A stretch of DNA of 64,000 bases, taken from NCBI RefSeq assembly GCF_014764365.1, contig NZ_CP061718.1, positions 2,062,501 through 2,126,500 on the forward strand, written 5' to 3'. Below the pieces are notes generated by a model. That model did no database searches. It saw only the letters and a list, made by a program, of their open reading frames with translations, and was not told the origin of the DNA. This DNA is from Roseococcus microcysteis. GTDB lineage: Bacteria > Pseudomonadota > Alphaproteobacteria > Acetobacterales > Acetobacteraceae. Positions 1 through 64,000 of this stretch are shown one piece after another. Both the position numbers and the translations under genes were made by a program. The number at the start of each line of letters is the position of its first letter. The first letter of the stretch is position 1.

Positions 1-1728
1 CTCCAGCGCCTCCTCCTGGCCGACCACGCGCTTGCGCAACGCGTCTTCCATCCGGAGCAGCTTGGCACGCTCCCCCTCCAGCATCTTTTCGACGGGAATG
101 CCGGTCCATCGGCTGACGACGCCGGCGATGCCCTCCTCGGTCACCGCCTCGTTCACCAGCCTGGCCCCGCCCTCGCCGGCATCGGCCAGCTTCTTCTCCA
201 GCTGCGGGATGGTGCCGTAGCGCAGCTCCGCCGCCTTGTTCAGGTCGCCGCGGCGCTCGGCCAGTTCCTGCTCCGTTCGGGCGGCGTCCAGTTGCTCCTT
301 GAGCTTCTGGGTCTCGACCACCTGGCCCTTTTCGGCCTCCCAGGCGGCGGTCATCGCGCTGGAACGCTCCTCCAGCTCGGCCAATTCCCGTTCGAGCTTC
401 GCCAGGCGATCACGTGAGGCCTCGTCCTCCTCCCGCTTCAGCGCCTCCCGCTCAATCTTCAATTGCAGGAGGCGGCGGTCCAGCTCGTCCAGCTCTTCCG
501 GCTTGCTGTCCACCATCATCCGCAGGCGCGACGCTGCCTCGTCCACGAGGTCAATTGCCTTGTCGGGCAGGAAGCGGTCCGTGATGTAACGGTTGGACAG
601 GGTCGCCGCCGCCACCAGCGCGGCGTCCGCGATGCGAACCCCGTGGTGCAGCTCATATTTCTCGCGGATGCCGCGGAGGATGCTGATCGTGTCCTCCACC
701 GACGGCTCGCCCACGAAGACCGGCTGAAAGCGCCGGGCCAACGCCGCGTCCTTCTCGATGTGCTTGCGGTATTCGGCCAGGGTGGTGGCGCCGATGCAGT
801 GCAGCTCACCCCGCGCCAAGGCCGGCTTCAGCAGGTTGGAGGCATCCATCGCCCCATCCGCCTTGCCCGCGCCCACCAGGGTGTGCAGCTCGTCAATGAA
901 GAGGATGATCTTGCCTTCGGCGGCCTCCACCTCCTTCAGCACGCCCTTCAGGCGTTCCTCGAACTCCCCGCGATACTTGGCCCCGGCCACCATGGCGCCG
1001 AGGTCCAGCGACATCACGCGCTTGTCCTTCAAGGCCTCCGGCACGTCGCCCTTGGCGACCCGCAGCGCCAGCCCCTCCACGATCGCGGTCTTGCCCACGC
1101 CGGGCTCACCGATCAACACGGGGTTGTTCTTGGTGCGCCGGGCCAGCACCTGGATGGTGCGGCGGATTTCCTCGTCGCGGCCGATGACGGGGTCGAGCTT
1201 GCCGTTGCGCGCCGCCTCGGTGATGTCGCGCGCATACTTCTTCAGCGCGTCAAAGCTTTCCTCGGCATTGGGCGCGTCCACGCGACGTCCCTTGCGGAGG
1301 CGCTGGATGGCCTCTTCCAGCGCGGGCGCCGTGACATGGCCGGCCTTCAGCGCGTCGGCCGCCGGCCCGGACGTCAGCGCCAGGCCCAGCAACATCCGGT
1401 CCTGCGCCACATAGGCGTCGCCGGCCTTGGTGGCCGATTGCTGGGCGGCATCCAGCGCGCGCACCAGTTCCGGCGCGGCATTGGGCTGGCCGGCGCCTCC
1501 ACCCTGTACGGAGGGAAGCTTCTTCAGCGCCGCCTCCACCGCCGCCCGCACCGCGGCCGCATCGCCGCCGGCGGCGCCGATCAGCCCGGCCGCCGCGCCG
1601 TGCTCGTCGTCGAGCAGCGCCTTGAGCAGATGCTCCGGCGTCAGGCGCTGATGGTATTCGCGGATCGCGATGGTCTGCGCGGCCTGGAGAAACCCGCGGG
1701 CGCGCTCGGTAAACTTCTCGATGTCCAT
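1..1728 (-). CDS. clpB: ATP-dependent disaggregase ClpB (3' end outside window)
   Basis: Hsp100 chaperone that, with DnaK, pulls proteins out of aggregates in the cytoplasm. The 576 codons present cover the N-terminal Clp repeat domain, the first AAA+ module (Walker A GEPGVGKT near residue 209) and the long coiled-coil M domain. They stop just after the VVGQ motif that opens the second AAA+ module, so about 285 residues are missing relative to the usual length of about 860. The start at 1728 ([13 protein letters not shown]) has a strong GGAGGG Shine-Dalgarno. It is divergent from the MOSC gene across about 110 nt; no sigma32-type promoter was recognised. Identification is firm. Confidence 0.95.
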
Positions 1729-1840
1729 TCCTGTCCCTCCATGAGGCGACTGCATGTCCGCGCCCCCGATTGGGCGACGCGGTCAAGGGGAGTGTGGTAA
1801 CTCTGCCACGGTGACTTCAAGAGGAATCGGTGAGGAAGCC

Positions 1841-2601
1841 ATGCGCGTCGAACACATCTACCGCTACCCCGTAAAGGGATTCTCGGCCGAGGCGCTGGAG
1901 GAGGTCGCCCTCACCCCCGGTCAATGCCTGCCGCATGACCGGGTCTATGCCCTGGCCCAGGGGGATTCCCCCTTCGACACGGCCGCCCCCGTCTGGATGC
2001 GGAAGACGAATTTCGCCTGCCTGGCCGCCAATGCCCGCATCGCCAAGCTGCACACGGCCTATGATCCCAAGACCTCCCAGCTGGTCATCCGCCCGCCCGA
2101 GGGCGCGCCGCTGATGCTGGACCTGAAGAAGCCCGCGGACCGCACCCGGCTTGAGGACTTCATCACCGATTACCTGGGCGAGGAGGCGCGCGGCCGGCTG
2201 CGTCTGGCGGAGGCGCCCGGCTACAACTTCACCGACATCCCGCAGAAATCCGTCTCCATCATCTCCCTGGCCAGCCTGGCGGCGCTGGAGCGCGCCCATG
2301 GGATGCGGCTTGATCCCCTGCGCTTCCGCGCCAACATCTATGTCTCGGGCGGGGCCGAATGGGCGGATTTCGACCTGATGGGCCAGGAGATCCAGCTCGG
2401 CACGGCCAGGCTGCGCGTCTGGAAGCGCATCGTCCGCTGCCCCGCCACCGAGGTGAACCCCGACACGGCCGAGCGTGACGCGCGCCCCCGCGCGTGCTGC
2501 GCGAGAATTTCGGCCATGCCGACCTGGGCGTGCAGGCCGAGGTGCTGGAAGGGGGCCGCGTCGCGGTGGGCGATGCGCTGGAGGTCTTCACCCCGGCCTG
2601 A
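1841..2601 (+). CDS. MOSC domain protein (one-base frameshift near 2485)
   Basis: MOSC proteins are relatives of the molybdenum cofactor sulfurase C-terminal domain and bind or transfer sulfur. This one has the MOSC_N beta-barrel start (VEHIYRYPVKGFSAE) and a MOSC core ending in RCPATEVNPDTAERD. The reading frame then breaks in a GC-rich stretch with a CCCCC run (2485-2489). The expected ending (VLRENFGHADLG..., VAVGDALEVFTPA) continues in the next frame to a TGA at 2599-2601. One added base gives 253 residues, normal for the family. The start at 1841 is preceded by GAGGAAG. The break matches many others in this window, so an assembly error is likelier than a pseudogene. Confidence 0.82.
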
Positions 2602-2631
2602 CCCCTCGCCGCCTGAAAGGGAGGCTTGGGC

Positions 2632-3252
2632 ATGGAGCCGGTGGATGTGGCGCTGGTGCTGGCGGTGGATGTTTCCGCCAGCGTGGACTTCCAGGAATTC
2701 GCGCTGATGATCGGCGGGCTCTCCGCCGCCTTTCGCGAGCCATCCGTGCTGGCCGCCGCCACGGGCGGGCCGCGCGGCGCGGCGGCGCTTTCGACCGTCT
2801 TCTGGTCCGACACCGCCGAGCCCGCCACGCCCTGGACCCGCATCGAGGACGCGGCCAGCGCCGAAGGCTTCGCCACTTTGCTGGAGGAAGCCCCTCGCCT
2901 GCCCCGCCCCGGCGCCACGGCGCTGGGGGATGGGATGGTGGCGGGCCTTGCCCTGCTCGCCCGCTGCCCGGCGCCGGCCACGCGGTCGGTGATGGACGTC
3001 TCGGGCGATGGGCGAAGCAATCGCGGCCGCCCCCCGGGCCCGGTGCGTGACCTGGGCGTGGCGGCCGGCGTCACCATCAACGGCCTGGCCGTGGTGAACG
3101 AGGAGCCGGACCTGCTGGAGCACTACGAAACGGAGGTCATCGGCGGCCCCGGCGCCTTCGCCATGTCCTGCGCCGACTACGCCGATTTCGTGGAGGCCAT
3201 CCGCCGCAAGCTGATCCGGGAGCTGCGCGGGCCGGGCCTGCTGGTGGTGTAA
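2632..3252 (+). CDS. DUF1194 (von Willebrand A-like) protein
   Basis: 206-residue protein of the DUF1194 family, whose fold resembles a von Willebrand A domain. The metal-ion adhesion motif DVSASVD lies near residue 15 and the second characteristic element VSGDGRSN about 110 residues later. No signal peptide is visible at the ATG chosen (GGGAGG 9 nt upstream), although many homologues are exported. It follows the MOSC gene by 30 nt on the same strand, so co-transcription is possible. Molecular function is unknown. Confidence 0.8.
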   Translation: MEPVDVALVLAVDVSASVDFQEFALMIGGLSAAFREPSVLAAATGGPRGAAALSTVFWSDTAEPATPWTRIEDAASAEGFATLLEEAPRLPRPGATALGDGMVAGLALLARCPAPATRSVMDVSGDGRSNRGRPPGPVRDLGVAAGVTINGLAVVNEEPDLLEHYETEVIGGPGAFAMSCADYADFVEAIRRKLIRELRGPGLLVV

Positions 3253-3262
3253 GCGCCTGGAT

Positions 3263-3757
3263 TCAGCGCGGCGCCTCCGCCGCGCCCGCCCCGGACAGGC
3301 GCTCCACGAGTTGCAGCAGCCGCAGGATTTCCTGTTCGCGCAGCGCGTCAAGCTTGGCGTGCAGCGCCTCGATCTCCAGCTCCGCCTTCACGTTCACGCG
3401 GTAGTCGTGCTCGGCGTGCCGGCGGTCCAGTTCGGCCTGGCGGTTCTGGCTCATCATGATGATGGGCGCGGTGTAGGCCGCCTGGAAGGAGAGCAACAGG
3501 TTCAGCAGGATGAAGGGGTAGGGGTCCCAGGCATTCGCATAGGCGATCACATTTCCCGCGATCCAGAGCGCGAGCAGCACGCTCTGGATGATGATGAAAC
3601 GCCAGGAGCCGATGAGGGCCGTCACCGCGTCGGCGATTCGCTGGGCGCGGCTGGCACGCCGCCGCGACGGGTGGGTCAGGTGGGCGGGGCGCTCTTGTCG
3701 CAATTCGTCGAGGCGCGACTGGTCCTCGGCGGAGAGCTTGATGCGGCGTGCGGTCAT
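3263..3757 (-). CDS. DUF1003 inner-membrane protein
   Basis: 164-residue DUF1003 protein. A basic N-terminal segment precedes two transmembrane helices (FIIIQSVLLALWIAGNVIAY and the segment around PFILLNLLLSFQAAY), with the family-typical YPFILLN and MMSQNRQ boxes, then a coiled-coil tail (AELEIEALHAKLDALREQEI). The reading frame is open upstream, but the ATG at 3757 (MTARRIKLS) matches the start usual for the family. It converges on the DUF1194 gene with 10 nt between stops. Function is unknown. Confidence 0.85.
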   Translation of the reverse strand: MTARRIKLSAEDQSRLDELRQERPAHLTHPSRRRASRAQRIADAVTALIGSWRFIIIQSVLLALWIAGNVIAYANAWDPYPFILLNLLLSFQAAYTAPIIMMSQNRQAELDRRHAEHDYRVNVKAELEIEALHAKLDALREQEILRLLQLVERLSGAGAAEAPR

Positions 3758-3825
3758 GGGGGCTCCGTGGCGGTGCCGCAGCATAGGCCCCCTCCGCCGG
3801 TCGGCGGGGCCGCGAAAGAAGCGGC

Positions 3826-4614
3826 TCAGCCCAGCGTACGCGCCACCTCGGCGTGCCGCGACAGCCCTTCGCCGAACTCCCCTGCCTCGATCGAATCCGC
3901 GAAGGCACGGAAGGCATCGCGTGCATGATCGGGTGGCAGGCTGCCCGTCGCCACCCACCAGCGCAGCAGCACCAGCCAGGTCGCGGCCACATCGGCGCGG
4001 CAATAGGTGGCGATGCGGGCATGGTCGCCGGCCGCCCAGAGGCCCTCCACCCGCTCCCCATCCATCTCGGCCTTCAGCGGCAGGCCCAGCAGGGCGCAGC
4101 ATTCCGCGAGGCTGGGCGCCGGCGAGGCGCGGAACCCCGAAAGCCGGTCCATCAAATCGAGGTGCATCCGGCCGAAGCGGTGCAGGTAGTCGGCGCCCGC
4201 CGCCCCATGCAGGTGCGGCAGCGGCACACCCAGCGCCATGGCGCGATAGCGCAGCACGGGAATGTCGAAGCCCGAGGTGTTGAAACCCACCAGCAATGGG
4301 CCGCCCTGCAGGGCGCGGTCGAAGCGGGCCAGCAAATCGGCCTCGTCATGGTCGGCCAGGGTGGCGGCGCGGACATAGCGCACGCGCCAGGGCTCGTCGG
4401 GGTCCGTGCGCTCCGCGCCCAGCAGGCCCAGGCAACAGAGCCGGTGCAGAGGGGCCTTGAGGAAGGCCGCCTCCGCTGCCTCGCCCGCCCGGGCATAGTG
4501 GGCGCCGAGAGCGGCGCGGATCTCGGCGTCGGGCGCCTCGGGCAGGTTCAGCAGCGCCCGCCCGGCGGTGAGGTCGGGCAGGGTCTCGATGTCGAGGATG
4601 AGCAGCCTTTGCAG
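3826..4614 (-). CDS. DEDDy 3'-5' exonuclease (PolB-like), probable CTG start
   Basis: Predicted 3'-5' exonuclease of the DNA polymerase B exo-like family. All three exo motifs are present: Exo I LDIETLPD near residue 7, Exo II FNTSGFDIPVL near residue 110, and Exo III YCRADVAATW near residue 205. No ATG, GTG or TTG lies in frame before Exo I; an upstream in-frame TGA leaves only CTG codons. I therefore place the start at CTG 4614, one base after the TGA of tyrA, which suggests translational coupling. The next GTG (4383) would remove motif I. The total of 262 residues fits the family. Confidence 0.75.
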   Translation of the reverse strand: MQRLLILDIETLPDLTAGRALLNLPEAPDAEIRAALGAHYARAGEAAEAAFLKAPLHRLCCLGLLGAERTDPDEPWRVRYVRAATLADHDEADLLARFDRALQGGPLLVGFNTSGFDIPVLRYRAMALGVPLPHLHGAAGADYLHRFGRMHLDLMDRLSGFRASPAPSLAECCALLGLPLKAEMDGERVEGLWAAGDHARIATYCRADVAATWLVLLRWWVATGSLPPDHARDAFRAFADSIEAGEFGEGLSRHAEVARTLG

Positions 4615-4615
4615 C

Positions 4616-5506
4616 TCAGGCCTGCTTGCGCTCGATCAGCCCGCTGCGGATTTTCCGCCCACGCTGGATGCGGTCCACGATGAACTCCTCCTGCCCCCAG
4701 CGGATGGCCCGGCCGAAAGCCTGGGCATCTTCCGTGAAGCGCGCCAGCATTTCCAGCACGGCCTCGCGGTTGTTGAGGAAGACGTCGCGCCACATGGCCA
4801 CGTCACTGGCCGCGATGCGGGTGAAGTCCCGGAAGCCCGAGGCCGCGAATTTCAGCACGCTTTCGCGCGTTTCCTCGGACAGGTCATCGGCCGTGCCGCA
4901 GATGGTGAAGGCGATGAGGTGCGGCAGATGCGAGACGATCGCCACCACCTTGTCATGCGTCACCGGGTCCATGGCTTCCACGGTGGAGCCGCAGCGGCGC
5001 CAGAACTCCCGCACCTTCTCCAGCGCGTCCGGATCCGTGGCCTCGGTGGGCGTGACAATGCAGTAGCGCCCGTCGAACAGCGTGGCGAAACCGGCATCGG
5101 GGCCGGAATACTCCGTGCCTGCCATGGGGTGCGCCGGCACGAGATGCACGCCGGGCGGCAGCAGCGGCGTCAGGTCTCGGACGACCGAGCCCTTGGTGGA
5201 CCCCACATCGGAGAGGATGGTGCCCGGCGCCAGATGCGGCGCGATCTCGCGCATGACCGAGGCATAGGCGCCCACCGGCACGCAGAGGATGACGGCATCG
5301 GCGCCCTGGACCGCCTCGGCCGCGCTGTCCACCACGCGGTCGGCGAAGCCCAGTTCCCGCACCCGCGCGCGCGTGGCCGCGCTGCGGGCGGTGACCACCA
5401 CCTCGCCCGCCAGCGCGCGGGTCTCCTGGTTGCGGCGGGCGATGGAGCCGCCAATCAGCCCCGCACCGATCAGACAGAGACGCTGGAAGAGGGGTTCAAC
5501 CGCCAT
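4616..5506 (-). CDS. tyrA: Prephenate/arogenate dehydrogenase TyrA
   Basis: NAD(P)-dependent oxidative decarboxylation of prephenate (or arogenate) in tyrosine synthesis. The nucleotide-binding motif GAGLIGGS lies at about residue 11, followed by the family box [11 protein letters not shown] and the helical dimerisation half ([16 protein letters not shown]). The protein has 296 residues. The start at ATG 5506 lies 11 nt inside the end of hisC, typical of coupled genes. With chorismate mutase and hisC it forms the terminal tyrosine branch in one transcript. The open frame upstream of 5506 is hisC sequence and not part of this gene. Confidence 0.93.
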
Positions 5507-6586
5507 TCTGGACAAAGGCGGCGAGGCCCTCCTGCACCAGGGTGCATTCCTCGGCCGTGCCGATGGTGATGCGCAGGCAGCTGGGCAGGGCATAGCCGCC
5601 GACCGCGCGGACGATGATGCCGCGCGCGCGCAGGGAGGCATCGGCGGCCTTGGCACGCTCCGCATCACCGAAATCGGCCAGGATGAAGTTGCAGGCGCTG
5701 GGCCAGACCTTGATGCCGAGCGCGCGCAGGCCCTCGGACAGCTTCCCCCGCCATTCCTCATTGTGGGCGACACTGCGCTCGATCCAGCCGGGTTCGGACA
5801 CCGCCGCGATGCCCGCCGCCATGGCGGCCGAGTTCACGTTGAAGGGCCCGCGGATACGCGCCAGCACATCGGCCACCTGCGGCGGCATGTAGGCCCAGCC
5901 CAGCCGCAGCCCGCCGAGACCATAGATCTTGCTGAAGGTGCGCGTCATGACCGTGTTGCCGGAGGCATCCACCAGGGCGTTGCCGGGGTCGTAATCCGGG
6001 TCGGTCACGTATTCGGCATAGGCCGCGTCCAGGATCAGCAGGATGTCGTCGCGCAGCCCGGCGCGCAGGCGCTGCACCTCCGAACGCGGCAGCAGCGCGC
6101 CCGTTGGGTTGTTGGGGTTCACGAGGCAGACCAGCTTGGTGCGCGGGCCGACCGCCGCCAGCATCGCGTCCACATCGGCCATCAGGTTGCGTTCGGGCAC
6201 CTTGATGACGCGGCAGCCGGCGTAGCGGCCGGTCAGGTCATACATGACGAAGCCATGGGCGGGCATGACCAGCTCCGTCCCCTCCCCGCCATAGGCGAGG
6301 ATGAGATAGGCGATCAGCTCGTCCGAACCGTTGCCGCAGACGATCCGCGCGGGGTCCAGGCCGAAGCGCGCGCCGATGGCCTCGCGCAGCCTGGTCGCCC
6401 CGCCATCGGGGTAGCGGTGCGCCTCGCGCGCCGCGGCGATGATGGCCTCCTGCGCGGAGGGGGCGGACCGAAGGCGCCCTCGTTGGAGGACAGCTTGATG
6501 ATCCGGTTCACGCCCGGCAGCTTCGACTCGCCGCCCACATAGGGCTCGATCGTCAGGATGGAGGGGCGGGGGAGCAGGGCGTTCAC
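5496..6586 (-). CDS. hisC: Histidinol-phosphate / aromatic aminotransferase HisC (frameshift near 6469)
   Basis: PLP-dependent class I/II aminotransferase. Near the tyrosine genes it probably works on aromatic 2-oxo acids as well as, or instead of, imidazole acetol phosphate. It has the NPNNPTG loop, DAAYAEY and the PLP lysine in [15 protein letters not shown]. The N-terminus starts at GTG 6586 and runs to SNEGAFGP, where a GGGGG run (6467-6471 on the plus strand) lacks one base. The rest ([20 protein letters not shown]) continues in the neighbouring frame. Corrected length is about 363 residues, normal for HisC. The start overlaps the chorismate mutase stop by 4 nt. Confidence 0.9.
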
Positions 6587-7397
6587 GCGGAGGGCGCTCC
6601 TCGTTCGGGGATGGCGTAGCGGCCGAGCACGGCCGCATCGGCCGGCACGGGGCCGTCGGTCTCGATCAGGGCCAGGGTGTGGGTGCCCTCGCGGCGCAGC
6701 ACCACGACCCGGCCGCCGGGGAACATGGCGGCCACCGAGGCGCGGTCCGGCGTGCCGGGCAGTTCCACCCGCACCAGCCTTGCGTCCTCGCCCGAGGGGT
6801 CGGCCGGGTAGAGGGCGACGACCGCGGCTTCCAGCGGCGGCTCACGCTCGCTCAGGAAGGGCAGGCGCGCGATGATGGAGAGGTGCTGGGCGTCGAGGCG
6901 CATCCACCAGCTTTCGGCCTCGTTGTCGCTCTCGCGCGGCCAGGGCAGCACGGCCACCGCGGCCTCGCGCTGGCCGAGCGCGGAGAGGGCGGCGCCGGCC
7001 GAGGGGTGCTGGCGCAGCGGCGTGGCCGCGCCGAAATGCGAGGCGGCCAGCCGGGCCAGCGCCGGGTCCGCCGGCAGGGACACCGAGAAGCTGGCCTGCT
7101 GCGCGATGGAGCCGGCGAAGATCTCCCGCCAGACCTGCACCAGCGTGGCGCGCGGCATGGCGCCGCGGTGGCCGGCCAGCAGGCGGCGGAGGATACGGGC
7201 CTCGCGCCCCGGGCGCAGCACGGTGCCCTGCGGCTTGGCGGCGCTGCGGGCCAGGCGCTGCACCACCTCGGCCCGGCGCATCAGCAGGGCGTGCAGGGCA
7301 TCATCGGCGGCGTCAATCTCGGCGCGCAGGGCGGCCAGCGCGGCCTCGGAGGGCGCGGTCTCGGGCGGGGCGGTCTCAGGGGGGGCGCGTCGGACAT
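6583..7397 (-). CDS. Chorismate mutase type II with prephenate dehydratase-like C-terminal region (frameshift near 7382)
   Basis: Converts chorismate to prephenate at the head of phenylalanine and tyrosine synthesis. An AroQ-type helical domain ([19 protein letters not shown], then [12 protein letters not shown]) fills residues about 20-100. The remaining 170 residues resemble a degenerate dehydratase/regulatory domain found in alphaproteobacterial homologues, without a clear catalytic TRF motif. The ATG at 7397 opens MSDAPP, then a seven-base G run on the plus strand (7379-7385) is one base short; the frame resumes at [17 protein letters not shown]. Corrected length is 271 residues. First gene of the chorismate mutase-hisC-tyrA-exonuclease operon. 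Confidence 0.85.
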
Positions 7398-7474
7398 GTC
7401 TCTTGCACGCATAGCGGGGGGGCGCGCGGCGCCAAGTTGCCCGGTCGCGGGGCAGGCCCTATCTCTGTGCGTGA

Positions 7475-8623
7475 ATGAACCAGACCGCCGCCCCGCCGCC
7501 CATCGAGCACCAGCGCACCGTGCTGCGGGACGGGCTGCGGCTGGACTCCGGGCAGTTGATCCGCCCGCTGCACGTGGCCTGGCGCAGCTATGGCACGCTG
7601 AACGCGGACCGCAGCAACGCCATCCTGATCTGCCATGCCCTGACCGGCGACCAATACGTGGCCGAACGCCACCCCAGCACGGGCAAGCCCGGCTGGTGGG
7701 CCAACCTGGTGGGTCCGGGCCTGCCGGTGGACACGGACCGCTTCTTCGTCATTTGCGCCAATGTCCTGGGCGGCTGCATGGGGTCGAGCGGCCCGCGCGA
7801 GGAGATGACCGACGCGGACGGCAACGGCCTTGGCCGGCCCTGGGGCACGGATTTCCCCTCCATCACCATCCGCGACATGGTCCGCGCCCAGAAGATGCTG
7901 GTGGACCATCTGGGCATTGACCGGCTGCTGGCCGTGATCGGCGGCTCCATGGGCGGGATGCAGGTGCTGGAATGGGCCGCCACCTTCCCGCAGAGCGTCT
8001 TCGCCGCCGCCCCCATCGCCTGCGCCACGCACCACTCCGCGCAGAACATCGCCTTCCATGAGGTCGGCCGCGCCGCCATCCAGTCCGACCCCGACTGGAT
8101 GGGCGGGCGCTACTGGGAGACGGGGCGCATCCCCGAGCGCGGCCTGTCCGTCGCGCGCATGGTCGCCCACATCACCTATCTGAGCGAGGCGGCGCTGACC
8201 CGGAAGTTCGGGCGCGAACTCCAGGGCGGCTCGGCGCTGACCTTCCTGGAGGATGTGTTCCAGGTGCAGAGCTATCTGCGCCACCAGGGCAGCACCTTCG
8301 TTCGGCGCTTCGACGCCAACAGCTACCTCACCATCACCCGCGCCATGGATTATTTCGACCTGGCGACGGAGCATGGCGGGCTGGCCAAGGCCTTCAGCGG
8401 CACGCCGACGCGCTTCCTGGTGGCCTCCTTCTCCTCCGACTGGCTGTTTCCCACCTCGGAAAGCCGGGCGCTGGTGCGGGCGCTGAACGCCGCCGCGGCA
8501 CGCGTCAGCTTCATCGAGATCACGACCGACAAGGGCCACGACGCCTTCCTGCTGGACGAACCCGATTTCCACCGGGCGCTGGGCGGCTTCGTCGCGGGTG
8601 CCGCGCGGGATCTGGGGCTGTGA
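7475..8623 (+). CDS. metX: Homoserine O-acetyltransferase MetX
   Basis: Acyl-CoA:homoserine acyltransferase starting methionine synthesis. It is a 382-residue alpha/beta hydrolase-fold enzyme with the nucleophile elbow GGSMGGMQ near residue 150, the acid in FSSDWLFP and the catalytic histidine in [10 protein letters not shown]. The acyl donor (acetyl versus succinyl) cannot be settled from these motifs. It is divergent from the chorismate mutase operon across about 77 nt and its TGA overlaps the next GTG, heading a metX-dinB-metW transcript. No SAM riboswitch was recognised in the short leader. Confidence 0.93.
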
Positions 8624-9183
8624 GCGCGGCGCTGCTGATGCGCGCCCAGGCGCGCAACAATGCCTGGGCGAACCACCGCCTGCTGACGGCCTGCGCCGCC
8701 CTGTCCCAGGCCGAGTTCGAGGCGTCGCGCACGGGGTTCTTCCCCTCGCTCCGCGCCACGCTCAACCACATCCTGGTGATTGACCTGTTCTATGTGGACG
8801 CGCTGGAGGGCGGCACGCTGGGCCCCGCCGCCTGGGCGGACCCCGAGCCCTGCCGCACGCTGGCGGAACTGCACGCCGCCCAGGCCGCGGTGGACCGGCG
8901 GCTGATGGCCTGGTGCGACGCGCTGACGGATGACGACATGGGCCGCATCATCCATGTGCATCGCGGCCAGCGCGTGCAGACGGAGCGCGCGGACCGCTTG
9001 CTGCTGCACATCTTTCAGCACCAGGTGCATCATCGCGGCCAGGCCCATGCGATGCTGTCGGGCACCTCGGTGCGGCCCCCGCAGCTCGATGAATTCTACA
9101 GCCGGGGCGAGGCCGATCTGCGCGCCCCCGAATTCGCCGCCCTGGGCTTCACCGAGGCCGACCTCTGGCAGGAGGGCGCATGA
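8620..9183 (+). CDS. DinB-family metal-dependent protein
   Basis: 187-residue four-helix DinB/YfiT-like protein. The three expected metal-ligand histidines are present (LNHILVID near residue 49 and two in [10 protein letters not shown] near residue 137). DinB-like proteins include thiol-dependent S-transferases and uncharacterised proteins; the substrate is unknown here. The GTG start at 8620 overlaps the metX stop (GTGA) and its own stop overlaps metW (ATGA), so it is translated within the methionine operon. That context suggests a thiol-linked role but does not prove it. Confidence 0.85.
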
Positions 9184-9821
9184 TGCGGCCGCCCGCCCCC
9201 GTCCAGTATGTCGCGAAGAACATGCGCCTCGACCTGCGACTCATCGCGGAGATGATCCCGGAGCGCGCGCGGGTGCTCGACATCGGCTGCGGCGACGGCA
9301 CGCTGATGGCGCATCTCGTCACCGAGAAGTCGGTGGATGCGCGCGGCATGGAGATCGACATGAAGGAGGCCACCGAGGCGGTGGCCAATGGGCTGGCCGT
9401 CATCCATGGCGACGCCGATACGGACCTGGCCTTCTACCCGGATGACGCCTTCGACTACGTGGTGCTGAGCCGCACGCTCCAGGCCGTGGAACGCCCGCGC
9501 GAGGTGCTGAACCAGATGCTGCGCATCGGCCGCCACGCGATCGTGAGCTTCCCGAATTTTGGCCATTGGGAGGTGCGGCTGAAGCTGCTGCTCGGCGGCC
9601 GCATGCCGGACACCGAGACCTGGAGCCGCCCCTGGTACGAGACGCCCAACATCCACCCCTGCACCATCCTGGACTTCGTCGCGCTGGCCGAGATGGATGG
9701 CCATGTCATCGAACGCTGGCTGGCGGTGGATGAGCGCGGGTTGAAGGCGCCCTGGCGGCGTTCGGTGCGCCTGGCCAACATGTTCGGGCAGCAGGCGCTG
9801 TTCCTGTTGCGACGCAAATAG
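9180..9821 (+). CDS. metW: Methionine biosynthesis protein MetW
   Basis: SAM-dependent methyltransferase-fold protein of the MetW family that accompanies MetX in many proteobacteria. In studied cases it modulates or is required for homoserine acyltransferase activity. It has the SAM motif VLDIGCGDGTL near residue 30, the family stretch VVLSRTLQAVERP and the SFPNFGHWEVR box. 213 residues. The ATG at 9180 overlaps the preceding dinB stop by 4 nt. Last gene of the metX operon, followed by 137 nt before phaB. Confidence 0.93.
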   Translation: MMRPPAPVQYVAKNMRLDLRLIAEMIPERARVLDIGCGDGTLMAHLVTEKSVDARGMEIDMKEATEAVANGLAVIHGDADTDLAFYPDDAFDYVVLSRTLQAVERPREVLNQMLRIGRHAIVSFPNFGHWEVRLKLLLGGRMPDTETWSRPWYETPNIHPCTILDFVALAEMDGHVIERWLAVDERGLKAPWRRSVRLANMFGQQALFLLRRK

Positions 9822-9958
9822 CCGCGCCGGTCGCCGCCCGGCGGCGGAAATCGTGGTCCTGCCAGCCCTTGATCGTCTAGCATCTGGCGGCCTGCCCGGC
9901 TGCGGCCCTGCAAGGGAAGCGGCGGGCAGGGCACGACAGGGCAGGAAGGACAAGAAGC

Positions 9959-10681
9959 ATGGCACGTCTGGCGGTGGTAACGGGGGGCACGCGCGGCATC
10001 GGCGCCGCGATCAGCAAGGGGCTCATGGCCGCCGGGCGAAAGGTGGTGGCGACCTATGGCGGGAATGACGAGGCGGCGCAGGCCTTCTCCGCCGAGACGG
10101 GCATTCCCGTGGTCAAGTTCGACGTGAGCGACTTCGACGCCTGCGTGGAGGCGGTGAAGCGCATCGAGGCCGAGCACGGCCCCGTCGAGATTCTGGTGAA
10201 CAATGCCGGCATCACGCGCGACGCCATGCTGCGCAAGCAGACGCGCGAGATGTGGGACGCGGTGATAGATACCAACCTCGGCTCCTGCTTCAACATGTGC
10301 AAGGCGGTGTGGGACGGCATGACGGGGCGCAAGTTCGGGCGCATCGTCAACATCGGCTCCATCAACGGCCAGGCGGGGCAGCTGGGCCAAGTGAACTACG
10401 CCGCCGCGAAATCCGGCATCCATGGCTTCACCAAGGCGCTGGCGCAGGAAGGCGCCCGCGCGCAGGTCACCGTGAACGCCATCGCACCCGGCTATGTGGA
10501 CACGGAGATGGTGCGCGCCGTGCCGGCGGATGTGCTGGAGAAGATCGTGGCGCGCATCCCGCGCGGGCGGCTCGGCACCGCCGACGACATCGCCCGTGGC
10601 GTGGTCTTCCTGACGGCCGATGATGCCGACTTCATCACGGGCAGCACGCTGTCCATCAATGGCGGACAGCACATGTATTGA
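9959..10681 (+). CDS. phaB: Acetoacetyl-CoA reductase PhaB
   Basis: NADPH-dependent short-chain dehydrogenase reducing acetoacetyl-CoA to (R)-3-hydroxybutyryl-CoA for polyhydroxybutyrate. It has the cofactor motif GGTRGIG, NNAGITRD, the catalytic Ser and Tyr-x-x-x-Lys (GSINGQAGQLGQVNYAAAKSG) and the PhaB-like tail FITGSTLSINGGQHMY. 240 residues. The start has AGGAAGGA upstream. No phaA or phaC is in the window. It stands alone and converges on scoB across a terminator hairpin. A close relative (FabG) is less likely given the tail. Confidence 0.88.
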   Translation: MARLAVVTGGTRGIGAAISKGLMAAGRKVVATYGGNDEAAQAFSAETGIPVVKFDVSDFDACVEAVKRIEAEHGPVEILVNNAGITRDAMLRKQTREMWDAVIDTNLGSCFNMCKAVWDGMTGRKFGRIVNIGSINGQAGQLGQVNYAAAKSGIHGFTKALAQEGARAQVTVNAIAPGYVDTEMVRAVPADVLEKIVARIPRGRLGTADDIARGVVFLTADDADFITGSTLSINGGQHMY

Positions 10682-10689
10682 GGCCGCAT

Positions 10690-10720
10690 GGCCCCTGGCA
10701 TCACCGCCAGGGGCCTTGTC
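10690..10720. terminator. Bidirectional terminator hairpin between phaB and scoB
   Basis: Perfect 10-bp inverted repeat: GGCCCCTGGC (10690-10699), loop ATCACC, GCCAGGGGCC (10706-10715), followed by TTGTCT. It sits 9 nt after the phaB stop and just before the convergent scoB stop, so it can serve both genes. The U-tract is weak. Confidence 0.75.
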
Positions 10721-10723
10721 TGG

Positions 10724-11374
10724 TCAGGCGTGTTCGAGCGCCACGGTGAACTCGGCCTCGGTGGCGGCGCGCAGCTCATCGAGGCTGACGCCGGGGGCCA
10801 GCTCCACCAGCCTCAGGTCGGTGGGGCCGCGGCGAGCGATGGAGAACACCGCCATGTCCGTCACCACCATGTCCACCACGCGCTGGCCGGTCAGCGGCAG
10901 GGCGCATTCCTTCAGCAGCTTGGGCTTGCCACCGGCGGTGTGCTCCATCAGCACGATCACGCGCTTGACCCCGGCGACAAGGTCCATGGCGCCGCCCATG
11001 CCCTTCACCATCTTCCCCGGGATCATCCAGTTGGCGAGGTCGCCATTCGCGGCCACCTGCAAGGCACCCAGGATGGACAGGTCAATGTGGCCGCCGCGGA
11101 TCATGGCGAAGCTGTCGGCGCTGCTGAAGATGCTGGTGGTGGGCAGCATCGAGACCGTCTGCTTGCCGGCGTTGATCACATCCGGGTCTTCGGAGCCTTC
11201 CTCGGGGAAGGGGCCGATGCCCAGCATCCCGTTCTCGCTTTGCAGCTGGACGGAGATGCCGGAGGGGATGTGGTTGGCCACCAGCGTCGGGATGCCGATG
11301 CCGAGATTGACGTAGAAGCCGTCCTCCAGCTCGCGCGCGGCGCGGGCGGCCATCTGGTCACGGGTCCAGGGCAT
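10724..11374 (-). CDS. scoB: 3-oxoacid CoA-transferase subunit B
   Basis: Beta subunit of succinyl-CoA:3-ketoacid CoA-transferase, which moves CoA between succinyl-CoA and acetoacetate. The catalytic glutamate lies in [13 protein letters not shown], preceded by [26 protein letters not shown] is also typical. 216 residues. The start ([13 protein letters not shown]) lies 15 nt downstream of scoA. It probably activates acetoacetate made by ketone-body or leucine/HMG-CoA catabolism, linking it to the HMG-CoA lyase operon 7 kb away. Confidence 0.93.
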
Positions 11375-11389
11375 GGTCGTCTCCTTTCC

Positions 11390-12100
11390 TCAGGCCGCTT
11401 CGCGGGGGCGGACGGTGCGGTTCTCGATGCGCTTCTCGTAGCCGGGCGGCACCTGGATCAGGCGCTTCACGAAGATGCCGGGCGTCACGATGTGATCGGG
11501 GTCGATCTCGCCGGGATGCACCAGGTGCTCGACCTGGGCCACCGTCATGCGGGCGGCGGTGGCCATCATCGGGTTGAAGTTCCGCGCGGTGCGGCGGTAG
11601 ACGAGGTTGCCCTCATGGTCGCCCATCCAGGCATGGACCAGGGCGAGGTCGGCCATGATGCCGCGCTCCATCACATAGGTCTCGCCGTCGAATTCGGCGG
11701 TGGGCTTGCCCTCGGCCACCGCGGTGCCGACGCCGGTCTTGGTGTAGAAGGCGGGGATGCCGGCGCCGCCGGCGCGGATGCGCTCGGCCAGGGTGCCCTG
11801 GGGGTTGAACTCGATCTCGAGCTCACCGGCCAGGAATTGCCGGGCGAATTCGGCGTTCTCGCCCACATAGCTCGCGATCATCTTCTTGATCTGGCGGGTG
11901 CGGAGCAGGCGGCCCAGGCCCACATCATCAATGCCGGCATTGTTGGAGACGACGGTCAGGCCCTTCACGCCCGAATCGCGCACCGCGTCGATCAGGATGT
12001 CCGGGATGCCGCAGAGGCCGAAGCCGCCGGAATGGATCACCATGTCGTCGCGCAACAGGCCGGCCAGTGCCGCCGTCGCGTCGGGGTAGACCTTGCGCAT
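11390..12100 (-). CDS. scoA: 3-oxoacid CoA-transferase subunit A
   Basis: Alpha subunit partnering ScoB. The CoA-binding motif SGGFGLCGIPDILI is near residue 24. Family stretches NNAGIDDVGLGRLL and GTLAERIRAGGAGIPAFYT follow. 236 residues, the usual size. The start MRKVYPDATAALAGLL lies at ATG 12100 and the upstream 115 nt contain no gene before tRNA-Ala. Transcribed with scoB toward the phaB terminator. Confidence 0.93.
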   Translation of the reverse strand: MRKVYPDATAALAGLLRDDMVIHSGGFGLCGIPDILIDAVRDSGVKGLTVVSNNAGIDDVGLGRLLRTRQIKKMIASYVGENAEFARQFLAGELEIEFNPQGTLAERIRAGGAGIPAFYTKTGVGTAVAEGKPTAEFDGETYVMERGIMADLALVHAWMGDHEGNLVYRRTARNFNPMMATAARMTVAQVEHLVHPGEIDPDHIVTPGIFVKRLIQVPPGYEKRIENRTVRPREAA

Positions 12101-12215
12101 CGAGCCTCATCCTCCATTCGGTGGGGCGCAAGCTACCCGCACGGCCCAATGCAGGAAAGGCCGGGGGTGGGCTTGCGGGGCGTTTCGAGGGGGCTATAGC
12201 CGCGTCCACCCAAGG

Positions 12216-12291
<76 letters not shown>

Positions 12292-12373
12292 CTCCCCTTC
12301 CTTCACCGGACATTTTGATCAGTTGAGATCGGCGCCGCTTGGCGTTGGTCGGCATGACGTGTTGGGGAAGGCA

Positions 12374-12447
12374 TGTCCCCGGCGGGATTCGAACCCACGG
12401 CCCCCAGATTAGGAATCTGGTGCTCTATCCGGCTGAGCTACGGAGAC
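12374..12447 (-). tRNA. tRNA-Arg (anticodon CCT)
   Basis: Minus-strand cloverleaf beginning GTCTCCG at 12447. D arm GCTC/GAGC, anticodon stem CCAGA/TCTGG around TTCCTAA (anticodon CCT), T loop TTCGAAT and acceptor CGGGGAC plus discriminator A. The 3' CCA is not encoded (TGC follows). It reads the rare codon AGG. Confidence 0.95.
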
Positions 12448-12534
12448 GCCGCCGCAGGAAATAGCACCTCCCGCGCCCCCGCAAAACCCGCCACGTTGGC
12501 GGCGCCCGCCCCGCGGCGCATAACGGGCTGACCC

Positions 12535-15251
12535 ATGGCCCGCCCCACCCCCCGCCTGCTGCTGCCCGATGCCCCCACCCTGGTCGCGGCGCATGGCCGC
12601 GCCACGCTGCTGACGCCGGATGGCGAGCTGATGGTCCTGACTGGCCCGCGCATCGCCGAGACGCTGGCCGAGATGCCGCCGCCCATCCTCGTCCACGCGC
12701 CGGCCACCGCGCGCAGGCTCGAACTGCCCAGATTCCTCGACGCCTTCGATCTGCTGGAGCTTTTCGCCTTCGCGCGCCCCGCGCAGAACGCACCGCCCAC
12801 CGCGCGCGGCCTGGCCCTGGCGCTGGACCTTCCCCCACCGGCCGATGACGCGGCGGCCGCCGCCCTGCTGCCCGACATCGCGGCCCGCCTGTTGCGGTAC
12901 CTCGCGGACGAATCGCCCCACCCCTCCGCCCGCGACGCGGCCGGCATGGCCGCCCAGCTCGACCAGGCAGGCTGGTCCTGGGCGCCGGGCGTGCTGGCCG
13001 CGCTGGGCCAGGCGGATCCGCGCCCCTCGCGCGACGCCTTCAAGGCTTGGCGCCGCCTGACGGAATGGGAGGAGACGGCCCCCTACCCCCGCCCTCCAGC
13101 CACCCGGTGCCACCCAACGACGCCCGCCGCCGCCTGGCCGAGATGCTGGGTCCCGGCGCCGAGCAGCGCCCGCAGCAAGGTGACTTCGCCTCGGCCGCCG
13201 CCGGCGCCTTCGCCCCGCGCGAGGTGGAGGGCTCGCCCCACATTGTTCTCGCCGAGGCCGGCACCGGCACGGGCAAGACGCTGGGCTATATCGCGCCCGC
13301 CAGCCTCTGGGCCGAGCGCAATGGGGCGCCCGTCTGGCTCAGCACCTACACCCGCAACCTCCAGCGGCAGATCGACCAGGAGCTGGTGCGCCTCTTTCCG
13401 GACCCCGAGGAACGGCGTCAGCGCGTGGCCGTCCGCAAGGGGCGGGAGAACTACCTCTGCCTGCTGAACTTCGACGAGGCACTGGGGCAACTGAACATCC
13501 GCAGCCTCACGCTGCCGCTTGCGCTGGTGGCCCGCTGGGCCGGCGCCACGCGCGATGGCGACATACAGGGCGGCGACTTCCCCGGCTGGCTGGCCGAGCT
13601 GTTTCCGCCCGGCAGCTTCGCCAACCTGGCCGATCGGCGCGGCGAGTGCATCCGCTCGGCCTGCGCCCATTACCGCAAATGCTTCGTGGAGCATTCCATC
13701 CGCCGCGCGCGGCAAGCGCGTCTGGTCGTCGCCAACCACGCGCTGGTCATGGTGCAGGCGGCCCTGGGCGGCGGCGAGGACAGCCGCCCCACCCGCTATG
13801 TCTTCGACGAGGGCCACCACCTCTTCGACGCGGCCGATGGCGCCTTCTCGGCCGAGTTCTCGGGCATGGAGGCGTCGGAGCTGCGCCGCTGGCTGCTGGG
13901 CGCCGAGGGCGGCCGTTCCCGCGCCAAGGGCTTGCAGCGCCGCATCGAGGAATTGGCGGGCGACCTCCCCGACCTGCTGGCCCCGCTGGAGGCCACGCTC
14001 CAGGCCGCCCGCGCCCTGCCCCCCGCCGGGTGGTTCGGCCGCCTGACCGACGAAACCCCCACCGAGAATGTGAGCGAGACCTTCCTGCGTGAGGTCCGCG
14101 CCCAGGTCCTGGCCCGCGCCGAGCGCGACGAAGGCTACACGCTGGAGGTGGACCTGCACCCGGTGGGCGAAGCCCTCGCCGAGGCCGGCGCCACCCTGGC
14201 CCGCGCCCTGGCCCGGCTGGAGGAGCCACTGACCACGCTGCGAGATCGCCTCGCGGAACGCCTCGCGGCCGGTGAGGAAGACCCCGATACCGAGGCGGGC
14301 GAGCGCATTCGTCTCGAAACCGCGCAGCGCGGCATCGAGCGCCGCGCCCTGATGCCGCTGGCCGCCTGGCGCGCCATGCTGGCCAGCCTCGCCGAGCCCG
14401 CGCGCGAGCCTGGTCAGCGCCCCGTCATGGTCGAATGGCTGCAACTCGACCGTCGCGATGGGCGCGACGTGGATGCGGGACTGCACCGACACTGGCTGGA
14501 CCCCTCCATCCCATTTGCCCAGGCGGTGGCGGCGCCGGCGCATGGGCTGCTCATCACATCCGCCACCCTCACCGACGCCGCGAAGCGCGACGACCCCGAA
14601 TCCGCCTGGCGCGTGGCGGAAGCCCGCAGCGGCGCCGTCCATCTGCCCCTGCCCGCGCTGCGCGCCGCCGTGCCCTCGCCCTTCGACTATGCGGCGAACA
14701 CCCGCGCCTTCGTCATCACCGATGTGGACAGCCGCAACGCCGGGCCTGTCGCCGGCGCCATGCAGCAGCTGTTCACGGCGGCCGGCGGCGGCGCGCTCGG
14801 CCTCTTCACCGCCATCCGCCGCCTGCGCGAGGTGGCCGCACGCATCGCCCCGGCGCTGGAGGCGCGCGGCATTCCGCTCTACGCCCAGCATGTGGACGCG
14901 ATGGACAACGCGACCCTGGTGGACATCTTCCGCGCCGAGGAGGATGCCTGCCTGCTCGGCACCGATGCCATGCGCGATGGGGTGGACGTGCCCGGCCGCG
15001 CGCTGCGCCTGCTGGTGTTCGACCGCGTGCCCTGGCCGCGCCGCACCATCCTGCACCGCGAACGCCGCCTGCACCTGAGCGAGGGCGACCCGCAGGGCCA
15101 TGACGACGCCCATGCCCGCCACAAGCTGCGCCAGGCCTTCGGCCGGCTGATCCGCCGCGCCGATGATCGCGGCGTTTTCGTGCTGCTGGACCGCGCCTGC
15201 CCCTCGCGCATCCTGGCCGCCCTGCCGGAGGGGTGGTGGCCCGGCGCGTGA
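12535..15251 (+). CDS. DinG-like superfamily 2 ATP-dependent DNA helicase (frameshift near 13087)
   Basis: XPD/DinG-type helicase. A 180-residue N-terminal extension precedes the helicase core with Walker A AEAGTGTGKTLGY, the DEAH-like box FDEGHHLFD, and helicase C motifs (AFGRLIRRADDRGVFVLLD). Cysteines near RGECIRSACAHYRKCF resemble an XPD-type iron-sulfur cluster. The N-terminal part (to WEETAPYP) and the core (from PPSSHPVPPNDARRRL) lie in adjacent frames that join at a CCCCC run (13085-13089); one added base gives 905 residues. No alternative start near the junction is needed. Role is probably DNA repair or R-loop removal. Confidence 0.85.
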
Positions 15252-15302
15252 CACTCTCGGAAGCGGTGGCGCAAACCCGCGATCTGTTGCAAGGGTGAGG
15301 GC

Positions 15303-15722
15303 ATGAACATCCCCGAACAGCTTTCCCCCCAGCAGGCGCTGATCTGTTCCATGCTGCTCATGGCCGCGGCCGGCGGCCAGGTGGACGACCAGGAACTGGC
15401 GCAGATGACGCGGCTCATCCAGGACCTGCCGGCCTTCGCCGAACTCGCCCCGGACGAGGTCGCGCGCAGCACCGAGGCCTGCCTGCCCCTGTTGCAGCGC
15501 GCCGACGGGCTGGACCGCGCCTTCGACCTGATCCGCGAGGCCCTGCCGCCCCGCCTGCGCGAAACCGCCTATCTGCTGGCCTGCGACGTGGCGGCCGCCG
15601 ATGGCGATGCGACGCAGGATGAGTTGCAGATGCTGCAGCATTTGCGCATCGGGCTGGAGCTGGACCGGCTGGTGGCCGGCGCCATCGAGCGCGCGGCCCG
15701 CGCGCGGTATCAGGTGCTATAG
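15303..15722 (+). CDS. TerB-like acidic helical protein
   Basis: 139-residue all-helical protein resembling the TerB / DjlA N-terminal fold: SMLLMAAAGGQVDDQEL near the N-terminus and the mirrored CDVAAADGDATQDEL about 80 residues later are the paired acidic, metal-binding-like loops of that fold. Despite the family name, tellurite resistance is not implied. It follows the helicase by 51 nt on the same strand and may be co-transcribed. Confidence 0.8.
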   Translation: MNIPEQLSPQQALICSMLLMAAAGGQVDDQELAQMTRLIQDLPAFAELAPDEVARSTEACLPLLQRADGLDRAFDLIREALPPRLRETAYLLACDVAAADGDATQDELQMLQHLRIGLELDRLVAGAIERAARARYQVL

Positions 15723-15768
15723 CGCCTGATCCGCGGAGGCTGAATCGCCGGAGCGATGAATCAGTCGC

Positions 15769-16989
15769 TCACAAAGCCACTGGGGGTTCGCCGCCCTTCA
15801 GCAGCATGACCACGCCGACGACCAGGCAGGGCAGCCCGCACAGGATGAAGCCCAGCGCGTGGCTGCCCGAGAGGCTCAGCACCGCCGCATAGAACAGCGG
15901 CATGGTCAGCGCGCCCAATTGCCCGAAGGAAAGCACACCGCCAGTGGCCGCCCCGCGCATGCCCTCGGGGGCGAGGCGCGCGGCCTCGGCCAGCAGGACC
16001 CCGTGCCAGGACAGGACCGTGGCGCTGAGCACCACAGCCGCCATCCCGAGCAGGATGAGGCCCGCCAGCCCCCCTGCCAGCCCGATCATTGTCGTGCTGG
16101 CCGCCATGCCGATGGATAGCCAGGCCAGCACCACCCGCGGCGCGGCGAAGGCGCTGCTGAACCAGCCCCAGAAGACACGGCCCGGCACCGCCACCAGCGT
16201 CGCGATGGAGAACACCATCCCGGCCACCGCCAGCCCATGGCCGAGCACGACGAGGTAGGTCACGAAATAGGCCACGAAGACCATCTGCAACCCGTTGAAG
16301 GCGAAGCAGGCGAAGGAGAGGTTCCGCAGCTCCGTCCGCTTCGTCACCACCTTCAGCGTGGTGCCAAGGTCCGAGAGGTGGAAGCTGCGGCTGGGAACGC
16401 GGTCCGAGTCGAATTCGCGCCGCATCGGCTGCAGCATGAAGGCGAAGGCGAGGCAGGACGCCGCCGCCGCCAGCATCGCCGCCCGCCAGCCCCAGAGCCC
16501 GACCAGCGCCGGCCCCAGCAGCCCGGCCAGCAGCAGCCCCGCCGGCACCGCCGTCTGCTTCAGCGAAAACACCAGCGGCGCGTAGCGCGGCGGCGAATAC
16601 CGCCCCAACAGGTGCGAGCTGGCGGGTGTGGAGATGGCCGAACCGCCCCCGCCGATGATGGCCGAGAGCGCGAACAGGGCCATGGGCCCCACCGTGGCGG
16701 CCGCCAGCCCCACCGCCAGCATGACCAGCGCCGCCTGGCTGGCCCGCAGCGCCCCATAGCGCACGATGAAGCTGCCGCAGCTGAGCTGCGCCAGGAGCGC
16801 CGCCGCCGCGGTCAGCCCGACATAGACGCCGATCCAGGCGGGATCGAGCTGGAGGTCCGCGAGGATGGCCGGTGCGATGATCGGCGGCAGGTTGCGCCCC
16901 AGGGCCGCGAAGGTCTGCTGGAAGAACATGGCGCCGAGCGCCAGCAGCAACAGGTTCATCTGCGGGGAACGGGACATCCCATCATCCAT
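15769..16989 (-). CDS. Major facilitator superfamily transporter
   Basis: About 406 residues with twelve predicted transmembrane segments and no signal peptide. The start is either ATG 16989 (MDDG) or ATG 16977 (MSRSPQMNLLLLALG); the long upstream open frame is GC-rich noncoding sequence. No substrate motif is recognised. It lies 77 nt downstream of the CoA-transferase gene, same strand, and could be a late gene of that catabolic operon supplying or exporting an organic acid. Confidence 0.8.
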   Translation of the reverse strand: MDDGMSRSPQMNLLLLALGAMFFQQTFAALGRNLPPIIAPAILADLQLDPAWIGVYVGLTAAAALLAQLSCGSFIVRYGALRASQAALVMLAVGLAAATVGPMALFALSAIIGGGGSAISTPASSHLLGRYSPPRYAPLVFSLKQTAVPAGLLLAGLLGPALVGLWGWRAAMLAAAASCLAFAFMLQPMRREFDSDRVPSRSFHLSDLGTTLKVVTKRTELRNLSFACFAFNGLQMVFVAYFVTYLVVLGHGLAVAGMVFSIATLVAVPGRVFWGWFSSAFAAPRVVLAWLSIGMAASTTMIGLAGGLAGLILLGMAAVVLSATVLSWHGVLLAEAARLAPEGMRGAATGGVLSFGQLGALTMPLFYAAVLSLSGSHALGFILCGLPCLVVGVVMLLKGGEPPVAL

Positions 16990-17066
16990 CCGGCGCGGCC
17001 CGGATGGCGGCGCGACGGCGGAGGCAGCATAGGCACGCCCCCGCCGCGCGGCAAAACCGGGACGCG

Positions 17067-18245
17067 CTACAGAACGCCCGCCGCGCGCATCTCGGCCACC
17101 TCCTCGGCGGTGAAGCCGAGTTCGGTGGCGATGTCCGCGCCATCGGCGCCCGGGGCGCGCAGGTTGCCGGCGCCACCGGGCCGCGCGCCGTCGAGCGTGA
17201 TGGGCAGGGCGGGCAGCTTCACCGGCCGCCCGTCGGGCAGCGTCATGGGCACCAGTCCGTCCGAGCCGTTCAGATGCGGGTCCTCGAACAAATCCTCGGG
17301 CCTGCCGATCGGGGCGTAGGGCAGGCCCAGCGCCTCGCACTTCGCCATCAGCGCGGCCTTGTCATAGGTGCGCAGCACGGCGGCGATGCGCGGGATGGTG
17401 CGCGCGCGCTCGGCCACGCGCTGCTGCTTGGTGCGCAGCGTGGGGTCGGCGGCCAGGTCGTCCAGACCAAAGGCCACGCAGAAGGCGGGCCAGGAGGTGT
17501 CCGTCACCACCCCCACGAAGACCTTCCCGCCATCGGCCGTGTCGAAGATGTCGTAGACGGGCCAGGCCGGCAGGCGGGTGGACATGGGCGGCGGCGCCTG
17601 GCCGGTGATGGCGGTCTGCGCCATGTGCTGCGCCATCAGCAGCGCCACCGTCTCGAACAGCCCCGCCTGCACCTGGCCGCCCAGGCCCGTGCTTTCGCGT
17701 TCGCGCAGCGCGGCCAGGATGCCGATGACCGCCGAAAGCCCGCCCATGATGTCAATGACGCTGGAGCCCGCGCGCAGCGGCCGCCCCTCCGGCCCCGTCA
17801 TGTGGGCGAGGCCGCCCATCATCTGCACCACCTCGTCCAGCGCGGTGCGATGTTCGTAGGGGCCGGGGAGGAAGCCCTTGCCGGAGCAGTAGATCAGGCG
17901 TGGGTTCCGCGCGGCCAGCTCCTCCGGGCCGAAGCCCAGCTTGGCCATGGCGCCGGGTCGGAAATTCTCCAGCAGCACATCGGCGCGGTCGGTGAGGCGA
18001 TGCACCAGGGCGCGGCCGCGCGGGTCCTTCATGTTCACGCACAGGCTACGGCGCCCCCGGCCGAAGGCGGCGTAGAAGCCGATGCCGGAGCCGGTCAGGC
18101 GGCGGGTGGTGTCGCCTTCCGGCGCGGGCTCCACCTTGATGACCTCGGCGCCCAGATCGGCCAGGACCATGCCCGCGGTCGGGCCCATGACCATGTGGGT
18201 GAATTCGACGACGCGCAGGCCCTTCAGCGGGGTGGGCGTGGTCAT
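17067..18245 (-). CDS. CaiB/BaiF (class III) CoA-transferase
   Basis: Family III CoA-transferase moving CoA between organic acids through an aspartyl-CoA intermediate; the likely nucleophile is the Asp of SSVIDIMGGLSAV near residue 165. N-terminal signature LKGLRVVEFTHMVMGPTAGMVLADLGAEVIKVE (first part of the family Rossmann half) is intact. 392 residues. Its ATG overlaps the HMG-CoA lyase stop by 4 nt, so it probably makes the CoA ester that the lyase cleaves, for example of 3-hydroxy-3-methylglutarate or a citramalate-like acid. Confidence 0.9.
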   Translation of the reverse strand: MTTPTPLKGLRVVEFTHMVMGPTAGMVLADLGAEVIKVEPAPEGDTTRRLTGSGIGFYAAFGRGRRSLCVNMKDPRGRALVHRLTDRADVLLENFRPGAMAKLGFGPEELAARNPRLIYCSGKGFLPGPYEHRTALDEVVQMMGGLAHMTGPEGRPLRAGSSVIDIMGGLSAVIGILAALRERESTGLGGQVQAGLFETVALLMAQHMAQTAITGQAPPPMSTRLPAWPVYDIFDTADGGKVFVGVVTDTSWPAFCVAFGLDDLAADPTLRTKQQRVAERARTIPRIAAVLRTYDKAALMAKCEALGLPYAPIGRPEDLFEDPHLNGSDGLVPMTLPDGRPVKLPALPITLDGARPGGAGNLRAPGADGADIATELGFTAEEVAEMRAAGVL

Positions 18246-19168
18246 GCCGCGGCCTTCCAGCCGGTCGGGCGGCCGGCGCGGGCATAGGCGCCATGCAGCG
18301 GTTCGCGGGGCAGCGCCTCGGCCAGGATGGCGCGGGCGGCGAGCAGCGCGTCAAGGTCCACGCCCGTCCGCAGGCCCAGGGATTCCAGCAGGAACACCAG
18401 GTCTTCCGTCACGATGTTGCCCGAGGCGCCCGGCGCGAAGGGGCAGCCGCCCAGCCCCGCCAGCGCGCCGTCGAAGATGCGGATGCCTTCCTCCACGCCC
18501 ACCGTGACGTTGGCCAGCCCCAGCCCCATGGTGTCGTGCATGTGCAGGCTGTCGCAGCGTTTGCCGATCTCGGCGCGGACGGCGCGCAGCAGGCGCCGCA
18601 CCTGGGCCGGCTGTGCATAGCCCGCCGTGTCCGAGAGGCCCACGCTGTCGAAGCCGGCCTCGGCCAGCGCCACGGCCATGTCCACCACGTCGCGTTCCGG
18701 CACCTCGCCCTGGAGGGAGCAGCCGAAGGCGGTGGAGAGCCCGGCCTCCAGGCTCGGGCGCGTGGCGGAGTCGAGGGCGGTGACGTGCGCGGCCAGCGCC
18801 CGCGCCTCCTCCATCTGCCGCTCGCGCGAGCGGCGGAGATTGGCCTGGCTGTGCTTCTCGCTGGCCGAGAGCGTCAGCGTGATCTTGTCGGCCCCCGCCG
18901 CCACCGCGGCCTCGGCGCCGCGCTTGTTGGGCACCAGCACGGCCACATGCAGTCCGGGCAGGGACTTTGCGAAGCGCGTCACGGCCTCCGCATCCGCCAT
19001 CTGCGGCACCAAGGCGGGCGGCACGAAGGAGGCGACCTCGATCTCGGGCAGGCCCGCGGCGTGCAGGGCCGCAATCCAGCGGCACTTCACCTCGGTGGGC
19101 ATCACCTGGGAGACCATCTGCAGCCCGTCACGCGGGCCGACCTCGCTGACCGTCACGTCGCGCTGCAT
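18242..19168 (-). CDS. Hydroxymethylglutaryl-CoA lyase (HMGL family)
   Basis: TIM-barrel lyase splitting 3-hydroxy-3-methylglutaryl-CoA into acetyl-CoA and acetoacetate. EVGPRDGLQ at the N-terminus supplies the catalytic Arg and Asp, LHMHDTMGLGLANV the metal-binding His pair, and the GGCPFAPGASGNIVTED signature carries the active-site cysteine. 308 residues. Lies between a TRAP transporter and a CoA-transferase rather than in a leucine operon, so citramalyl-CoA or another substrate remains possible. Confidence 0.92.
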   Translation of the reverse strand: MQRDVTVSEVGPRDGLQMVSQVMPTEVKCRWIAALHAAGLPEIEVASFVPPALVPQMADAEAVTRFAKSLPGLHVAVLVPNKRGAEAAVAAGADKITLTLSASEKHSQANLRRSRERQMEEARALAAHVTALDSATRPSLEAGLSTAFGCSLQGEVPERDVVDMAVALAEAGFDSVGLSDTAGYAQPAQVRRLLRAVRAEIGKRCDSLHMHDTMGLGLANVTVGVEEGIRIFDGALAGLGGCPFAPGASGNIVTEDLVFLLESLGLRTGVDLDALLAARAILAEALPREPLHGAYARAGRPTGWKAAA

Positions 19169-19210
19169 GTTGTCTCCTCCTGTGCTCGTTGCGTGGCGCC
19201 GGCCCCGCTT

Positions 19211-20512
19211 CTACCGCGCCAGGAGGTAATCCGGCAAAGCGGTCACCAACCAGGGAAAGACCGTGATCAGCGCCACCGCCAGCACCAGCATGGCGAAGAA
19301 GGGCAGCGCGGCGAGCGCGATCTCGGTCTGTTCCTTCCCTGTCATGCTCTGCATCACGAAGAGGTTGAAGCCGAGCGGCGGCGTGATCTGCCCGATCTCG
19401 ACCAGCAGGATGATGAAGATGCCAAACCAGATCAGGTCGAACCCCGCCTGCTGCACCATCGGCACCACCACGCTGGTGGTCAGCACGATCATGGAGACGC
19501 CATCCAGCGAGGTGCCGAGCAGGATATAGACCACGGTCAGGATGGCGATGATGGCATAGGGGCCGAGCCCCGCACTCGCCACCGCCGCCGCCAGCGCGGC
19601 CGGGATGCCAGTCAGCGCCATCGCCTTGGTCAGGAAGGCGGCGCCGGCCAGGATGAACAGGATCATGCAGGAGAGCCGCGTGGCCCCGGCCAGGCTGTCC
19701 TTGAAGCCCTGCCAGCTGAGCGAGCCGGTCACCGCCGCCAGCACCAGGCTGCCCGCCACGCCGAAGGCCGCGGCCTCGGTCGCGGTGGCGATGCCGCCCA
19801 GCATGGAGCCGATGACAGACAGGATCAGCAGCACGCAGGGGATGAGCTGCGCCGATTGCCGCAGCTTGTGGCCGAAACTGGTCGAAGGCTCGGCCGCCGG
19901 CTGCTTCTGCGGGTTCAGCAGCGCCCAGATGGCGATGTAGGCGCTGAACAGCACCACCACCATCAGCCCGGGGATGAAGCCCGCGATGAAGACACGCACG
20001 ATGGAGACCTCGGCCGCCACCGCATAGACCACCATGATGATGGAGGGCGGCAGCAGCAGCCCCAGCGTGCCCGCCGTGGCCAGGCTGCCGATGGCGGTGC
20101 GCTGGTCATAGCCGCGCTTGGCCAGTTCCGGCAGGGCGATCTTGCTGACGGTGGCGCAGGTGGCGGCGCTCGATCCGCTCACGCAGCCGAACAGGCCGCA
20201 GGCGAAGATGTTCACATGCATCAGCCGTCCGGGCAGGCGCCGCACCCAGGGGGCGATGCCGTTGAACAGCTCATTGCTCAGCCGCGTGCGGAACAGGATC
20301 TCGCCCATCCAGATGAACATGGGCAGGGCGGCCAGGGTCCAGCTGGCCGCGCTTTCCCAATAGGCGCCGGCCAGGAACAGCCCCGGCGAGGGGTGCACCA
20401 GCGCCATGGCCACATAGCCCGTGGCCGCGAGCCCGAGCGCCACCCAGACGCCCGAAGCCAGCAGGAAGATGAGCAGCACCAGCAGCAGGAGCGCGAGTTC
20501 GAGAAGCCCCAT
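19211..20512 (-). CDS. dctM: TRAP transporter large permease DctM
   Basis: Twelve-helix channel subunit of a tripartite ATP-independent periplasmic transporter that moves organic acids with a sodium gradient. The start MGLLELALLLLVLLIFLLAS at 20512 matches the family; the longer open frame upstream is dctQ sequence. FGCVSGSSAATCATV and GLLLPPSIIMVVYA are the DctM signatures. 433 residues. It follows dctQ by 5 nt and precedes the HMG-CoA lyase gene by 42 nt. Confidence 0.92.
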   Translation of the reverse strand: MGLLELALLLLVLLIFLLASGVWVALGLAATGYVAMALVHPSPGLFLAGAYWESAASWTLAALPMFIWMGEILFRTRLSNELFNGIAPWVRRLPGRLMHVNIFACGLFGCVSGSSAATCATVSKIALPELAKRGYDQRTAIGSLATAGTLGLLLPPSIIMVVYAVAAEVSIVRVFIAGFIPGLMVVVLFSAYIAIWALLNPQKQPAAEPSTSFGHKLRQSAQLIPCVLLILSVIGSMLGGIATATEAAAFGVAGSLVLAAVTGSLSWQGFKDSLAGATRLSCMILFILAGAAFLTKAMALTGIPAALAAAVASAGLGPYAIIAILTVVYILLGTSLDGVSMIVLTTSVVVPMVQQAGFDLIWFGIFIILLVEIGQITPPLGFNLFVMQSMTGKEQTEIALAALPFFAMLVLAVALITVFPWLVTALPDYLLAR

Positions 20513-20517
20513 CGCGG

Positions 20518-21045
20518 TCAGGCCGTGTAGTCGTGGGCGGCCGCACGCGCCTCGGCGGCGCGGGCGTAGCCGGGCTTCTGGCCGCGGAGCACGGCCACCC
20601 ATTCATCGAGGATGGCCACCAGCAGCACCCCCGCGCCGATGGGAATGGTGAGCTTGGGAATCCAGAGGGGATAGGCCACGCTGCCCTGCGCGACCTCCTC
20701 GATCTCGAGGCTGAACATGGCGTCGTGCCAGCTCCACCAGACGATGTAGGCGACCATGATGGCGGCGATGGTGAGGGCGAAGATCTCCATCGCCCGTCGC
20801 TTGGGGGGCGGCAGGTTTTCCACCAGCAGTCCCACCCGGATCAGCTCGCCCTTGCGGAAGGTCCAGGCCAGGCCCAGGAACCCCACCATCACGCAGAGAT
20901 AGCCGGTGAGGTCCGTGGCACCCGGGAACTGGATGGCGAACTGGCGCAGGATCATCTGCGCCATCATCACCAGGAAGATGCCCAGCAGGGCCAGCGCCGC
21001 GAGCACGCCACACAAGCCATAGAGGGCATCCAGCGCGCGGCGCAC
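20518..21045 (-). CDS. dctQ: TRAP transporter small permease DctQ
   Basis: 175-residue four-helix membrane subunit that pairs with DctM. Helix 2 carries the family stretch ATDLTGYLCVMVGFLGLAW, followed by the RKGELIRVGLLVENLP loop. It sits 6 nt after dctP and 5 nt before dctM. Assignment rests on family pattern and gene order. Confidence 0.9.
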   Translation of the reverse strand: MRRALDALYGLCGVLAALALLGIFLVMMAQMILRQFAIQFPGATDLTGYLCVMVGFLGLAWTFRKGELIRVGLLVENLPPPKRRAMEIFALTIAAIMVAYIVWWSWHDAMFSLEIEEVAQGSVAYPLWIPKLTIPIGAGVLLVAILDEWVAVLRGQKPGYARAAEARAAAHDYTA

Positions 21046-21051
21046 GCCCCC

Positions 21052-22041
21052 TCAGCTCCGGCCGGCGCGGTAGGCCTGGATGGCGGCCTGCCCGTCGGGG
21101 CCCGAGCGCGTCAGCCACTCCTGCACCATCGTGTCGGAGATGCGCGCCATCGCCTCCAGCATGGCGGGCGAGGCCTGGCTGACATTCATGCCGCGCTGCG
21201 CCAGCGTGGCGGCGGCGGCGTCACGGGCCTCCTCGCTCATCCGCCAGCCCCGCGTCTCGGCGGCGGCGGCGGCGGCACGGACCGCGGCCTGGTCGGCGGC
21301 GGAAAGGGCTTCCAGCGCGCGGCGATTCACGAAGACCGCGTTGCGCGTGAAGGTGAAGCCCACATGGGTGAAGTAGCGCGCGAAATCCCAGGCGCTGCTG
21401 TCCACACCCGTTGCGGCACTCGTCACCATCGCGTTCACCACGCCGGTGGCGAAGGCCTGCGGCACTTCCGCCGCCTGCACCAGAACCGGGCTGGCGCCCA
21501 CCAGCGTCGCGAAGCGGTTGGTCATGACGTTGAAGGTGCGCATGCGGGTGCCGCGCAAATTCTCCAGCGTCTCGATGGGCGTGTTGGTGTAGAAGCCCGA
21601 GGAGGGCCAGGGCACCATGTAGAGCAGCGAGAGGCCCTGGCGCTGCAGGCGCGCCTCGATGAAGGGCCGTGTCACCTCGTTCAGGCGGCGGGCATCGGCA
21701 TAGGTGGGCACCAGCTGCGGGATGCTGTCCACCTCGAAGAACGGGTCCTCGTTGCCATAGGCCGAGAGCAGGATCTCGCCGAGCTGGACCTGGCCGCTCT
21801 GCGTGCCGCGCTTGATCTGCGCCATGGGCAGCAGCGAGGCATTGGAATGGAGCTGGACGTTCACGCGCCCGCCCGTGGCGGTGGAGAGTTCCTCCAGGAA
21901 GGTCCGCACGTTGCGCGTGTGGAAGTTGCCGTCCGGATAGGGGGTGGCCATCTGCCAGCGCGCCTGGGCGGCGGCATCGAGGGCAGGCAGCAGGGGCGCG
22001 GCGGCCCCGGCCGCCAGAAGGGCGCGGCGGGTGGTGAGCAT
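21052..22041 (-). CDS. dctP: TRAP transporter substrate-binding protein DctP
   Basis: Periplasmic solute receptor of 329 residues. The start at ATG 22041 gives a cleavable signal (MLTTRRALLAAGAAAPLLPA, then AQA). The substrate-binding arginine region LENLRGTRMRTFNV and GEILLSAYGNEDP are typical of the DctP fold. First gene of the operon, so it fixes the imported substrate; the neighbouring genes point to a branched hydroxy-dicarboxylate. The longer in-frame start upstream would hide the signal peptide. Confidence 0.92.
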   Translation of the reverse strand: MLTTRRALLAAGAAAPLLPALDAAAQARWQMATPYPDGNFHTRNVRTFLEELSTATGGRVNVQLHSNASLLPMAQIKRGTQSGQVQLGEILLSAYGNEDPFFEVDSIPQLVPTYADARRLNEVTRPFIEARLQRQGLSLLYMVPWPSSGFYTNTPIETLENLRGTRMRTFNVMTNRFATLVGASPVLVQAAEVPQAFATGVVNAMVTSAATGVDSSAWDFARYFTHVGFTFTRNAVFVNRRALEALSAADQAAVRAAAAAAETRGWRMSEEARDAAAATLAQRGMNVSQASPAMLEAMARISDTMVQEWLTRSGPDGQAAIQAYRAGRS

Positions 22042-22175
22042 GACGATGAGCCTCTCCCATTCGGGCTTTTGATGGGGCGGATCATCACGCGGCGGGCGGG
22101 CGGCGCGCAAGCCCGCCTTGGGCCCGTCCCGCGGGGCTTCTCACATCCCTGCCCGCCCAGGCGGCAGAAACCTTG

Positions 22176-22203
22176 CGGGATGCACGCGAATCCGTGCACC
22201 CCG
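22176..22203. terminator. Hairpin after the HicA-like gene
   Basis: CGGGATGCACG (22176-22186) pairs with CGTGCACCCCG (22193-22203), an 11-bp stem with one A-C mismatch and a 6-nt loop. It is 9 nt after the stop of the HicA-like gene. On the minus strand only CAAGGTTTC follows, so termination would be inefficient. Confidence 0.45.
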
Positions 22204-22211
22204 CCTTCCAT

Positions 22212-22478
22212 TCACAGGGGGTAGTCGCGCTCCGGTTCGACGCCGGCGGCGGTGATCAGCTTGCGCAGGCGCATGACCTCGTCACCTCCGACAGAGCCGG
22301 AGCCGAGGTGGAAGCTGCCACGCTCCTCGCCCAGCTTTACGGCCAGGGCGCCATGTCCGGTGTGGCTAAGCTCTGCGCCCAATTCTTCGAGGACATGCTC
22401 GACCGCGCGCGGGTCGAGGTTGTGGTTCAGCGGGTGGGCGAAAATGCCATGCAGCACCTTGCGGTGGCGGTGGTTCAT
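22212..22478 (-). CDS. Small HicA/dsRBD-like conserved protein
   Basis: 88 residues starting at ATG 22478 (MNHRHRKVLHGIFAHPLNH). The sequence with VLEELGAELSHTGHGALAVKLG and the closing LRKLITAAGVEPERDYPL resembles small hypothetical proteins of the HicA-like, dsRBD-fold type. No HicB antitoxin gene is adjacent, so a toxin role is not supported. A GGAGCG (an imperfect AGGAGG) lies upstream. Function unknown. Confidence 0.65.
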   Translation of the reverse strand: MNHRHRKVLHGIFAHPLNHNLDPRAVEHVLEELGAELSHTGHGALAVKLGEERGSFHLGSGSVGGDEVMRLRKLITAAGVEPERDYPL

Positions 22479-22554
22479 GCGGACGCTCCTTTCAAGATCG
22501 CCCGCCGAGATCACCACGCCACCCGCCCGCCGTCCTTGCGGCAGGTCAAAACCC

Positions 22555-22989
22555 TCAGCCCGCGGTGGCGACGTAGCTCTTGAGCGCCTCGGCCTCGTCC
22601 TCGGCCTCCGCGATGCGCGCCTTCACCAGGTCGCCGATGGAGACCATGCCGGCCAGCGTCCCGTCGGCGTGCAGGACCGGCAGGTGACGGACCCGGCGGT
22701 CGGTCATGAGCTGGAGGGCATCCTGGATGGTGCTGGCCGGCCCCGCGGTGAAGAGCACCCGCGTCATCAGCTGGCCCGCCGTCATTCGCATCACGGCTTC
22801 GCCAAGGGCAGCCAGCGCGCGGACGATGTCGCGTTCGCTGACGATGCCCAGCACCTGCTCCCCTTCCAGCACCAGCACCGCGCCGATCCGGTGCTGCGCC
22901 AATGTGCGGGTGATGGAGGCGATCGAGTCCCCTGGACGGACGGACACCACCTGGCTGCCCTTGGTCTTTAGAACCTGCGCGACGATCAT
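22555..22989 (-). CDS. CBS-pair domain protein
   Basis: 144-residue protein made of two CBS motifs (residues about 10-65 and 78-135), a Bateman module that senses adenosyl nucleotides. The ligand-type sequences GIVSERDIVRAL and GMVSIGDLVKARI end each repeat. No catalytic domain is attached; stand-alone CBS pairs in alphaproteobacteria are often general stress proteins. GGGAGGAGATC precedes the ATG at 22989. Confidence 0.88.
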   Translation of the reverse strand: MIVAQVLKTKGSQVVSVRPGDSIASITRTLAQHRIGAVLVLEGEQVLGIVSERDIVRALAALGEAVMRMTAGQLMTRVLFTAGPASTIQDALQLMTDRRVRHLPVLHADGTLAGMVSIGDLVKARIAEAEDEAEALKSYVATAG

Positions 22990-23191
22990 GTGGAGATCTC
23001 CTCCCGGCTTTAGGGGAGAAGAGTGCGGCCGCGCATGGCCAGGATGCAATCTTTTGGTGTGCTGCACCGCAGCGAAGGCGTGCGATGCAGCGCGCGCTGG
23101 CGTTGGTCGGCTTTTGTGAAGTGGCCAACGCCGCCGATCAACCGCGCAGCGAACGGGAGGCACGATCAACCAGGATTGATCATGCCAAAGG

Positions 23192-23926
23192 TCAGGCCGC
23201 GCTGAGGCGGCCATCTCCCAGCCCCGCACGCAGCCCCGGCATGGCGGGGAGCGGGCTGCTCTCGCGGATGATATAGCCGCGCCCCCAGACCGTGCCGATC
23301 ACATTGGGCGCGCCGGCCTGCTGGAGCTTCTTGCGGAGCTTGCAGACGAAGACGTCGATGATCTTGGCGTCCGGCTCGTCCATGCCGCCATAGAGGTGGT
23401 CCAGGAAGTTCTCCTTGGACAGCACCGTGCCGCGGCGCATGAGCAGCAGTTCCAGGATGGCGTATTCCTTGGTGGTCAGGTGGACCGACCGTCCATTTAT
23501 CGCCACTTCCTTCGCGCTGAGGTCCAGCGAGAGGGCGCCAAGCTGGATGCGCGGCTGGCTGAAGCCCTTGGATCGGCGGATCATCGCCTGCAGCCGTGCC
23601 ACCAGCTCATCGGGCTCGAAAGGCTTGGACAGGTAGTCATCCGCGCCGACCGACAGCCCACGGATCTTCGCCTGGGTCCGGCCATTCGCGGAAAGCATGA
23701 GCACCGGGGCCTCGATACGGGCGGCGCGGAACTTCGCCACCACGTCATAGCCCTCCATGTCGGGCAGCATCAGGTCCACGATGGCGGCGTCGTAGTCATA
23801 GAGGCGGGCCAGTTCCAGGGCCTCGGCCCCGCAATCCGCCACATCCACGACCATCCGATGCTGCTGGAGCTGAAACGCGATGCCGCGTGCCGCCGACCGG
23901 TCATCTTCCACCAGGAGAATTCGCAT
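23192..23926 (-). CDS. ctrA: Cell-cycle response regulator CtrA
   Basis: OmpR-family master regulator of the alphaproteobacterial cell cycle. The receiver domain (residues 1-115) has the acidic pair EDD, phospho-acceptor Asp51 in AIVDLMLPDMEGYD and the Lys of YLSKPF. The winged-helix domain includes LTTKEYAILELLLMRRG and the highly conserved CtrA recognition segment KIIDVFVCKLRKKL. 244 residues with a tail ending GDGRLSAA. A GGAG lies upstream of the start. In Acetobacteraceae CtrA is generally linked to motility rather than viability. Confidence 0.95.
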   Translation of the reverse strand: MRILLVEDDRSAARGIAFQLQQHRMVVDVADCGAEALELARLYDYDAAIVDLMLPDMEGYDVVAKFRAARIEAPVLMLSANGRTQAKIRGLSVGADDYLSKPFEPDELVARLQAMIRRSKGFSQPRIQLGALSLDLSAKEVAINGRSVHLTTKEYAILELLLMRRGTVLSKENFLDHLYGGMDEPDAKIIDVFVCKLRKKLQQAGAPNVIGTVWGRGYIIRESSPLPAMPGLRAGLGDGRLSAA

Positions 23927-24196
23927 CCGTCCATCTCCACACGTTTTGCGTGCAGAGATTTACCACCGGAAGGTGTAGGCGGCTAGGGTGAATCGACATT
24001 TTTCGTGTATTTAAAAGAAAATTTTTCACATTTAGAGATTTTTTGGCTCAATTCGAAAGCCTTAACGCCTTCCCGGCAGGCCCCGCGGCGCCTGAACCCT
24101 CATTTCGTATCATAAATTGGGCACAAGCTACGGTGGTATCAAATCGCGGGATTCCCCCACCGAAATTAAGCACTGACTCGGCATTGTGCGACCATG
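23927..24196. promoter_or_regulatory. ctrA: AT-rich regulatory region upstream of ctrA
   Basis: No gene fits in these 270 nt. The part 23995-24060 is strikingly AT-rich (TTTAAAAGAAAATTTTTC) against a GC-rich background, as expected for the ctrA promoter. One GANTC site (GAATC, 23990-23994) lies 64 nt before the ATG, another (GATTC) at 24150. Isolated TTAA half-sites occur at 24011 and 24063, but no full TTAA-N7-TTAA CtrA box. Promoter elements themselves were not assigned. Confidence 0.5.
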
Positions 24197-24226
24197 AAAA
24201 AAGGGGCGAGCCTCGCGGCCCGCCCC
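24197..24226 (-). terminator. rho-independent terminator of rpsA
   Basis: On the minus strand GGGGCGGGCC, loop GCGA, GGCTCGCCCC (24226 to 24203) forms a 10-bp stem with one G-U pair, followed directly by six T residues (24202-24197). It lies 44 nt after the rpsA stop. Clear intrinsic terminator. Confidence 0.92.
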
Positions 24227-24270
24227 CTGCATTCCCGCGCGCCCCTCCCTTGCGGGTGGGGCGCCGTGTC

Positions 24271-25989
24271 TCACTCCTCGCCGGCCATCTCGCGGCGACG
24301 GCGGATGGCCGCGCCCAGGATGTCGCCCAGCGAAGCACCGCTGTCGGCCGTGCCGAACTCCTTCACGGCCTCGCGCTCCTCCTCGATCTCCTTGCCCTTC
24401 ACGGTCAGGGAGAGGCGACGGGCGGCGCGGTCCACGGCGGTCACCTTGGCGTCCACCTTCTCGCCGATGGCGAACTTCTCCGGGCGCTGGTCCTGGCGGT
24501 CACGGGCCAGTTCGGCGCGGCGGATGAAGCCCGTCAGCACATCGTCCACACGCACCTCGATGCCATTGGCCTCGACCTTGGTGACGGTGCAGGTGACGAT
24601 GTCGCCCTTGCGGACGCGGTCCAGCACCTCGGCGGCCGGGTCGGCCTCCAGCTGCTTGACGCCCAGCGAGATGCGCTCCTTCTCGATGTCCACGTCAAGG
24701 ACCTTGGCCTTGACCATGTCGCCCTTCTTGTAGGCGGCCAGGGCCTGTTCGCCAGGGACATCCCAGGACAGGTCGGAGAGGTGCACCATCCCGTCGATGT
24801 CGGGGCCAACGCCCACGAACAGCCCGAACTCGGTGATGTTGCGGATCTCGCCCTCGATCACGCTGCCCAGCGGGTTGTTCTGGACGAACAGCTCCCACGG
24901 GTTGCCCTGCGCCTGCTTGAGGCCCAGCGAAATGCGGCGCTTCGGCTCGTCCACGTCCAGGATCATCACGTCCACCTGCTCGGAGGTGGCGACGATCTTG
25001 CCCGGGTGCACGTTCTTCTTGGTCCAGGACATCTCGCTGACGTGCACGAGGCCCTCGACGCCCGGCTCCAGCTCCACGAAAGCGCCGTAGTCGGTGATGT
25101 TGGTCACGCGGCCCGAGAAGCGGGCGTTGACCGGGTACTTGAGCGCCACGCCGTCCCAGGGGTCGCTCATCAGCTGCTTCATGCCGAGGCTGATGCGCTG
25201 CGTGTCCTGGTTGAAGCGGATGACCTGCACCTTCACCTGCTGGCCGATCGTCAGGGCCTCGCTCGGGTGGTTGATGCGGCGCCAGGCGATGTCGGTGACG
25301 TGCAGCAGCCCGTCCACGCCGCCCAGGTCCACGAAGGCGCCGTAGTCGGTGATGTTCTTCACCACGCCATCGAGCACCATGCCTTCCTTCAGGCCCTGGA
25401 CCAGCTCCGCGCGCTGCTCGGCGCGGGTCTCTTCCAGCACGGCGCGGCGGGAGACGACGATGTTGCCGCGGGCGCGGTCCATCTTCAGGATCTGGAAGGG
25501 CTGGGCCTGGCCCATCAGCGGGCCCACGTCACGGACGGGACGGATGTCCACCTGGCTGCCCGGCAGGAACGCCACCGCGCCGCCCAGGTCCACCGTGAAG
25601 CCACCCTTCACGCGGCCGAACAGGATGCCGTTCACGCGCTGGTTGGCGGCGAAGGCCTTCTCGAGGTTGGTCCAGGCCTCCTCGCGGCGGGCCTTCTCGC
25701 GGCTCAGCACGATGGAGCCGTCGCGGTCCTCGTAGCGCTCGACGAAGAGGTCGAACACGTCGCCGACCTGCACTTCCGGCTTCATGCCGGCGGGGGCGAA
25801 TTCCTTGAGGGGCACGCGGCCTTCGCTCTTGAGGCCCACATCCACCACGGCAAAGTCGTCGTCCAGGCGAACGACCTTACCCGTGACGACGGAGCCGGCG
25901 AAGCCGGTGTTGGCGCCCAGCATTTCATCGAGGAGGGCGGCGAAATCTTCGGTGCCCGCGGTCGAGCCGGGGGCGTTGGCGTTGGCCAT
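24271..25989 (-). CDS. rpsA: 30S ribosomal protein S1
   Basis: 572 residues containing six S1/OB-fold RNA-binding repeats; later repeats show the GxVxNITDYGAFVELEPG type sequence several times. It delivers mRNA to the 30S subunit. The start at ATG 25989 (MANANAPGSTAGTEDFAALL) lacks a strong Shine-Dalgarno, as is common for S1 genes, and is preceded by a perfect hairpin. Third gene of aroA-cmk-rpsA, with 242 nt between cmk and rpsA that probably hold its own promoter. Confidence 0.96.
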   Translation of the reverse strand: MANANAPGSTAGTEDFAALLDEMLGANTGFAGSVVTGKVVRLDDDFAVVDVGLKSEGRVPLKEFAPAGMKPEVQVGDVFDLFVERYEDRDGSIVLSREKARREEAWTNLEKAFAANQRVNGILFGRVKGGFTVDLGGAVAFLPGSQVDIRPVRDVGPLMGQAQPFQILKMDRARGNIVVSRRAVLEETRAEQRAELVQGLKEGMVLDGVVKNITDYGAFVDLGGVDGLLHVTDIAWRRINHPSEALTIGQQVKVQVIRFNQDTQRISLGMKQLMSDPWDGVALKYPVNARFSGRVTNITDYGAFVELEPGVEGLVHVSEMSWTKKNVHPGKIVATSEQVDVMILDVDEPKRRISLGLKQAQGNPWELFVQNNPLGSVIEGEIRNITEFGLFVGVGPDIDGMVHLSDLSWDVPGEQALAAYKKGDMVKAKVLDVDIEKERISLGVKQLEADPAAEVLDRVRKGDIVTCTVTKVEANGIEVRVDDVLTGFIRRAELARDRQDQRPEKFAIGEKVDAKVTAVDRAARRLSLTVKGKEIEEEREAVKEFGTADSGASLGDILGAAIRRRREMAGEE

Positions 25990-26013
25990 GTAGAGCTTGT
26001 GTCCTGGGTCAGG

Positions 26014-26034
26014 TTCGGAACGAGATGTTCCGAA
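26014..26034 (-). promoter_or_regulatory. rpsA: Perfect leader hairpin upstream of rpsA
   Basis: TTCGGAAC (26014-26021), five-base loop, GTTCCGAA (26027-26034): a perfect 8-bp inverted repeat ending 24 nt before the rpsA start codon. S1 is known in E. coli to repress its own translation by binding a structured leader. A similar role here is inference. Confidence 0.5.
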
Positions 26035-26231
26035 GTCCGGTCCTGCGCGACGGCCAGGGGCCATGCCCCGCCATGCCATCACGGCTTGCCGCCAGCCACG
26101 GAGGGGTCTGGGGGCCGATGGGTGGGTCGCTTGCGGCGCGCCCCGAAGGCCGGTCCCGGCATCGCCGACACGCGCCTGTCTTCGACGGAGTCGTCCCCAG
26201 GGTCAAGCCAAAACCGCGTCCCGCACGGACA

Positions 26232-26870
26232 TCATGTCGCTTTTTGCGCCGCAACAGCCCAGGAAAGGGCGATCTGGAACACGGTTTCGGCATCGAGTTC
26301 GCTGGTGTCGAGCAGCTTGGCGTCCTCGGCCGGGCGCAGCGGGGCCACGCCGCGATTGGCATCCCGCGCGTCGCGGTCGGCCATGTCCCGCGCCACCTGA
26401 TCGAGGCTCGGCGCCGGGCCCTTGGCCAGCAGTTCCGCATGGCGACGCTGGGCGCGCACCTCGGGGCTGGCCGTGACGAAGAGCTTCAGCCGCGCGTCGG
26501 GGAAGACGACGGTGCCGATGTCCCGCCCATCCAGCACCGCGCCGTGCCGCGCGCCGAAGCCGCGCTGGAACTCCAGCAGCGCCGCCCGCACGCCCGGAAT
26601 GGCCGCGACCTTGCTGGCGGCGGCATCGGCGGCGGGGCCGCGCAGATCGGGGCGTTCGAAATCGGCGGGGACCAGGGCGCGGGCGGCGGCCTCGGCGGCC
26701 ACGGGGTCGGCGGGGTCGGCGCCCATGTCCAGCGCCCTTCGTCCCGTGGCGCGGTAGAGCAAGCCGGTGTCCAGATAGGGCAGGCCCAGTTCCCGGGCGA
26801 GGCGCCGCGCCAGCGTCCCCTTGCCCGCCGCCGCCGGCCCGTCCACGGCGATGACGAAGGGCGTGCTCAT
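26232..26870 (-). CDS. cmk: Cytidylate kinase
   Basis: Phosphorylates CMP and dCMP for nucleotide synthesis. P-loop GPAAAGKGT near residue 11, [10 protein letters not shown], and the catalytic [13 protein letters not shown] and RDxxDANR motifs are intact. 212 residues. Its ATG overlaps the aroA stop (ATGA). The last residues ([10 protein letters not shown]) are followed by the 242-nt rpsA leader region. Confidence 0.95.
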
Positions 26871-28216
26871 GCCGCCTCGATGGCCGCGCCGCCCGCGGCG
26901 CGGTTCATCAGCCCGACGAAATCGGGGAAGCTGGTGGCGATGAAGCCACCATCATCAATGGTCATGGGGGCGCGGGTGGCGAGGCCCAGCACCAGGGCGC
27001 TCATCGCCAGGCGGTGGTCCATCTGGGTGGCGACCAGGCCGCCGCCGGGGGCGGGGCCGCCCATGCCATGGACGATCATGTCATCACCCTCCACCTCGAC
27101 CTTCACGCCGGCGGCCTCCAGCAGGGCTGCGGTGCCGGAGAGGCGGTCGCTCTCCTTCACCCGCAGTTCGCCCAGGCCACGGAAGCGGCTGGCGCCGCGA
27201 GCATGGGCCGCGGCCACGGCCAGGATGGGGTATTCGTCGATCATGGCCGGCGCGCGGGCGGCGGGCACGTCCACGGCGCGCAGCTCGCCCTGGCGCAGCA
27301 CGAGGTCGCCCACCGGCTCACCGCCCTCGGTGCGGGCATTGGCCACGGTGAGGGAGGCGCCCATCTCGCGCAGCGTCTCGAACAGGCCAGTGCGGAGCGG
27401 GTTCAGCCCCACATTCTCCACCACCAGACGGCTGCCGGGCACGATCAGCGCCGCCACCGCGAAGAAGGCGGCCGAGGAGGGGTCGCCCGGCACCAGCACC
27501 GGGGCGGCGCGCAGCTCGGGCTGGCCATCCAGCTCGATGACGCGGCCATGGCCCTCTGGCGTCACCCGCACGGTGGCCCCGAAATGCCGCAGCATGTTCT
27601 CGCTGTGGTCGCGGGTGGCTTCGGGCTCCACCACGCGGGTCACGCCAGGGGCGCAAAGACCGGCCAGCAGGCATGCGCTCTTCACCTGGGCCGAGGCCAC
27701 AGGAAGGCTATAGTCGAGCGGCAGCGGGTTGCGCGCGCCCTCCACCGCCAGCGGCAGCCGCCCGCCCTCGCGCGTCAGGAAACGGGCGCCGGTGGCGGCC
27801 AGCGGGTCCGTCACGCGCTTCATGGGGCGGCGGCGCAGGCTGGCATCGCCCGTCATCACGGCAAACAGGGGGTGGCCCGCCAGCAGCCCGCAGATCAGCC
27901 GCGCGGCGGTGCCGGAATTGCCCATGTCCAGGACATCCGCGGGTTCCGTGAGGCCGCCGATGCCGCGCCCGGCCACGCGCCAGGCGCCATCGCCCAGCCG
28001 GTCCACCGTGGCGCCCAGCAGGCGCATGGCGGCGGCGGTGCGCAGCACGTCCTCGCCCTCCAGCAGCCCCTGGATTTCGGTGGTGCCGATGGCCAGCGCG
28101 CCGAACATCAAGGCGCGGTGGCTGATGGACTTGTCGCCCGGCACACGCAGCCTTCCGGAGAGCGGTGCGGGGGCCGCGCGGGCGCGCAGGGGCTGGGGGG
28201 CGGATTCGCTCGACAT
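26867..28216 (-). CDS. aroA: 3-phosphoshikimate 1-carboxyvinyltransferase (EPSP synthase)
   Basis: Joins shikimate-3-phosphate and phosphoenolpyruvate in the shikimate pathway. The N-terminal substrate site is [13 protein letters not shown] and the catalytic RVKESDRL occurs near residue 340. [10 protein letters not shown] is also conserved. 449 residues from ATG 28216; a longer frame upstream overlaps the divergent FYDLN gene and is rejected. First gene of the aroA-cmk-rpsA cluster usual in alphaproteobacteria. Confidence 0.95.
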
Positions 28217-28297
28217 GGAAGGCGGTTTGACACCGACGCGCTGCCCGTGGCAATGCGCCCCGCCCGCCCGGACGGGCGGCATTGTATAGAGGGCTCC

Positions 28298-28621
28298 ATG
28301 GCAAAGCCGGAACTTGGCCTGAAGCGCGTCTGCGTGGCCTGCGGCGCGAAATTCTACGACCTGACGCGCGTGCCCGCGGTCTGCCCCAAATGCGGGACGG
28401 AACAGCCGGCCGAGCAGCCGCGCGCCCGCCGCTCCTCCGCCCTGCCGGAGGACAAGGTGAAGAAGCGCGCCGGCGTCCCCGCCGAGGCGGACGCCGAGGA
28501 TGTGGAGCTGGAAGACGTGGAGGCGGACCCCGCCCTCGACGACGACGCCGACCTCGAGGATGAGGAAGAGGCGATCGGCGATGAGATCGAGGTCGAGGCC
28601 GATCGCGACGAGGAGACCTGA
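28298..28621 (+). CDS. TIGR02300 / FYDLN acid zinc-ribbon protein
   Basis: 107-residue protein with an N-terminal four-cysteine zinc ribbon ([11 protein letters not shown] followed by CPKCG) and a long acidic tail rich in Glu and Asp. The signature FYDL after the first CxxC defines the family, which is restricted to alphaproteobacteria and is normally found, as here, divergent from aroA. Function is unknown; the architecture suggests a nucleic-acid or ribosome partner. Confidence 0.92.
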
Positions 28622-28624
28622 GTC

Positions 28625-28664
28625 CATGGACGCTGGGCGCGGCTGCGCCTATTCAGCGTCCATG
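28625..28664 (+). promoter_or_regulatory. Large hairpin covering the ialB start codon
   Basis: CATGGACGCTG (28625-28635) pairs perfectly with CAGCGTCCATG (28654-28664), and inside it GGCGC/GCGCC form a second short stem around GGCT. The 3' arm contains the ATG of the next gene. It begins 4 nt after the FYDLN stop. It could block initiation or act as a weak terminator; no U-tract follows. Confidence 0.5.
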
Positions 28665-29177
28665 TTCCGGACCTTTCTCGTCGCGGCGCTGCTGGCCGCG
28701 GCACCCGCCGCCGCCCAGCAGGCCAACCGGCCCTCCAAGCTCGGTGATTTCGACGCATGGACCGCCGTCACCCATACGGAAGGCGGCCAGCGCGTCTGCT
28801 ACGCCTTTGCCCGCGCGCGCTCGGTGGACGGCGTGCCCGGCCGCCTCGCCCCCAATGTCATGCTGCTGGTGACGCACCGCAGCAACCAGCGCGACCAGGT
28901 GGCCATCCGCCCCGGCTACACCTTCGCCCGCGGCGCCGAGAGCGCCCTGGTGGTGGGCAATGCCACCCTGCCCTTCTTCACCGCGGGCGACACCGCCTTC
29001 GCGCGTGACGGCGCGGCCGTGGTGGCGGCCCTGCGCGGGGGCCGCGAGGCACTGTCGCGCGGGCCGGGGCCGAACAACCGCGGCGTCTCGGCCGATGTGT
29101 TTCCCCTGCAGGGCTTCACCGCGGCCTACAACGCCATCACCCGCGCCTGCCCGGCGCAGGCGCCGGCCCGCCGATGA
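28662..29177 (+). CDS. Invasion-associated locus B (IalB)-type secreted protein
   Basis: 171 residues with a signal peptide ([18 protein letters not shown], cleaved before QQANRPS) and one IalB-like domain ([20 protein letters not shown], then [15 protein letters not shown]). IalB proteins are periplasmic; invasion refers only to the founding Bartonella protein. An alternative ATG at 28626 would add 12 residues before the signal. The stop overlaps rlmN by 4 nt, so the two are translationally coupled. Confidence 0.8.
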
Positions 29178-30373
29178 ACGCCTTCCCGCCCCACAACCGC
29201 ACCCTGCCGCCCAGCGACGGGCTGACCGAGGCCGAGCGCGCGCGCATCCTGGCCAAGGCCGCGGCCTTCGCGCCACCGCCCATGCAGGACGCCGAGGGGC
29301 GGCGGGAACTCGTGGGCCTTTCGCGCGAGGAGCTGGCGGCCGAGATGGTCGCGATGGGCGAGAAGCCCTTCCGCGCCAAGCAGCTCTGGCACTGGATCTA
29401 CCACCAGGGCGCGCGCGACTTCGCGGCGATGAGCAGCATCGCCAGGCCCCTCCAGGCCCGGCTGGCCGAGCGCTTCACCATCGGCCGCCCCGGCGTGGCC
29501 ACCGAGCAGACCAGCACCGACGGCACCCGCAAATGGCTCTTCGCCTTCCGCGACGGGCAGCAGGTGGAAACGGTCTACATCCCGGACGAGGATCGCGGCG
29601 CGGTCTGCATCTCCAGCCAGGTGGGCTGCACCCTCTCCTGCACCTTCTGCCACACGGGCACGCAGCGCCTGGTGCGGAACCTGGGTGCCGCCGAGATCGT
29701 GGGGCAGTTCATGGCCGCGCGCGATTCCTACGGCGAATGGCCCACGCCCACCGGCGAGGAAGGTCGCCTGCTGTCCAACATCGTCGTCATGGGCATGGGC
29801 GAGCCGCTCTACAATTACGAGAACATCGCCAAGGCGCTGACCATCCTCATGGACCATGAGGGCATCGGCCTGTCGCGCCGGCGCATCACCCTCAGCACTT
29901 CCGGCGTCGTGCCCATGATGGACAAGTGCGGAGCGGAGCTGGGGGTGAACCTGGCCGTCTCGCTGCACGCCGTCACGGACGAGTTGCGCGACGAGATCGT
30001 GCCGCTGAACCGCAAATACCCCATCGCGGAACTGCTGGCCGCCTGCCGGCGCTATCCCGGCGCCTCCAACGCCCGGCGCATCACCTTCGAATACGTCATG
30101 CTGCGCGGGGTGAACGACAGCGAGGCCGAGGCGCATGAGCTGGTGCGGCTGCTGCGCGGCATCCCGGCCAAGGTGAACCTGATCCCGTTCAACCCCTGGC
30201 CTGGTTCGCCCTACAAGACCTCGACGCCGGAGGCGGTGAACCGCTTCGCCGCCATCCTGAACGACGCCGGCTATTCCAGCCCCATTCGCCGCCCCCGCGG
30301 CCGCGACATCCTGGCCGCCTGCGGCCAGCTCAAGACCGAGAGCGAACGGGCGAAGCGGGGCGGCGCGGCGTGA
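29174..30373 (+). CDS. rlmN: Dual-specificity 23S rRNA/tRNA adenine-C2 methyltransferase RlmN
   Basis: Radical SAM enzyme methylating C2 of A2503 in 23S rRNA and A37 in tRNAs. The cluster motif [13 protein letters not shown] is near residue 156, [11 protein letters not shown] follows, and the second catalytic cysteine lies in the C-terminal AACGQL. 399 residues, with an N-terminal extension of about 30 residues. ATG overlaps ialB, and its TGA overlaps the next gene. Confidence 0.95.
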
Positions 30374-30666
30374 GCTGGGCGCCGGGGCCCGGCCTGTGGC
30401 GCTGGGCGCTGGCGATCGTCACGCTGTTGGCCTGGAGCCCGATCCTGTCGGTGCTGACGGCCGCGGCCCTGGCCGATGTGCTGGGCTGCCGGCTGAATGA
30501 GGGCTCGCCCCACCCCTGCCTCCTGGCCGGGCGGGACATCGGCGGCACGCTCTACGCCATGTTCGTCATGGGCTGGTTCGGCCTGCTGACCTTCCCCTTC
30601 GCCATCGGCACGGCGCTGGCCTGGGTGGGGCTCGGCGCCCGCGCCCTGTGGCGGCGCTTCCGGTGA
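30370..30666 (+). CDS. Small two-helix membrane protein
   Basis: 98 residues, GTG start overlapping the rlmN stop. Two hydrophobic segments ([20 protein letters not shown] and [19 protein letters not shown]) flank a loop with two cysteines ([17 protein letters not shown]) that could form a periplasmic disulfide. No family recognised. Its stop overlaps the next GTG. Real by operon position and codon use. Confidence 0.7.
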
Positions 30667-31827
30667 GCGCGCCCCTGCCGCTCGGCCTCATGGCCTTCGG
30701 CGGCTTCGCCATCGGCGCGGGCATGCGCCTGCTGGACCCGCTTCTGCCCATGATCGCGGTGGGGTTCGGCACCACCGTGGCCGGTGCCGCCATCCTGATC
30801 GCGGCCTTCGCCCTGCCCTATGGCGCGGGGCAGCTGGCCACCGGGCCGCTGGGCGACCGGCTGGGCAAGGTGCGCGTGGCGAGCTTCGCGCTGCTGGCCT
30901 ATGGGCTGGTCAGCATGGCCTCGGCCCTCGCGCAGGGACTGACGGAGCTGACGGTGATGCGCGCGCTGGCCGGGCTGTTCGCCGGCGCCGTGATTCCGCT
31001 GATGATGGCGCATATCGGCGACAGCGTGCCCTATGAGGAGCGCCAGGCGGCCATCGGCCGCTTCCTGACGGGGATGGTCTTCGCGCAGATGCTGGCGGGC
31101 CCGCTCTCCGGCGTGCTGGGCGAGAATTTCGGCTGGCAGGCGAGTTTCCTGGCGGCCGGCGGCCTGGCGGTGACGGCGGGCGGGCTGATGGCCTGGAAGC
31201 TGCTGCGCGGCGCGCCCCCGCATGCACGGCCGGCGGCGGGGATGTTCTCCGGCTTCGGCAAGCTGCTGCGGGCGCGGGCGGGGCGCAAGCTGCTGATGCT
31301 GGCGGGGCTGAACGGCGCGCTGCTGTTCGGCGGCGCCTTCCCCTTCGTGGCGAGTTTTTTGATCGAGCGCTTCGGGCTTTCGGCCGGCGAGGCGGGGCTG
31401 GTGATGGCGGGCTTCGGGATCGGCGCCTTCGTCTACACGCGCATCGCCAAGCGTCTGGTGCGGCGCTTCGGGGAGCGGGGGCTGCTGGGGCTGGGCGGGG
31501 CGTCGCTGATGGGGCTGCTGCTGCTGATTTCGGTGGCCTGGGCCTGGTGGGTGGTGCTGGTAGCGCAGCTTTGCATCGGCCTCGCCTTCTTCATGTTCCA
31601 CGGGGTGCTGCAGGCGCGCGCGACCGAGGCGCTGCCGGAGGCGCGGGGCACGGCCGTCAGCGCCTTCGCCATGGCACTGTTCCTGGGGCAGACGCTGGGG
31701 ACGCTGGTGTTCGCGGCGGTGATCGCGGGGGCGGATTACCGGCTGGCGTTTGCGATGGCGGGGGTGGGGGTTGGGGGTTGGCGTGGTGGGCGCGGCGGTA
31801 AGCCTAGCTGTCGAAACCCGTGCCTAG
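30663..31827 (+). CDS. MFS transporter (frameshift near 31760)
   Basis: Major facilitator of about 387 residues with twelve hydrophobic segments and the MFS loop GPLGDRLGKVR after helix 2. The GTG start at 30663 overlaps the previous stop. Close to the 3' end, in a stretch with three GGGGG runs (31757-31775), one extra G moves the frame. Removing it gives the natural ending GVGVVGAAVSLAVETRA and TAG at 31827; uncorrected, the frame runs on into the AT-rich island. Substrate unknown; resembles drug/sugar exporters. Confidence 0.82.
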
Positions 31828-31909
31828 AAATGACAACCCTTTGCCGGTCAATCTTGCGTAGACATCTACAACGCCCGACCATAAACTTTCGACGGTTGTG
31901 GAGTCATCA

Positions 31910-32563
31910 ATGCAACTTCCCTATCTGGCTTCTCCCGGTGTCATCCGACGTATTTTTGAAAAGATGCAGGAAGCGCGCCGGCCAGAACGCTTCACAACGG
32001 ATTTTCTGGAAACGAAGCTTGGACAAAGCGGCGGAAGCGCCAGGGCAATCATACCTCTACTAAAGCGGATGGGATTCCTTAACTCAGACGGTAGCCCGAC
32101 AAAATTATATGATCAGTTTCGTAACGAAGAAACAAGAAAAGCAGCGGTGGCTGAAGGAGCAAGGACCGCATATAAGGACTTATTTGATCGAAATGACTTT
32201 GCCTACAGTCTGTCTCGAGAGAAACTGACTTCCCTAATTACAGAAATGACAGGACTTGAAAAAGATTCAACAGTTATAAAATGTACAGTCGCGACCTTTT
32301 GGCAGCTTAAGGAACTTGCGGATTTTGAGGTGAATTTGGCGGGTGCCAGTCCCGGTGTTGATACTGAACCCCTCAATATTGTTCCGCGACATGCGCCAGA
32401 CACCCATCAGCCGACGTCGGCGGCATCTTCGGACCGCCAGAGCCAGAACGTCAGGCTGAGCGTAGGATATACAATCAATTTGAATTTGCCAGAGACTACA
32501 AACCCCGACGTGTTCAATGCAATTTTCAAGGCCCTAAGGGAGCATTTATTGCAGGAAAAATGA
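31910..32563 (+). CDS. DUF5343 domain protein (probable HEPN partner)
   Basis: 217 residues from ATG 31910 (GGAG 8 nt upstream; a GTG at 31898 is also in frame). Residues 1-140 match the DUF5343 pattern as I know it: an N-terminal YLASPGVIRRIFEKM segment, a winged-helix-like KLGQSGGSARAIIPLLKRMGF, GSPTKLYDQFR, and a helical second half. The C-terminal 70 residues include a polar linker then VGYTINLNLPE. The stop overlaps the HEPN gene (ATGA). Function is unknown; by position it may be an antitoxin, sensor or DNA-binding partner. Confidence 0.8.
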   Translation: MQLPYLASPGVIRRIFEKMQEARRPERFTTDFLETKLGQSGGSARAIIPLLKRMGFLNSDGSPTKLYDQFRNEETRKAAVAEGARTAYKDLFDRNDFAYSLSREKLTSLITEMTGLEKDSTVIKCTVATFWQLKELADFEVNLAGASPGVDTEPLNIVPRHAPDTHQPTSAASSDRQSQNVRLSVGYTINLNLPETTNPDVFNAIFKALREHLLQEK

Positions 32564-33141
32564 AAGACCTTCATGCAATCAAGCTGTTTGGGCTAAATAA
32601 CTTAGCCATCGAAAGCGAGATTCGTCGCCTTGAGCGCGAACTCAGCATTAACCTTGGCCATCACAATATAGTTAAAAAAGAGGATGAAAGTAGCTATTTT
32701 CCGCAGTTCGATTACGACATTCGCAAAGAAGCGGCCGAAATGGCCGCACATTATCAAATTTTCTACTGCCTGGAGAATTTTATACGTAAGCTAGTTGTGG
32801 AGCGGCTTAAGGAAACTCATGGACCAGATTGGTGGGTCAAGGCCGTTCCAGAGAATGTTCGCAATAACGCCCAGATAAATCATAAAAAAGAACTATCGAG
32901 TGGTATGACACTTAGATCTTCGGACCTCATTGACTATACAACATTTGGAGAGCTTGGCGAGATTATAAAATCTAATTGGGATCTATTTGGAGAGAGCTTT
33001 CGAGATCTCGGAGCTGTTCAACGTATACTTTATAATTTGAACCTACTGAGAGCGCCAATTGCTCACTGCAAATTGCTGGCCGAGGATGAGGTGCTGCGCC
33101 TTAGGTTGAGTTTGCGTGACTGGTTTCGCCAGATGAGTTGA
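32560..33141 (+). CDS. Swt1-like HEPN-domain protein, putative RNase
   Basis: 193 residues. An N-terminal charged segment precedes an all-helical domain like the Swt1-family HEPN: YCLENFIRKLVVERL (residues 69-83) and, in the last helices, RAPIAH (164-169), an exact R-x4-H motif, the catalytic signature of HEPN ribonucleases. The ATG overlaps the upstream stop. HEPN proteins act as RNases in toxin-antitoxin and abortive-infection systems. Codon use is AT-rich like its partner. Stops 87 nt before argG. Confidence 0.82.
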   Translation: MKDLHAIKLFGLNNLAIESEIRRLERELSINLGHHNIVKKEDESSYFPQFDYDIRKEAAEMAAHYQIFYCLENFIRKLVVERLKETHGPDWWVKAVPENVRNNAQINHKKELSSGMTLRSSDLIDYTTFGELGEIIKSNWDLFGESFRDLGAVQRILYNLNLLRAPIAHCKLLAEDEVLRLRLSLRDWFRQMS

Positions 33142-33228
33142 TCGCACTCTTTCGTTGAAGGTGGCTTGCTCACGATGGCCGGCACTGGCATCCAGCCGGC
33201 TCCACATAGCCGAAAGCGACAGAGATAA

Positions 33229-34464
33229 ATGCGCGTCGCCAACATCAAAAAGGTCGTCCTCGCCTACTCCGGCGGGCTCGACACCTCCGTCATCCTCAAA
33301 TGGCTCCAGACCACCTATGGCTGCGAGGTGGTGACCTTCACCGCCGATCTCGGCCAGGGTGAGGAGCTGGGGCCGGCGCGGGACAAGGCGCTGATGCTCG
33401 GCATCAAGCCCGAGAACGTCTACATGGACGACCTGCGCGAAACCTTCGTGAAGGACTTCGTCTTCCCCATGTTCCGCGCCAACGCGCTGTATGAGGGGAT
33501 GTACCTGCTCGGCACCTCCATCGCCCGCCCCCTCATCGCCCAGCGGCAGATCGAGATCGCGGAGCAGGTGGGCGCCGACGCCGTCTCCCACGGCGCCACC
33601 GGCAAGGGCAATGACCAGGTCCGGTTCGAGCTGAGCTATTACGCGCTGAAGCCCGACATCAAGATCATCGCGCCCTGGCGCGAATGGGACCTCACCAGCC
33701 GCACCCGCCTCATCCAGTTCGCCGAGGAACACCAGATCCCCATCGCGAAGGACAAGCGCGGTGAGGCGCCCTTCTCCGTGGACGCCAACCTCCTGCACAG
33801 CAGCAGCGAGGGCAAGATCCTGGAAGAGCCCTGGGACGCGCCGGATGAGATGGTGTGGCAGCGCACCATCAGCCCCATGGACGCGCCCGACACCCCCACC
33901 GAGATCACCATCCAGTTCAAGAACGGCGACGCGGTCGGCATCAATGGCGAGGCCCTGTCCCCCGCCACGCTGCTGACGAAGCTGAACGCGCTGGGCAAGG
34001 CCAACGGCATCGGCCGGCTGGACCTGGTGGAAAACCGCTTCGTCGGCATGAAGTCCCGCGGCTGCTATGAGACGCCGGGCGGCACCATCCTCTCCGTCGC
34101 GCACCGCGCCATGGAGAGCATCACGCTGGACCGTGAGGCCGCGCACCTCAAGGACAGCCTGATGCCGCGCTATGCGGAGATCATCTACAACGGCTTCTGG
34201 TTCGCGCCGGAGCGCCGGATGCTCCAGGCGCTGATCGATGCCAGCCAGGCCAGCGTGGAGGGCGAGGTTCGCCTCAAGCTCTACAAGGGCAACACCATCG
34301 TGACGGGCCGCCGCTCGCCGCACAGCCTGTACTCGATGAAGCACGTGACCTTCGAGGAAGACCAGGGCGCCTATGACCAGTTCGACGCCCAGGGCTTCAT
34401 CAAGCTGAACGCGCTGCGGCTGCGGCTGGGCGCCATGGCGGGGCGGCGCGGCGGGGCGCTGTAG
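33229..34464 (+). CDS. argG: Argininosuccinate synthase
   Basis: Condenses citrulline and aspartate with ATP in arginine synthesis. P-loop-like [12 protein letters not shown] near residue 12, [13 protein letters not shown] and [11 protein letters not shown] are the family signatures. 411 residues from ATG 33229. Its normal GC content resumes at once after the AT-rich island. No other arginine genes are nearby. It converges on the kinase gene with about 31 nt between stops and no terminator seen. Confidence 0.95.
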
Positions 34465-34495
34465 GCCCCGCCGGCGTCCGATCGCCAAGCAAGTT

Positions 34496-36681
34496 CTACC
34501 GGGCCCGCGTCTCCACCATCACGGCGCGGGCCGCGACCTGCCCGCCCGCGCCGCGGCGCGCCTGGTCGAGTGCTGCGGCCAGGGCGGGGACCGTTTCCTC
34601 GTCGGGGCGGGGGTGGCGAAGAGCGGCCGCTCCGACGCCACCACCAGCACGAGTTCCAGCCCGAAGGGCTCGTCAATGATCCAGGGGAAGTCCGGGCTGG
34701 TCTCGCGCATGTTCACGCGGGCGCCGGGCGCCATGGGGCGTTCGCGGATCAGCTGCAGCGCGTTCCCGTCATGCATCACGAACCAGATGTTCAGGTGCGC
34801 GGCCCATTGCGGCATCTGCAGGGCCAGTTCCATCTGGTCGTTGCGGCGCAACAGGCGGGCACGCGGCTCCACCTCCAGCCCCGTGCCGGGTGCCGCGGTG
34901 ATGGGGCGGATGGCGGCCAGCACCTCGCAATAGGGGGCGTCGAAGACATCGGCGGCGAGGCGCAGGGTCAGGTTCGCCTCGGCGGCGGCGCGGCGGAGGG
35001 CCGCGGCGTCCTCCTGGTGCAGGAAGCCGTTGACGACGAAGCCCGAACCCTCCGGCGCCTGTGACACCACGCCGCAGCGCACGCGGCCCAGGATGTCGGC
35101 CAGGATGGCGGCGGGTGCCGGGGCCGGCACGAGAACAGGCGCCTGCGGCTGCACCAGCACGGGCGGCGGCGGTTCGGGGCGCGGCTGCGCCACCGGTGGC
35201 GTTGGCTCCGGACGGGGTTGCGCCACGGGCGGCGCTGGCGGTTCGGGGCGTGGCTGTGCCACCGGTGGCGCGGGCGGCTCCGGCCGGGGTTGCGCAACCG
35301 GGGGCGCGGGCGGCTCTGGACGCGGTTGCGCCACGGGTGGCTCCGGCTCAGGCCGGGGCTGCACCACCGGCGGCGCGGGCGGCTCCGGACGCGGCTGGGC
35401 CACAGGCGGCGGCGTCACGGGCGGCGCAGGCGGCGGCTCGGGCCGTGGCTGCGCGACCGGCGGGGCCGGGGGAGGTTCGGATGGCGGCTGGGGCTGCGCC
35501 ACCGGCGGCGCGGGCGGAGAGGCAGGCTCAGGGCGTGGCTCGGCCACAGGCGGCGCCTGCAAGGCGGCCGGTGCCTCCGGCTGGGGCGAGGGCGGCGTCA
35601 AAACCAGCGCCTGTTGCTGCTGCGGCGTCGGCGCGGGCGGCGCCTCGCCACGCGGCAGCAGGAAGACCACGGCGCCCACCACCGCCGCGACGGCCAATCC
35701 CGCCCCGGCCAGGAGGGCCGGCGACACCCCACCCTTCTTCGCGGGCGGCGGCGGCGCGGCGGGCGGAGGCGCCATGGCGGTCGCCCGGGTCTCATCTCCC
35801 CGCCGGGCGCGCGCGGCCTCCAGCAGCCCGGCCGCGAAGGCGCGGGCGTCGGGGTAGCGCTTCGCCGGGTCTTTCGCGAGCGCCCGCGCCAGCACCGCGT
35901 CGAAGGCGGGCGTCGCCAGGAAGGAGATGCGCGAGGGCGGCTCCGGCTCGGTGGTCAGGATGGCCTGGGTGACGGCGTCGGGGTGGTCGCCGGTGAAGGG
36001 CTTCTTCTCCGTCAGCAGCTCGTAGAGAAGGACGCCGGCGGCCCAGATGTCCACGCGGTGGTCGAAGGGCAGGCTCTTGGCCTGTTCGGGCGCCATATAG
36101 GCCGGCGTGCCGATGAAGCTCTCGGCCGCAGGCCGGGCGCCGGCCACCACCGTCACGTCATCGGCGAATTCGGGGCGGGAGCGGGCGATGCCGAAATCGG
36201 TCAGCTTCACCTCGCCGGAGGAGGTGGCGACCGTCAGCATGATGTTGGCGGGCTTGATGTCGCAATGGATCACGCCCTGATCGTGGCAATGCGCCAGCGC
36301 ATCGAGCACCTGCACCACCAGGCGGACGATTTCGGGCAGGGTCAGGCGGGTGCCGCCACGGATCAGGTCGCGCAGGGAGCCGCCTTCCACCAGCTCCATC
36401 ACCATCCAGCCGGTGCCTTGCTCCTCGCCGAAATCATAGACGCCGACGATGTGCTCGTGCTTCAGCCCGCCCGCCACCTGCGCCTCGCGCCGGAAGCGCT
36501 GGAAAGCGGCCATGCTCTCGGGGTCGCCGGGGATGGGCGGGTCGGCCAGCTTGATGGCGACGCGGCGGCGGATGGTGGTGTCGAAGGCGGCGAAGACGCG
36601 GCCCATGCCGCCCCGGCCGAGCAATTCCTGCCACTGGTAGCGCTTGGGCAGGCCGCTCGGGAGCGGTTCGGACTCGCTCAT
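34496..36681 (-). CDS. Transmembrane Ser/Thr protein kinase with Pro-rich linker and DUF4384 domain (frameshift near 34611)
   Basis: Eukaryote-type kinase: glycine loop GRGGMG (22-27), Lys44, HCDIKPAN (139-146), DFG (162-164), APE (197-199). A transmembrane helix follows (319-342), then about 160 residues of Pro-Ala-Val-Gln-Pro-Arg repeats and a C-terminal region resembling DUF4384 (FVMHDGNALQLI), probably periplasmic. Near residue 690 a CCCCC run lost one base; the corrected end is PRPDEETVPALAA...VETRAR with TAG at 34496, 728 residues. It lies 13 nt after the ompA-like gene, suggesting an envelope-sensing pair. Confidence 0.88.
35164..35556 (-). repeat. Tandem proline-rich coding repeats in the kinase gene
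   Basis: Codons about 376-506 encode degenerate copies of PEPPAPPVAQPR; three nearly identical 12-residue units lie at residues about 456-491. At DNA level this is a set of roughly 36-bp repeats, so copy number may vary by slippage and assemblies may collapse it. Confidence 0.8.
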
Positions 36682-36694
36682 GCCGCGGCTTCCC

Positions 36695-37341
36695 TCAGCG
36701 CCCGAGGTTGATCACCTGCACCCTTCGGTTCTCGGCGCTGGGGGTGTTGTCCGGGGTGGGCACCAGGAGCTGAGTCTGCCCCAGGCCGATGGTCTCGAGC
36801 CGCCCGGCATCCACGCCGAAGCGCTGGGTGAGGTAGCGGCCCACCGCGGCGGCCCGGCGCTCCGACAGCGCCTGGTTCAGGCTGGCGGCCCCCACCGTGT
36901 CGGTGTGGCCCTCGATGCGGAAGCGATAGGGGCCAGGTCGGCCGAGGTCAGCGCCCGGCCCAGCCGGTCGAGTTCGCGCATGGCCGAGGGCGTCAGCTCG
37001 TCCGAGCCGGTGGCGAAGTTCACCGTCAGGCTGGCGGCGGGCATGCCGGCGGGCGCGGTCGTGCTCGGGCGCGCGGCCTGGGCCGCCGGCGCGGGGCGCG
37101 ATGGCGGCTGGGGCGCCGGGGCGGCGGGCGTCAGTGTCACGGCCGGGGTAGCCGGGGCCTCGCTCGGCGTGGAGGGCGGGCGGCGCAGGCCGCGGGTGGC
37201 GTTCAGCGCATCCTGGCTCTGCGGACGAAGCTGTTCGATCAGCCGCTGGGTGGCGGGGTCCATCTGCGCCTGGACGGGAGCGGCAGGGAGCAGAAGGCCG
37301 AAGGCCAGAAGGGACACAGGCAGGAGATGAATGGTTCGCAT
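36695..37341 (-). CDS. OmpA-family peptidoglycan-binding protein (frameshift near 36930)
   Basis: Signal peptide (MRTIHLLPVSLLAFGLLLPA, then VQA), a Pro/Ala-rich linker and an OmpA_C domain (LTVNFATGSDELTPSAMRELDRLGRAL; then SLNQALSERRAAAVGRYL). The domain is split in a GGGG run (36929-36932 on the plus strand). One added C restores YRFRIEGHTDTVGAAS, the conserved centre with the peptidoglycan-binding Asp. Corrected length is 215 residues. Upstream of the kinase gene, same strand. Probably tethers the outer membrane or periplasm to the wall. Confidence 0.85.
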
Positions 37342-37381
37342 GGAACGCCCCCTAGACGCTGCACGGCGCACAAGTGACGGT

Positions 37382-37434
37382 GGGACACAAATACTGTCCC
37401 GCCGATCGTGGCCGGATGTTTGGCCATCATTATA
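37382..37434 (-). promoter_or_regulatory. Candidate promoter with operator-like inverted repeat for ompA-kinase
   Basis: On the minus strand a perfect TATAAT (37434-37429) lies 88 nt before the ompA ATG; the -35 region at 17 nt is poor (CTGGTC). About 30 nt downstream is GGGACA-N7-TGTCCC (37382-37400), a 6-bp inverted repeat in the leader that could be an operator. Sequence match only. Confidence 0.35.
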
Positions 37435-37562
37435 GGAGACGGACCGCCAACGACCAGAGAGAAACCCGAGGCCGCACCCATCACCGCCCTGGAGAACCGG
37501 CTTGCGACGCGCGCCCCTCGCTGATTTGATCGCTTCCAACCCCACGAGGCCGCACGCCCCGC

Positions 37563-38420
37563 ATGAAACCTGCCCGCTTCGCGCACCACGCCCCCCTCGC
37601 CCTTGAGGAAGCGCTGGCGTTGCTGGCCGAACATGGGGAGGAGGCGCGGGTCCTGGCCGGAGGCCAGAGCCTCGTTCCCACCATGGCCTTCCGCATGGCA
37701 AGGCCCGCCGTGCTGGTGGACATCAACCGCATCGCCGCCCTCGATCACGCCACCGTCGAAGGGTCCGTGTTGCGGATCGGCGCCCTGGCCCGCCATGCCC
37801 GCTTCGAGACACCGGTGGTGGCGGGCCCGCTGGGCGCCCTGCTGGCGCAGGTGGCGCACCACATCGCCCACCCGCCGCTGCGGCTGCGCGGCACCTTCTG
37901 CGGAAGCCTGGCCCATGCCGACCCGGCTTCCGAATGGTGCGCCACGGCGCTGGCGCTGCAGGCGCGCATGGTCCTGGCCCGCGCCGATGGCCTGCGCGAG
38001 GTGGCGGCCGAGGACTGGTTCCAGGGCGTCTTCTCCACCGCCATCGCACCCGGCGAGATGCTGCGCGAGGTGGTGCTGCCCATCCCCGCCCCCTCCTGGC
38101 GCGGCGGCTTTGCGGAATTTGCCCGCCGCGCGGGGGATTTCGCGCTGGCCATGGCGGTTGTCGGGCTGCGACTGGAAGGCGGCGTGGTGCGCGGGGCGCG
38201 CATCGCCCTCGGCGGCATCGGCGGACAGCCCGTGCTGGCGCGCGAGGCCATGGCCCTGCTGGAAGGCCAGGCGCCCTCCTCCGCCCTGGTGGAGGAAACC
38301 GCGGCCACCGCCGCCCGCCACTGCGAGCCGCAGGACGATATGCACGCCCCCGCCGAATACCGCCGCGAACTGGTCGCCGTCATGGTGAAACGCGCGCTGC
38401 GCCAGGCGGTGGTGGCATGA
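37563..38420 (+). CDS. coxM: Xanthine dehydrogenase family FAD subunit (CoxM-like)
   Basis: FAD-binding middle subunit of a molybdenum hydroxylase. The two flavin motifs are AGGQSLVPTMAFRMARP near residue 32 and the TFCGSLAHADPASE loop near residue 118. 285 residues. First gene of coxM-coxL-coxS, each overlapping by 4 nt. CoxM-like naming reflects gene order; the substrate is not CO given the large-subunit motif. Confidence 0.9.
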   Translation: MKPARFAHHAPLALEEALALLAEHGEEARVLAGGQSLVPTMAFRMARPAVLVDINRIAALDHATVEGSVLRIGALARHARFETPVVAGPLGALLAQVAHHIAHPPLRLRGTFCGSLAHADPASEWCATALALQARMVLARADGLREVAAEDWFQGVFSTAIAPGEMLREVVLPIPAPSWRGGFAEFARRAGDFALAMAVVGLRLEGGVVRGARIALGGIGGQPVLAREAMALLEGQAPSSALVEETAATAARHCEPQDDMHAPAEYRRELVAVMVKRALRQAVVA

Positions 38421-40735
38421 ACTGGGTCGGCCGCCGCCTGCCCCGCAGCGAGGACCCGCCGCTGCTGCGTGGCGAGGGCCGCTATGTGCCCGACATCGCC
38501 ATCGGCGCGCGGGCGGTGCGTTTCCTGCGCAGCCCGGTGGCCTCGGGCCGCATCGTGGCACTGCGCCCGCCGCCCGCGATGCCGCCCGGCTGCCTCTTCG
38601 TGACCGGGGCGGATTTGGCCGGTGTCGGCGCCATCAAGCCCGGGCTGCGCCGCTTCAACTACCGCGCGGTGGAACAGCCCGTGCTGCCCGTTGAGCGCGT
38701 GCATTTCGTGGGCCAGGCCATCGCCGCCATCGTGGCCCCCAGCGCGGCCCTGGCGGAGGATCTGCTGGAGGAGTGCGAACTCGACATCGCCGTGGACGAT
38801 CCCGTGATCGGCTTCGAGGCGGCGCTGGCCCCCGGCGCGGCCCTGGTCCACCCCATCGCGCCCGGCAATGTGGCGGTGGAGGGCGAAATCCGCCCCGAGG
38901 GCTTCGCCGAAACCCTCTCCGCCGCCGCGCATGTGGTGGAATTCGCCTTCCGCTCCGGACGGCAGAGCGCCATGCCGCTGGAGGGCCGCGGCGGCGTCGC
39001 GGAATATGACCGGGCGACGGGGCGCATCCGGCTTTCGGCCTCGGCACAGATGCCGCACCAACTCCGCACCGGCATCGCGCAATTGCTGGGGATGCCGGAG
39101 GCGGACCTCCAGGTCATCGCCCCCGATGTGGGCGGCGGCTTCGGGCAGAAGATGGCGCTGTTCCCGGAGTATCCGGTGCTGGTCTGGCTGGCGCGGAAGC
39201 ATCGCGGCCGCTTCGCCTGGGTGGAGGACCGCAACGAGAACCTCATCGCCTCGGCCCATTCGCGGGACCAGCGGCATGTGCTGCGCGCGGGCTTCGACCC
39301 GGAGGGGCGGCTGCTGGCGCTGGAGGCGGACATCCTGGCCGATGTCGGCGCCTTCTCCGTCTTCCCCACCACCTGCGCGGTGGAGCCTTTGATGGCGCTG
39401 GCCGAATATCCCGGCCCCTACAAGGTGCCGGCCTATGCGGTGCGGGCGCGCGGGGTGCTGACCCACACCTGCCCCATGGCGCCCTATCGCGGCGTGTCGC
39501 GCCCCGTCATCACCTTCGGCATCGAGCGGCTGATGGACCGGGCGGCGGCGGCGCTCGGCCTCGCGCCCGACGAAGTCCGGCGCCGCAACCTACATGACAG
39601 CTTCCCCGCCCGCAGCGCCACGGGGATGGTGCTGGATGAGGCCAGCTACATCCAGGCGCTGGACGAGGCCGTCCACATCCTGGACATCCCCGCCTTCCGC
39701 GAACGCCAGCGCGCGGCGCGGGCGGAGGGGCGCTACCTCGGCCTCGGCCTTTCCGTCTTCAACGAACGCACGGGCTATGGCACGCCCGCCTTCGCCGCGC
39801 GCTCCATGGATGTGGTGCCGGGCTATGAGGTGGTGGACATCGCCATGCTGCCCTCGGGCGAGGTGGAGGCGCGCATCGGCTCCTCCCCGCATGGCCAGGG
39901 GCTGCGGACCACCCTCTCCCAGATCATCGCGGATCGGTTGGGGCTGGACCCTGGCGCCATCCGCATCATCCATGGCGACACGGACCGCACGCCCTATGGC
40001 TGGGGCAGCTTCGCCAGCCGTTCACTGGTGATCGGTGGCGGCGCATGCCAGGTCGCGGCGGACAGGCTGGCGGACAAGCTCAGGCGCGGGGCGGCGCGGC
40101 TGCTGCAATGCGACCCGGCCGAGGTGACGCTGCGCGATTGGCAGGCCGTGGCCGGCGCCGCCTCGATGCCCATCGCGGAACTGGCCCGCCTCGCGCACCA
40201 GCGCAGCGAGCTGCTCTCCGACGCCATCGGCTTCAACCTGGCCGAGACCGGCCAATACGACCCCGGCGGCACCTTCTCCAACGCCTGCCACGCCGCCATC
40301 GTGGAGGTGGAGGCCGAGACGGGGCATGTCCGCGTCGAACGCTACCTCGTGGTGGAGGATGCCGGGCGCATCATCAACCCCATGATCGCCGACGGGCAGG
40401 TGCAGGGCGGCGTGGCCCAGGGCATCGCCAATGCGCTGTTCGAGGAGGTGATCTACGCCCCCGACGGCACGCCGCTCACCGGCACGCTGGCCGACTACAC
40501 GCCCCCCACCTGCGCGGAGATTCCCGAGATCGAAATCCACCACCTGGAGACCATCAGCGAGGCCACCATCACCGGCGCCAAGGGGCTGGGCGAAGGCGGC
40601 TCCATCGGCGCGCCGGCGGCCATCGTGAACGCCATCAGCGATGCGCTTTCGCCCTTCGGCGTGGATGTGGCGGAATTCCCGGCCACACCGCCCCGCATCC
40701 GCGCGCTGATCCGCGGGCGGGCGCCGCGCGCATGA
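38417..40735 (+). CDS. coxL: Molybdopterin-binding aldehyde/CO dehydrogenase-type large subunit
   Basis: 772-residue molybdenum catalytic subunit. VGGGFGQKM and the C-terminal GAKGLGEGGSIGAP, with the base-carrying Glu of the active site, are intact. The active-site loop reads PYRGVSR rather than the AYxCSFR of true CO dehydrogenase, so this is a form-II-like oxidoreductase of an aldehyde or heterocycle. Starts at ATG 38417 (MNWVGRRLPRSEDPPLL) overlapping coxM; the open frame further upstream is a shadow of coxM. Confidence 0.9.
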   Translation: MNWVGRRLPRSEDPPLLRGEGRYVPDIAIGARAVRFLRSPVASGRIVALRPPPAMPPGCLFVTGADLAGVGAIKPGLRRFNYRAVEQPVLPVERVHFVGQAIAAIVAPSAALAEDLLEECELDIAVDDPVIGFEAALAPGAALVHPIAPGNVAVEGEIRPEGFAETLSAAAHVVEFAFRSGRQSAMPLEGRGGVAEYDRATGRIRLSASAQMPHQLRTGIAQLLGMPEADLQVIAPDVGGGFGQKMALFPEYPVLVWLARKHRGRFAWVEDRNENLIASAHSRDQRHVLRAGFDPEGRLLALEADILADVGAFSVFPTTCAVEPLMALAEYPGPYKVPAYAVRARGVLTHTCPMAPYRGVSRPVITFGIERLMDRAAAALGLAPDEVRRRNLHDSFPARSATGMVLDEASYIQALDEAVHILDIPAFRERQRAARAEGRYLGLGLSVFNERTGYGTPAFAARSMDVVPGYEVVDIAMLPSGEVEARIGSSPHGQGLRTTLSQIIADRLGLDPGAIRIIHGDTDRTPYGWGSFASRSLVIGGGACQVAADRLADKLRRGAARLLQCDPAEVTLRDWQAVAGAASMPIAELARLAHQRSELLSDAIGFNLAETGQYDPGGTFSNACHAAIVEVEAETGHVRVERYLVVEDAGRIINPMIADGQVQGGVAQGIANALFEEVIYAPDGTPLTGTLADYTPPTCAEIPEIEIHHLETISEATITGAKGLGEGGSIGAPAAIVNAISDALSPFGVDVAEFPATPPRIRALIRGRAPRA

Positions 40736-41214
40736 CGGAGGTGCGCTTCACCGTGAACGGCACGGCGCAATGCGTGGCGGTGGAGCCGCGCCTGACGCTG
40801 GCCGACATGCTGCGCGAGGAATGCGGCCTGACCGGCACGCATCTGGGCTGCGAGCACGGCGTCTGCGGCGCCTGCACCGTGCTGATGGATGGGCTGCCGG
40901 TGCGCGCCTGCCTCGTCTTCGGCGTGCAGGCTGAGGGTGCCGACATCCGCACCGTGGAAGGGCTGGCGGCGGCGGATGGCACGCTGAACGTGTTGCAGCA
41001 CGCCTTCCAGGCGCAGCACGGGCTGCAATGCGGGTTCTGCACGCCGGGCTTCCTCATGCTCGCCACCTGGCTGCTGGAACAGAAGGAGGGCGTGGACGAG
41101 GCGCGGCTGCGGGAGGTGCTGGCCTCCAACCTCTGCCGCTGCACGGGCTACCAGAACATCCTGGCCGCCGTGCGGGTGGCGGCGCAGGAGATGGGGGTCT
41201 GGCGCGAGGGTTAG
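40732..41214 (+). CDS. coxS: [2Fe-2S] subunit of the molybdenum hydroxylase
   Basis: 160 residues carrying two [2Fe-2S] clusters: plant-type CEHGVCGACTVLMDG near residue 42, and CGFCTPGF with CRCTGYQNI in the C-terminal four-helix half. Transfers electrons from molybdenum to FAD. The ATG overlaps the coxL stop. Its TAG overlaps by 3-4 nt the stop of the convergent membrane protein gene. Confidence 0.93.
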   Translation: MTEVRFTVNGTAQCVAVEPRLTLADMLREECGLTGTHLGCEHGVCGACTVLMDGLPVRACLVFGVQAEGADIRTVEGLAAADGTLNVLQHAFQAQHGLQCGFCTPGFLMLATWLLEQKEGVDEARLREVLASNLCRCTGYQNILAAVRVAAQEMGVWREG

Positions 41215-41636
41215 GCCGCCGGCGTATCCGGGTCCTCGACCTCCACACGCCCCGTGGCCGCCTTCCACAGCTTGGGCCATTGGAAGCCCAGCGTCAGCAC
41301 GATGGCCAGCAGCGGCTGGATCAGCCATGACCAGACGCTGGCATCGCGCGCATCCATCAGCCCGTAGAAATCCGCGGCCCAGATGCAGAGCACGATGATG
41401 AGCGTGATGATGCCAAGCCCGATCGGCCCCAGCGCACGCCACGCCCCATAGACGTAAAGTCCGAAGCCCAGCAGCGCGAAGGCCGTCAGCAGCAGCTTGA
41501 CGGGCAGCGCCACCTCGTTGGGCGCGGCCCAAAGGTGGAAGATCGAAAGCCCGGCCGGGTTGTACAGCACATAGACGTTCAGCAGGATCAGCAGGAACCA
41601 GCCCCAGATGGGGATGTTCCGCAGAAATCGTGTCAT
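41211..41636 (-). CDS. Four-helix membrane protein (DUF6524-like)
   Basis: 141 residues with four hydrophobic segments: WGWFLLILLNVYVLYNPAG, a central pair (LLLTAFALLGFGLYVYGAW; GIITLIIVLCIWAADFYGL) and a C-terminal helix. The YNP after helix 1 recalls the DUF6524 family; this is from memory of the pattern and moderate in certainty. Stops tail to tail with coxS and stands 55 nt downstream of the second coxL start-side neighbour. Function unknown. Confidence 0.7.
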   Translation of the reverse strand: MTRFLRNIPIWGWFLLILLNVYVLYNPAGLSIFHLWAAPNEVALPVKLLLTAFALLGFGLYVYGAWRALGPIGLGIITLIIVLCIWAADFYGLMDARDASVWSWLIQPLLAIVLTLGFQWPKLWKAATGRVEVEDPDTPAA

Positions 41637-41690
41637 GCGGGGTCTCCAGACGCGTCGGCCCCTGCATAGCAGAGGCCGACGCGCCCGGCA

Positions 41691-44009
41691 TCACGCCGCA
41701 TGCAGCGCCTTCCACACCACTTCCGGCGTGGCCGGCATGTCGATGGCCGAGACGCCATCCTCGCGCAGGGCGTCAATCAGCGCATTGACCACGGCGGGCG
41801 GCGAGCCCACCGCGCCGGCCTCACCCGCGCCCTTCACGCCGAGCGGGTTGCTCTCGCAGGGCACCTCGATCAAATCCACCTCGATGTCCGGCAAATCCTC
41901 GGCGCGCGGCAGGCAGTAATCCATGAAGCTGGCCGAGAGCAGCTGGCCGCTGTGGTTGTCATAGGCCGTGCGCTCCAGGAAGGCCTGGCCGATGCCCTGC
42001 GCCACGCCGCCATGCACCTGCCCGCGCACGATCAGCGGGTTCAGCGCATGCCCCACATCATCCACCACGATGTAGCGCGCGACGGTGATGTGGCCGGTGT
42101 CCGGGTCCACCTCCACCTCCGCCACGTGGCAGCCATTGGGGAAGGTGTGGGCGTCGATGTTCGCGGTCTCGAGCGTGTCGAGCAGGATGGTGTCCTCGCC
42201 CGCCGCCACGCGCTGCCGCTGGCGGGCGGCCAGGTCCAGGATATTCACCGAACGGTCCGTGCCGGCCACGGCGAAGTCGCCCTTGGTGAACTCGATATCC
42301 ACCACGGCCGCCTCCAGCATTTCGGAGGCTGCCTGCTTGCCCTTCTCGATCACGCTCGCGGTGGTGACGAGGATGGCCTGACCTTCGGAATAGAGGCTGC
42401 GCGCGCCGCCCGTGCCGCCGCCCGAGGGCAGGCTGTCCGAATCGCCCTGCTTGATGCGGATCTTGTCCATGGGAATGCCCAGCTCATGGCTGGTCATCAT
42501 GGTGTAGGCGGTCTCATGGCCCTGGCCGGAGCTTTGCGTGCCCACATAGACATCCACCATGCCATCCTCGGCGAAGACGACCTTGGCGTTCTCGGTCGGG
42601 CTGCCGCCCGTGGCCTCCAGGTAGTAGGCGAGGCCGATGCCGCGCTTCTGCCCGCGCTTCGCGGCCTCCGCGCGGCGGGCGGGGAAGCCGGCCCAGTCGA
42701 TCTTCTCCAGCGCGGCGTCCATGACGCGCGAGAAATCACCGCTGTCATAGCGCTGCTTCATGGCGGTGGTGTAGGGCATGGAGGCCTGGCCCACCATGTT
42801 GCGCCGGCGCAGCTCCACCCGGTCCATGCCCAGGTCGCGCGCCGCCTGATCAATGAGGCGCTCGACCAGGTAGTTGCTCTCCGGCCGGCCGGCGCCGCGA
42901 TAGGCGTCCACCGGCACGGTGTTGGTCAGCACGCCGATGACGTTCGCGTGGATGGCCTGGAAGTCATAGACGCTGGCCAGCACCTTGGTGCCCGCGCCGG
43001 TCGGGATGAAGGGCGCGAAGGTGGAGAGATAGGCGCCCATATTCGCGTAGTTCTTCGTGCGCAGGGCCAGGAACTTGCCGTCCTTGTCCAGCGCCAGCTC
43101 GCCCAGCGTGATGTTGTCGCGCCCATGCGTGTCGGACTGGAAGGCCTCCGAACGGTCCGCCGCCCATTTCACCGGTCGCCCCACCTGCTTCGCCGCGATC
43201 GCGCAGAGCGCGTATTCGGCATAGAGATAGAGCTTCATGCCGAAGCCGCCGCCCACATCGGGCGTCAGCACGCGGATGTTCTCGGGGTCGGTCTTGAGCA
43301 CGGCGCTCGCCAGCAGGTTCTTCACCAGCCAGGAGCCCTGGGTGCCCGTGTGCAGCGTGTAGCGGCCGGTGGTGGCGTCATATTCCGCCGCGCAGGCCCG
43401 CGCCTCCATGGAGGCCACGACCACGCGGTTGTTCACCACCGTCAGCCGCGTGACATGGGCGGCCTGGCCCATGATCTCCTCGACGATGTCCTTCTCGCCG
43501 GTTTCCCAGTCGAAGCAGATGTTGTTCGACGCGCCCTCCCAGATCTGCGGCTGGTCCGCGAGATGGGCGGTGGCGAGGTCGGTGGCGGAGGGCAGGATCT
43601 CGTAGTCCACCATCACATGCTCGGCCGCGTCGCGCGCCTGCTGCGGCGTCTCGGCCACGATGAAGGCCACCGGGTCACCCACATGGCGCACCCGGTCGGT
43701 GGCCAGCGGCAGGCGCGGCGTATTGGCGCGGTCCGTGCCGTCCTTGTTCTTCAGCGGAATGGCGCAGGGCACCTCGCCGATGCCGGCGGCGGCCAGGTCC
43801 GCGCCCGTGATCACGGCCAGCACGCCCGGCATGGCCTGGGCGGCCGAGACGTCCACGCCCTTGATCTCGGCATGGGCGTGCGGGCTGCGGAGCACATGGC
43901 CCGCCACCTCGCCCGGCAGGGAGATGTCGTCGGTATAGCGCCCCTGCCCCAGCAGCAGCCGGGGGTCCTCCACGCGGCGGACGGATTGGCTCAGACCAAA
44001 TTTGGGCAT
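41691..44009 (-). CDS. Orphan molybdenum hydroxylase large subunit (form II CoxL)
   Basis: 772 residues, starting MPKFGLSQSVRRVEDPRLLLG at ATG 44009. VGGGFGMKLYLYAEY, the active-site loop AYRGAGRPE and the catalytic-Glu motif GVKGAGEAGAVGSPPA define a form II CoxL, that is, an aldehyde or carbon-heterocycle dehydrogenase and not a proven CO dehydrogenase. No FAD or iron-sulfur subunit gene adjoins it on this strand; coxM/coxS at 37.6-41.2 kb may serve both. The reading frame stays open far upstream over the antisense of acrAB; that extension is rejected. Confidence 0.9.
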   Translation of the reverse strand: MPKFGLSQSVRRVEDPRLLLGQGRYTDDISLPGEVAGHVLRSPHAHAEIKGVDVSAAQAMPGVLAVITGADLAAAGIGEVPCAIPLKNKDGTDRANTPRLPLATDRVRHVGDPVAFIVAETPQQARDAAEHVMVDYEILPSATDLATAHLADQPQIWEGASNNICFDWETGEKDIVEEIMGQAAHVTRLTVVNNRVVVASMEARACAAEYDATTGRYTLHTGTQGSWLVKNLLASAVLKTDPENIRVLTPDVGGGFGMKLYLYAEYALCAIAAKQVGRPVKWAADRSEAFQSDTHGRDNITLGELALDKDGKFLALRTKNYANMGAYLSTFAPFIPTGAGTKVLASVYDFQAIHANVIGVLTNTVPVDAYRGAGRPESNYLVERLIDQAARDLGMDRVELRRRNMVGQASMPYTTAMKQRYDSGDFSRVMDAALEKIDWAGFPARRAEAAKRGQKRGIGLAYYLEATGGSPTENAKVVFAEDGMVDVYVGTQSSGQGHETAYTMMTSHELGIPMDKIRIKQGDSDSLPSGGGTGGARSLYSEGQAILVTTASVIEKGKQAASEMLEAAVVDIEFTKGDFAVAGTDRSVNILDLAARQRQRVAAGEDTILLDTLETANIDAHTFPNGCHVAEVEVDPDTGHITVARYIVVDDVGHALNPLIVRGQVHGGVAQGIGQAFLERTAYDNHSGQLLSASFMDYCLPRAEDLPDIEVDLIEVPCESNPLGVKGAGEAGAVGSPPAVVNALIDALREDGVSAIDMPATPEVVWKALHAA

Positions 44010-44270
44010 GGTGTCTCTCCCGATCTCTTCCCCAGCATCATCTGACGATGGGAGGGGAAAGGGGAAGGGGTCCGGTGCCGCAAGCCAGGATTCGGCCGCT
44101 TGCGCGGGCGGCAGGCCCTCAATCAGGAGATGAAAGAGCGCCCGGCCATGTCCCGCCCCCATCGCATGGCTGCCCGTGCCGCCCCGCAACCTCGGGTCCG
44201 CCTTTCCGGGATTCAACTTGACCGAATGGAAAGCTTCCATGCCAAGGGTACAGCCAGAGGTGCATTTATC

Positions 44271-45437
44271 ATGCTGCGATGGCTTCCTGTCCTGATTTCC
44301 CTCCTTGCCGTGGCCCCTGCGGCCCAGGCGCAATTCGGCCCCGCCGGCCCACCCTCGGTGGGTTTTGTCGAGGCCCGGCGCACGCCCGTCACGGAATTGT
44401 CCGAGTTCATCGGGCGCGTGGAGGCCATCGCGCGGGTGGACATCCGCGCCCGCGTCACCGGATTCCTGGAGGAGCGTCTCTTCCAGGAGGGCAGCGAGGT
44501 GGAGCAGGGCGCGCCCCTCTTCCGCATCGAGCGCGCGCCCTTCGAGGCGCAGCTGGAGGAGGCCCGCGCCAGCCTGGCCTCGGCCGAGGCCACGCAGCTC
44601 AATGCCCGCGTGGCGCTGAACCGCGCGCGGGAACTGCGCTCCACCGGCGCCGGCACCCAGGCCGCGCTGGACAATGCCCAGGCGCAGGAACGCACCGCGG
44701 CCGCGGGCGTGCTGGGCGCCCAGGCGCAGGTGCGCGTGGCCGAGATCAACCTGGCCTACACCGAGATCCGCGCGCCCATCGCGGGCGCCATCGGCCGGGC
44801 CACCTTCACGCCAGGCAACGTGGTCACGCCGCAAAGCGAGGCGCTGGCCACCATCTACAGCCAGGACCCGATGCGGGTGGCCTTCACCATCCCCTCCCGC
44901 ACCGCGACCGAGCTGCGCAACCGCTATGAGGGGCGCGGCGGCACCTCGGCCGTCGTGGTCCGCATCCGCTTCGCCGGCGGCACCACCTATGAGCAGGTGG
45001 GACGGGTGGACTTCATTGACGCCGCGGTGAACCGCGATACGGATTCGCTGTTGGTGCGCGCCTCCATCCCCAACCCCGTCCGCCAGGGCGCGACCGCGGG
45101 TGAGCCCGGCGCGCGCGAGCTGCTGGACGGCCAGTTCGTGACCGTGCTGCTGGAAGGCGCCCAGCCGGTGAACGCCATCACCATCCCGCGCGCCGCCGTG
45201 GCGCAGGATCAGATGGGCTTCTTCGTCTTCGTGGTGGACGCCGAGGGCCGCGCGCAGCGCCGCAACCTGCGCCTGGGCCGCAGCACGGCCGAGACCGCGG
45301 TGGTCGAGGACGGGCTGCAGGAGGGCGACCGCGTCATCAGCGAGGGCGTGCAACGCGTCCGCCCCGGACAGCCGGTCAATGCCGCCCCCGCCGGCGCCCC
45401 GCCCCGGCCCGCCTTGGCGCCCGGCCAGGGCGGCTGA
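44271..45437 (+). CDS. RND efflux periplasmic adaptor (AcrA/MexA type)
   Basis: 388 residues. Signal peptide (MLRWLPVLISLLAVAPAAQA), lipoyl half-motif (VDIRARVTGFLEERLFQEG), alpha-hairpin (LASAEATQLNARVALNRA), second lipoyl half (NLAYTEIRAPIAGAIGRAT) and beta-barrel/membrane-proximal domain. No lipobox cysteine at the cleavage site, so probably not lipidated. It precedes the RND pump gene by 6 nt. Preceded by about 260 nt without another gene. No outer-membrane factor follows. Confidence 0.93.
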   Translation: MLRWLPVLISLLAVAPAAQAQFGPAGPPSVGFVEARRTPVTELSEFIGRVEAIARVDIRARVTGFLEERLFQEGSEVEQGAPLFRIERAPFEAQLEEARASLASAEATQLNARVALNRARELRSTGAGTQAALDNAQAQERTAAAGVLGAQAQVRVAEINLAYTEIRAPIAGAIGRATFTPGNVVTPQSEALATIYSQDPMRVAFTIPSRTATELRNRYEGRGGTSAVVVRIRFAGGTTYEQVGRVDFIDAAVNRDTDSLLVRASIPNPVRQGATAGEPGARELLDGQFVTVLLEGAQPVNAITIPRAAVAQDQMGFFVFVVDAEGRAQRRNLRLGRSTAETAVVEDGLQEGDRVISEGVQRVRPGQPVNAAPAGAPPRPALAPGQGG

Positions 45438-45443
45438 CGCGCC

Positions 45444-48400
45444 ATGATCTCCAACCTGTTCATCCGGCGGCCGCGCTTCGCGATCGTCATCTCCATCGTC
45501 ATCACCCTCGCGGGCCTGCTGTCCATGACGCAGATCCCCGTGGCGCAGTTCCCCAACATCGTGCCCCCCGTGGTGCAGGTGACGGCGCGCTACCCGGGTG
45601 CGTCCGCCGCGGTGGTGGAGGCCACGGTGGCGCAGCCCATCGAGGGCGCCGTGAACGGCGCGGACGGCATGCTCTACATGCGGTCCAACAGCGCCAATGA
45701 CGGGACCTATACGCTCAGCGTCACCTTCGCGCTGGGCACCAACCCCGACATCAACACGGTGAACGTGAACAACCGCGTGCAGGGCATCCTGGCGCGGCTG
45801 CCGCAGGAAGTGCAGCGCAGCGGCGTCACCGTCCGCAAGCAATCCTCGGCGGTGCTGCAGTTCATCGGCGTCACCTCCACGAACCCGGCGCATGACACGC
45901 TGTTCCTGTCCAACTTCGCCACCATCAACATGCTGGACACGCTGCGCCGCCTGCCAGGCGTGGGCGATGTGCAGATGTTCGGCGCGCAGGACTATTCCAT
46001 GCGCGTCTGGTTCGAGACGGACCGGCTGAACAACCTCAACGTCACGCCCACCGAGATCATCTCCGCCATCCAGGCGCAGAACGTGCAGGCGGCGGCGGGG
46101 CGCATCGGCGCGCGGCCGATCGGCGACGACCAGCAATTCCAGTTCAACATCCAGACCTCCGGCCGCCTGACCACGCCCGAGCAGTTCGGCGAGATCGTCA
46201 TCCGCGCCAACCCCGACGGCTCCACGCTGCGCGTGCGCGACGTGGCGAATGTGGCCCTGGGCGCGGCCAACATGGATGTGGAGGCGCGGCTGAACGGCCG
46301 GCCCACCATCACCATGGGCGTCTATCTCTCGCCCGGCGCCAATGCGGTGGCGGTGGCCTCGGCCGTGCGGGCGGAGCTGGCGCGGCTGCAGCAGCGCTTC
46401 CCCGAGGGGATGGAGACGGTGGTGGTCTACGACACCTCCTCCTTCGTGCTGGAGACGATGCGCGAGGTCATCATCACCTTGCTGGAAGCCTTCGTGCTGG
46501 TGGTGGTGGTGGTCTATCTCTTCCTGGGCTCCTTCCGCGCCACGGTCATTCCCATCATCGCCGTGCCGGTCAGCCTGATCGGCACCTTCGCGGTGATGCT
46601 GGCCATCGGCTTCTCGGCCAACACCATCTCGCTGCTGGCCATGGTGCTGGCCATCGGCATCGTGGTGGATGACGCGATCGTGGTGGTCGAGAATGTCGAG
46701 CGCGTGATGGAGGAGAACCCCGAATTCACGCCCGCCGAGGCCACGCGCGTCGCCATGGGCGAGATCACGGGGCCCATCATCGCCATCACGCTGGTGCTGC
46801 TGTCGGTCTTCGTGCCCATAGGCCTCATCGGCGGCGTGGCGGGTGTGCTGTTCCAGCAATTCGCGGTGACCATCAGCGTGGCCATGGTGATCTCGGCCAT
46901 CAACGCGCTGACGCTCTCACCCGCCCTCTGCGCCATCATGCTGCGGCACACGGGGCCGAAGCGCGGGCCCATAAAGTACGTGCTGCGTGCCATCGACAAG
47001 CTGCGCGACGGCTACGCCGCCATCGTGACGCGGCTGGTGCGGGTGGCGGTCGTCTCGCTGCTGCTCACGGCCGCCATCGGCTGGGGCATCTTCGAGGTCG
47101 GCAAGCGCACCCCCTCGGGCTTCCTGCCGAGCGAGGACCAGGGCGCCTTCTTCATCCAGCTCCAGCTGCCCCAGGGTTCCTCCGTCGCCCGCACGCGCGA
47201 GGTGGTGGAACAGGTGGAGGCGATCCTCGCCCGCAACCCCGCCATCCAGGACCGGCTGGCCATCGTGGGCTTCTCGCTCATTGATGGCGGCGCGCAGTCC
47301 AACGCCGCCTTCCTGGTGGCGCGGATGCGGCCCTTCGAGGACCGGAAGGCCGCGCAGGACAGCGTCTTCGCCGGCATCGGCCGCGTCTTCGGCGAGGCGC
47401 AGGCCATCCGCGCGGCCGATGTCTTCGCCTTCAACATCCCGCCCATCATCGGCCTCGGCACCGGTGGCGGCTTCGAGTACCAGCTGCAGGACTTCGAGGG
47501 GCGGGAGCCCGCCGAACTCGCCTCCGCCATGCTCGGCATGATGGTGGCGGCGAACCAGGACCCGCGGCTGGTGGGCGTCTTCTCCACCTTCTCGCCCACC
47601 ACGCCCTCGCTCTTCCTCGACGTGGACCGTGACCGCGCGCAGGCGCTGGGCGTGCGCATCTCGGACGTGTTCACCACGCTCCAGGCCTCGCTGGGCGGGT
47701 TCTACGTGAATGACTTCAACCTGTTCGGCCGCACCTGGCAGGTGAACATCCAGGCCGTGGCCGAGGACCGGGACGACATCCCCGACATCTGGCGCCTACA
47801 GGTCCGCAACAGCCGGGGCGAGATGGTGCCGCTGCGCGCCTTCGCCGATGTGCGGGTGGTGCTGGGGCCGCAGACCATCCAGCGCTACAACAACCTGCGT
47901 TCCGTCACGCTCAACGGCCAGGGGCGGCCGGGCGTCTCCTCCGGTGACGCGCTGCTGGCCATGGAGCAGATCTCGGCGCGGGTGCTGCCGTCGGGCTATG
48001 GCTTCGAATGGACCGGCACCGCCTTCCAGGAGAAACGCGCCGCGGGGCAGACGGGGGTGCTGGTGGCGCTGGCGCTGCTCTTCGCCTACCTCTTCCTCGT
48101 GGCGCTGTATGAGAGCTGGACCATCCCGATGCCGGTGCTGCTCTCGGTGGCGGTGGGGGGCTGGGGTCCTTCGCCGCGCTGTTCATCGCGCAGCTGCCAC
48201 TCACGGTCTACGCGCAGATCGGCCTGGTGGTGCTGATCGCGCTGGCGGCGAAGAATGGCATCCTCATCGTCGAATTCGCGAAGGAGCAGCGCGAACGCGG
48301 CCTGCCCATCCGCGAGGCCGCGGTGGTGGGCGCGCGCATGCGCTTCCGCGCCGTGATGATGACGAGCTTCGCCTTCATCCTGGGCCTGGTGCCGCTGGTG

Positions 48401-48580
48401 ACGGCCAGCGGCGCCGCGGCCCTGTCGCGCCAAGCGGTCGGCCTGCCCGTCTTCGGGGGCATGCTGGCGGCCTCGCTGCTCGGCATCTTCATGATCCCGA
48501 TGCTCTACGTCGTGTTCCAGACCCTGCGCGAGCGGGTGAAGGCGCGCTTCGTGGGCGGGGCGAAGGCGGCCGCGCATTGA
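45444..48580 (+). CDS. RND efflux inner-membrane transporter (AcrB family, frameshift near 48157)
   Basis: Proton-driven multidrug or solvent pump of 1045 corrected residues. Twelve transmembrane helices with [18 protein letters not shown] carrying the proton-relay Asp pair, and [17 protein letters not shown] in the porter region. After about residue 904, in helix 10-11, a GGGGGG run (48155-48160) is one base short; the expected [19 protein letters not shown] then [16 protein letters not shown] follows in the next frame. Uncorrected the protein would lack the last helices. Ends in TGA overlapping a TTG start. Confidence 0.9.
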
Positions 48581-48876
48581 TCCGCGCGGCGGCCCTGCTG
48601 GCAGCCCTTCTGGCGGCGGCACCCGCTTCCCCCAGCGAACCGCCGCAGCGGCGCCGCGCGGCCGAGATCGTGCAGGTGGTGCGGGCGGCCGCGGACGCGC
48701 TGGGCATGCGCCCCATCACCCTGGTCGAGCATGTGGAACCCGGCCTCTACCGCGTGCGCGGCGGCGGCTGCACCGTGATGGTGCAGATCCGGGTGGGATC
48801 CGACCGCCCAGCGCGCCCCGGCGCGCTGCCCCTGCCCGCCTTCGAGGCGGTGGCCGGCACGCCCGACTGCGGGTAG
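48577..48876 (+). CDS. Small secreted protein, TTG start
   Basis: 99 residues. TTG 48577 overlaps the stop of the RND gene (TTGA). The first 20 residues ([20 protein letters not shown]) form a signal peptide. The mature part contains [27 protein letters not shown] and two cysteines that could make a disulfide. No family recognised. Codon use and overlap make it likely real; role in the pump is only guessed. Confidence 0.6.
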
Positions 48877-48883
48877 CGCCGGT

Positions 48884-49570
48884 TCAGGCCCGCCGCCACT
48901 CCCAGTAGAGGGGCTGGCGGCCCGCTTCCAGCGCCTTGGCCTCATAGCGCGTGGGCGGCCAGCCCTCGGGCCGCGCCTCGTGGAAGGCGTGGGGTGCGAA
49001 GAGGGATTGTTCCGCGAAAACCTCCCGCACCCAGTCCTGATAGGTCGGGTCATCGGATGCCACGCGCCAGATGCCGCCGGGCTTCAGCGCGCGGGCGACG
49101 ATGGGCAGCATCTCCGGATGGACGAAGCGGCGCTTGGCGTGGCGCGATTTGGGCCAGGGGTCGGGGAACATCAGGAAGAGGCGGTCGAGGCTGGCCTCCG
49201 GCAGCGCCAGCAGCAATTCCCGCGCATCGGCCGGCCAGAGGCGCAGCAAAGGCGGCGGGGGCGCGGTGGCTTCCTGGCCCTCGGGGATGATCTCGGTCAG
49301 CAGGGAGCAGATTCCCTGCTCATAGACCTCGCTCGCGATGATGGCGGTGCGGGGGTTGGCGCGCATCTGCGCCAGCGTGTGTTCACCGCCGCCGAAGCCG
49401 ACTTCGAGCCACAGCGCCTCGGCGCCGGCCGCGAAGTCCAGGCCTTCGAAGCGGATGCGCGGCAGGGCCTGTTCCAGCAGCCGCTCCTGCCGGGGCCGCA
49501 GCTTCTTGCCGCGCCGGCGGCCATAGAGGCGGTGGGGAATGCCCTCAGGCCAGTCATCTTCGGTGGTCAT
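48884..49570 (-). CDS. trmB: tRNA (guanine46-N7)-methyltransferase
   Basis: SAM-dependent m7G46 methylase of tRNA. SAM-binding LWLEVGFGGGEHTL near residue 55, the substrate-site motif FLMFPDPWPKSRHAKRRFV near residue 130 and DDPTYQDWV are all intact. About 228 residues from ATG 49570 (a GTG 6 nt earlier adds two residues). Its Shine-Dalgarno GAGG directly follows an intrinsic terminator that lies only 13 nt before the start codon, suggesting expression by read-through from metK. Confidence 0.93.
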   Translation of the reverse strand: MTTEDDWPEGIPHRLYGRRRGKKLRPRQERLLEQALPRIRFEGLDFAAGAEALWLEVGFGGGEHTLAQMRANPRTAIIASEVYEQGICSLLTEIIPEGQEATAPPPPLLRLWPADARELLLALPEASLDRLFLMFPDPWPKSRHAKRRFVHPEMLPIVARALKPGGIWRVASDDPTYQDWVREVFAEQSLFAPHAFHEARPEGWPPTRYEAKALEAGRQPLYWEWRRA

Positions 49571-49583
49571 CGCCACGCCTCAC

Positions 49584-49614
49584 AAAAAACCCCGCGCGGC
49601 AGACCACGCGGGGG
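49584..49614 (-). terminator. Intrinsic terminator between metK and trmB
   Basis: Minus strand CCCCGCGTGG, loop TCTG, CCGCGCGGGG (49613 to 49590) then TTTTTT (49589-49584). A 10-bp GC stem with one G-U pair and a full U-tract. It lies 180 nt past the metK stop and abuts the trmB ribosome site. Confidence 0.9.
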
Positions 49615-49653
49615 AAATCAATGCAACAGTCGAGCTGGCCCCTGTCGGGCGGC

Positions 49654-49672
49654 GCCGTGGCTTCGCCACGGC
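49654..49672. repeat. Perfect palindromic hairpin
   Basis: GCCGTGG, loop CTTCG, CCACGGC: a 7-bp stem in the metK-trmB gap. Stable, without U-tract on either strand. Confidence 0.6.
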
Positions 49673-49712
49673 AACGCGGCCCACCCGCACAGGACCAGCA
49701 CCAATCCGGGGC

Positions 49713-49787
49713 CCCCGCAACGGCGCGAAGCGACGTTGTGGGGAGAAGCAGGGCCCCCACGAAAGCGCCAAAGGCGATTTCGTGGGG
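49713..49787. repeat. Pair of REP-like imperfect palindromes
   Basis: Two similar hairpins in tandem. The first (49713-49743) pairs CCCCGCAACG with CGTTGTGGGG; the second (49755-49787) pairs CCCCACGAAA with TTTCGTGGGG, perfect over 10 bp with an inner stem. Both share the frame GGGCCCCC...GCG...GCGA...GTGGGGAG, indicating one degenerate repeat family. The second ends 7 nt from the metK stop. Resembles REP/BIME elements; copies elsewhere in the genome cannot be judged from here. Confidence 0.6.
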
Positions 49788-49793
49788 AGCGCG

Positions 49794-50981
49794 TCAGCGG
49801 GAGAAGGCCGACTTCAGCGCGGGAACCAGGTCCGTGCGCTCCCAGGTGAAGGTGCCCTTCTCCTCATCCGGCGTGCGGCCGAAATGGCCATAGGCGCTGG
49901 TGGGGACGTAGATGGCGCGGTTCAGGTGCAGGTGCTCCCGGATGCCGCGGGGCGAGAGGTTCACCAGGTCCTGGACCACCTTCGCCAGCTTCTCCTCGTC
50001 CACATCCTTGCCCGTGCCGTGCAGGTCGAAATAGACCGACAGCGGCTTGGCCACGCCGATGGCGTAGGAGACCTGGATGGTGCACTTCTCGGCGAGGCCC
50101 GCGGCCACCACGTTCTTCGCCACATAGCGCGCGGCATAGGCGGCCGAACGGTCCACCTTCGTGGGGTCCTTGCCCGAGAAGGCGCCGCCGCCATGGGGCG
50201 CGGCACCGCCATAGGTGTCCACGATGATCTTGCGGCCCGTCAGGCCGCAATCGCCGTCCGGCCCGCCGATGACGAAGGTGCCGGTCGGGTTCACGTAAAG
50301 CTCGCCCTCGGGGCACATCCAGCCCTTGGGCAGGCTGCTCTCGATGATGGGCTTCACCATCGCCTTGATCTGCGCCTGGTCCATGCCTTCCTCGTGCTGG
50401 GTGGACAGCACGATGGAGGTGGCGCCGACGGGCTTGCCGTCCACATAGCGCAGCGTGACCTGGCTCTTCGCGTCCGGCAGCAGGCCCTTCACGGCCACGT
50501 CGCCATTGCGGCGCATCTCGCTGATGCGGCGCAGGATCAGGTGCGCGTAGTAGAGCGGCGCGGGCATGAGCTCGGGCGTCTCGGTGCAGGCATAGCCGAA
50601 CATGATGCCCTGGTCGCCGGCGCCCTCGTCCTTGTTGCCGGCGGCGTCCACGCCCTGCGCGATATGCGCGGACTGCGCGTGCAGGTGGCATTCCACATGG
50701 GCGTTCTGCCAGTGGAAGCCGTCCTGCTCATAGCCGATGTCATGCACCGCCATGCGCGCCTTGTGGATCAGCAGCTCGGGCGTGATCGAGGAGGGCCCGC
50801 GGGTCTCGCCCGCGATGACGATGCGGTTGGTGGTGACCAGGGTCTCGCACGCCACGCGCGCGTAGGGGTCCTGTTCCAGGAAGGTGTCCAGCACGGTGTC
50901 GCTGATGCGATCCGCGACCTTGTCCGGGTGGCCTTCGGAGACGCTCTCCGAGGTGAAAAGGTACTCGCCCTTGTCGCGCAT
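49794..50981 (-). CDS. metK: S-adenosylmethionine synthetase
   Basis: Makes SAM from methionine and ATP. Motifs [14 protein letters not shown] near residue 13, [12 protein letters not shown] near residue 122 and [14 protein letters not shown] are intact. 395 residues. The start [13 protein letters not shown] at 50981 follows a 130-nt structured leader. The gene is a stand-alone unit upstream of trmB, which consumes SAM. Confidence 0.96.
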
Positions 50982-51031
50982 GGCTTGGTTCGGCCTCTTG
51001 TCGCTGAGGATGTGATTCTCGGGTTGAGATC

Positions 51032-51063
51032 AGCCTCGGGCGACCGGACACCCCGGTCAGGCT
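51032..51063 (-). promoter_or_regulatory. Structured metK leader element
   Basis: On the minus strand the outer stem AGCCT/AGGCT encloses a perfect GACCGG-GGTGT-CCGGTC hairpin with a 5-nt bulge, about 50 nt before the metK start. This shape in front of metK invites a SAM-sensing role. The bases do not match the SAM-II or SAM/SAH consensus as I know them, so no riboswitch class is assigned. Confidence 0.4.
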
Positions 51064-51112
51064 GGCCCGCGTCGCGCGGGCGCGCGGTCTGTGGCAGGGT
51101 GGCGGGGCGCGG

Positions 51113-52375
51113 TCAAGCCAGCGCGGGGTCGAAACCATCGGTTGCGATGGGCGGCGGGCGCCCGCCAAGCTGCGCGGCAAGCACGGCGGCGCTGCCCATG
51201 GCCAGCGTCCAGCCCAGGCCCCCGTGGCCCGTGTTGAGGTAGAGGTTGGGCGCCGCCGGGCTGCGGCCGATCAGCGGCAGGCCGGTGGGGGTGTAGGGGC
51301 GCATGCCCGTCCAGGGCCGGAGTGGCCCGTCCCAGTCGCCCGCCTCCGGAAAGGCCTCGCGTGCCTGGCGGATCAGGGTGGAGAGGCGCTTTTCGTGCAG
51401 GCGGGGGTCCACGCCCACCAGGTCCGCCATGCCCGCCACGCGGAGGTCGCCGCCGAGGCGCGCATAGACCACCTTGGAGGCGCTGTCGGTCACGCTGACA
51501 TGCGGCGCGGCGTCATCGCGCGTCACGGGCAGGGTCAAGGAATAGCCCTTCAGCGGGTAGATCGGCACCTTCTGGCCCAGCGGCCGCAGCAATTCGCGGG
51601 CGCCCAGGCCCAGGCACACCACCACCGCATCGGCCTCGATCACGCCCGCATCGGTGCGCACGCCGCGGATGCGTCCCTCGGCGCGGATGATCTGCCGCGC
51701 CCGCAGCCCCAGCCGGATGGCGACCTTGTGGTTCGAGCGCGCGAGCCAGGCGGCCAGCCCCTCGCAGAACAGGGCGCAATCGCCCGCATCCTCACCGGGC
51801 GTGTGGATGCCGCCCACGATCCGGTGCGCGATGCGCGCCAGCGAGGGTTCCAGCGCCACGCAGGCGTCGCGGTCCAGCGCCACCTGCACCGAGCCGAGCT
51901 TCGCCTGCAGCTCCATCTGGCGCTTCGCCCCCTCCATGGCGGCGGCGTCGGGCTGCAGCACCAGCTTGCCGGCATGGGCGAAGCCGAACTCCGCCACGCC
52001 CCGCGCCGCGACCTCCTGCGTCAGGTCGCGCGAGAGGTAGGCGAGGCGCAGCAGCCGCGCCGTGGTCTCGGCCGCCGTGGTGGCGTTGCAGGCGCGCAGG
52101 AAGCGCCAGATCCAGCCCCATTGGTGGGGGTCCAGCTCCGGGCGGAAGCGCAAAGGCCCGTCGGGGTCCATCAGCCAGCCGGGCACCTTCAGCGGCACGC
52201 CCGGCCCCGCGAAGGGCGCCACGTAGGAGTAGGAAAGCTGCCCGCCATTGGCGGCACTCGCGCCGCGCGCCACCGCCGGCTCGGCGTCCAGCAGCGTGAC
52301 CTCATGGCCCTCGCGCGCCAGGGTGTAGGCGGTGCTGAGGCCGACCACCCCCGCCCCCAGGATCAGGACATGCAT
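51113..52375 (-). CDS. dadA: D-amino acid dehydrogenase-type FAD oxidoreductase
   Basis: 420-residue DadA/DAAO-family flavoprotein that deaminates D-amino acids to 2-oxo acids, probably membrane-associated. N-terminal FAD motif GAGVVGLSTAYTLAREG with the acidic end LLDAEP; family stretches AANGGQLSYSYVAPFA, PLKGYSLTLP and the C-terminal TGHGGLGWTLAMGSA. The start at ATG 52375 puts the Rossmann motif at residue 7. Substrate is not determined; glycine- or proline-oxidase relatives are possible. Confidence 0.85.
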   Translation of the reverse strand: MHVLILGAGVVGLSTAYTLAREGHEVTLLDAEPAVARGASAANGGQLSYSYVAPFAGPGVPLKVPGWLMDPDGPLRFRPELDPHQWGWIWRFLRACNATTAAETTARLLRLAYLSRDLTQEVAARGVAEFGFAHAGKLVLQPDAAAMEGAKRQMELQAKLGSVQVALDRDACVALEPSLARIAHRIVGGIHTPGEDAGDCALFCEGLAAWLARSNHKVAIRLGLRARQIIRAEGRIRGVRTDAGVIEADAVVVCLGLGARELLRPLGQKVPIYPLKGYSLTLPVTRDDAAPHVSVTDSASKVVYARLGGDLRVAGMADLVGVDPRLHEKRLSTLIRQAREAFPEAGDWDGPLRPWTGMRPYTPTGLPLIGRSPAAPNLYLNTGHGGLGWTLAMGSAAVLAAQLGGRPPPIATDGFDPALA

Positions 52376-52469
52376 GACTGCTTCACTGCGGCCAGGCCGC
52401 GCCGCGGTCAACGGGGACAGGACGGATAGGCCGGTGGATGCGCCTGGATTGGCATGTTATCTCGGAGCA

Positions 52470-53225
52470 ATGAGTGATGCGGCCTCTTTCTCCGATGACG
52501 AACTCCGGGCGCGGATCGCATCCTACACTTGGTTCCACAGTATGACTCTCCGCCCCGGCATCGTAACGCCCGGGAAAAAGACGGTCGAGACTCTGGCCGC
52601 TGAGGAGGATGCCTTGTTCTCCGCTGTGCGGATCAAGGGAGCCTCGGTCGTGGATGTCGGAGCGTGGAACGGATATTTCAGCTTCGCCGCAAAACGTCGC
52701 GGGGCGGCAAGTGTACTCGCCACGGATCATTTCATCTGGAAGCACCCAGACTACAGGGGCCGGGAGACCATCGAACTTGCCCGCCAGGTACTCGGTGCCG
52801 ACATCTCCTTGCTGGATGTGGACCCTACGGCCATGACGGCCAAGCTCGGCCGCTTCGACGTCGTGATGTTCCTTGGCGTATTCTACCATCTTTTCGACCC
52901 GATTGACGTGATGAAGCGCATGCGCGCCATCACGAGCGGGGTCCTGTTGATCGAAACTCACCAGGACGCCCTCGAACAGCCCCGGCCTATGATGGTATTC
53001 TACCCCGGTTCTACCCTGGAGCGCGACCCGACCAATTGGTGGGGCCCCAATCCGCCACTGATGCTGTACCTATTATTGGAATTGGGCTTCGAGCGCATCG
53101 AATACCGCAACCACCCAGTGATGGGGCCGAGCCGCGGAATCTACGCCGCTTTCCTGCCCGGAGCCTATGAGCGCCTTGGCGGCCCTTTCGACGCGCCCTG
53201 GATTGGCATGACCCACCCACGCTGA
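52470..53225 (+). CDS. DUF1698 / CmoB-like SAM-dependent methyltransferase
   Basis: 251 residues. SAM motif SVVDVGAWNGYFSFAAKRRG near residue 60, DVVMFLGVFYHLFDPIDV near residue 130 as in the CmoB/DUF1698 group, and PNPPLMLYLLLELGFERIEY later. Starts at ATG 52470 with GGAG upstream. Coding GC is slightly lower and T-ending codons are more frequent than in neighbours, so it may be recently acquired. Homologues often modify sugars or tRNA wobble uridine; the substrate is unknown. Confidence 0.8.
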   Translation: MSDAASFSDDELRARIASYTWFHSMTLRPGIVTPGKKTVETLAAEEDALFSAVRIKGASVVDVGAWNGYFSFAAKRRGAASVLATDHFIWKHPDYRGRETIELARQVLGADISLLDVDPTAMTAKLGRFDVVMFLGVFYHLFDPIDVMKRMRAITSGVLLIETHQDALEQPRPMMVFYPGSTLERDPTNWWGPNPPLMLYLLLELGFERIEYRNHPVMGPSRGIYAAFLPGAYERLGGPFDAPWIGMTHPR

Positions 53226-53242
53226 GATGGGCCGCCCGCGGA

Positions 53243-54064
53243 TCAGCCGTGGATGAAGACGGGGCACGGCGCGGCGCGCAGCAGCCGCGCCGTGGCACTG
53301 CCGAAGACGAGGCGGGACAGCCCGCCCTCCTCATCCGCGCCCAGCACCAGCATGCGCGCGGGCAGGCGCCGCGCCTCGGCCAGCAGGGTGTCGTGCTCGT
53401 CGCCGGTTACGGCCGTGGCGGACACCTTGCAGCCATGATGGCGCAGATAGGCCTCCATGCCCGCCAGCCCGGCGCCGCCGGGGCTGAAACCCAGCAGCCG
53501 CACCTCGCCCTCGCGGCCCAGCCCGAGCAAAGCGAAGAGCTGCACCGAGCGCATCCCGGCGAGCGACCCGTGATAGCCGATGAGCGCCGGGCCTTCCGCC
53601 TCGGCGGGCGCGCCGGGCGGCACCACCAACAGCGGACGCACCCCGTCGCGGATCAGCGCCTCGACGGTGGGGGAGAGCCCGTCCTCGCAGGCCTCGCGCC
53701 CCAAGGTGCAGTCGCGGCCGATGACGATGAGGTCATGCTGGGCGCCTTCGGCCAGGATGGCGGGCTCGGGCGCCTCCTCGCGCAGATGCACCTCGAAGGG
53801 CAGGTCTCCGGCGGCGGCGCGGGCCGCGGCGACGACCTCCCGCGCCTCCTCGCGCAGGGCCTCGGCCAGGCGCTTGTTGCGCTGGGCCGCGAAGGCCCCG
53901 CCGCCCACCGGCACGGGCTCGTGCACGTCGCTGGTGTGCGGGCGGTCCATGACGAAGACGCCGGTGATGGCGGCGCCCGTCCGCCGGGCAAGGGCGAAGG
54001 CCAGGTCGCGCGCCGCGGCGGCGCCCGGGGTGTCGTCGAGGACGAGCAGGATGGAGGCGATCAT
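53243..54064 (-). CDS. Tandem universal stress protein
   Basis: 273 residues with two UspA domains. The first (SILLVLDDTPGAAAARDLAF...) ends in LIVIGRDCTLG with a poor ATP loop. The second ends GADEEGGLSRLVFGSATARLLRAAPCPVFIHG, which includes the G-x2-G-x9-G(S) nucleotide-binding pattern. Starts at ATG 54064. Cytoplasmic. Resembles UspE-type tandem proteins. Confidence 0.88.
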   Translation of the reverse strand: MIASILLVLDDTPGAAAARDLAFALARRTGAAITGVFVMDRPHTSDVHEPVPVGGGAFAAQRNKRLAEALREEAREVVAAARAAAGDLPFEVHLREEAPEPAILAEGAQHDLIVIGRDCTLGREACEDGLSPTVEALIRDGVRPLLVVPPGAPAEAEGPALIGYHGSLAGMRSVQLFALLGLGREGEVRLLGFSPGGAGLAGMEAYLRHHGCKVSATAVTGDEHDTLLAEARRLPARMLVLGADEEGGLSRLVFGSATARLLRAAPCPVFIHG

Positions 54065-54358
54065 GCCCCGCAAATTGCGCCTGCCATGCGCGGCACGCAA
54101 TACAGGCTTGGTTTGACTTTCATGAATGCCGCCGTCAGCTTGGCGGCATGGCTCACCTCGGCACATTCAGTGGCCGCGCCTTCAATGGCCCCTGCGCGCG
54201 TCACGGCTCCGGCCGTCTGAAGCGCCCGGCGCTGCTCGGCCTGCTGCCGGTGCTGCTGATGCCTGATCCACAGGGCGGCAAACGCGGCTGAACCCGCGCC
54301 CATTCCCGAACCGCCACCACTGGATCCCGAGGGGGCGCCCTTGCGCGCCCGATACATC

Positions 54359-55531
54359 ATGTCCGCCACCACCCTGAATGCGGCGCCGCACGCGCCGCGC
54401 AACCCCTTCGCCCTGTTCGTGGGCGCGGCCACCTGCGCCTTCGCCGGCGTGTGGATGAGCACGCCGCTCGCCGCCATCCTGCTGACCGAGGCCGGAGTCT
54501 CGCCCGCGCTGGTCGGCCTCTATGCCGCCATGGTCTGGGGCTCGGCCCTGGCCACGGCGCCGGCCACGCCCTGGATCGCGGGGCTGGTGGGCGGCGCCTT
54601 CGCGCTGCACCGCATCGCGGGCGGCCTGGCCATCCTTGGGCTGATCGGCCTGGGCTTCAACCCGCCGCTCTGGCTGTGGTTCGTCTTCGGCGCGATGCTG
54701 GGCGTGGGCTCCTGCCTGACCTGGACGACGGCCGACGCCATCGCGGCGGCGCTGGCGCCGGAGGGGCAGGAGGGGCGCTCGCTCGGCCTCTACCAGACCT
54801 TCGTCTCGGCCGCGATCGGCGGCGGGCCGGCGGTGCTGCTGGTGACGGGCGTCACCTCCTGGGCCTTTTTCGTCTCTGCCGGCATCCTGGCCCTGGGCCT
54901 CGCGCTGGGCGCGGCCCTGCGGGACCCGCCGGGCACCATGCCGCGCCGCATGCGCTTGACCTTCGACCGGCTGCGGCCGGTGCTGTGGGTGCTGGCGGCG
55001 CCCGCGGGTGCCGCGGCACTCTGCGGCGCGCTGGAGGCGGCGGCGGGCGCGGTGTTCCCGGTGCAGGGCCTGGCGCTGGGCCTGACGGCGGGGGCGGCGG
55101 CGGCGATCGTCATCGCGTCCGGCTTCGGCAATGTGCTGGCGCAATACCCGGTGGGCTGGGTGTCAGACCGGCTGGGGCCGCACCGCGCGCTGCTGGGCTG
55201 CGGCGTGGCGGTGGCGCTGGCCTCGCTGCTCTGGCCGCTGCTGGCGCCGGGCTGGGGCATCTGGCCGGTGCTGGCCATCTGGGGCGGTGCGGCCGGCGCC
55301 ATCTACACGCTGGGCATGGTGCGCGCCGTGCAGCGCTTCGCGGGCCCGACGCGGGCGCTGGGCATGGCGGGGCTGAACACGGCCTACCTGGCCGGCGGCG
55401 CGCTGGGCGCACCGGCCGCGGGCGTGGCGCTGGAAACCCTGCCCGCCTGGGGCCTGCCGGCGGCGCTCGCCGTGCTGGCACTGGCGGGCTGCGTGGCCCT
55501 GGCACGGGCCGCGCTGCGCCACGGCCACTGA
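54359..55531 (+). CDS. MFS transporter
   Basis: 390 residues with twelve hydrophobic segments. The start is taken at ATG 54359 (MSATTLNAAPHAPRNPFALF) rather than an in-frame GTG or ATG upstream. VSDRLGPHRA is the MFS loop after helix 8. No motif reveals a substrate. It precedes an ABC exporter by 8 nt on the same strand, so the two are probably co-transcribed. Preceded by about 290 nt with no convincing gene. Confidence 0.82.
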   Translation: MSATTLNAAPHAPRNPFALFVGAATCAFAGVWMSTPLAAILLTEAGVSPALVGLYAAMVWGSALATAPATPWIAGLVGGAFALHRIAGGLAILGLIGLGFNPPLWLWFVFGAMLGVGSCLTWTTADAIAAALAPEGQEGRSLGLYQTFVSAAIGGGPAVLLVTGVTSWAFFVSAGILALGLALGAALRDPPGTMPRRMRLTFDRLRPVLWVLAAPAGAAALCGALEAAAGAVFPVQGLALGLTAGAAAAIVIASGFGNVLAQYPVGWVSDRLGPHRALLGCGVAVALASLLWPLLAPGWGIWPVLAIWGGAAGAIYTLGMVRAVQRFAGPTRALGMAGLNTAYLAGGALGAPAAGVALETLPAWGLPAALAVLALAGCVALARAALRHGH

Positions 55532-55538
55532 GGGTGCC

Positions 55539-57248
<1,710 letters not shown>

Positions 57249-57251
57249 CCC

Positions 57252-58181
57252 CTACCCCGCCAGGAAGTCCCGCAGCACGCGCAGCACCTCGGCCGGAGCC
57301 TCCTCCATGGGCACATGCCCCACGCCTTCCAGCACCACGCGCCGCGCATTGGGCAGCGCACGCAGGTAATCCTCCGCATTCGTCACCGGCACCATGCGGT
57401 CAACCGCGCCCCAGAGCAGCAGCGTCGGCGCCTGGATGCGCGCCAGCAGCGGCTCGGGCGGCAACAGGATGTGCTGGGACATGCGGTCCAAAATGGCCTG
57501 CCGCACGCCGGGGGCGATCATCATGGCGTGGTAGCGCTCGACCAGCGCATCGGTCATGGCATTGGGGTCGGCATAGGCGGGCGCCATGCCACCGCGCACC
57601 GCGAAGCGCGGCAGGGTGTAGGGCAGCGCCCGCATCAGCAGCGGCACGCGCGGGCTGCGGTTGTAGTCGATGCCAGGCGAGGCGAAGCCATCCGGCGCCA
57701 TCAGCACCAGGCGCTCCACGCGGGCAGGCTCGGCGGCGGCGAAGCTCCAGGCGATGCGCCCGCCCATGGAACTGCCCACCAGGTGCACGCGGTCCAGCCG
57801 CAGCCGGTCCAGCAGGGCTGCGATCACCACATGGGCGCGGGCGTCGCTGTAGTCGCCGGAAGGGTCGGGCCCGGTCAGGCCGAAGCCGGGCAGGTCCATG
57901 CGCAGCACGCGGAAACGATCTTCCAGCCCCGCCGCCACATCGTCCCAGGTGTGCAGGGAACTGCCGAAGCCGTGCAGCAGCAGGATGGCGGGCGCCTCGC
58001 GGGGGCCGGTGTCGCGCAGGTGCAGGCGCAGCCCCGCCACCTCGACGAAGGTTGAGGGCGGCGGCGCCCAGCGCGCCTCATGCGCCTCGCGCCGCTCATC
58101 GGGCGTGTAGAGCCAGATGGCCAGCCCCAGCAGGAGGACCAGCAGGCCGACAAGGATCCAGGTCATGACGCGCAGCAGCAT
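57252..58181 (-). CDS. Membrane-anchored alpha/beta hydrolase
   Basis: 309 residues with an N-terminal signal anchor (TWILVGLLVLLLGLAIWLY) that places the enzyme outside the inner membrane or on it. LLLHGFGSSLHTWDD, the nucleophile elbow VGSSMGGRIAW near residue 140, an acid in LLLWGAVDRMVP and catalytic His in VLEGVGHVPMEEAP complete the triad. Esterase or lipase-like; substrate unknown. Confidence 0.85.
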   Translation of the reverse strand: MLLRVMTWILVGLLVLLLGLAIWLYTPDERREAHEARWAPPPSTFVEVAGLRLHLRDTGPREAPAILLLHGFGSSLHTWDDVAAGLEDRFRVLRMDLPGFGLTGPDPSGDYSDARAHVVIAALLDRLRLDRVHLVGSSMGGRIAWSFAAAEPARVERLVLMAPDGFASPGIDYNRSPRVPLLMRALPYTLPRFAVRGGMAPAYADPNAMTDALVERYHAMMIAPGVRQAILDRMSQHILLPPEPLLARIQAPTLLLWGAVDRMVPVTNAEDYLRALPNARRVVLEGVGHVPMEEAPAEVLRVLRDFLAG

Positions 58182-58221
58182 GGCCGCAAGACTGGCCCTT
58201 TCGCCTCGGAAGTCCAGCGCC

Positions 58222-58889
58222 TCACCGGCCGGCGTAGAGCCGCAGCAGCCAGCGTGGCGGCACGCCCGCGAACCACAGCGACAGGACCATCAGGTTCCGC
58301 GCCGACCGCCGCCGCCACCCGTCGCGCCGCCAGCGCTCGGCCGAAGTGATGGCCGGCACGGGCATGGCCGCGATCCGCGCCCGGCCCAGGCGGCGCACCA
58401 GGTCCACATCCTCCATCAGCGGCAGGGGGCGGAAGCCGCCCAGCAGCGCGTAGAGGTCGCGATGGATCAACAGGCCCTGGTCGCCATAGGGCAGGGCGAG
58501 CCAGCGGCAGCGCCAGGCCACGGCGCGTTCCAGCCGGCGCGCCTCGGGCGCGTCATCATCCAGGGCGAAGGCGAAGTGGTGGGCGCGGGCACGCTCGGCC
58601 ATGGCGGCGCGCAGCGCGCCCTCCCAGCCCTCGCCCAGCCGCGTGTCGGCGTGCAGGAAGAGCAGCCAGTCCCCCCGCGCCGCCTCGGCCCCCGCCGCCA
58701 TCTGCGTGCCGCGCCCGCGCGGGGCGTGGAGAAGCCGCACGGGGGCGCGGCCTCGGGCGGGGCGGCGCTGCCGCCATCGGCCAGGATGACCTCGCCCACC
58801 CCGGCCGAGACCAGCTGCGCCAGCAGCGGCGGCAGCAGCGGCCCCGGGTTCAGGACCGGCACCACGACCGATACAGACGTGAGGCTCAT
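58222..58889 (-). CDS. TIGR04283-type family 2 glycosyltransferase (frameshift near 58743)
   Basis: Small GT2 enzyme of 222 corrected residues. N-terminal VSVVVPVLNPGPLLPPLLAQL and DGGSAAPPEAAP, then a one-base loss in a GGGGG run (58741-58745), then VRLLHAPRGRGTQMAAGAEAARGDWLLFLHADT with the nucleotide-sugar DxD-like HADT, and YGDQGLLIHRDLYALLGGF later. The motif order fits TIGR04283, a family first linked to arsenosugar synthesis; no arsenic gene is near. Starts at ATG 58889. Confidence 0.82.
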
Positions 58890-58954
58890 CCCTTTTCCTT
58901 GACCCGACCCGCCCCCGGCCACAGCTTCACCCCATGCGAAACGGAGGCGCCACC

Positions 58955-60055
58955 ATGCCCGACAATGGTCATCCGCCCATATGGCCGCCAATATGGCAGA
59001 AGGGGCGCGGCACCGCCTCCAACCCCGCCGTGCGCTTCGAAAGCACGGCGCGCGAGGCCTTCGACGATGGCTGGGGCAGCCTCACCGAGGACATGCCGCC
59101 GCTGCGCACGACCCTGACGCGCGAGGCAGCGAAATCCGCGCTGAACTACAATGACAGCCCGGACCTCAGCTTCGACCGCTCCCTCAACCCCTATCGCGGC
59201 TGCGAGCATGGCTGCGTCTATTGCTTCGCGCGGCCCTCCCACGCCTATGTGGGCCTCTCCCCCGGGCTGGATTTCGAGACGCAGCTCTTCTTCAAGCCCG
59301 ACATACCGGAGCTGCTGGCGCGGGAACTGGCCAAGCCTGGCTATGTGCCGCGCGTGGTGACGCTGGGTGCCAACACGGACCCCTACCAGCCCATCGAACG
59401 CACCACGAAGCTGACGCGCCGCACGCTGGAGGTGCTGGAACGCTTCCGCCACCCGGTCAGCATCGTGACCAAGGGGGCGGGGGTGCTGCGCGACCTCGAC
59501 ATCCTCGCGCGCATGGCGAAGCTCGACCTCGTGCGGGTGTGCATCTCCGTGACCACCCTCGATGCGAAGCTGGCCCGCGCCATGGAACCCCGCGCCGCCA
59601 GCCCGGCCCGGCGCATCGAGGCCATCCGCCAGCTCCATGCGGCGGGCGTGCCCGTGGCCGTGCTGGCCGCGCCCATGATCCCCGGCATCAACGATTCCGA
59701 GCTGGAGCGCATCCTGGAGGCGAGTGCGGGGGCCGGCGCCGCGCTGGCCGGCTATGTGCTGCTGCGCCTGCCGCACGAGGTGCGGCAGCTTTTCGAGGAA
59801 TGGCTGCACCAGCACTACCCCGACCGCGCCGCCCGCGTGCTGGCCCTGGTGCGGCAGACCCGCGGCGGCAAGCTCTACGACGCGGATTTCGAACGCCGCC
59901 AGACCGGCGAGGGCGCCTATGCCGAGATGCTCGCCCAGCGCTTCGCCACCACCGCGCGGCGCCTGGGTTTGGAACGCCGCGCGGAGACCATGCACCACCT
60001 CGCCACCCATCACTTCGACGGGCGCGTGGATGACGCGCAGCTTCGCCTGCTTTGA
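58955..60055 (+). CDS. PA0069-family radical SAM protein
   Basis: 366 residues from ATG 58955, chosen over ATG 58934 because GGAG lies 10 nt upstream. The cluster motif CEHGCVYCFARPSH is near residue 91 and VTLGANTDPYQPIE, then VTKGAGVLRDLDIL, are typical of the PA0069 group (SplB-like). Proposed to act on nucleic acid or photoproducts by resemblance to spore photoproduct lyase; unproven. The stop overlaps a TTG in front of rnhB. Confidence 0.88.
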   Translation: MPDNGHPPIWPPIWQKGRGTASNPAVRFESTAREAFDDGWGSLTEDMPPLRTTLTREAAKSALNYNDSPDLSFDRSLNPYRGCEHGCVYCFARPSHAYVGLSPGLDFETQLFFKPDIPELLARELAKPGYVPRVVTLGANTDPYQPIERTTKLTRRTLEVLERFRHPVSIVTKGAGVLRDLDILARMAKLDLVRVCISVTTLDAKLARAMEPRAASPARRIEAIRQLHAAGVPVAVLAAPMIPGINDSELERILEASAGAGAALAGYVLLRLPHEVRQLFEEWLHQHYPDRAARVLALVRQTRGGKLYDADFERRQTGEGAYAEMLAQRFATTARRLGLERRAETMHHLATHHFDGRVDDAQLRLL

Positions 60056-60105
60056 CCGCCCCGCCCCCCGCGCGGCAGGATGGGGCCGCGATTCGCGCGG
60101 GGGGC

Positions 60106-60734
60106 ATGGTGCCGGACTACACGCTGGAGGCAGACGCGGGTGGCCTTGTCGCCGGGGTGGACGAGGCTGGGCGCGGGCCGCTGGCCGGCCCGGTGCTGGC
60201 CGGCGCCGTCATGTTCCTCGCCCCCTGCCCCGCCCCGCTGGCCGCGCTGCTGGATGACAGCAAGCGCCTGAGCCCGGCGGCGCGCGAGGTGGCCGCCACC
60301 GCGATCCGCGCCGCCGCGCGCGACGGGAAGCTGGTCTTCGCCCTGGGGGCGGCCTCGGCGCGCGAGATCGCCACGCACAACATCCTGGCCGCCACCCACA
60401 TCGCCATGTGCCGCGCCGTGATGCGCCTCACCATCCGGCCCGATGTGGTGCTGGTGGACGGCAACCGCGCTCCAAACCTGCCCTGCCCGGTGCGCTGCGT
60501 GGTGGGGGGGATGGGCTGTCGCTCTCCATCGCCGCCGCCTCCATCCTCGCCAAGACGGTGCGCGACGCGGGCATGGCCAAGCTGGCCCGCGCCTGGCCGC
60601 AATATGGCTTCGCGCGGCACCAGGGCTATGGCACCGCGCTGCACCGCGACGCCATCGCCCGGCACGGCCCCTGCCCGCACCACCGCCGCGGTTTCGCGCC
60701 CATCGAGGCCGCGTTGGAGCTTCAGCGCGGTTGA
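60106..60734 (+). CDS. rnhB: Ribonuclease HII (frameshift near 60507)
   Basis: Removes RNA from RNA-DNA hybrids and single ribonucleotides from DNA. Catalytic motif [19 protein letters not shown] near residue 17, [11 protein letters not shown], and [10 protein letters not shown] with the next metal ligand. A GGGGGGG run (60504-60510) is one base short; the remainder ([32 protein letters not shown]) is in the adjacent frame. Corrected about 209 residues from ATG 60106 ([13 protein letters not shown]). A TTG at 60052, coupled to the radical SAM gene, is the other possible start. Confidence 0.88.
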
Positions 60735-60766
60735 CGGCACGACTCCCCGCCCTGCATGGTCCCTGA

Positions 60767-61871
<1,105 letters not shown>

Positions 61872-61873
<2 letters not shown>

Positions 61874-61891
61874 AACTCAATTTGAAGTTTC
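61872..61891 (+). terminator. Weak hairpin after ccrM
   Basis: GAAACT (61872-61877) pairs with AGTTTC (61886-61891) around an 8-nt loop, starting inside the ccrM stop codon. AT-rich relative to surroundings. Only GTCAAC follows, so its terminator function is doubtful; it may be an operator. Confidence 0.3.
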
Positions 61892-62014
61892 GTCAACCCA
61901 TTACCCGGCCTGCTCGTCCGAAATTGTCATGTGGATAACCCGGCGGCCCGTCTTGAAGCCCCGCGGCGAGACCGTTACGCCCCCGCGACCTCATCAGCGC
62001 GAAAGTCCTCCAGA

Positions 62015-62146
62015 ATGGCGGAAAAGCGGGCGGCCCGGCGGGGCGAAGCCTTTCTCATCCTCTTGCGATTGACCCTGCTGCTGCTCGTGGCCGCCTTCCT
62101 GGCCGTGATGGCGCGCACCCTCTGGAAGGCTGTGGCCGGCGGCTGA
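62015..62146 (+). CDS. Small single-helix membrane protein
   Basis: 43 residues (MAEKRAARRGEAFLILLRLT...) with a basic cytoplasmic start and one hydrophobic helix LILLRLTLLLLVAAFLAVMA. An in-frame ATG at 61931 would lengthen it by 28 polar residues. No family known. Supported only by position, hydrophobic pattern and codon bias. Confidence 0.45.
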   Translation: MAEKRAARRGEAFLILLRLTLLLLVAAFLAVMARTLWKAVAGG

Positions 62147-62186
62147 GCTTTCGGCAAACGCCGCGCGCCATGGCAGTATGGGGCGC

Positions 62187-63859
62187 ATGACCCTGCGGCG
62201 CCTCGCCTTCCTCGCCCTGTGCGGGCTGATCGCCCTCTCGGCCCTGCTGCTGGCGGGGCGCGCGGTGGGGGGGATGGGCTTTCCGCCCTCGACCTCGCCT
62301 GGCTGCTGGTGCTGGCCGGCCTGACGCCCTGGGCCGCCCTCTCCTGCGGGAATGGGCTGGTGGGGCTGGCCATCCTGCTCTTCACACCGCGGCCGGCCGC
62401 GCATGTGGTGCCGGCCCTGCGGGCGCCGGAAGGGCCGCCGCGCAGCCGCACGGCCATCGGCGTCTGCATCCGCAACGAGGACATGGCAGGGGTCATTCCG
62501 CCGCTGGAAACCCTGCTGGACGGGCTGCCCGCCCCACACTTCGCGCTGTGGTTCCTCTCGGACAGCACCGAGGGCGCGCCTGCCGAGGCCGAGGCCGCCG
62601 CCATCGCGGCCCTGCGCGCCCGCCGCCCGGCGGATGCCGCGCGCATCCATTTGCGCCGCCGCGCCGTGAACACCGGCTTCAAGGCCGGCAATGTCATGGA
62701 ATTCCTGGAGGCGGAGGGGCGGGACTACGACCACCTGCTCTGCCTCGACGCCGATTCGGAAATGTCGCCCGCCGCCGTCCGCACCCTGGTCGCGACCATG
62801 GAGGCGGCGCCGCGCATCGCCATCCTCCAGCAGATCATCGTGGGGCGGCCGGTCACCGCGGCCTTCCCGCGCCTCTTCCAGTTCGGCATGCGGGCGGGCA
62901 TGCGCGCCTGGTCAACCGGCCAGGGTTGGTGGCAGGCCGAGAAGGGCCCCTACTGGGGCCACAACGCGCTGCTCCGGGTGGCGCCCTTCCGGGAACATGG
63001 GCGGCTGGAGGCCCTGCCCGATGGCCGCGCCATCCTGAGCCATGACCAGGTGGAGGCGGTGCGGCTGCACGAGGCCGGCTGGGAGGTCTGGTGCGTGCCG
63101 GAGGAGGCGGGCAGCCTGGAGGGCAACCCGCCCGCCCTGCCCGAATTCCTGGCGCGCGACCTGCGCTGGGCCGAGGGCAACATGCAATACTGGTCGCTGC
63201 TGGGCGCGCCGGGGCTGACGCTGATGGCACGCTGGCAATTGCTCCAGGCGGTGCTGCTGTTCCTCTGCGCGCCGCTCTGGGTGCTGGCCTTCGCGCTGGC
63301 GGCGCTGATCGCGGCGACGGGGGGCTTTGACGCCGCGCCGGCCGGGCTGCTGGCCGGGGTGTTTCTCACTTTCTGGGCGTTGCCGGCGGCCTCCAAGCTG
63401 GCAGGCTATGCGCAGGTGCTGGCGCAAGGGCAGGTGGCCGCGACCTATGGCGGGCGGGGGCGGTTCCTGCGGGGCGCCCTGGCCGAATTGCTCTTCGCGC
63501 TGCTGCTGGCCCCCATCCGCGCCGTGCACCAGACGGGCTTCCTGCTGGCCCTGCCCTTCGGGTTGCGGATGGGTTGGAAGCCGCAGAACCGCGCCGACCG
63601 GGGCGTGTCCTGGGCGGATGCGGCGCGGCTGCTCTGGCCGCATTCGCTGCTGGGGGCGCTGGCGCTGCTGGCCGTGGCCGCCACCACGCCCTGGGCGCTG
63701 TGGTTCGCCATTCCCTGGGTGGGGGGCTTGGTCCTGGCCATCCCCTTCTGCGTGTGGACCACGGCGCCGGGCGCGGGGCGCTGGCTCAAGGCGCGCGGGA
63801 TCGCCGCGACACCGGAGGAGGTTCAGGCCAAAAGCCGCGCGGGGTCCAGGCTGGCATAG
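62187..63859 (+). CDS. opgH: OpgH/MdoH-like glucan glucosyltransferase (frameshift near 62270)
   Basis: Membrane GT2 enzyme that polymerises the beta-1,2 glucan backbone of osmoregulated periplasmic glucans. N-terminal helix MTLRRLAFLALCGLIALSAL, then a GGGGGGG run (62267-62273) one base short, after which DGLSALDLAWLLVL continues. Motifs IGVCIRNEDMAG, CLDADSEMSPAAV, WWQAEKGPYWGHNALLR and AEGNMQYWSLL (QxxRW-like) identify the OpgH family. Corrected 557 residues, shorter than the E. coli enzyme (about 850). No opgG is visible beside it. Confidence 0.88.
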
Positions 63860-64000
63860 ACATCGCCGCTGTTGGCCTCCGGCGGCAGGGCGTCGAGCCA
63901 GGCGGCCATCTGCGCGGCATCCACGGCGGCGGGGAAGGCCCAGGACATGCTCTCACCGAGGCAGGCGTTGAAATGGGCGAAGCCCAGCGCCACCAGCCGC
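63823..64000 (-). CDS. Partial unknown gene (3' end only)
   Basis: The last 58 codons of a minus-strand gene, ending SGDVYASLDPARLLA and TGA at 63825-63823. Visible sequence includes LVALGFAHFNACLGESMSWA. It overlaps the end of the convergent OpgH-like gene by 37 nt. Not recognised; the start lies beyond the window. Confidence 0.55.
   Translation of the reverse strand, partial: RLVALGFAHFNACLGESMSWAFPAAVDAAQMAAWLDALPPEANSGDVYASLDPARLLA

Follow-up and report, generated by a model that had tools for sequence, protein, structure and literature searches.

What is a pair of small genes with A/T-ending codons doing between an MFS gene and argG of Roseococcus microcysteis? A preliminary description, made from the letters of a 64,000-nucleotide stretch of this genome (the window), had read the pair as a candidate toxin-antitoxin or phage-defence cassette. 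Gene A (31910..32563, + strand) encodes a DUF5343 protein of 217 aa, and gene B (32560..33141, + strand) encodes a Swt1-like HEPN protein of 193 aa. As had been described, the two overlap in an ATGA (32560..32563, +), which by the ORF coordinates is the stop of A and the start of B and which likely couples their translation. Gene A starts with ATG, with a GTG upstream at 31898 as a possible alternative. A sigma-70-like promoter match upstream of A (31859..31887, +) is weak (9/12), and the region's three promoter-like sites do not significantly exceed the number in shuffled sequence, which averages 1.3 (sd 1.4). The pair itself is real and not a product of chance, because B has 142 confirmed relatives by homology in the genome collection.

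The A/T-ending codons are indeed unlike those of the neighbours: GC3 is 0.45 in gene A and 0.44 in gene B, compared with 0.87-0.94 in the six neighbouring genes. Across 45 further ORFs of the window GC3 averages 0.89 (sd 0.06, minimum 0.65), in a biased control set in which high GC3 was favoured and ORFs below 0.5 were excluded. The GC minimum of the whole 64 kb (0.447) falls in the 1-kb stretch 32001-33000, and this lowest GC, together with the ends of same-genus homology, delimits an AT-rich acquired insert (31803..33228, no strand assigned) that runs from the MFS stop codon to argG. The position of the pair between these two genes was thus correctly given, but the MFS gene cannot be called strictly intact. 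Set against its closest relative (G003, L113), a G-run near 31770 is shorter by one G in the window, which puts the final MFS codons out of frame and lets the reading frame stay open as far as 32063, inside gene A. The missing G may be a sequencing error. Further along the window, at 34519-36681, a Ser/Thr-kinase-like ORF carries a long proline-rich run of repeated PPVAQPRPEP-like units, as judged by eye.

Both proteins match family models. In Pfam, A matches DUF5343 (PF17278, E 6.4e-47) and B matches HEPN_Swt1 (PF18731, E 5.2e-12), each exceeding the curated cut-off, and in NCBIfam neither was matched at E 1. In PADLOC-DB 2.0.0, A matches PDC-M34A (PDLC04589, E 5.8e-51, residues 3-213), and B, adjacent to it, matches PDC-M34B (PDLC04592, E 4.4e-39, residues 1-192). 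Judged by these profile matches, the pair is a member of the PADLOC candidate system PDC-M34.

The preliminary description had pointed to an R-x4-H motif and a Swt1-like segment in the second protein, and both readings hold. The motif, RAPIAH, which fits the R-x4-6-H pattern of HEPN superfamily RNases, occupies residues 164-169 (33049..33066, +) at the end of a predicted helix (150-168), as located by alignment and model. R164 and H169 do not vary across the aligned B proteins (82 of 82, the window's included), nor do F129-L132, L160-N161 and other positions; this alignment drops L032 and L040 (from the genomes of L004 and L006), L075 (at a contig end) and L096 (both genes broken). The AlphaFold model of B has a pLDDT of 90. 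Against the PDB, Foldseek gave no row at E 0.001, and its top row was AbiF bound to ncRNA (probability 0.96, E 0.28, TM 0.43). On VIA re-alignment the leading rows were Csm6' (Z 7.7), AbiF-ncRNA (7.4) and the C-terminal domain of yeast Swt1 (6.7), and seven of the best ten were HEPN entries, the further ones being 2q00, AbiA, HI0074 and 7bxo, whose title is toxin-antitoxin with AMP-PNP and which we take to be HEPN-MNT. The remaining three were unrelated helical proteins; Z below 13 can be common among helical proteins, so that the values of 5-8 for B are middling. Csm6, Swt1, AbiF, 2q00, the AbiA C-terminal domain and HI0074 (1jog) all appear as HEPN in the available sections of PMC3710099. 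Taking the agreeing structure names, the Pfam model PF18731 and the invariant motif together, we regard the assignment of B to the HEPN superfamily, with a predicted all-helical fold, as sound.

Protein A is predicted to consist of three parts. The DUF5343 domain (residues 4-142 by Pfam; 31919..32335, +) is confidently predicted in the structure model and helical. It is followed by a variable linker (residues 143-180; 32336..32449, +) that is predicted to be disordered (pLDDT 48-68 by block of ten) and is the least conserved part of A, and by a conserved C-terminal tail (residues 181-217; 32450..32560, +), for which we propose a role as a docking motif on the basis of its conservation and of related tails found with other HEPN partners. 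Conservation peaks in residues 181-210, with a mean information of 3.3-3.5 bits compared with 2.2-3.0 for the DUF5343 domain. Docking motifs have this layout, a short conserved tail that follows a disordered linker, and A would thereby dock on B. Residues about 5-69 of the model align with GntR-type winged helices (Z 3.0-3.4, rmsd 2.3-2.7 A over about 60 residues), which weakly suggests a winged-helix-like N-terminus. Foldseek returned no match for A at E 0.001 among the PDB and viral models. The best VIA rows for A were 3bhw (Z 5.6) and SspB (Z 5.4); naming a fold family for A from these was rejected because the Z values are too weak. Sequence searches of solved structures with A and B found nothing meaningful.

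Do the two genes form a unit, as the cassette reading implies? A scan with the HEPN alignment found 142 relatives of B, and in the best 80 of these 142, A lies directly upstream of B on the same strand at 78 loci; at the two others, B begins 62 and 1 bases from a contig end. The pair thus holds together across genomes. The spacing between A and B ranges from -56 to +17 bases in the 78 loci, except at L096 (3381-4603, from a metagenome-assembled genome), where both genes are frame-broken. A is fragmentary at three of the 78 loci, being broken in L030 and L094 and cut by a contig end in L085. The two broken copies, an in-frame stop at L030:1634-2293 and a frameshift at L094:4514-5247, stand beside an intact B in metagenome-assembled genomes and may be assembly errors. 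A and B have also diverged together: their distance matrices correlate with r = 0.80 (Spearman 0.50) over 77 aligned pairs, a value of r that 0 of 2000 permutations reached. From the 77-row alignment (A4), other loci were dropped where A is broken, truncated, missing or too long, and a 64-row alignment (A6) omits L004-L006 and L111 together with other rows whose A start is long or uncertain.

The distribution of the pair is wide. A tree of B with 77 rows, for which L004-L006, L110 and L111 of the 82-row alignment were left out, carries 12 phylum labels with 19 label changes, compared with a shuffled mean of 24.6 and a least possible number of 11. The labels are scattered yet clustered, and single between-phylum transfers are therefore unproved by this tree. 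In phage and plasmid collections A had no match, and B had one distant plasmid match (29%, on a Sphaerospermopsis plasmid). The Citrobacter relative of B had no phage match, and its sole plasmid match was that same plasmid; at the DNA level, the Citrobacter pair was missing from E. coli complete genomes. Among viral contigs there were no matches for A and two for B. A contig of the viral collection (L110:1-6406) holds the pair about 2 kb from HK97 prohead protease-like and major capsid-like ORFs, and by eye this contig looks like a prophage or a gene transfer agent. In Citrobacter youngae (L105:2192-4616) an ORF weakly matching DzbB lies after the pair and a P4-type integrase-like ORF, again by eye, comes next, which suggests that the pair is island cargo there. 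Two further copies (L066:7300-9198 and L076:6877-8784) were seen by eye just downstream of a thiC-like gene, possibly another recurrent insertion place.

Is the pair foreign to its host, as its composition suggests? The source genome, a single contig of 4.2 Mb, contains one DUF5343 gene and one HEPN_Swt1 gene. DUF5343 was present in only 2 of 100 genomes searched, the window's own counted and several of the 100 being incomplete: it was absent from all 20 other genomes of the genus (0/20) and from all 39 other genomes of the family (0/39), and it was found in 1 of 40 genomes of the class. Homology to the nearest same-genus relatives stops on the left at 31794-31802, at the MFS stop codon or shortly ahead of it, and earlier in more distant ones, and restarts on the right at 33210-33253. 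The MFS gene and argG lie on one contig within 3 kb in 15 of 21 genus genomes, and empty sites exist in which the aligned MFS and argG ends are 60 bp (G002), 107 bp (G016) or 222 bp (G012) apart. On these sequence comparisons, the gene pair was acquired horizontally and recently, in line with its foreign composition.

The same junction holds other small, differing inserts in relatives of the genus (window 31802-33253; L133, L134, L135, L113, L015, L017). In G010 the insert encodes an Eco57I-type (RM-type) methylase and a control-protein-like HTH protein, besides a 309-aa ORF without a match; in G019 it is an AbiU/AIPR gene split in two pieces; in G009, a PIN toxin paired with a MazE-type antitoxin; in G004, a PIN protein; and in G014, an 875-aa ORF with HSDR_N and KAP matches below the cut-off only. 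In G003 the MFS gene and argG are on different contigs, and Drt8-like reverse-transcriptase pieces adjoin the MFS gene; the scan of the G020 junction gave no match. Defence or toxin-antitoxin genes with family support are thus present at the junction in 5 of the 15 linked genomes, the window's included, a count for this one junction that rests on scans of the inserts of G004, G009, G010, G014 and G019, plus G003 and G020, with G006, G007, G008, G011, G015 and G018 left out. No integrase was noticed in the junction inserts. On the right-hand side, homology restarts inside argG in G003 (33253) and G010 (33245), and their inserts therefore bring their own first argG codons; the recombination edge lies within the argG start in these two genomes (L009 and L010 compared with window 33229-33253). 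An AT-rich stretch of 0.5 kb was also seen at the junction in L013. The MFS-argG junction of this genus is a ready hunting place for small defence cassettes.

The preliminary description had proposed to check whether the pair sits in defence islands, and such a placement found no support. We compared 145 of the 388 proteins encoded within 3 kb of the pair with 148 of the 253 encoded beyond 6 kb, using PADLOC models at E 1e-10; ORFs came from simple greedy calling, and spurious ones are present in both sets. The near set matched 70 families and the far set 56, these being counts of families and not of distinct proteins. Among the matches listed (25 of 70 near and 25 of 56 far), nearly all families had one member; the near ones include type IIG RM, PtuA, PDC-S24, PDC-M03B, PD-Lambda-2_B, ATPase_I-A and CARF_2OG, and the far ones cyclase, PDC-S05, PDC-S23, PDC-S41, RtcR and mad2 (two members). 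Matches are sparse within 3 kb and beyond 6 kb alike, and no enrichment of PADLOC models near the pair is shown. In several of ten loci viewed by eye, the pair stands single between housekeeping-like genes.

Which protein, then, does DUF5343 accompany elsewhere? Among 398 sampled genomes of the phylum, DUF5343 occurs in 11, in 10 of them above the cut-off. Six have a Swt1-like HEPN partner, recognized by Pfam (G000, G631), by the alignment (G086, G246, G303) or by eye (G700). Three (G131, G656, G299) encode a DUF4145-like protein directly downstream of DUF5343, with Pfam E-values of 0.0028, 0.0021 and 0.00035, respectively, all under the Pfam cut-off; in G131 the A gene is split across two frames. 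Of the two others, G286 has a DUF5343 fragment near a transposase-like ORF (by eye), and in G373 DUF5343 is under the cut-off and no HEPN-type neighbour was seen. A search with the tail only gave matches in 5 of 289 genomes of the class, four of which (G000, G086, G472, G483) combine DUF5343 with a HEPN-family partner; the fifth match (15 residues, E 0.008) looks like chance. G483 has Ymh (PF09509, E 1.8e-27) as the partner, and this protein (L146) also matches the PADLOC models PD-Lambda-3_B (E 8e-14) and Aga_HEPN (E 2e-12), the latter presumably Argonaute-associated. Searching with the variant tail of G299 gave matches in 4 of 398 genomes, three already among the DUF5343 set and a fourth (G389; L161:835-2921) where, as seen by eye, a transposase-like ORF takes the place of the HEPN partner beside a tail-bearing DUF5343-like gene.

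By profile comparison, the A proteins of G483 (E 1e-12) and G299 (E 2e-6) are related to the window's A family, whereas no similarity links their Ymh and DUF4145-like partners to the Swt1-like proteins (probability < 1%). Therefore, one A family precedes three HEPN families, the evidence for exchange being three DUF4145-like loci and one Ymh locus. DUF4145 and Ymh are both HEPN families in the available sections of PMC3710099. The DUF4145-like partners seem, by eye, to lack the R of R-x4-H. The DUF5343 proteins beside DUF4145-like or Ymh partners match the PDC-M34A model only, and the analysis ties PDC-M34 to two other HEPN families via this shared partner gene. Based on these observations, we tentatively propose, at somewhat less than an even chance, that DUF5343 is a general, exchangeable controller of HEPN RNases that has been re-paired with at least three dissimilar families (Swt1-like, DUF4145-like and Ymh), in which a winged-helix-like sensor, a disordered linker and a tail serving as a common HEPN-docking tag are combined and the N-terminal domain sets the trigger. 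If the tail is such a tag, one control mechanism would span several dissimilar RNases, and further HEPN effector systems would be recognizable from the tail alone.

For the pair in the window, we give about an even chance to its being a horizontally acquired two-gene conflict cassette, a PDC-M34 member in which A controls the HEPN RNase B by abortive-defence or toxin-antitoxin logic. Judging by fold and motif, B would be a HEPN endoribonuclease, probably a dimer, with R164 and H169 at the active site. A would be the dedicated controller of B: its conserved C-terminal tail would dock on B, its DUF5343 domain, winged-helix-like, might take a signal or bind nucleic acid, and the flexible linker would connect the two. 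In the resting cell A would hold B inactive or unaimed; on infection, for example through a phage signal acting on the DUF5343 domain, or on loss of A, B would cut RNA, arresting growth and limiting the spread of phage. The RNase activity, docking, inhibition, trigger and phage protection of the pair are what we infer. The preliminary description had likewise cast DUF5343 as antitoxin or sensor and HEPN as the RNA-cutting effector, a reading that gains from the strict pairing, the HEPN assignment, the invariant motif, the horizontal acquisition and the defence or toxin-antitoxin genes at the same site in some relatives, and draws no support from the comparison on defence islands.

The conflict-cassette reading is supported because both genes match PDC-M34, R164 and H169 are invariant, pairing is strict, A and B diverge in a correlated manner, the family spans 12 phylum labels and is absent from the rest of the genus sample, defence or toxin-antitoxin genes occupy the junction in relatives, and DUF5343 has other HEPN partners. 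It is weakened because no defence enrichment near the pair could be seen and the surroundings in several of the ten loci viewed are housekeeping-like; because the phylum labels in the tree of B cluster more than shuffled ones; because the structural Z values of B are middling, with unrelated helical proteins just below and no solved relative by sequence; and because the DUF4145-like partners are below the cut-off and apparently R-less. In addition, a strict antidote role of A is doubtful because L030 and L094 keep an intact B beside a broken A, unless these are assembly errors.

The same observations bear on other explanations. The pair could be a plain type II toxin-antitoxin module, with A as a labile antitoxin that binds DNA, represses the operon and uses its tail to block B, selected for self-maintenance and not for phage defence. 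The usual antitoxin layout is there (the partner gene first, a 4-nt overlap, a winged-helix-like N-terminus, a disordered linker and a conserved tail), and B is never without A in the 78 loci with room; however, a search of the sequence upstream of A gave no operator-like inverted repeat, A is longer than B, and A is broken beside an intact B in the two metagenome-assembled loci, and we consider this explanation unlikely, at perhaps one chance in several. An obligate two-subunit nuclease, in which B depends on A for its activity, A being a targeting or sensing subunit and not an inhibitor, and in which both are required for defence, would accommodate those two loci as well as the strict pairing and the correlated divergence, and A is weakly like SspB and like ROQ/winged-helix nucleic-acid-binding folds. 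That a single A family has exchanged its HEPN partners suits an inhibitor equally, however, and no nucleic-acid ligand is known, which leaves this explanation improbable too, although worth keeping in mind. Housekeeping or regulatory RNA processing with no tie to genetic conflict would fit the single loci beside housekeeping-like genes, but the scatter over 12 phylum labels, the absence from 20 other genus genomes and the foreign composition are unlike a housekeeping gene and make it very unlikely. An AbiF-like system, with the HEPN protein under the control of a small non-coding RNA, is suggested by the best Foldseek match of B but is hardly credible, as Rfam gave no match at E up to 1 in 31600-33400 and the 250-nt flanks of the loci share no non-coding element (2 matching sequence pairs among 79 upstream flanks and 2 among 81 downstream).

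How does the cassette compare with known systems? With HEPN-MNT (type VII toxin-antitoxin) it shares the two-gene HEPN module and the R-x4-H RNase motif, but the partner there is a nucleotidyltransferase, whereas DUF5343 is the only Pfam match in A at E up to 1. With type II toxin-antitoxin systems it shares two small adjacent genes on the same strand and strict pairing (78/80). B is close to the Abi2/AbiF/AbiD and Swt1-like families in carrying a Swt1-like Pfam model and in the alignment of its model with AbiF and yeast Swt1, as these families are described in part of PMC3710099. AbiF has an ncRNA (RF03085, according to the available part of PMC12165695), and none was found at the window pair. 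Unlike members of the Swt1-like families, B stands alone, with no fusion to a PIN domain or an AAA ATPase, and its motif is intact, in contrast to eukaryotic Swt1, which is inactive according to the same portion of PMC3710099. The PADLOC models PD-Lambda-3_B and Aga_HEPN are matched by the Ymh partner of a DUF5343 relative (L146) and not by the window pair.

The system closest to the window pair is PDC-M34 itself, both of whose components are matched nearly over their full length with no difference in components, in a listing that comes without a mechanism. The available parts of PMC12988326 (2026) describe the PDC class as putative systems found via 'guilt by embedding', most of them still to be validated, and cite a 2024 preprint for them (Payne et al. 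2024). The preliminary description knew of no characterised system of this exact pair; this stands in that none was found in the literature, but the pair was already catalogued as a candidate. Searches for DUF5343, PDC-M34 and HEPN_Swt1/PF18731 found no paper, in a literature scope that lay outside most subscription journals and preprints, and no experiment on the PDC-M34 family; the accessible portions of PMC3710099, PMC12988326 and PMC12839542 do not name a DUF5343-HEPN pair. PDC-M34 is thus a candidate that spans many phyla and for which the literature holds no test that we found, and it gains from this locus a testable anatomy: a putative catalytic pair in R164 and H169 of B, a proposed docking tail in A and a disordered linker.
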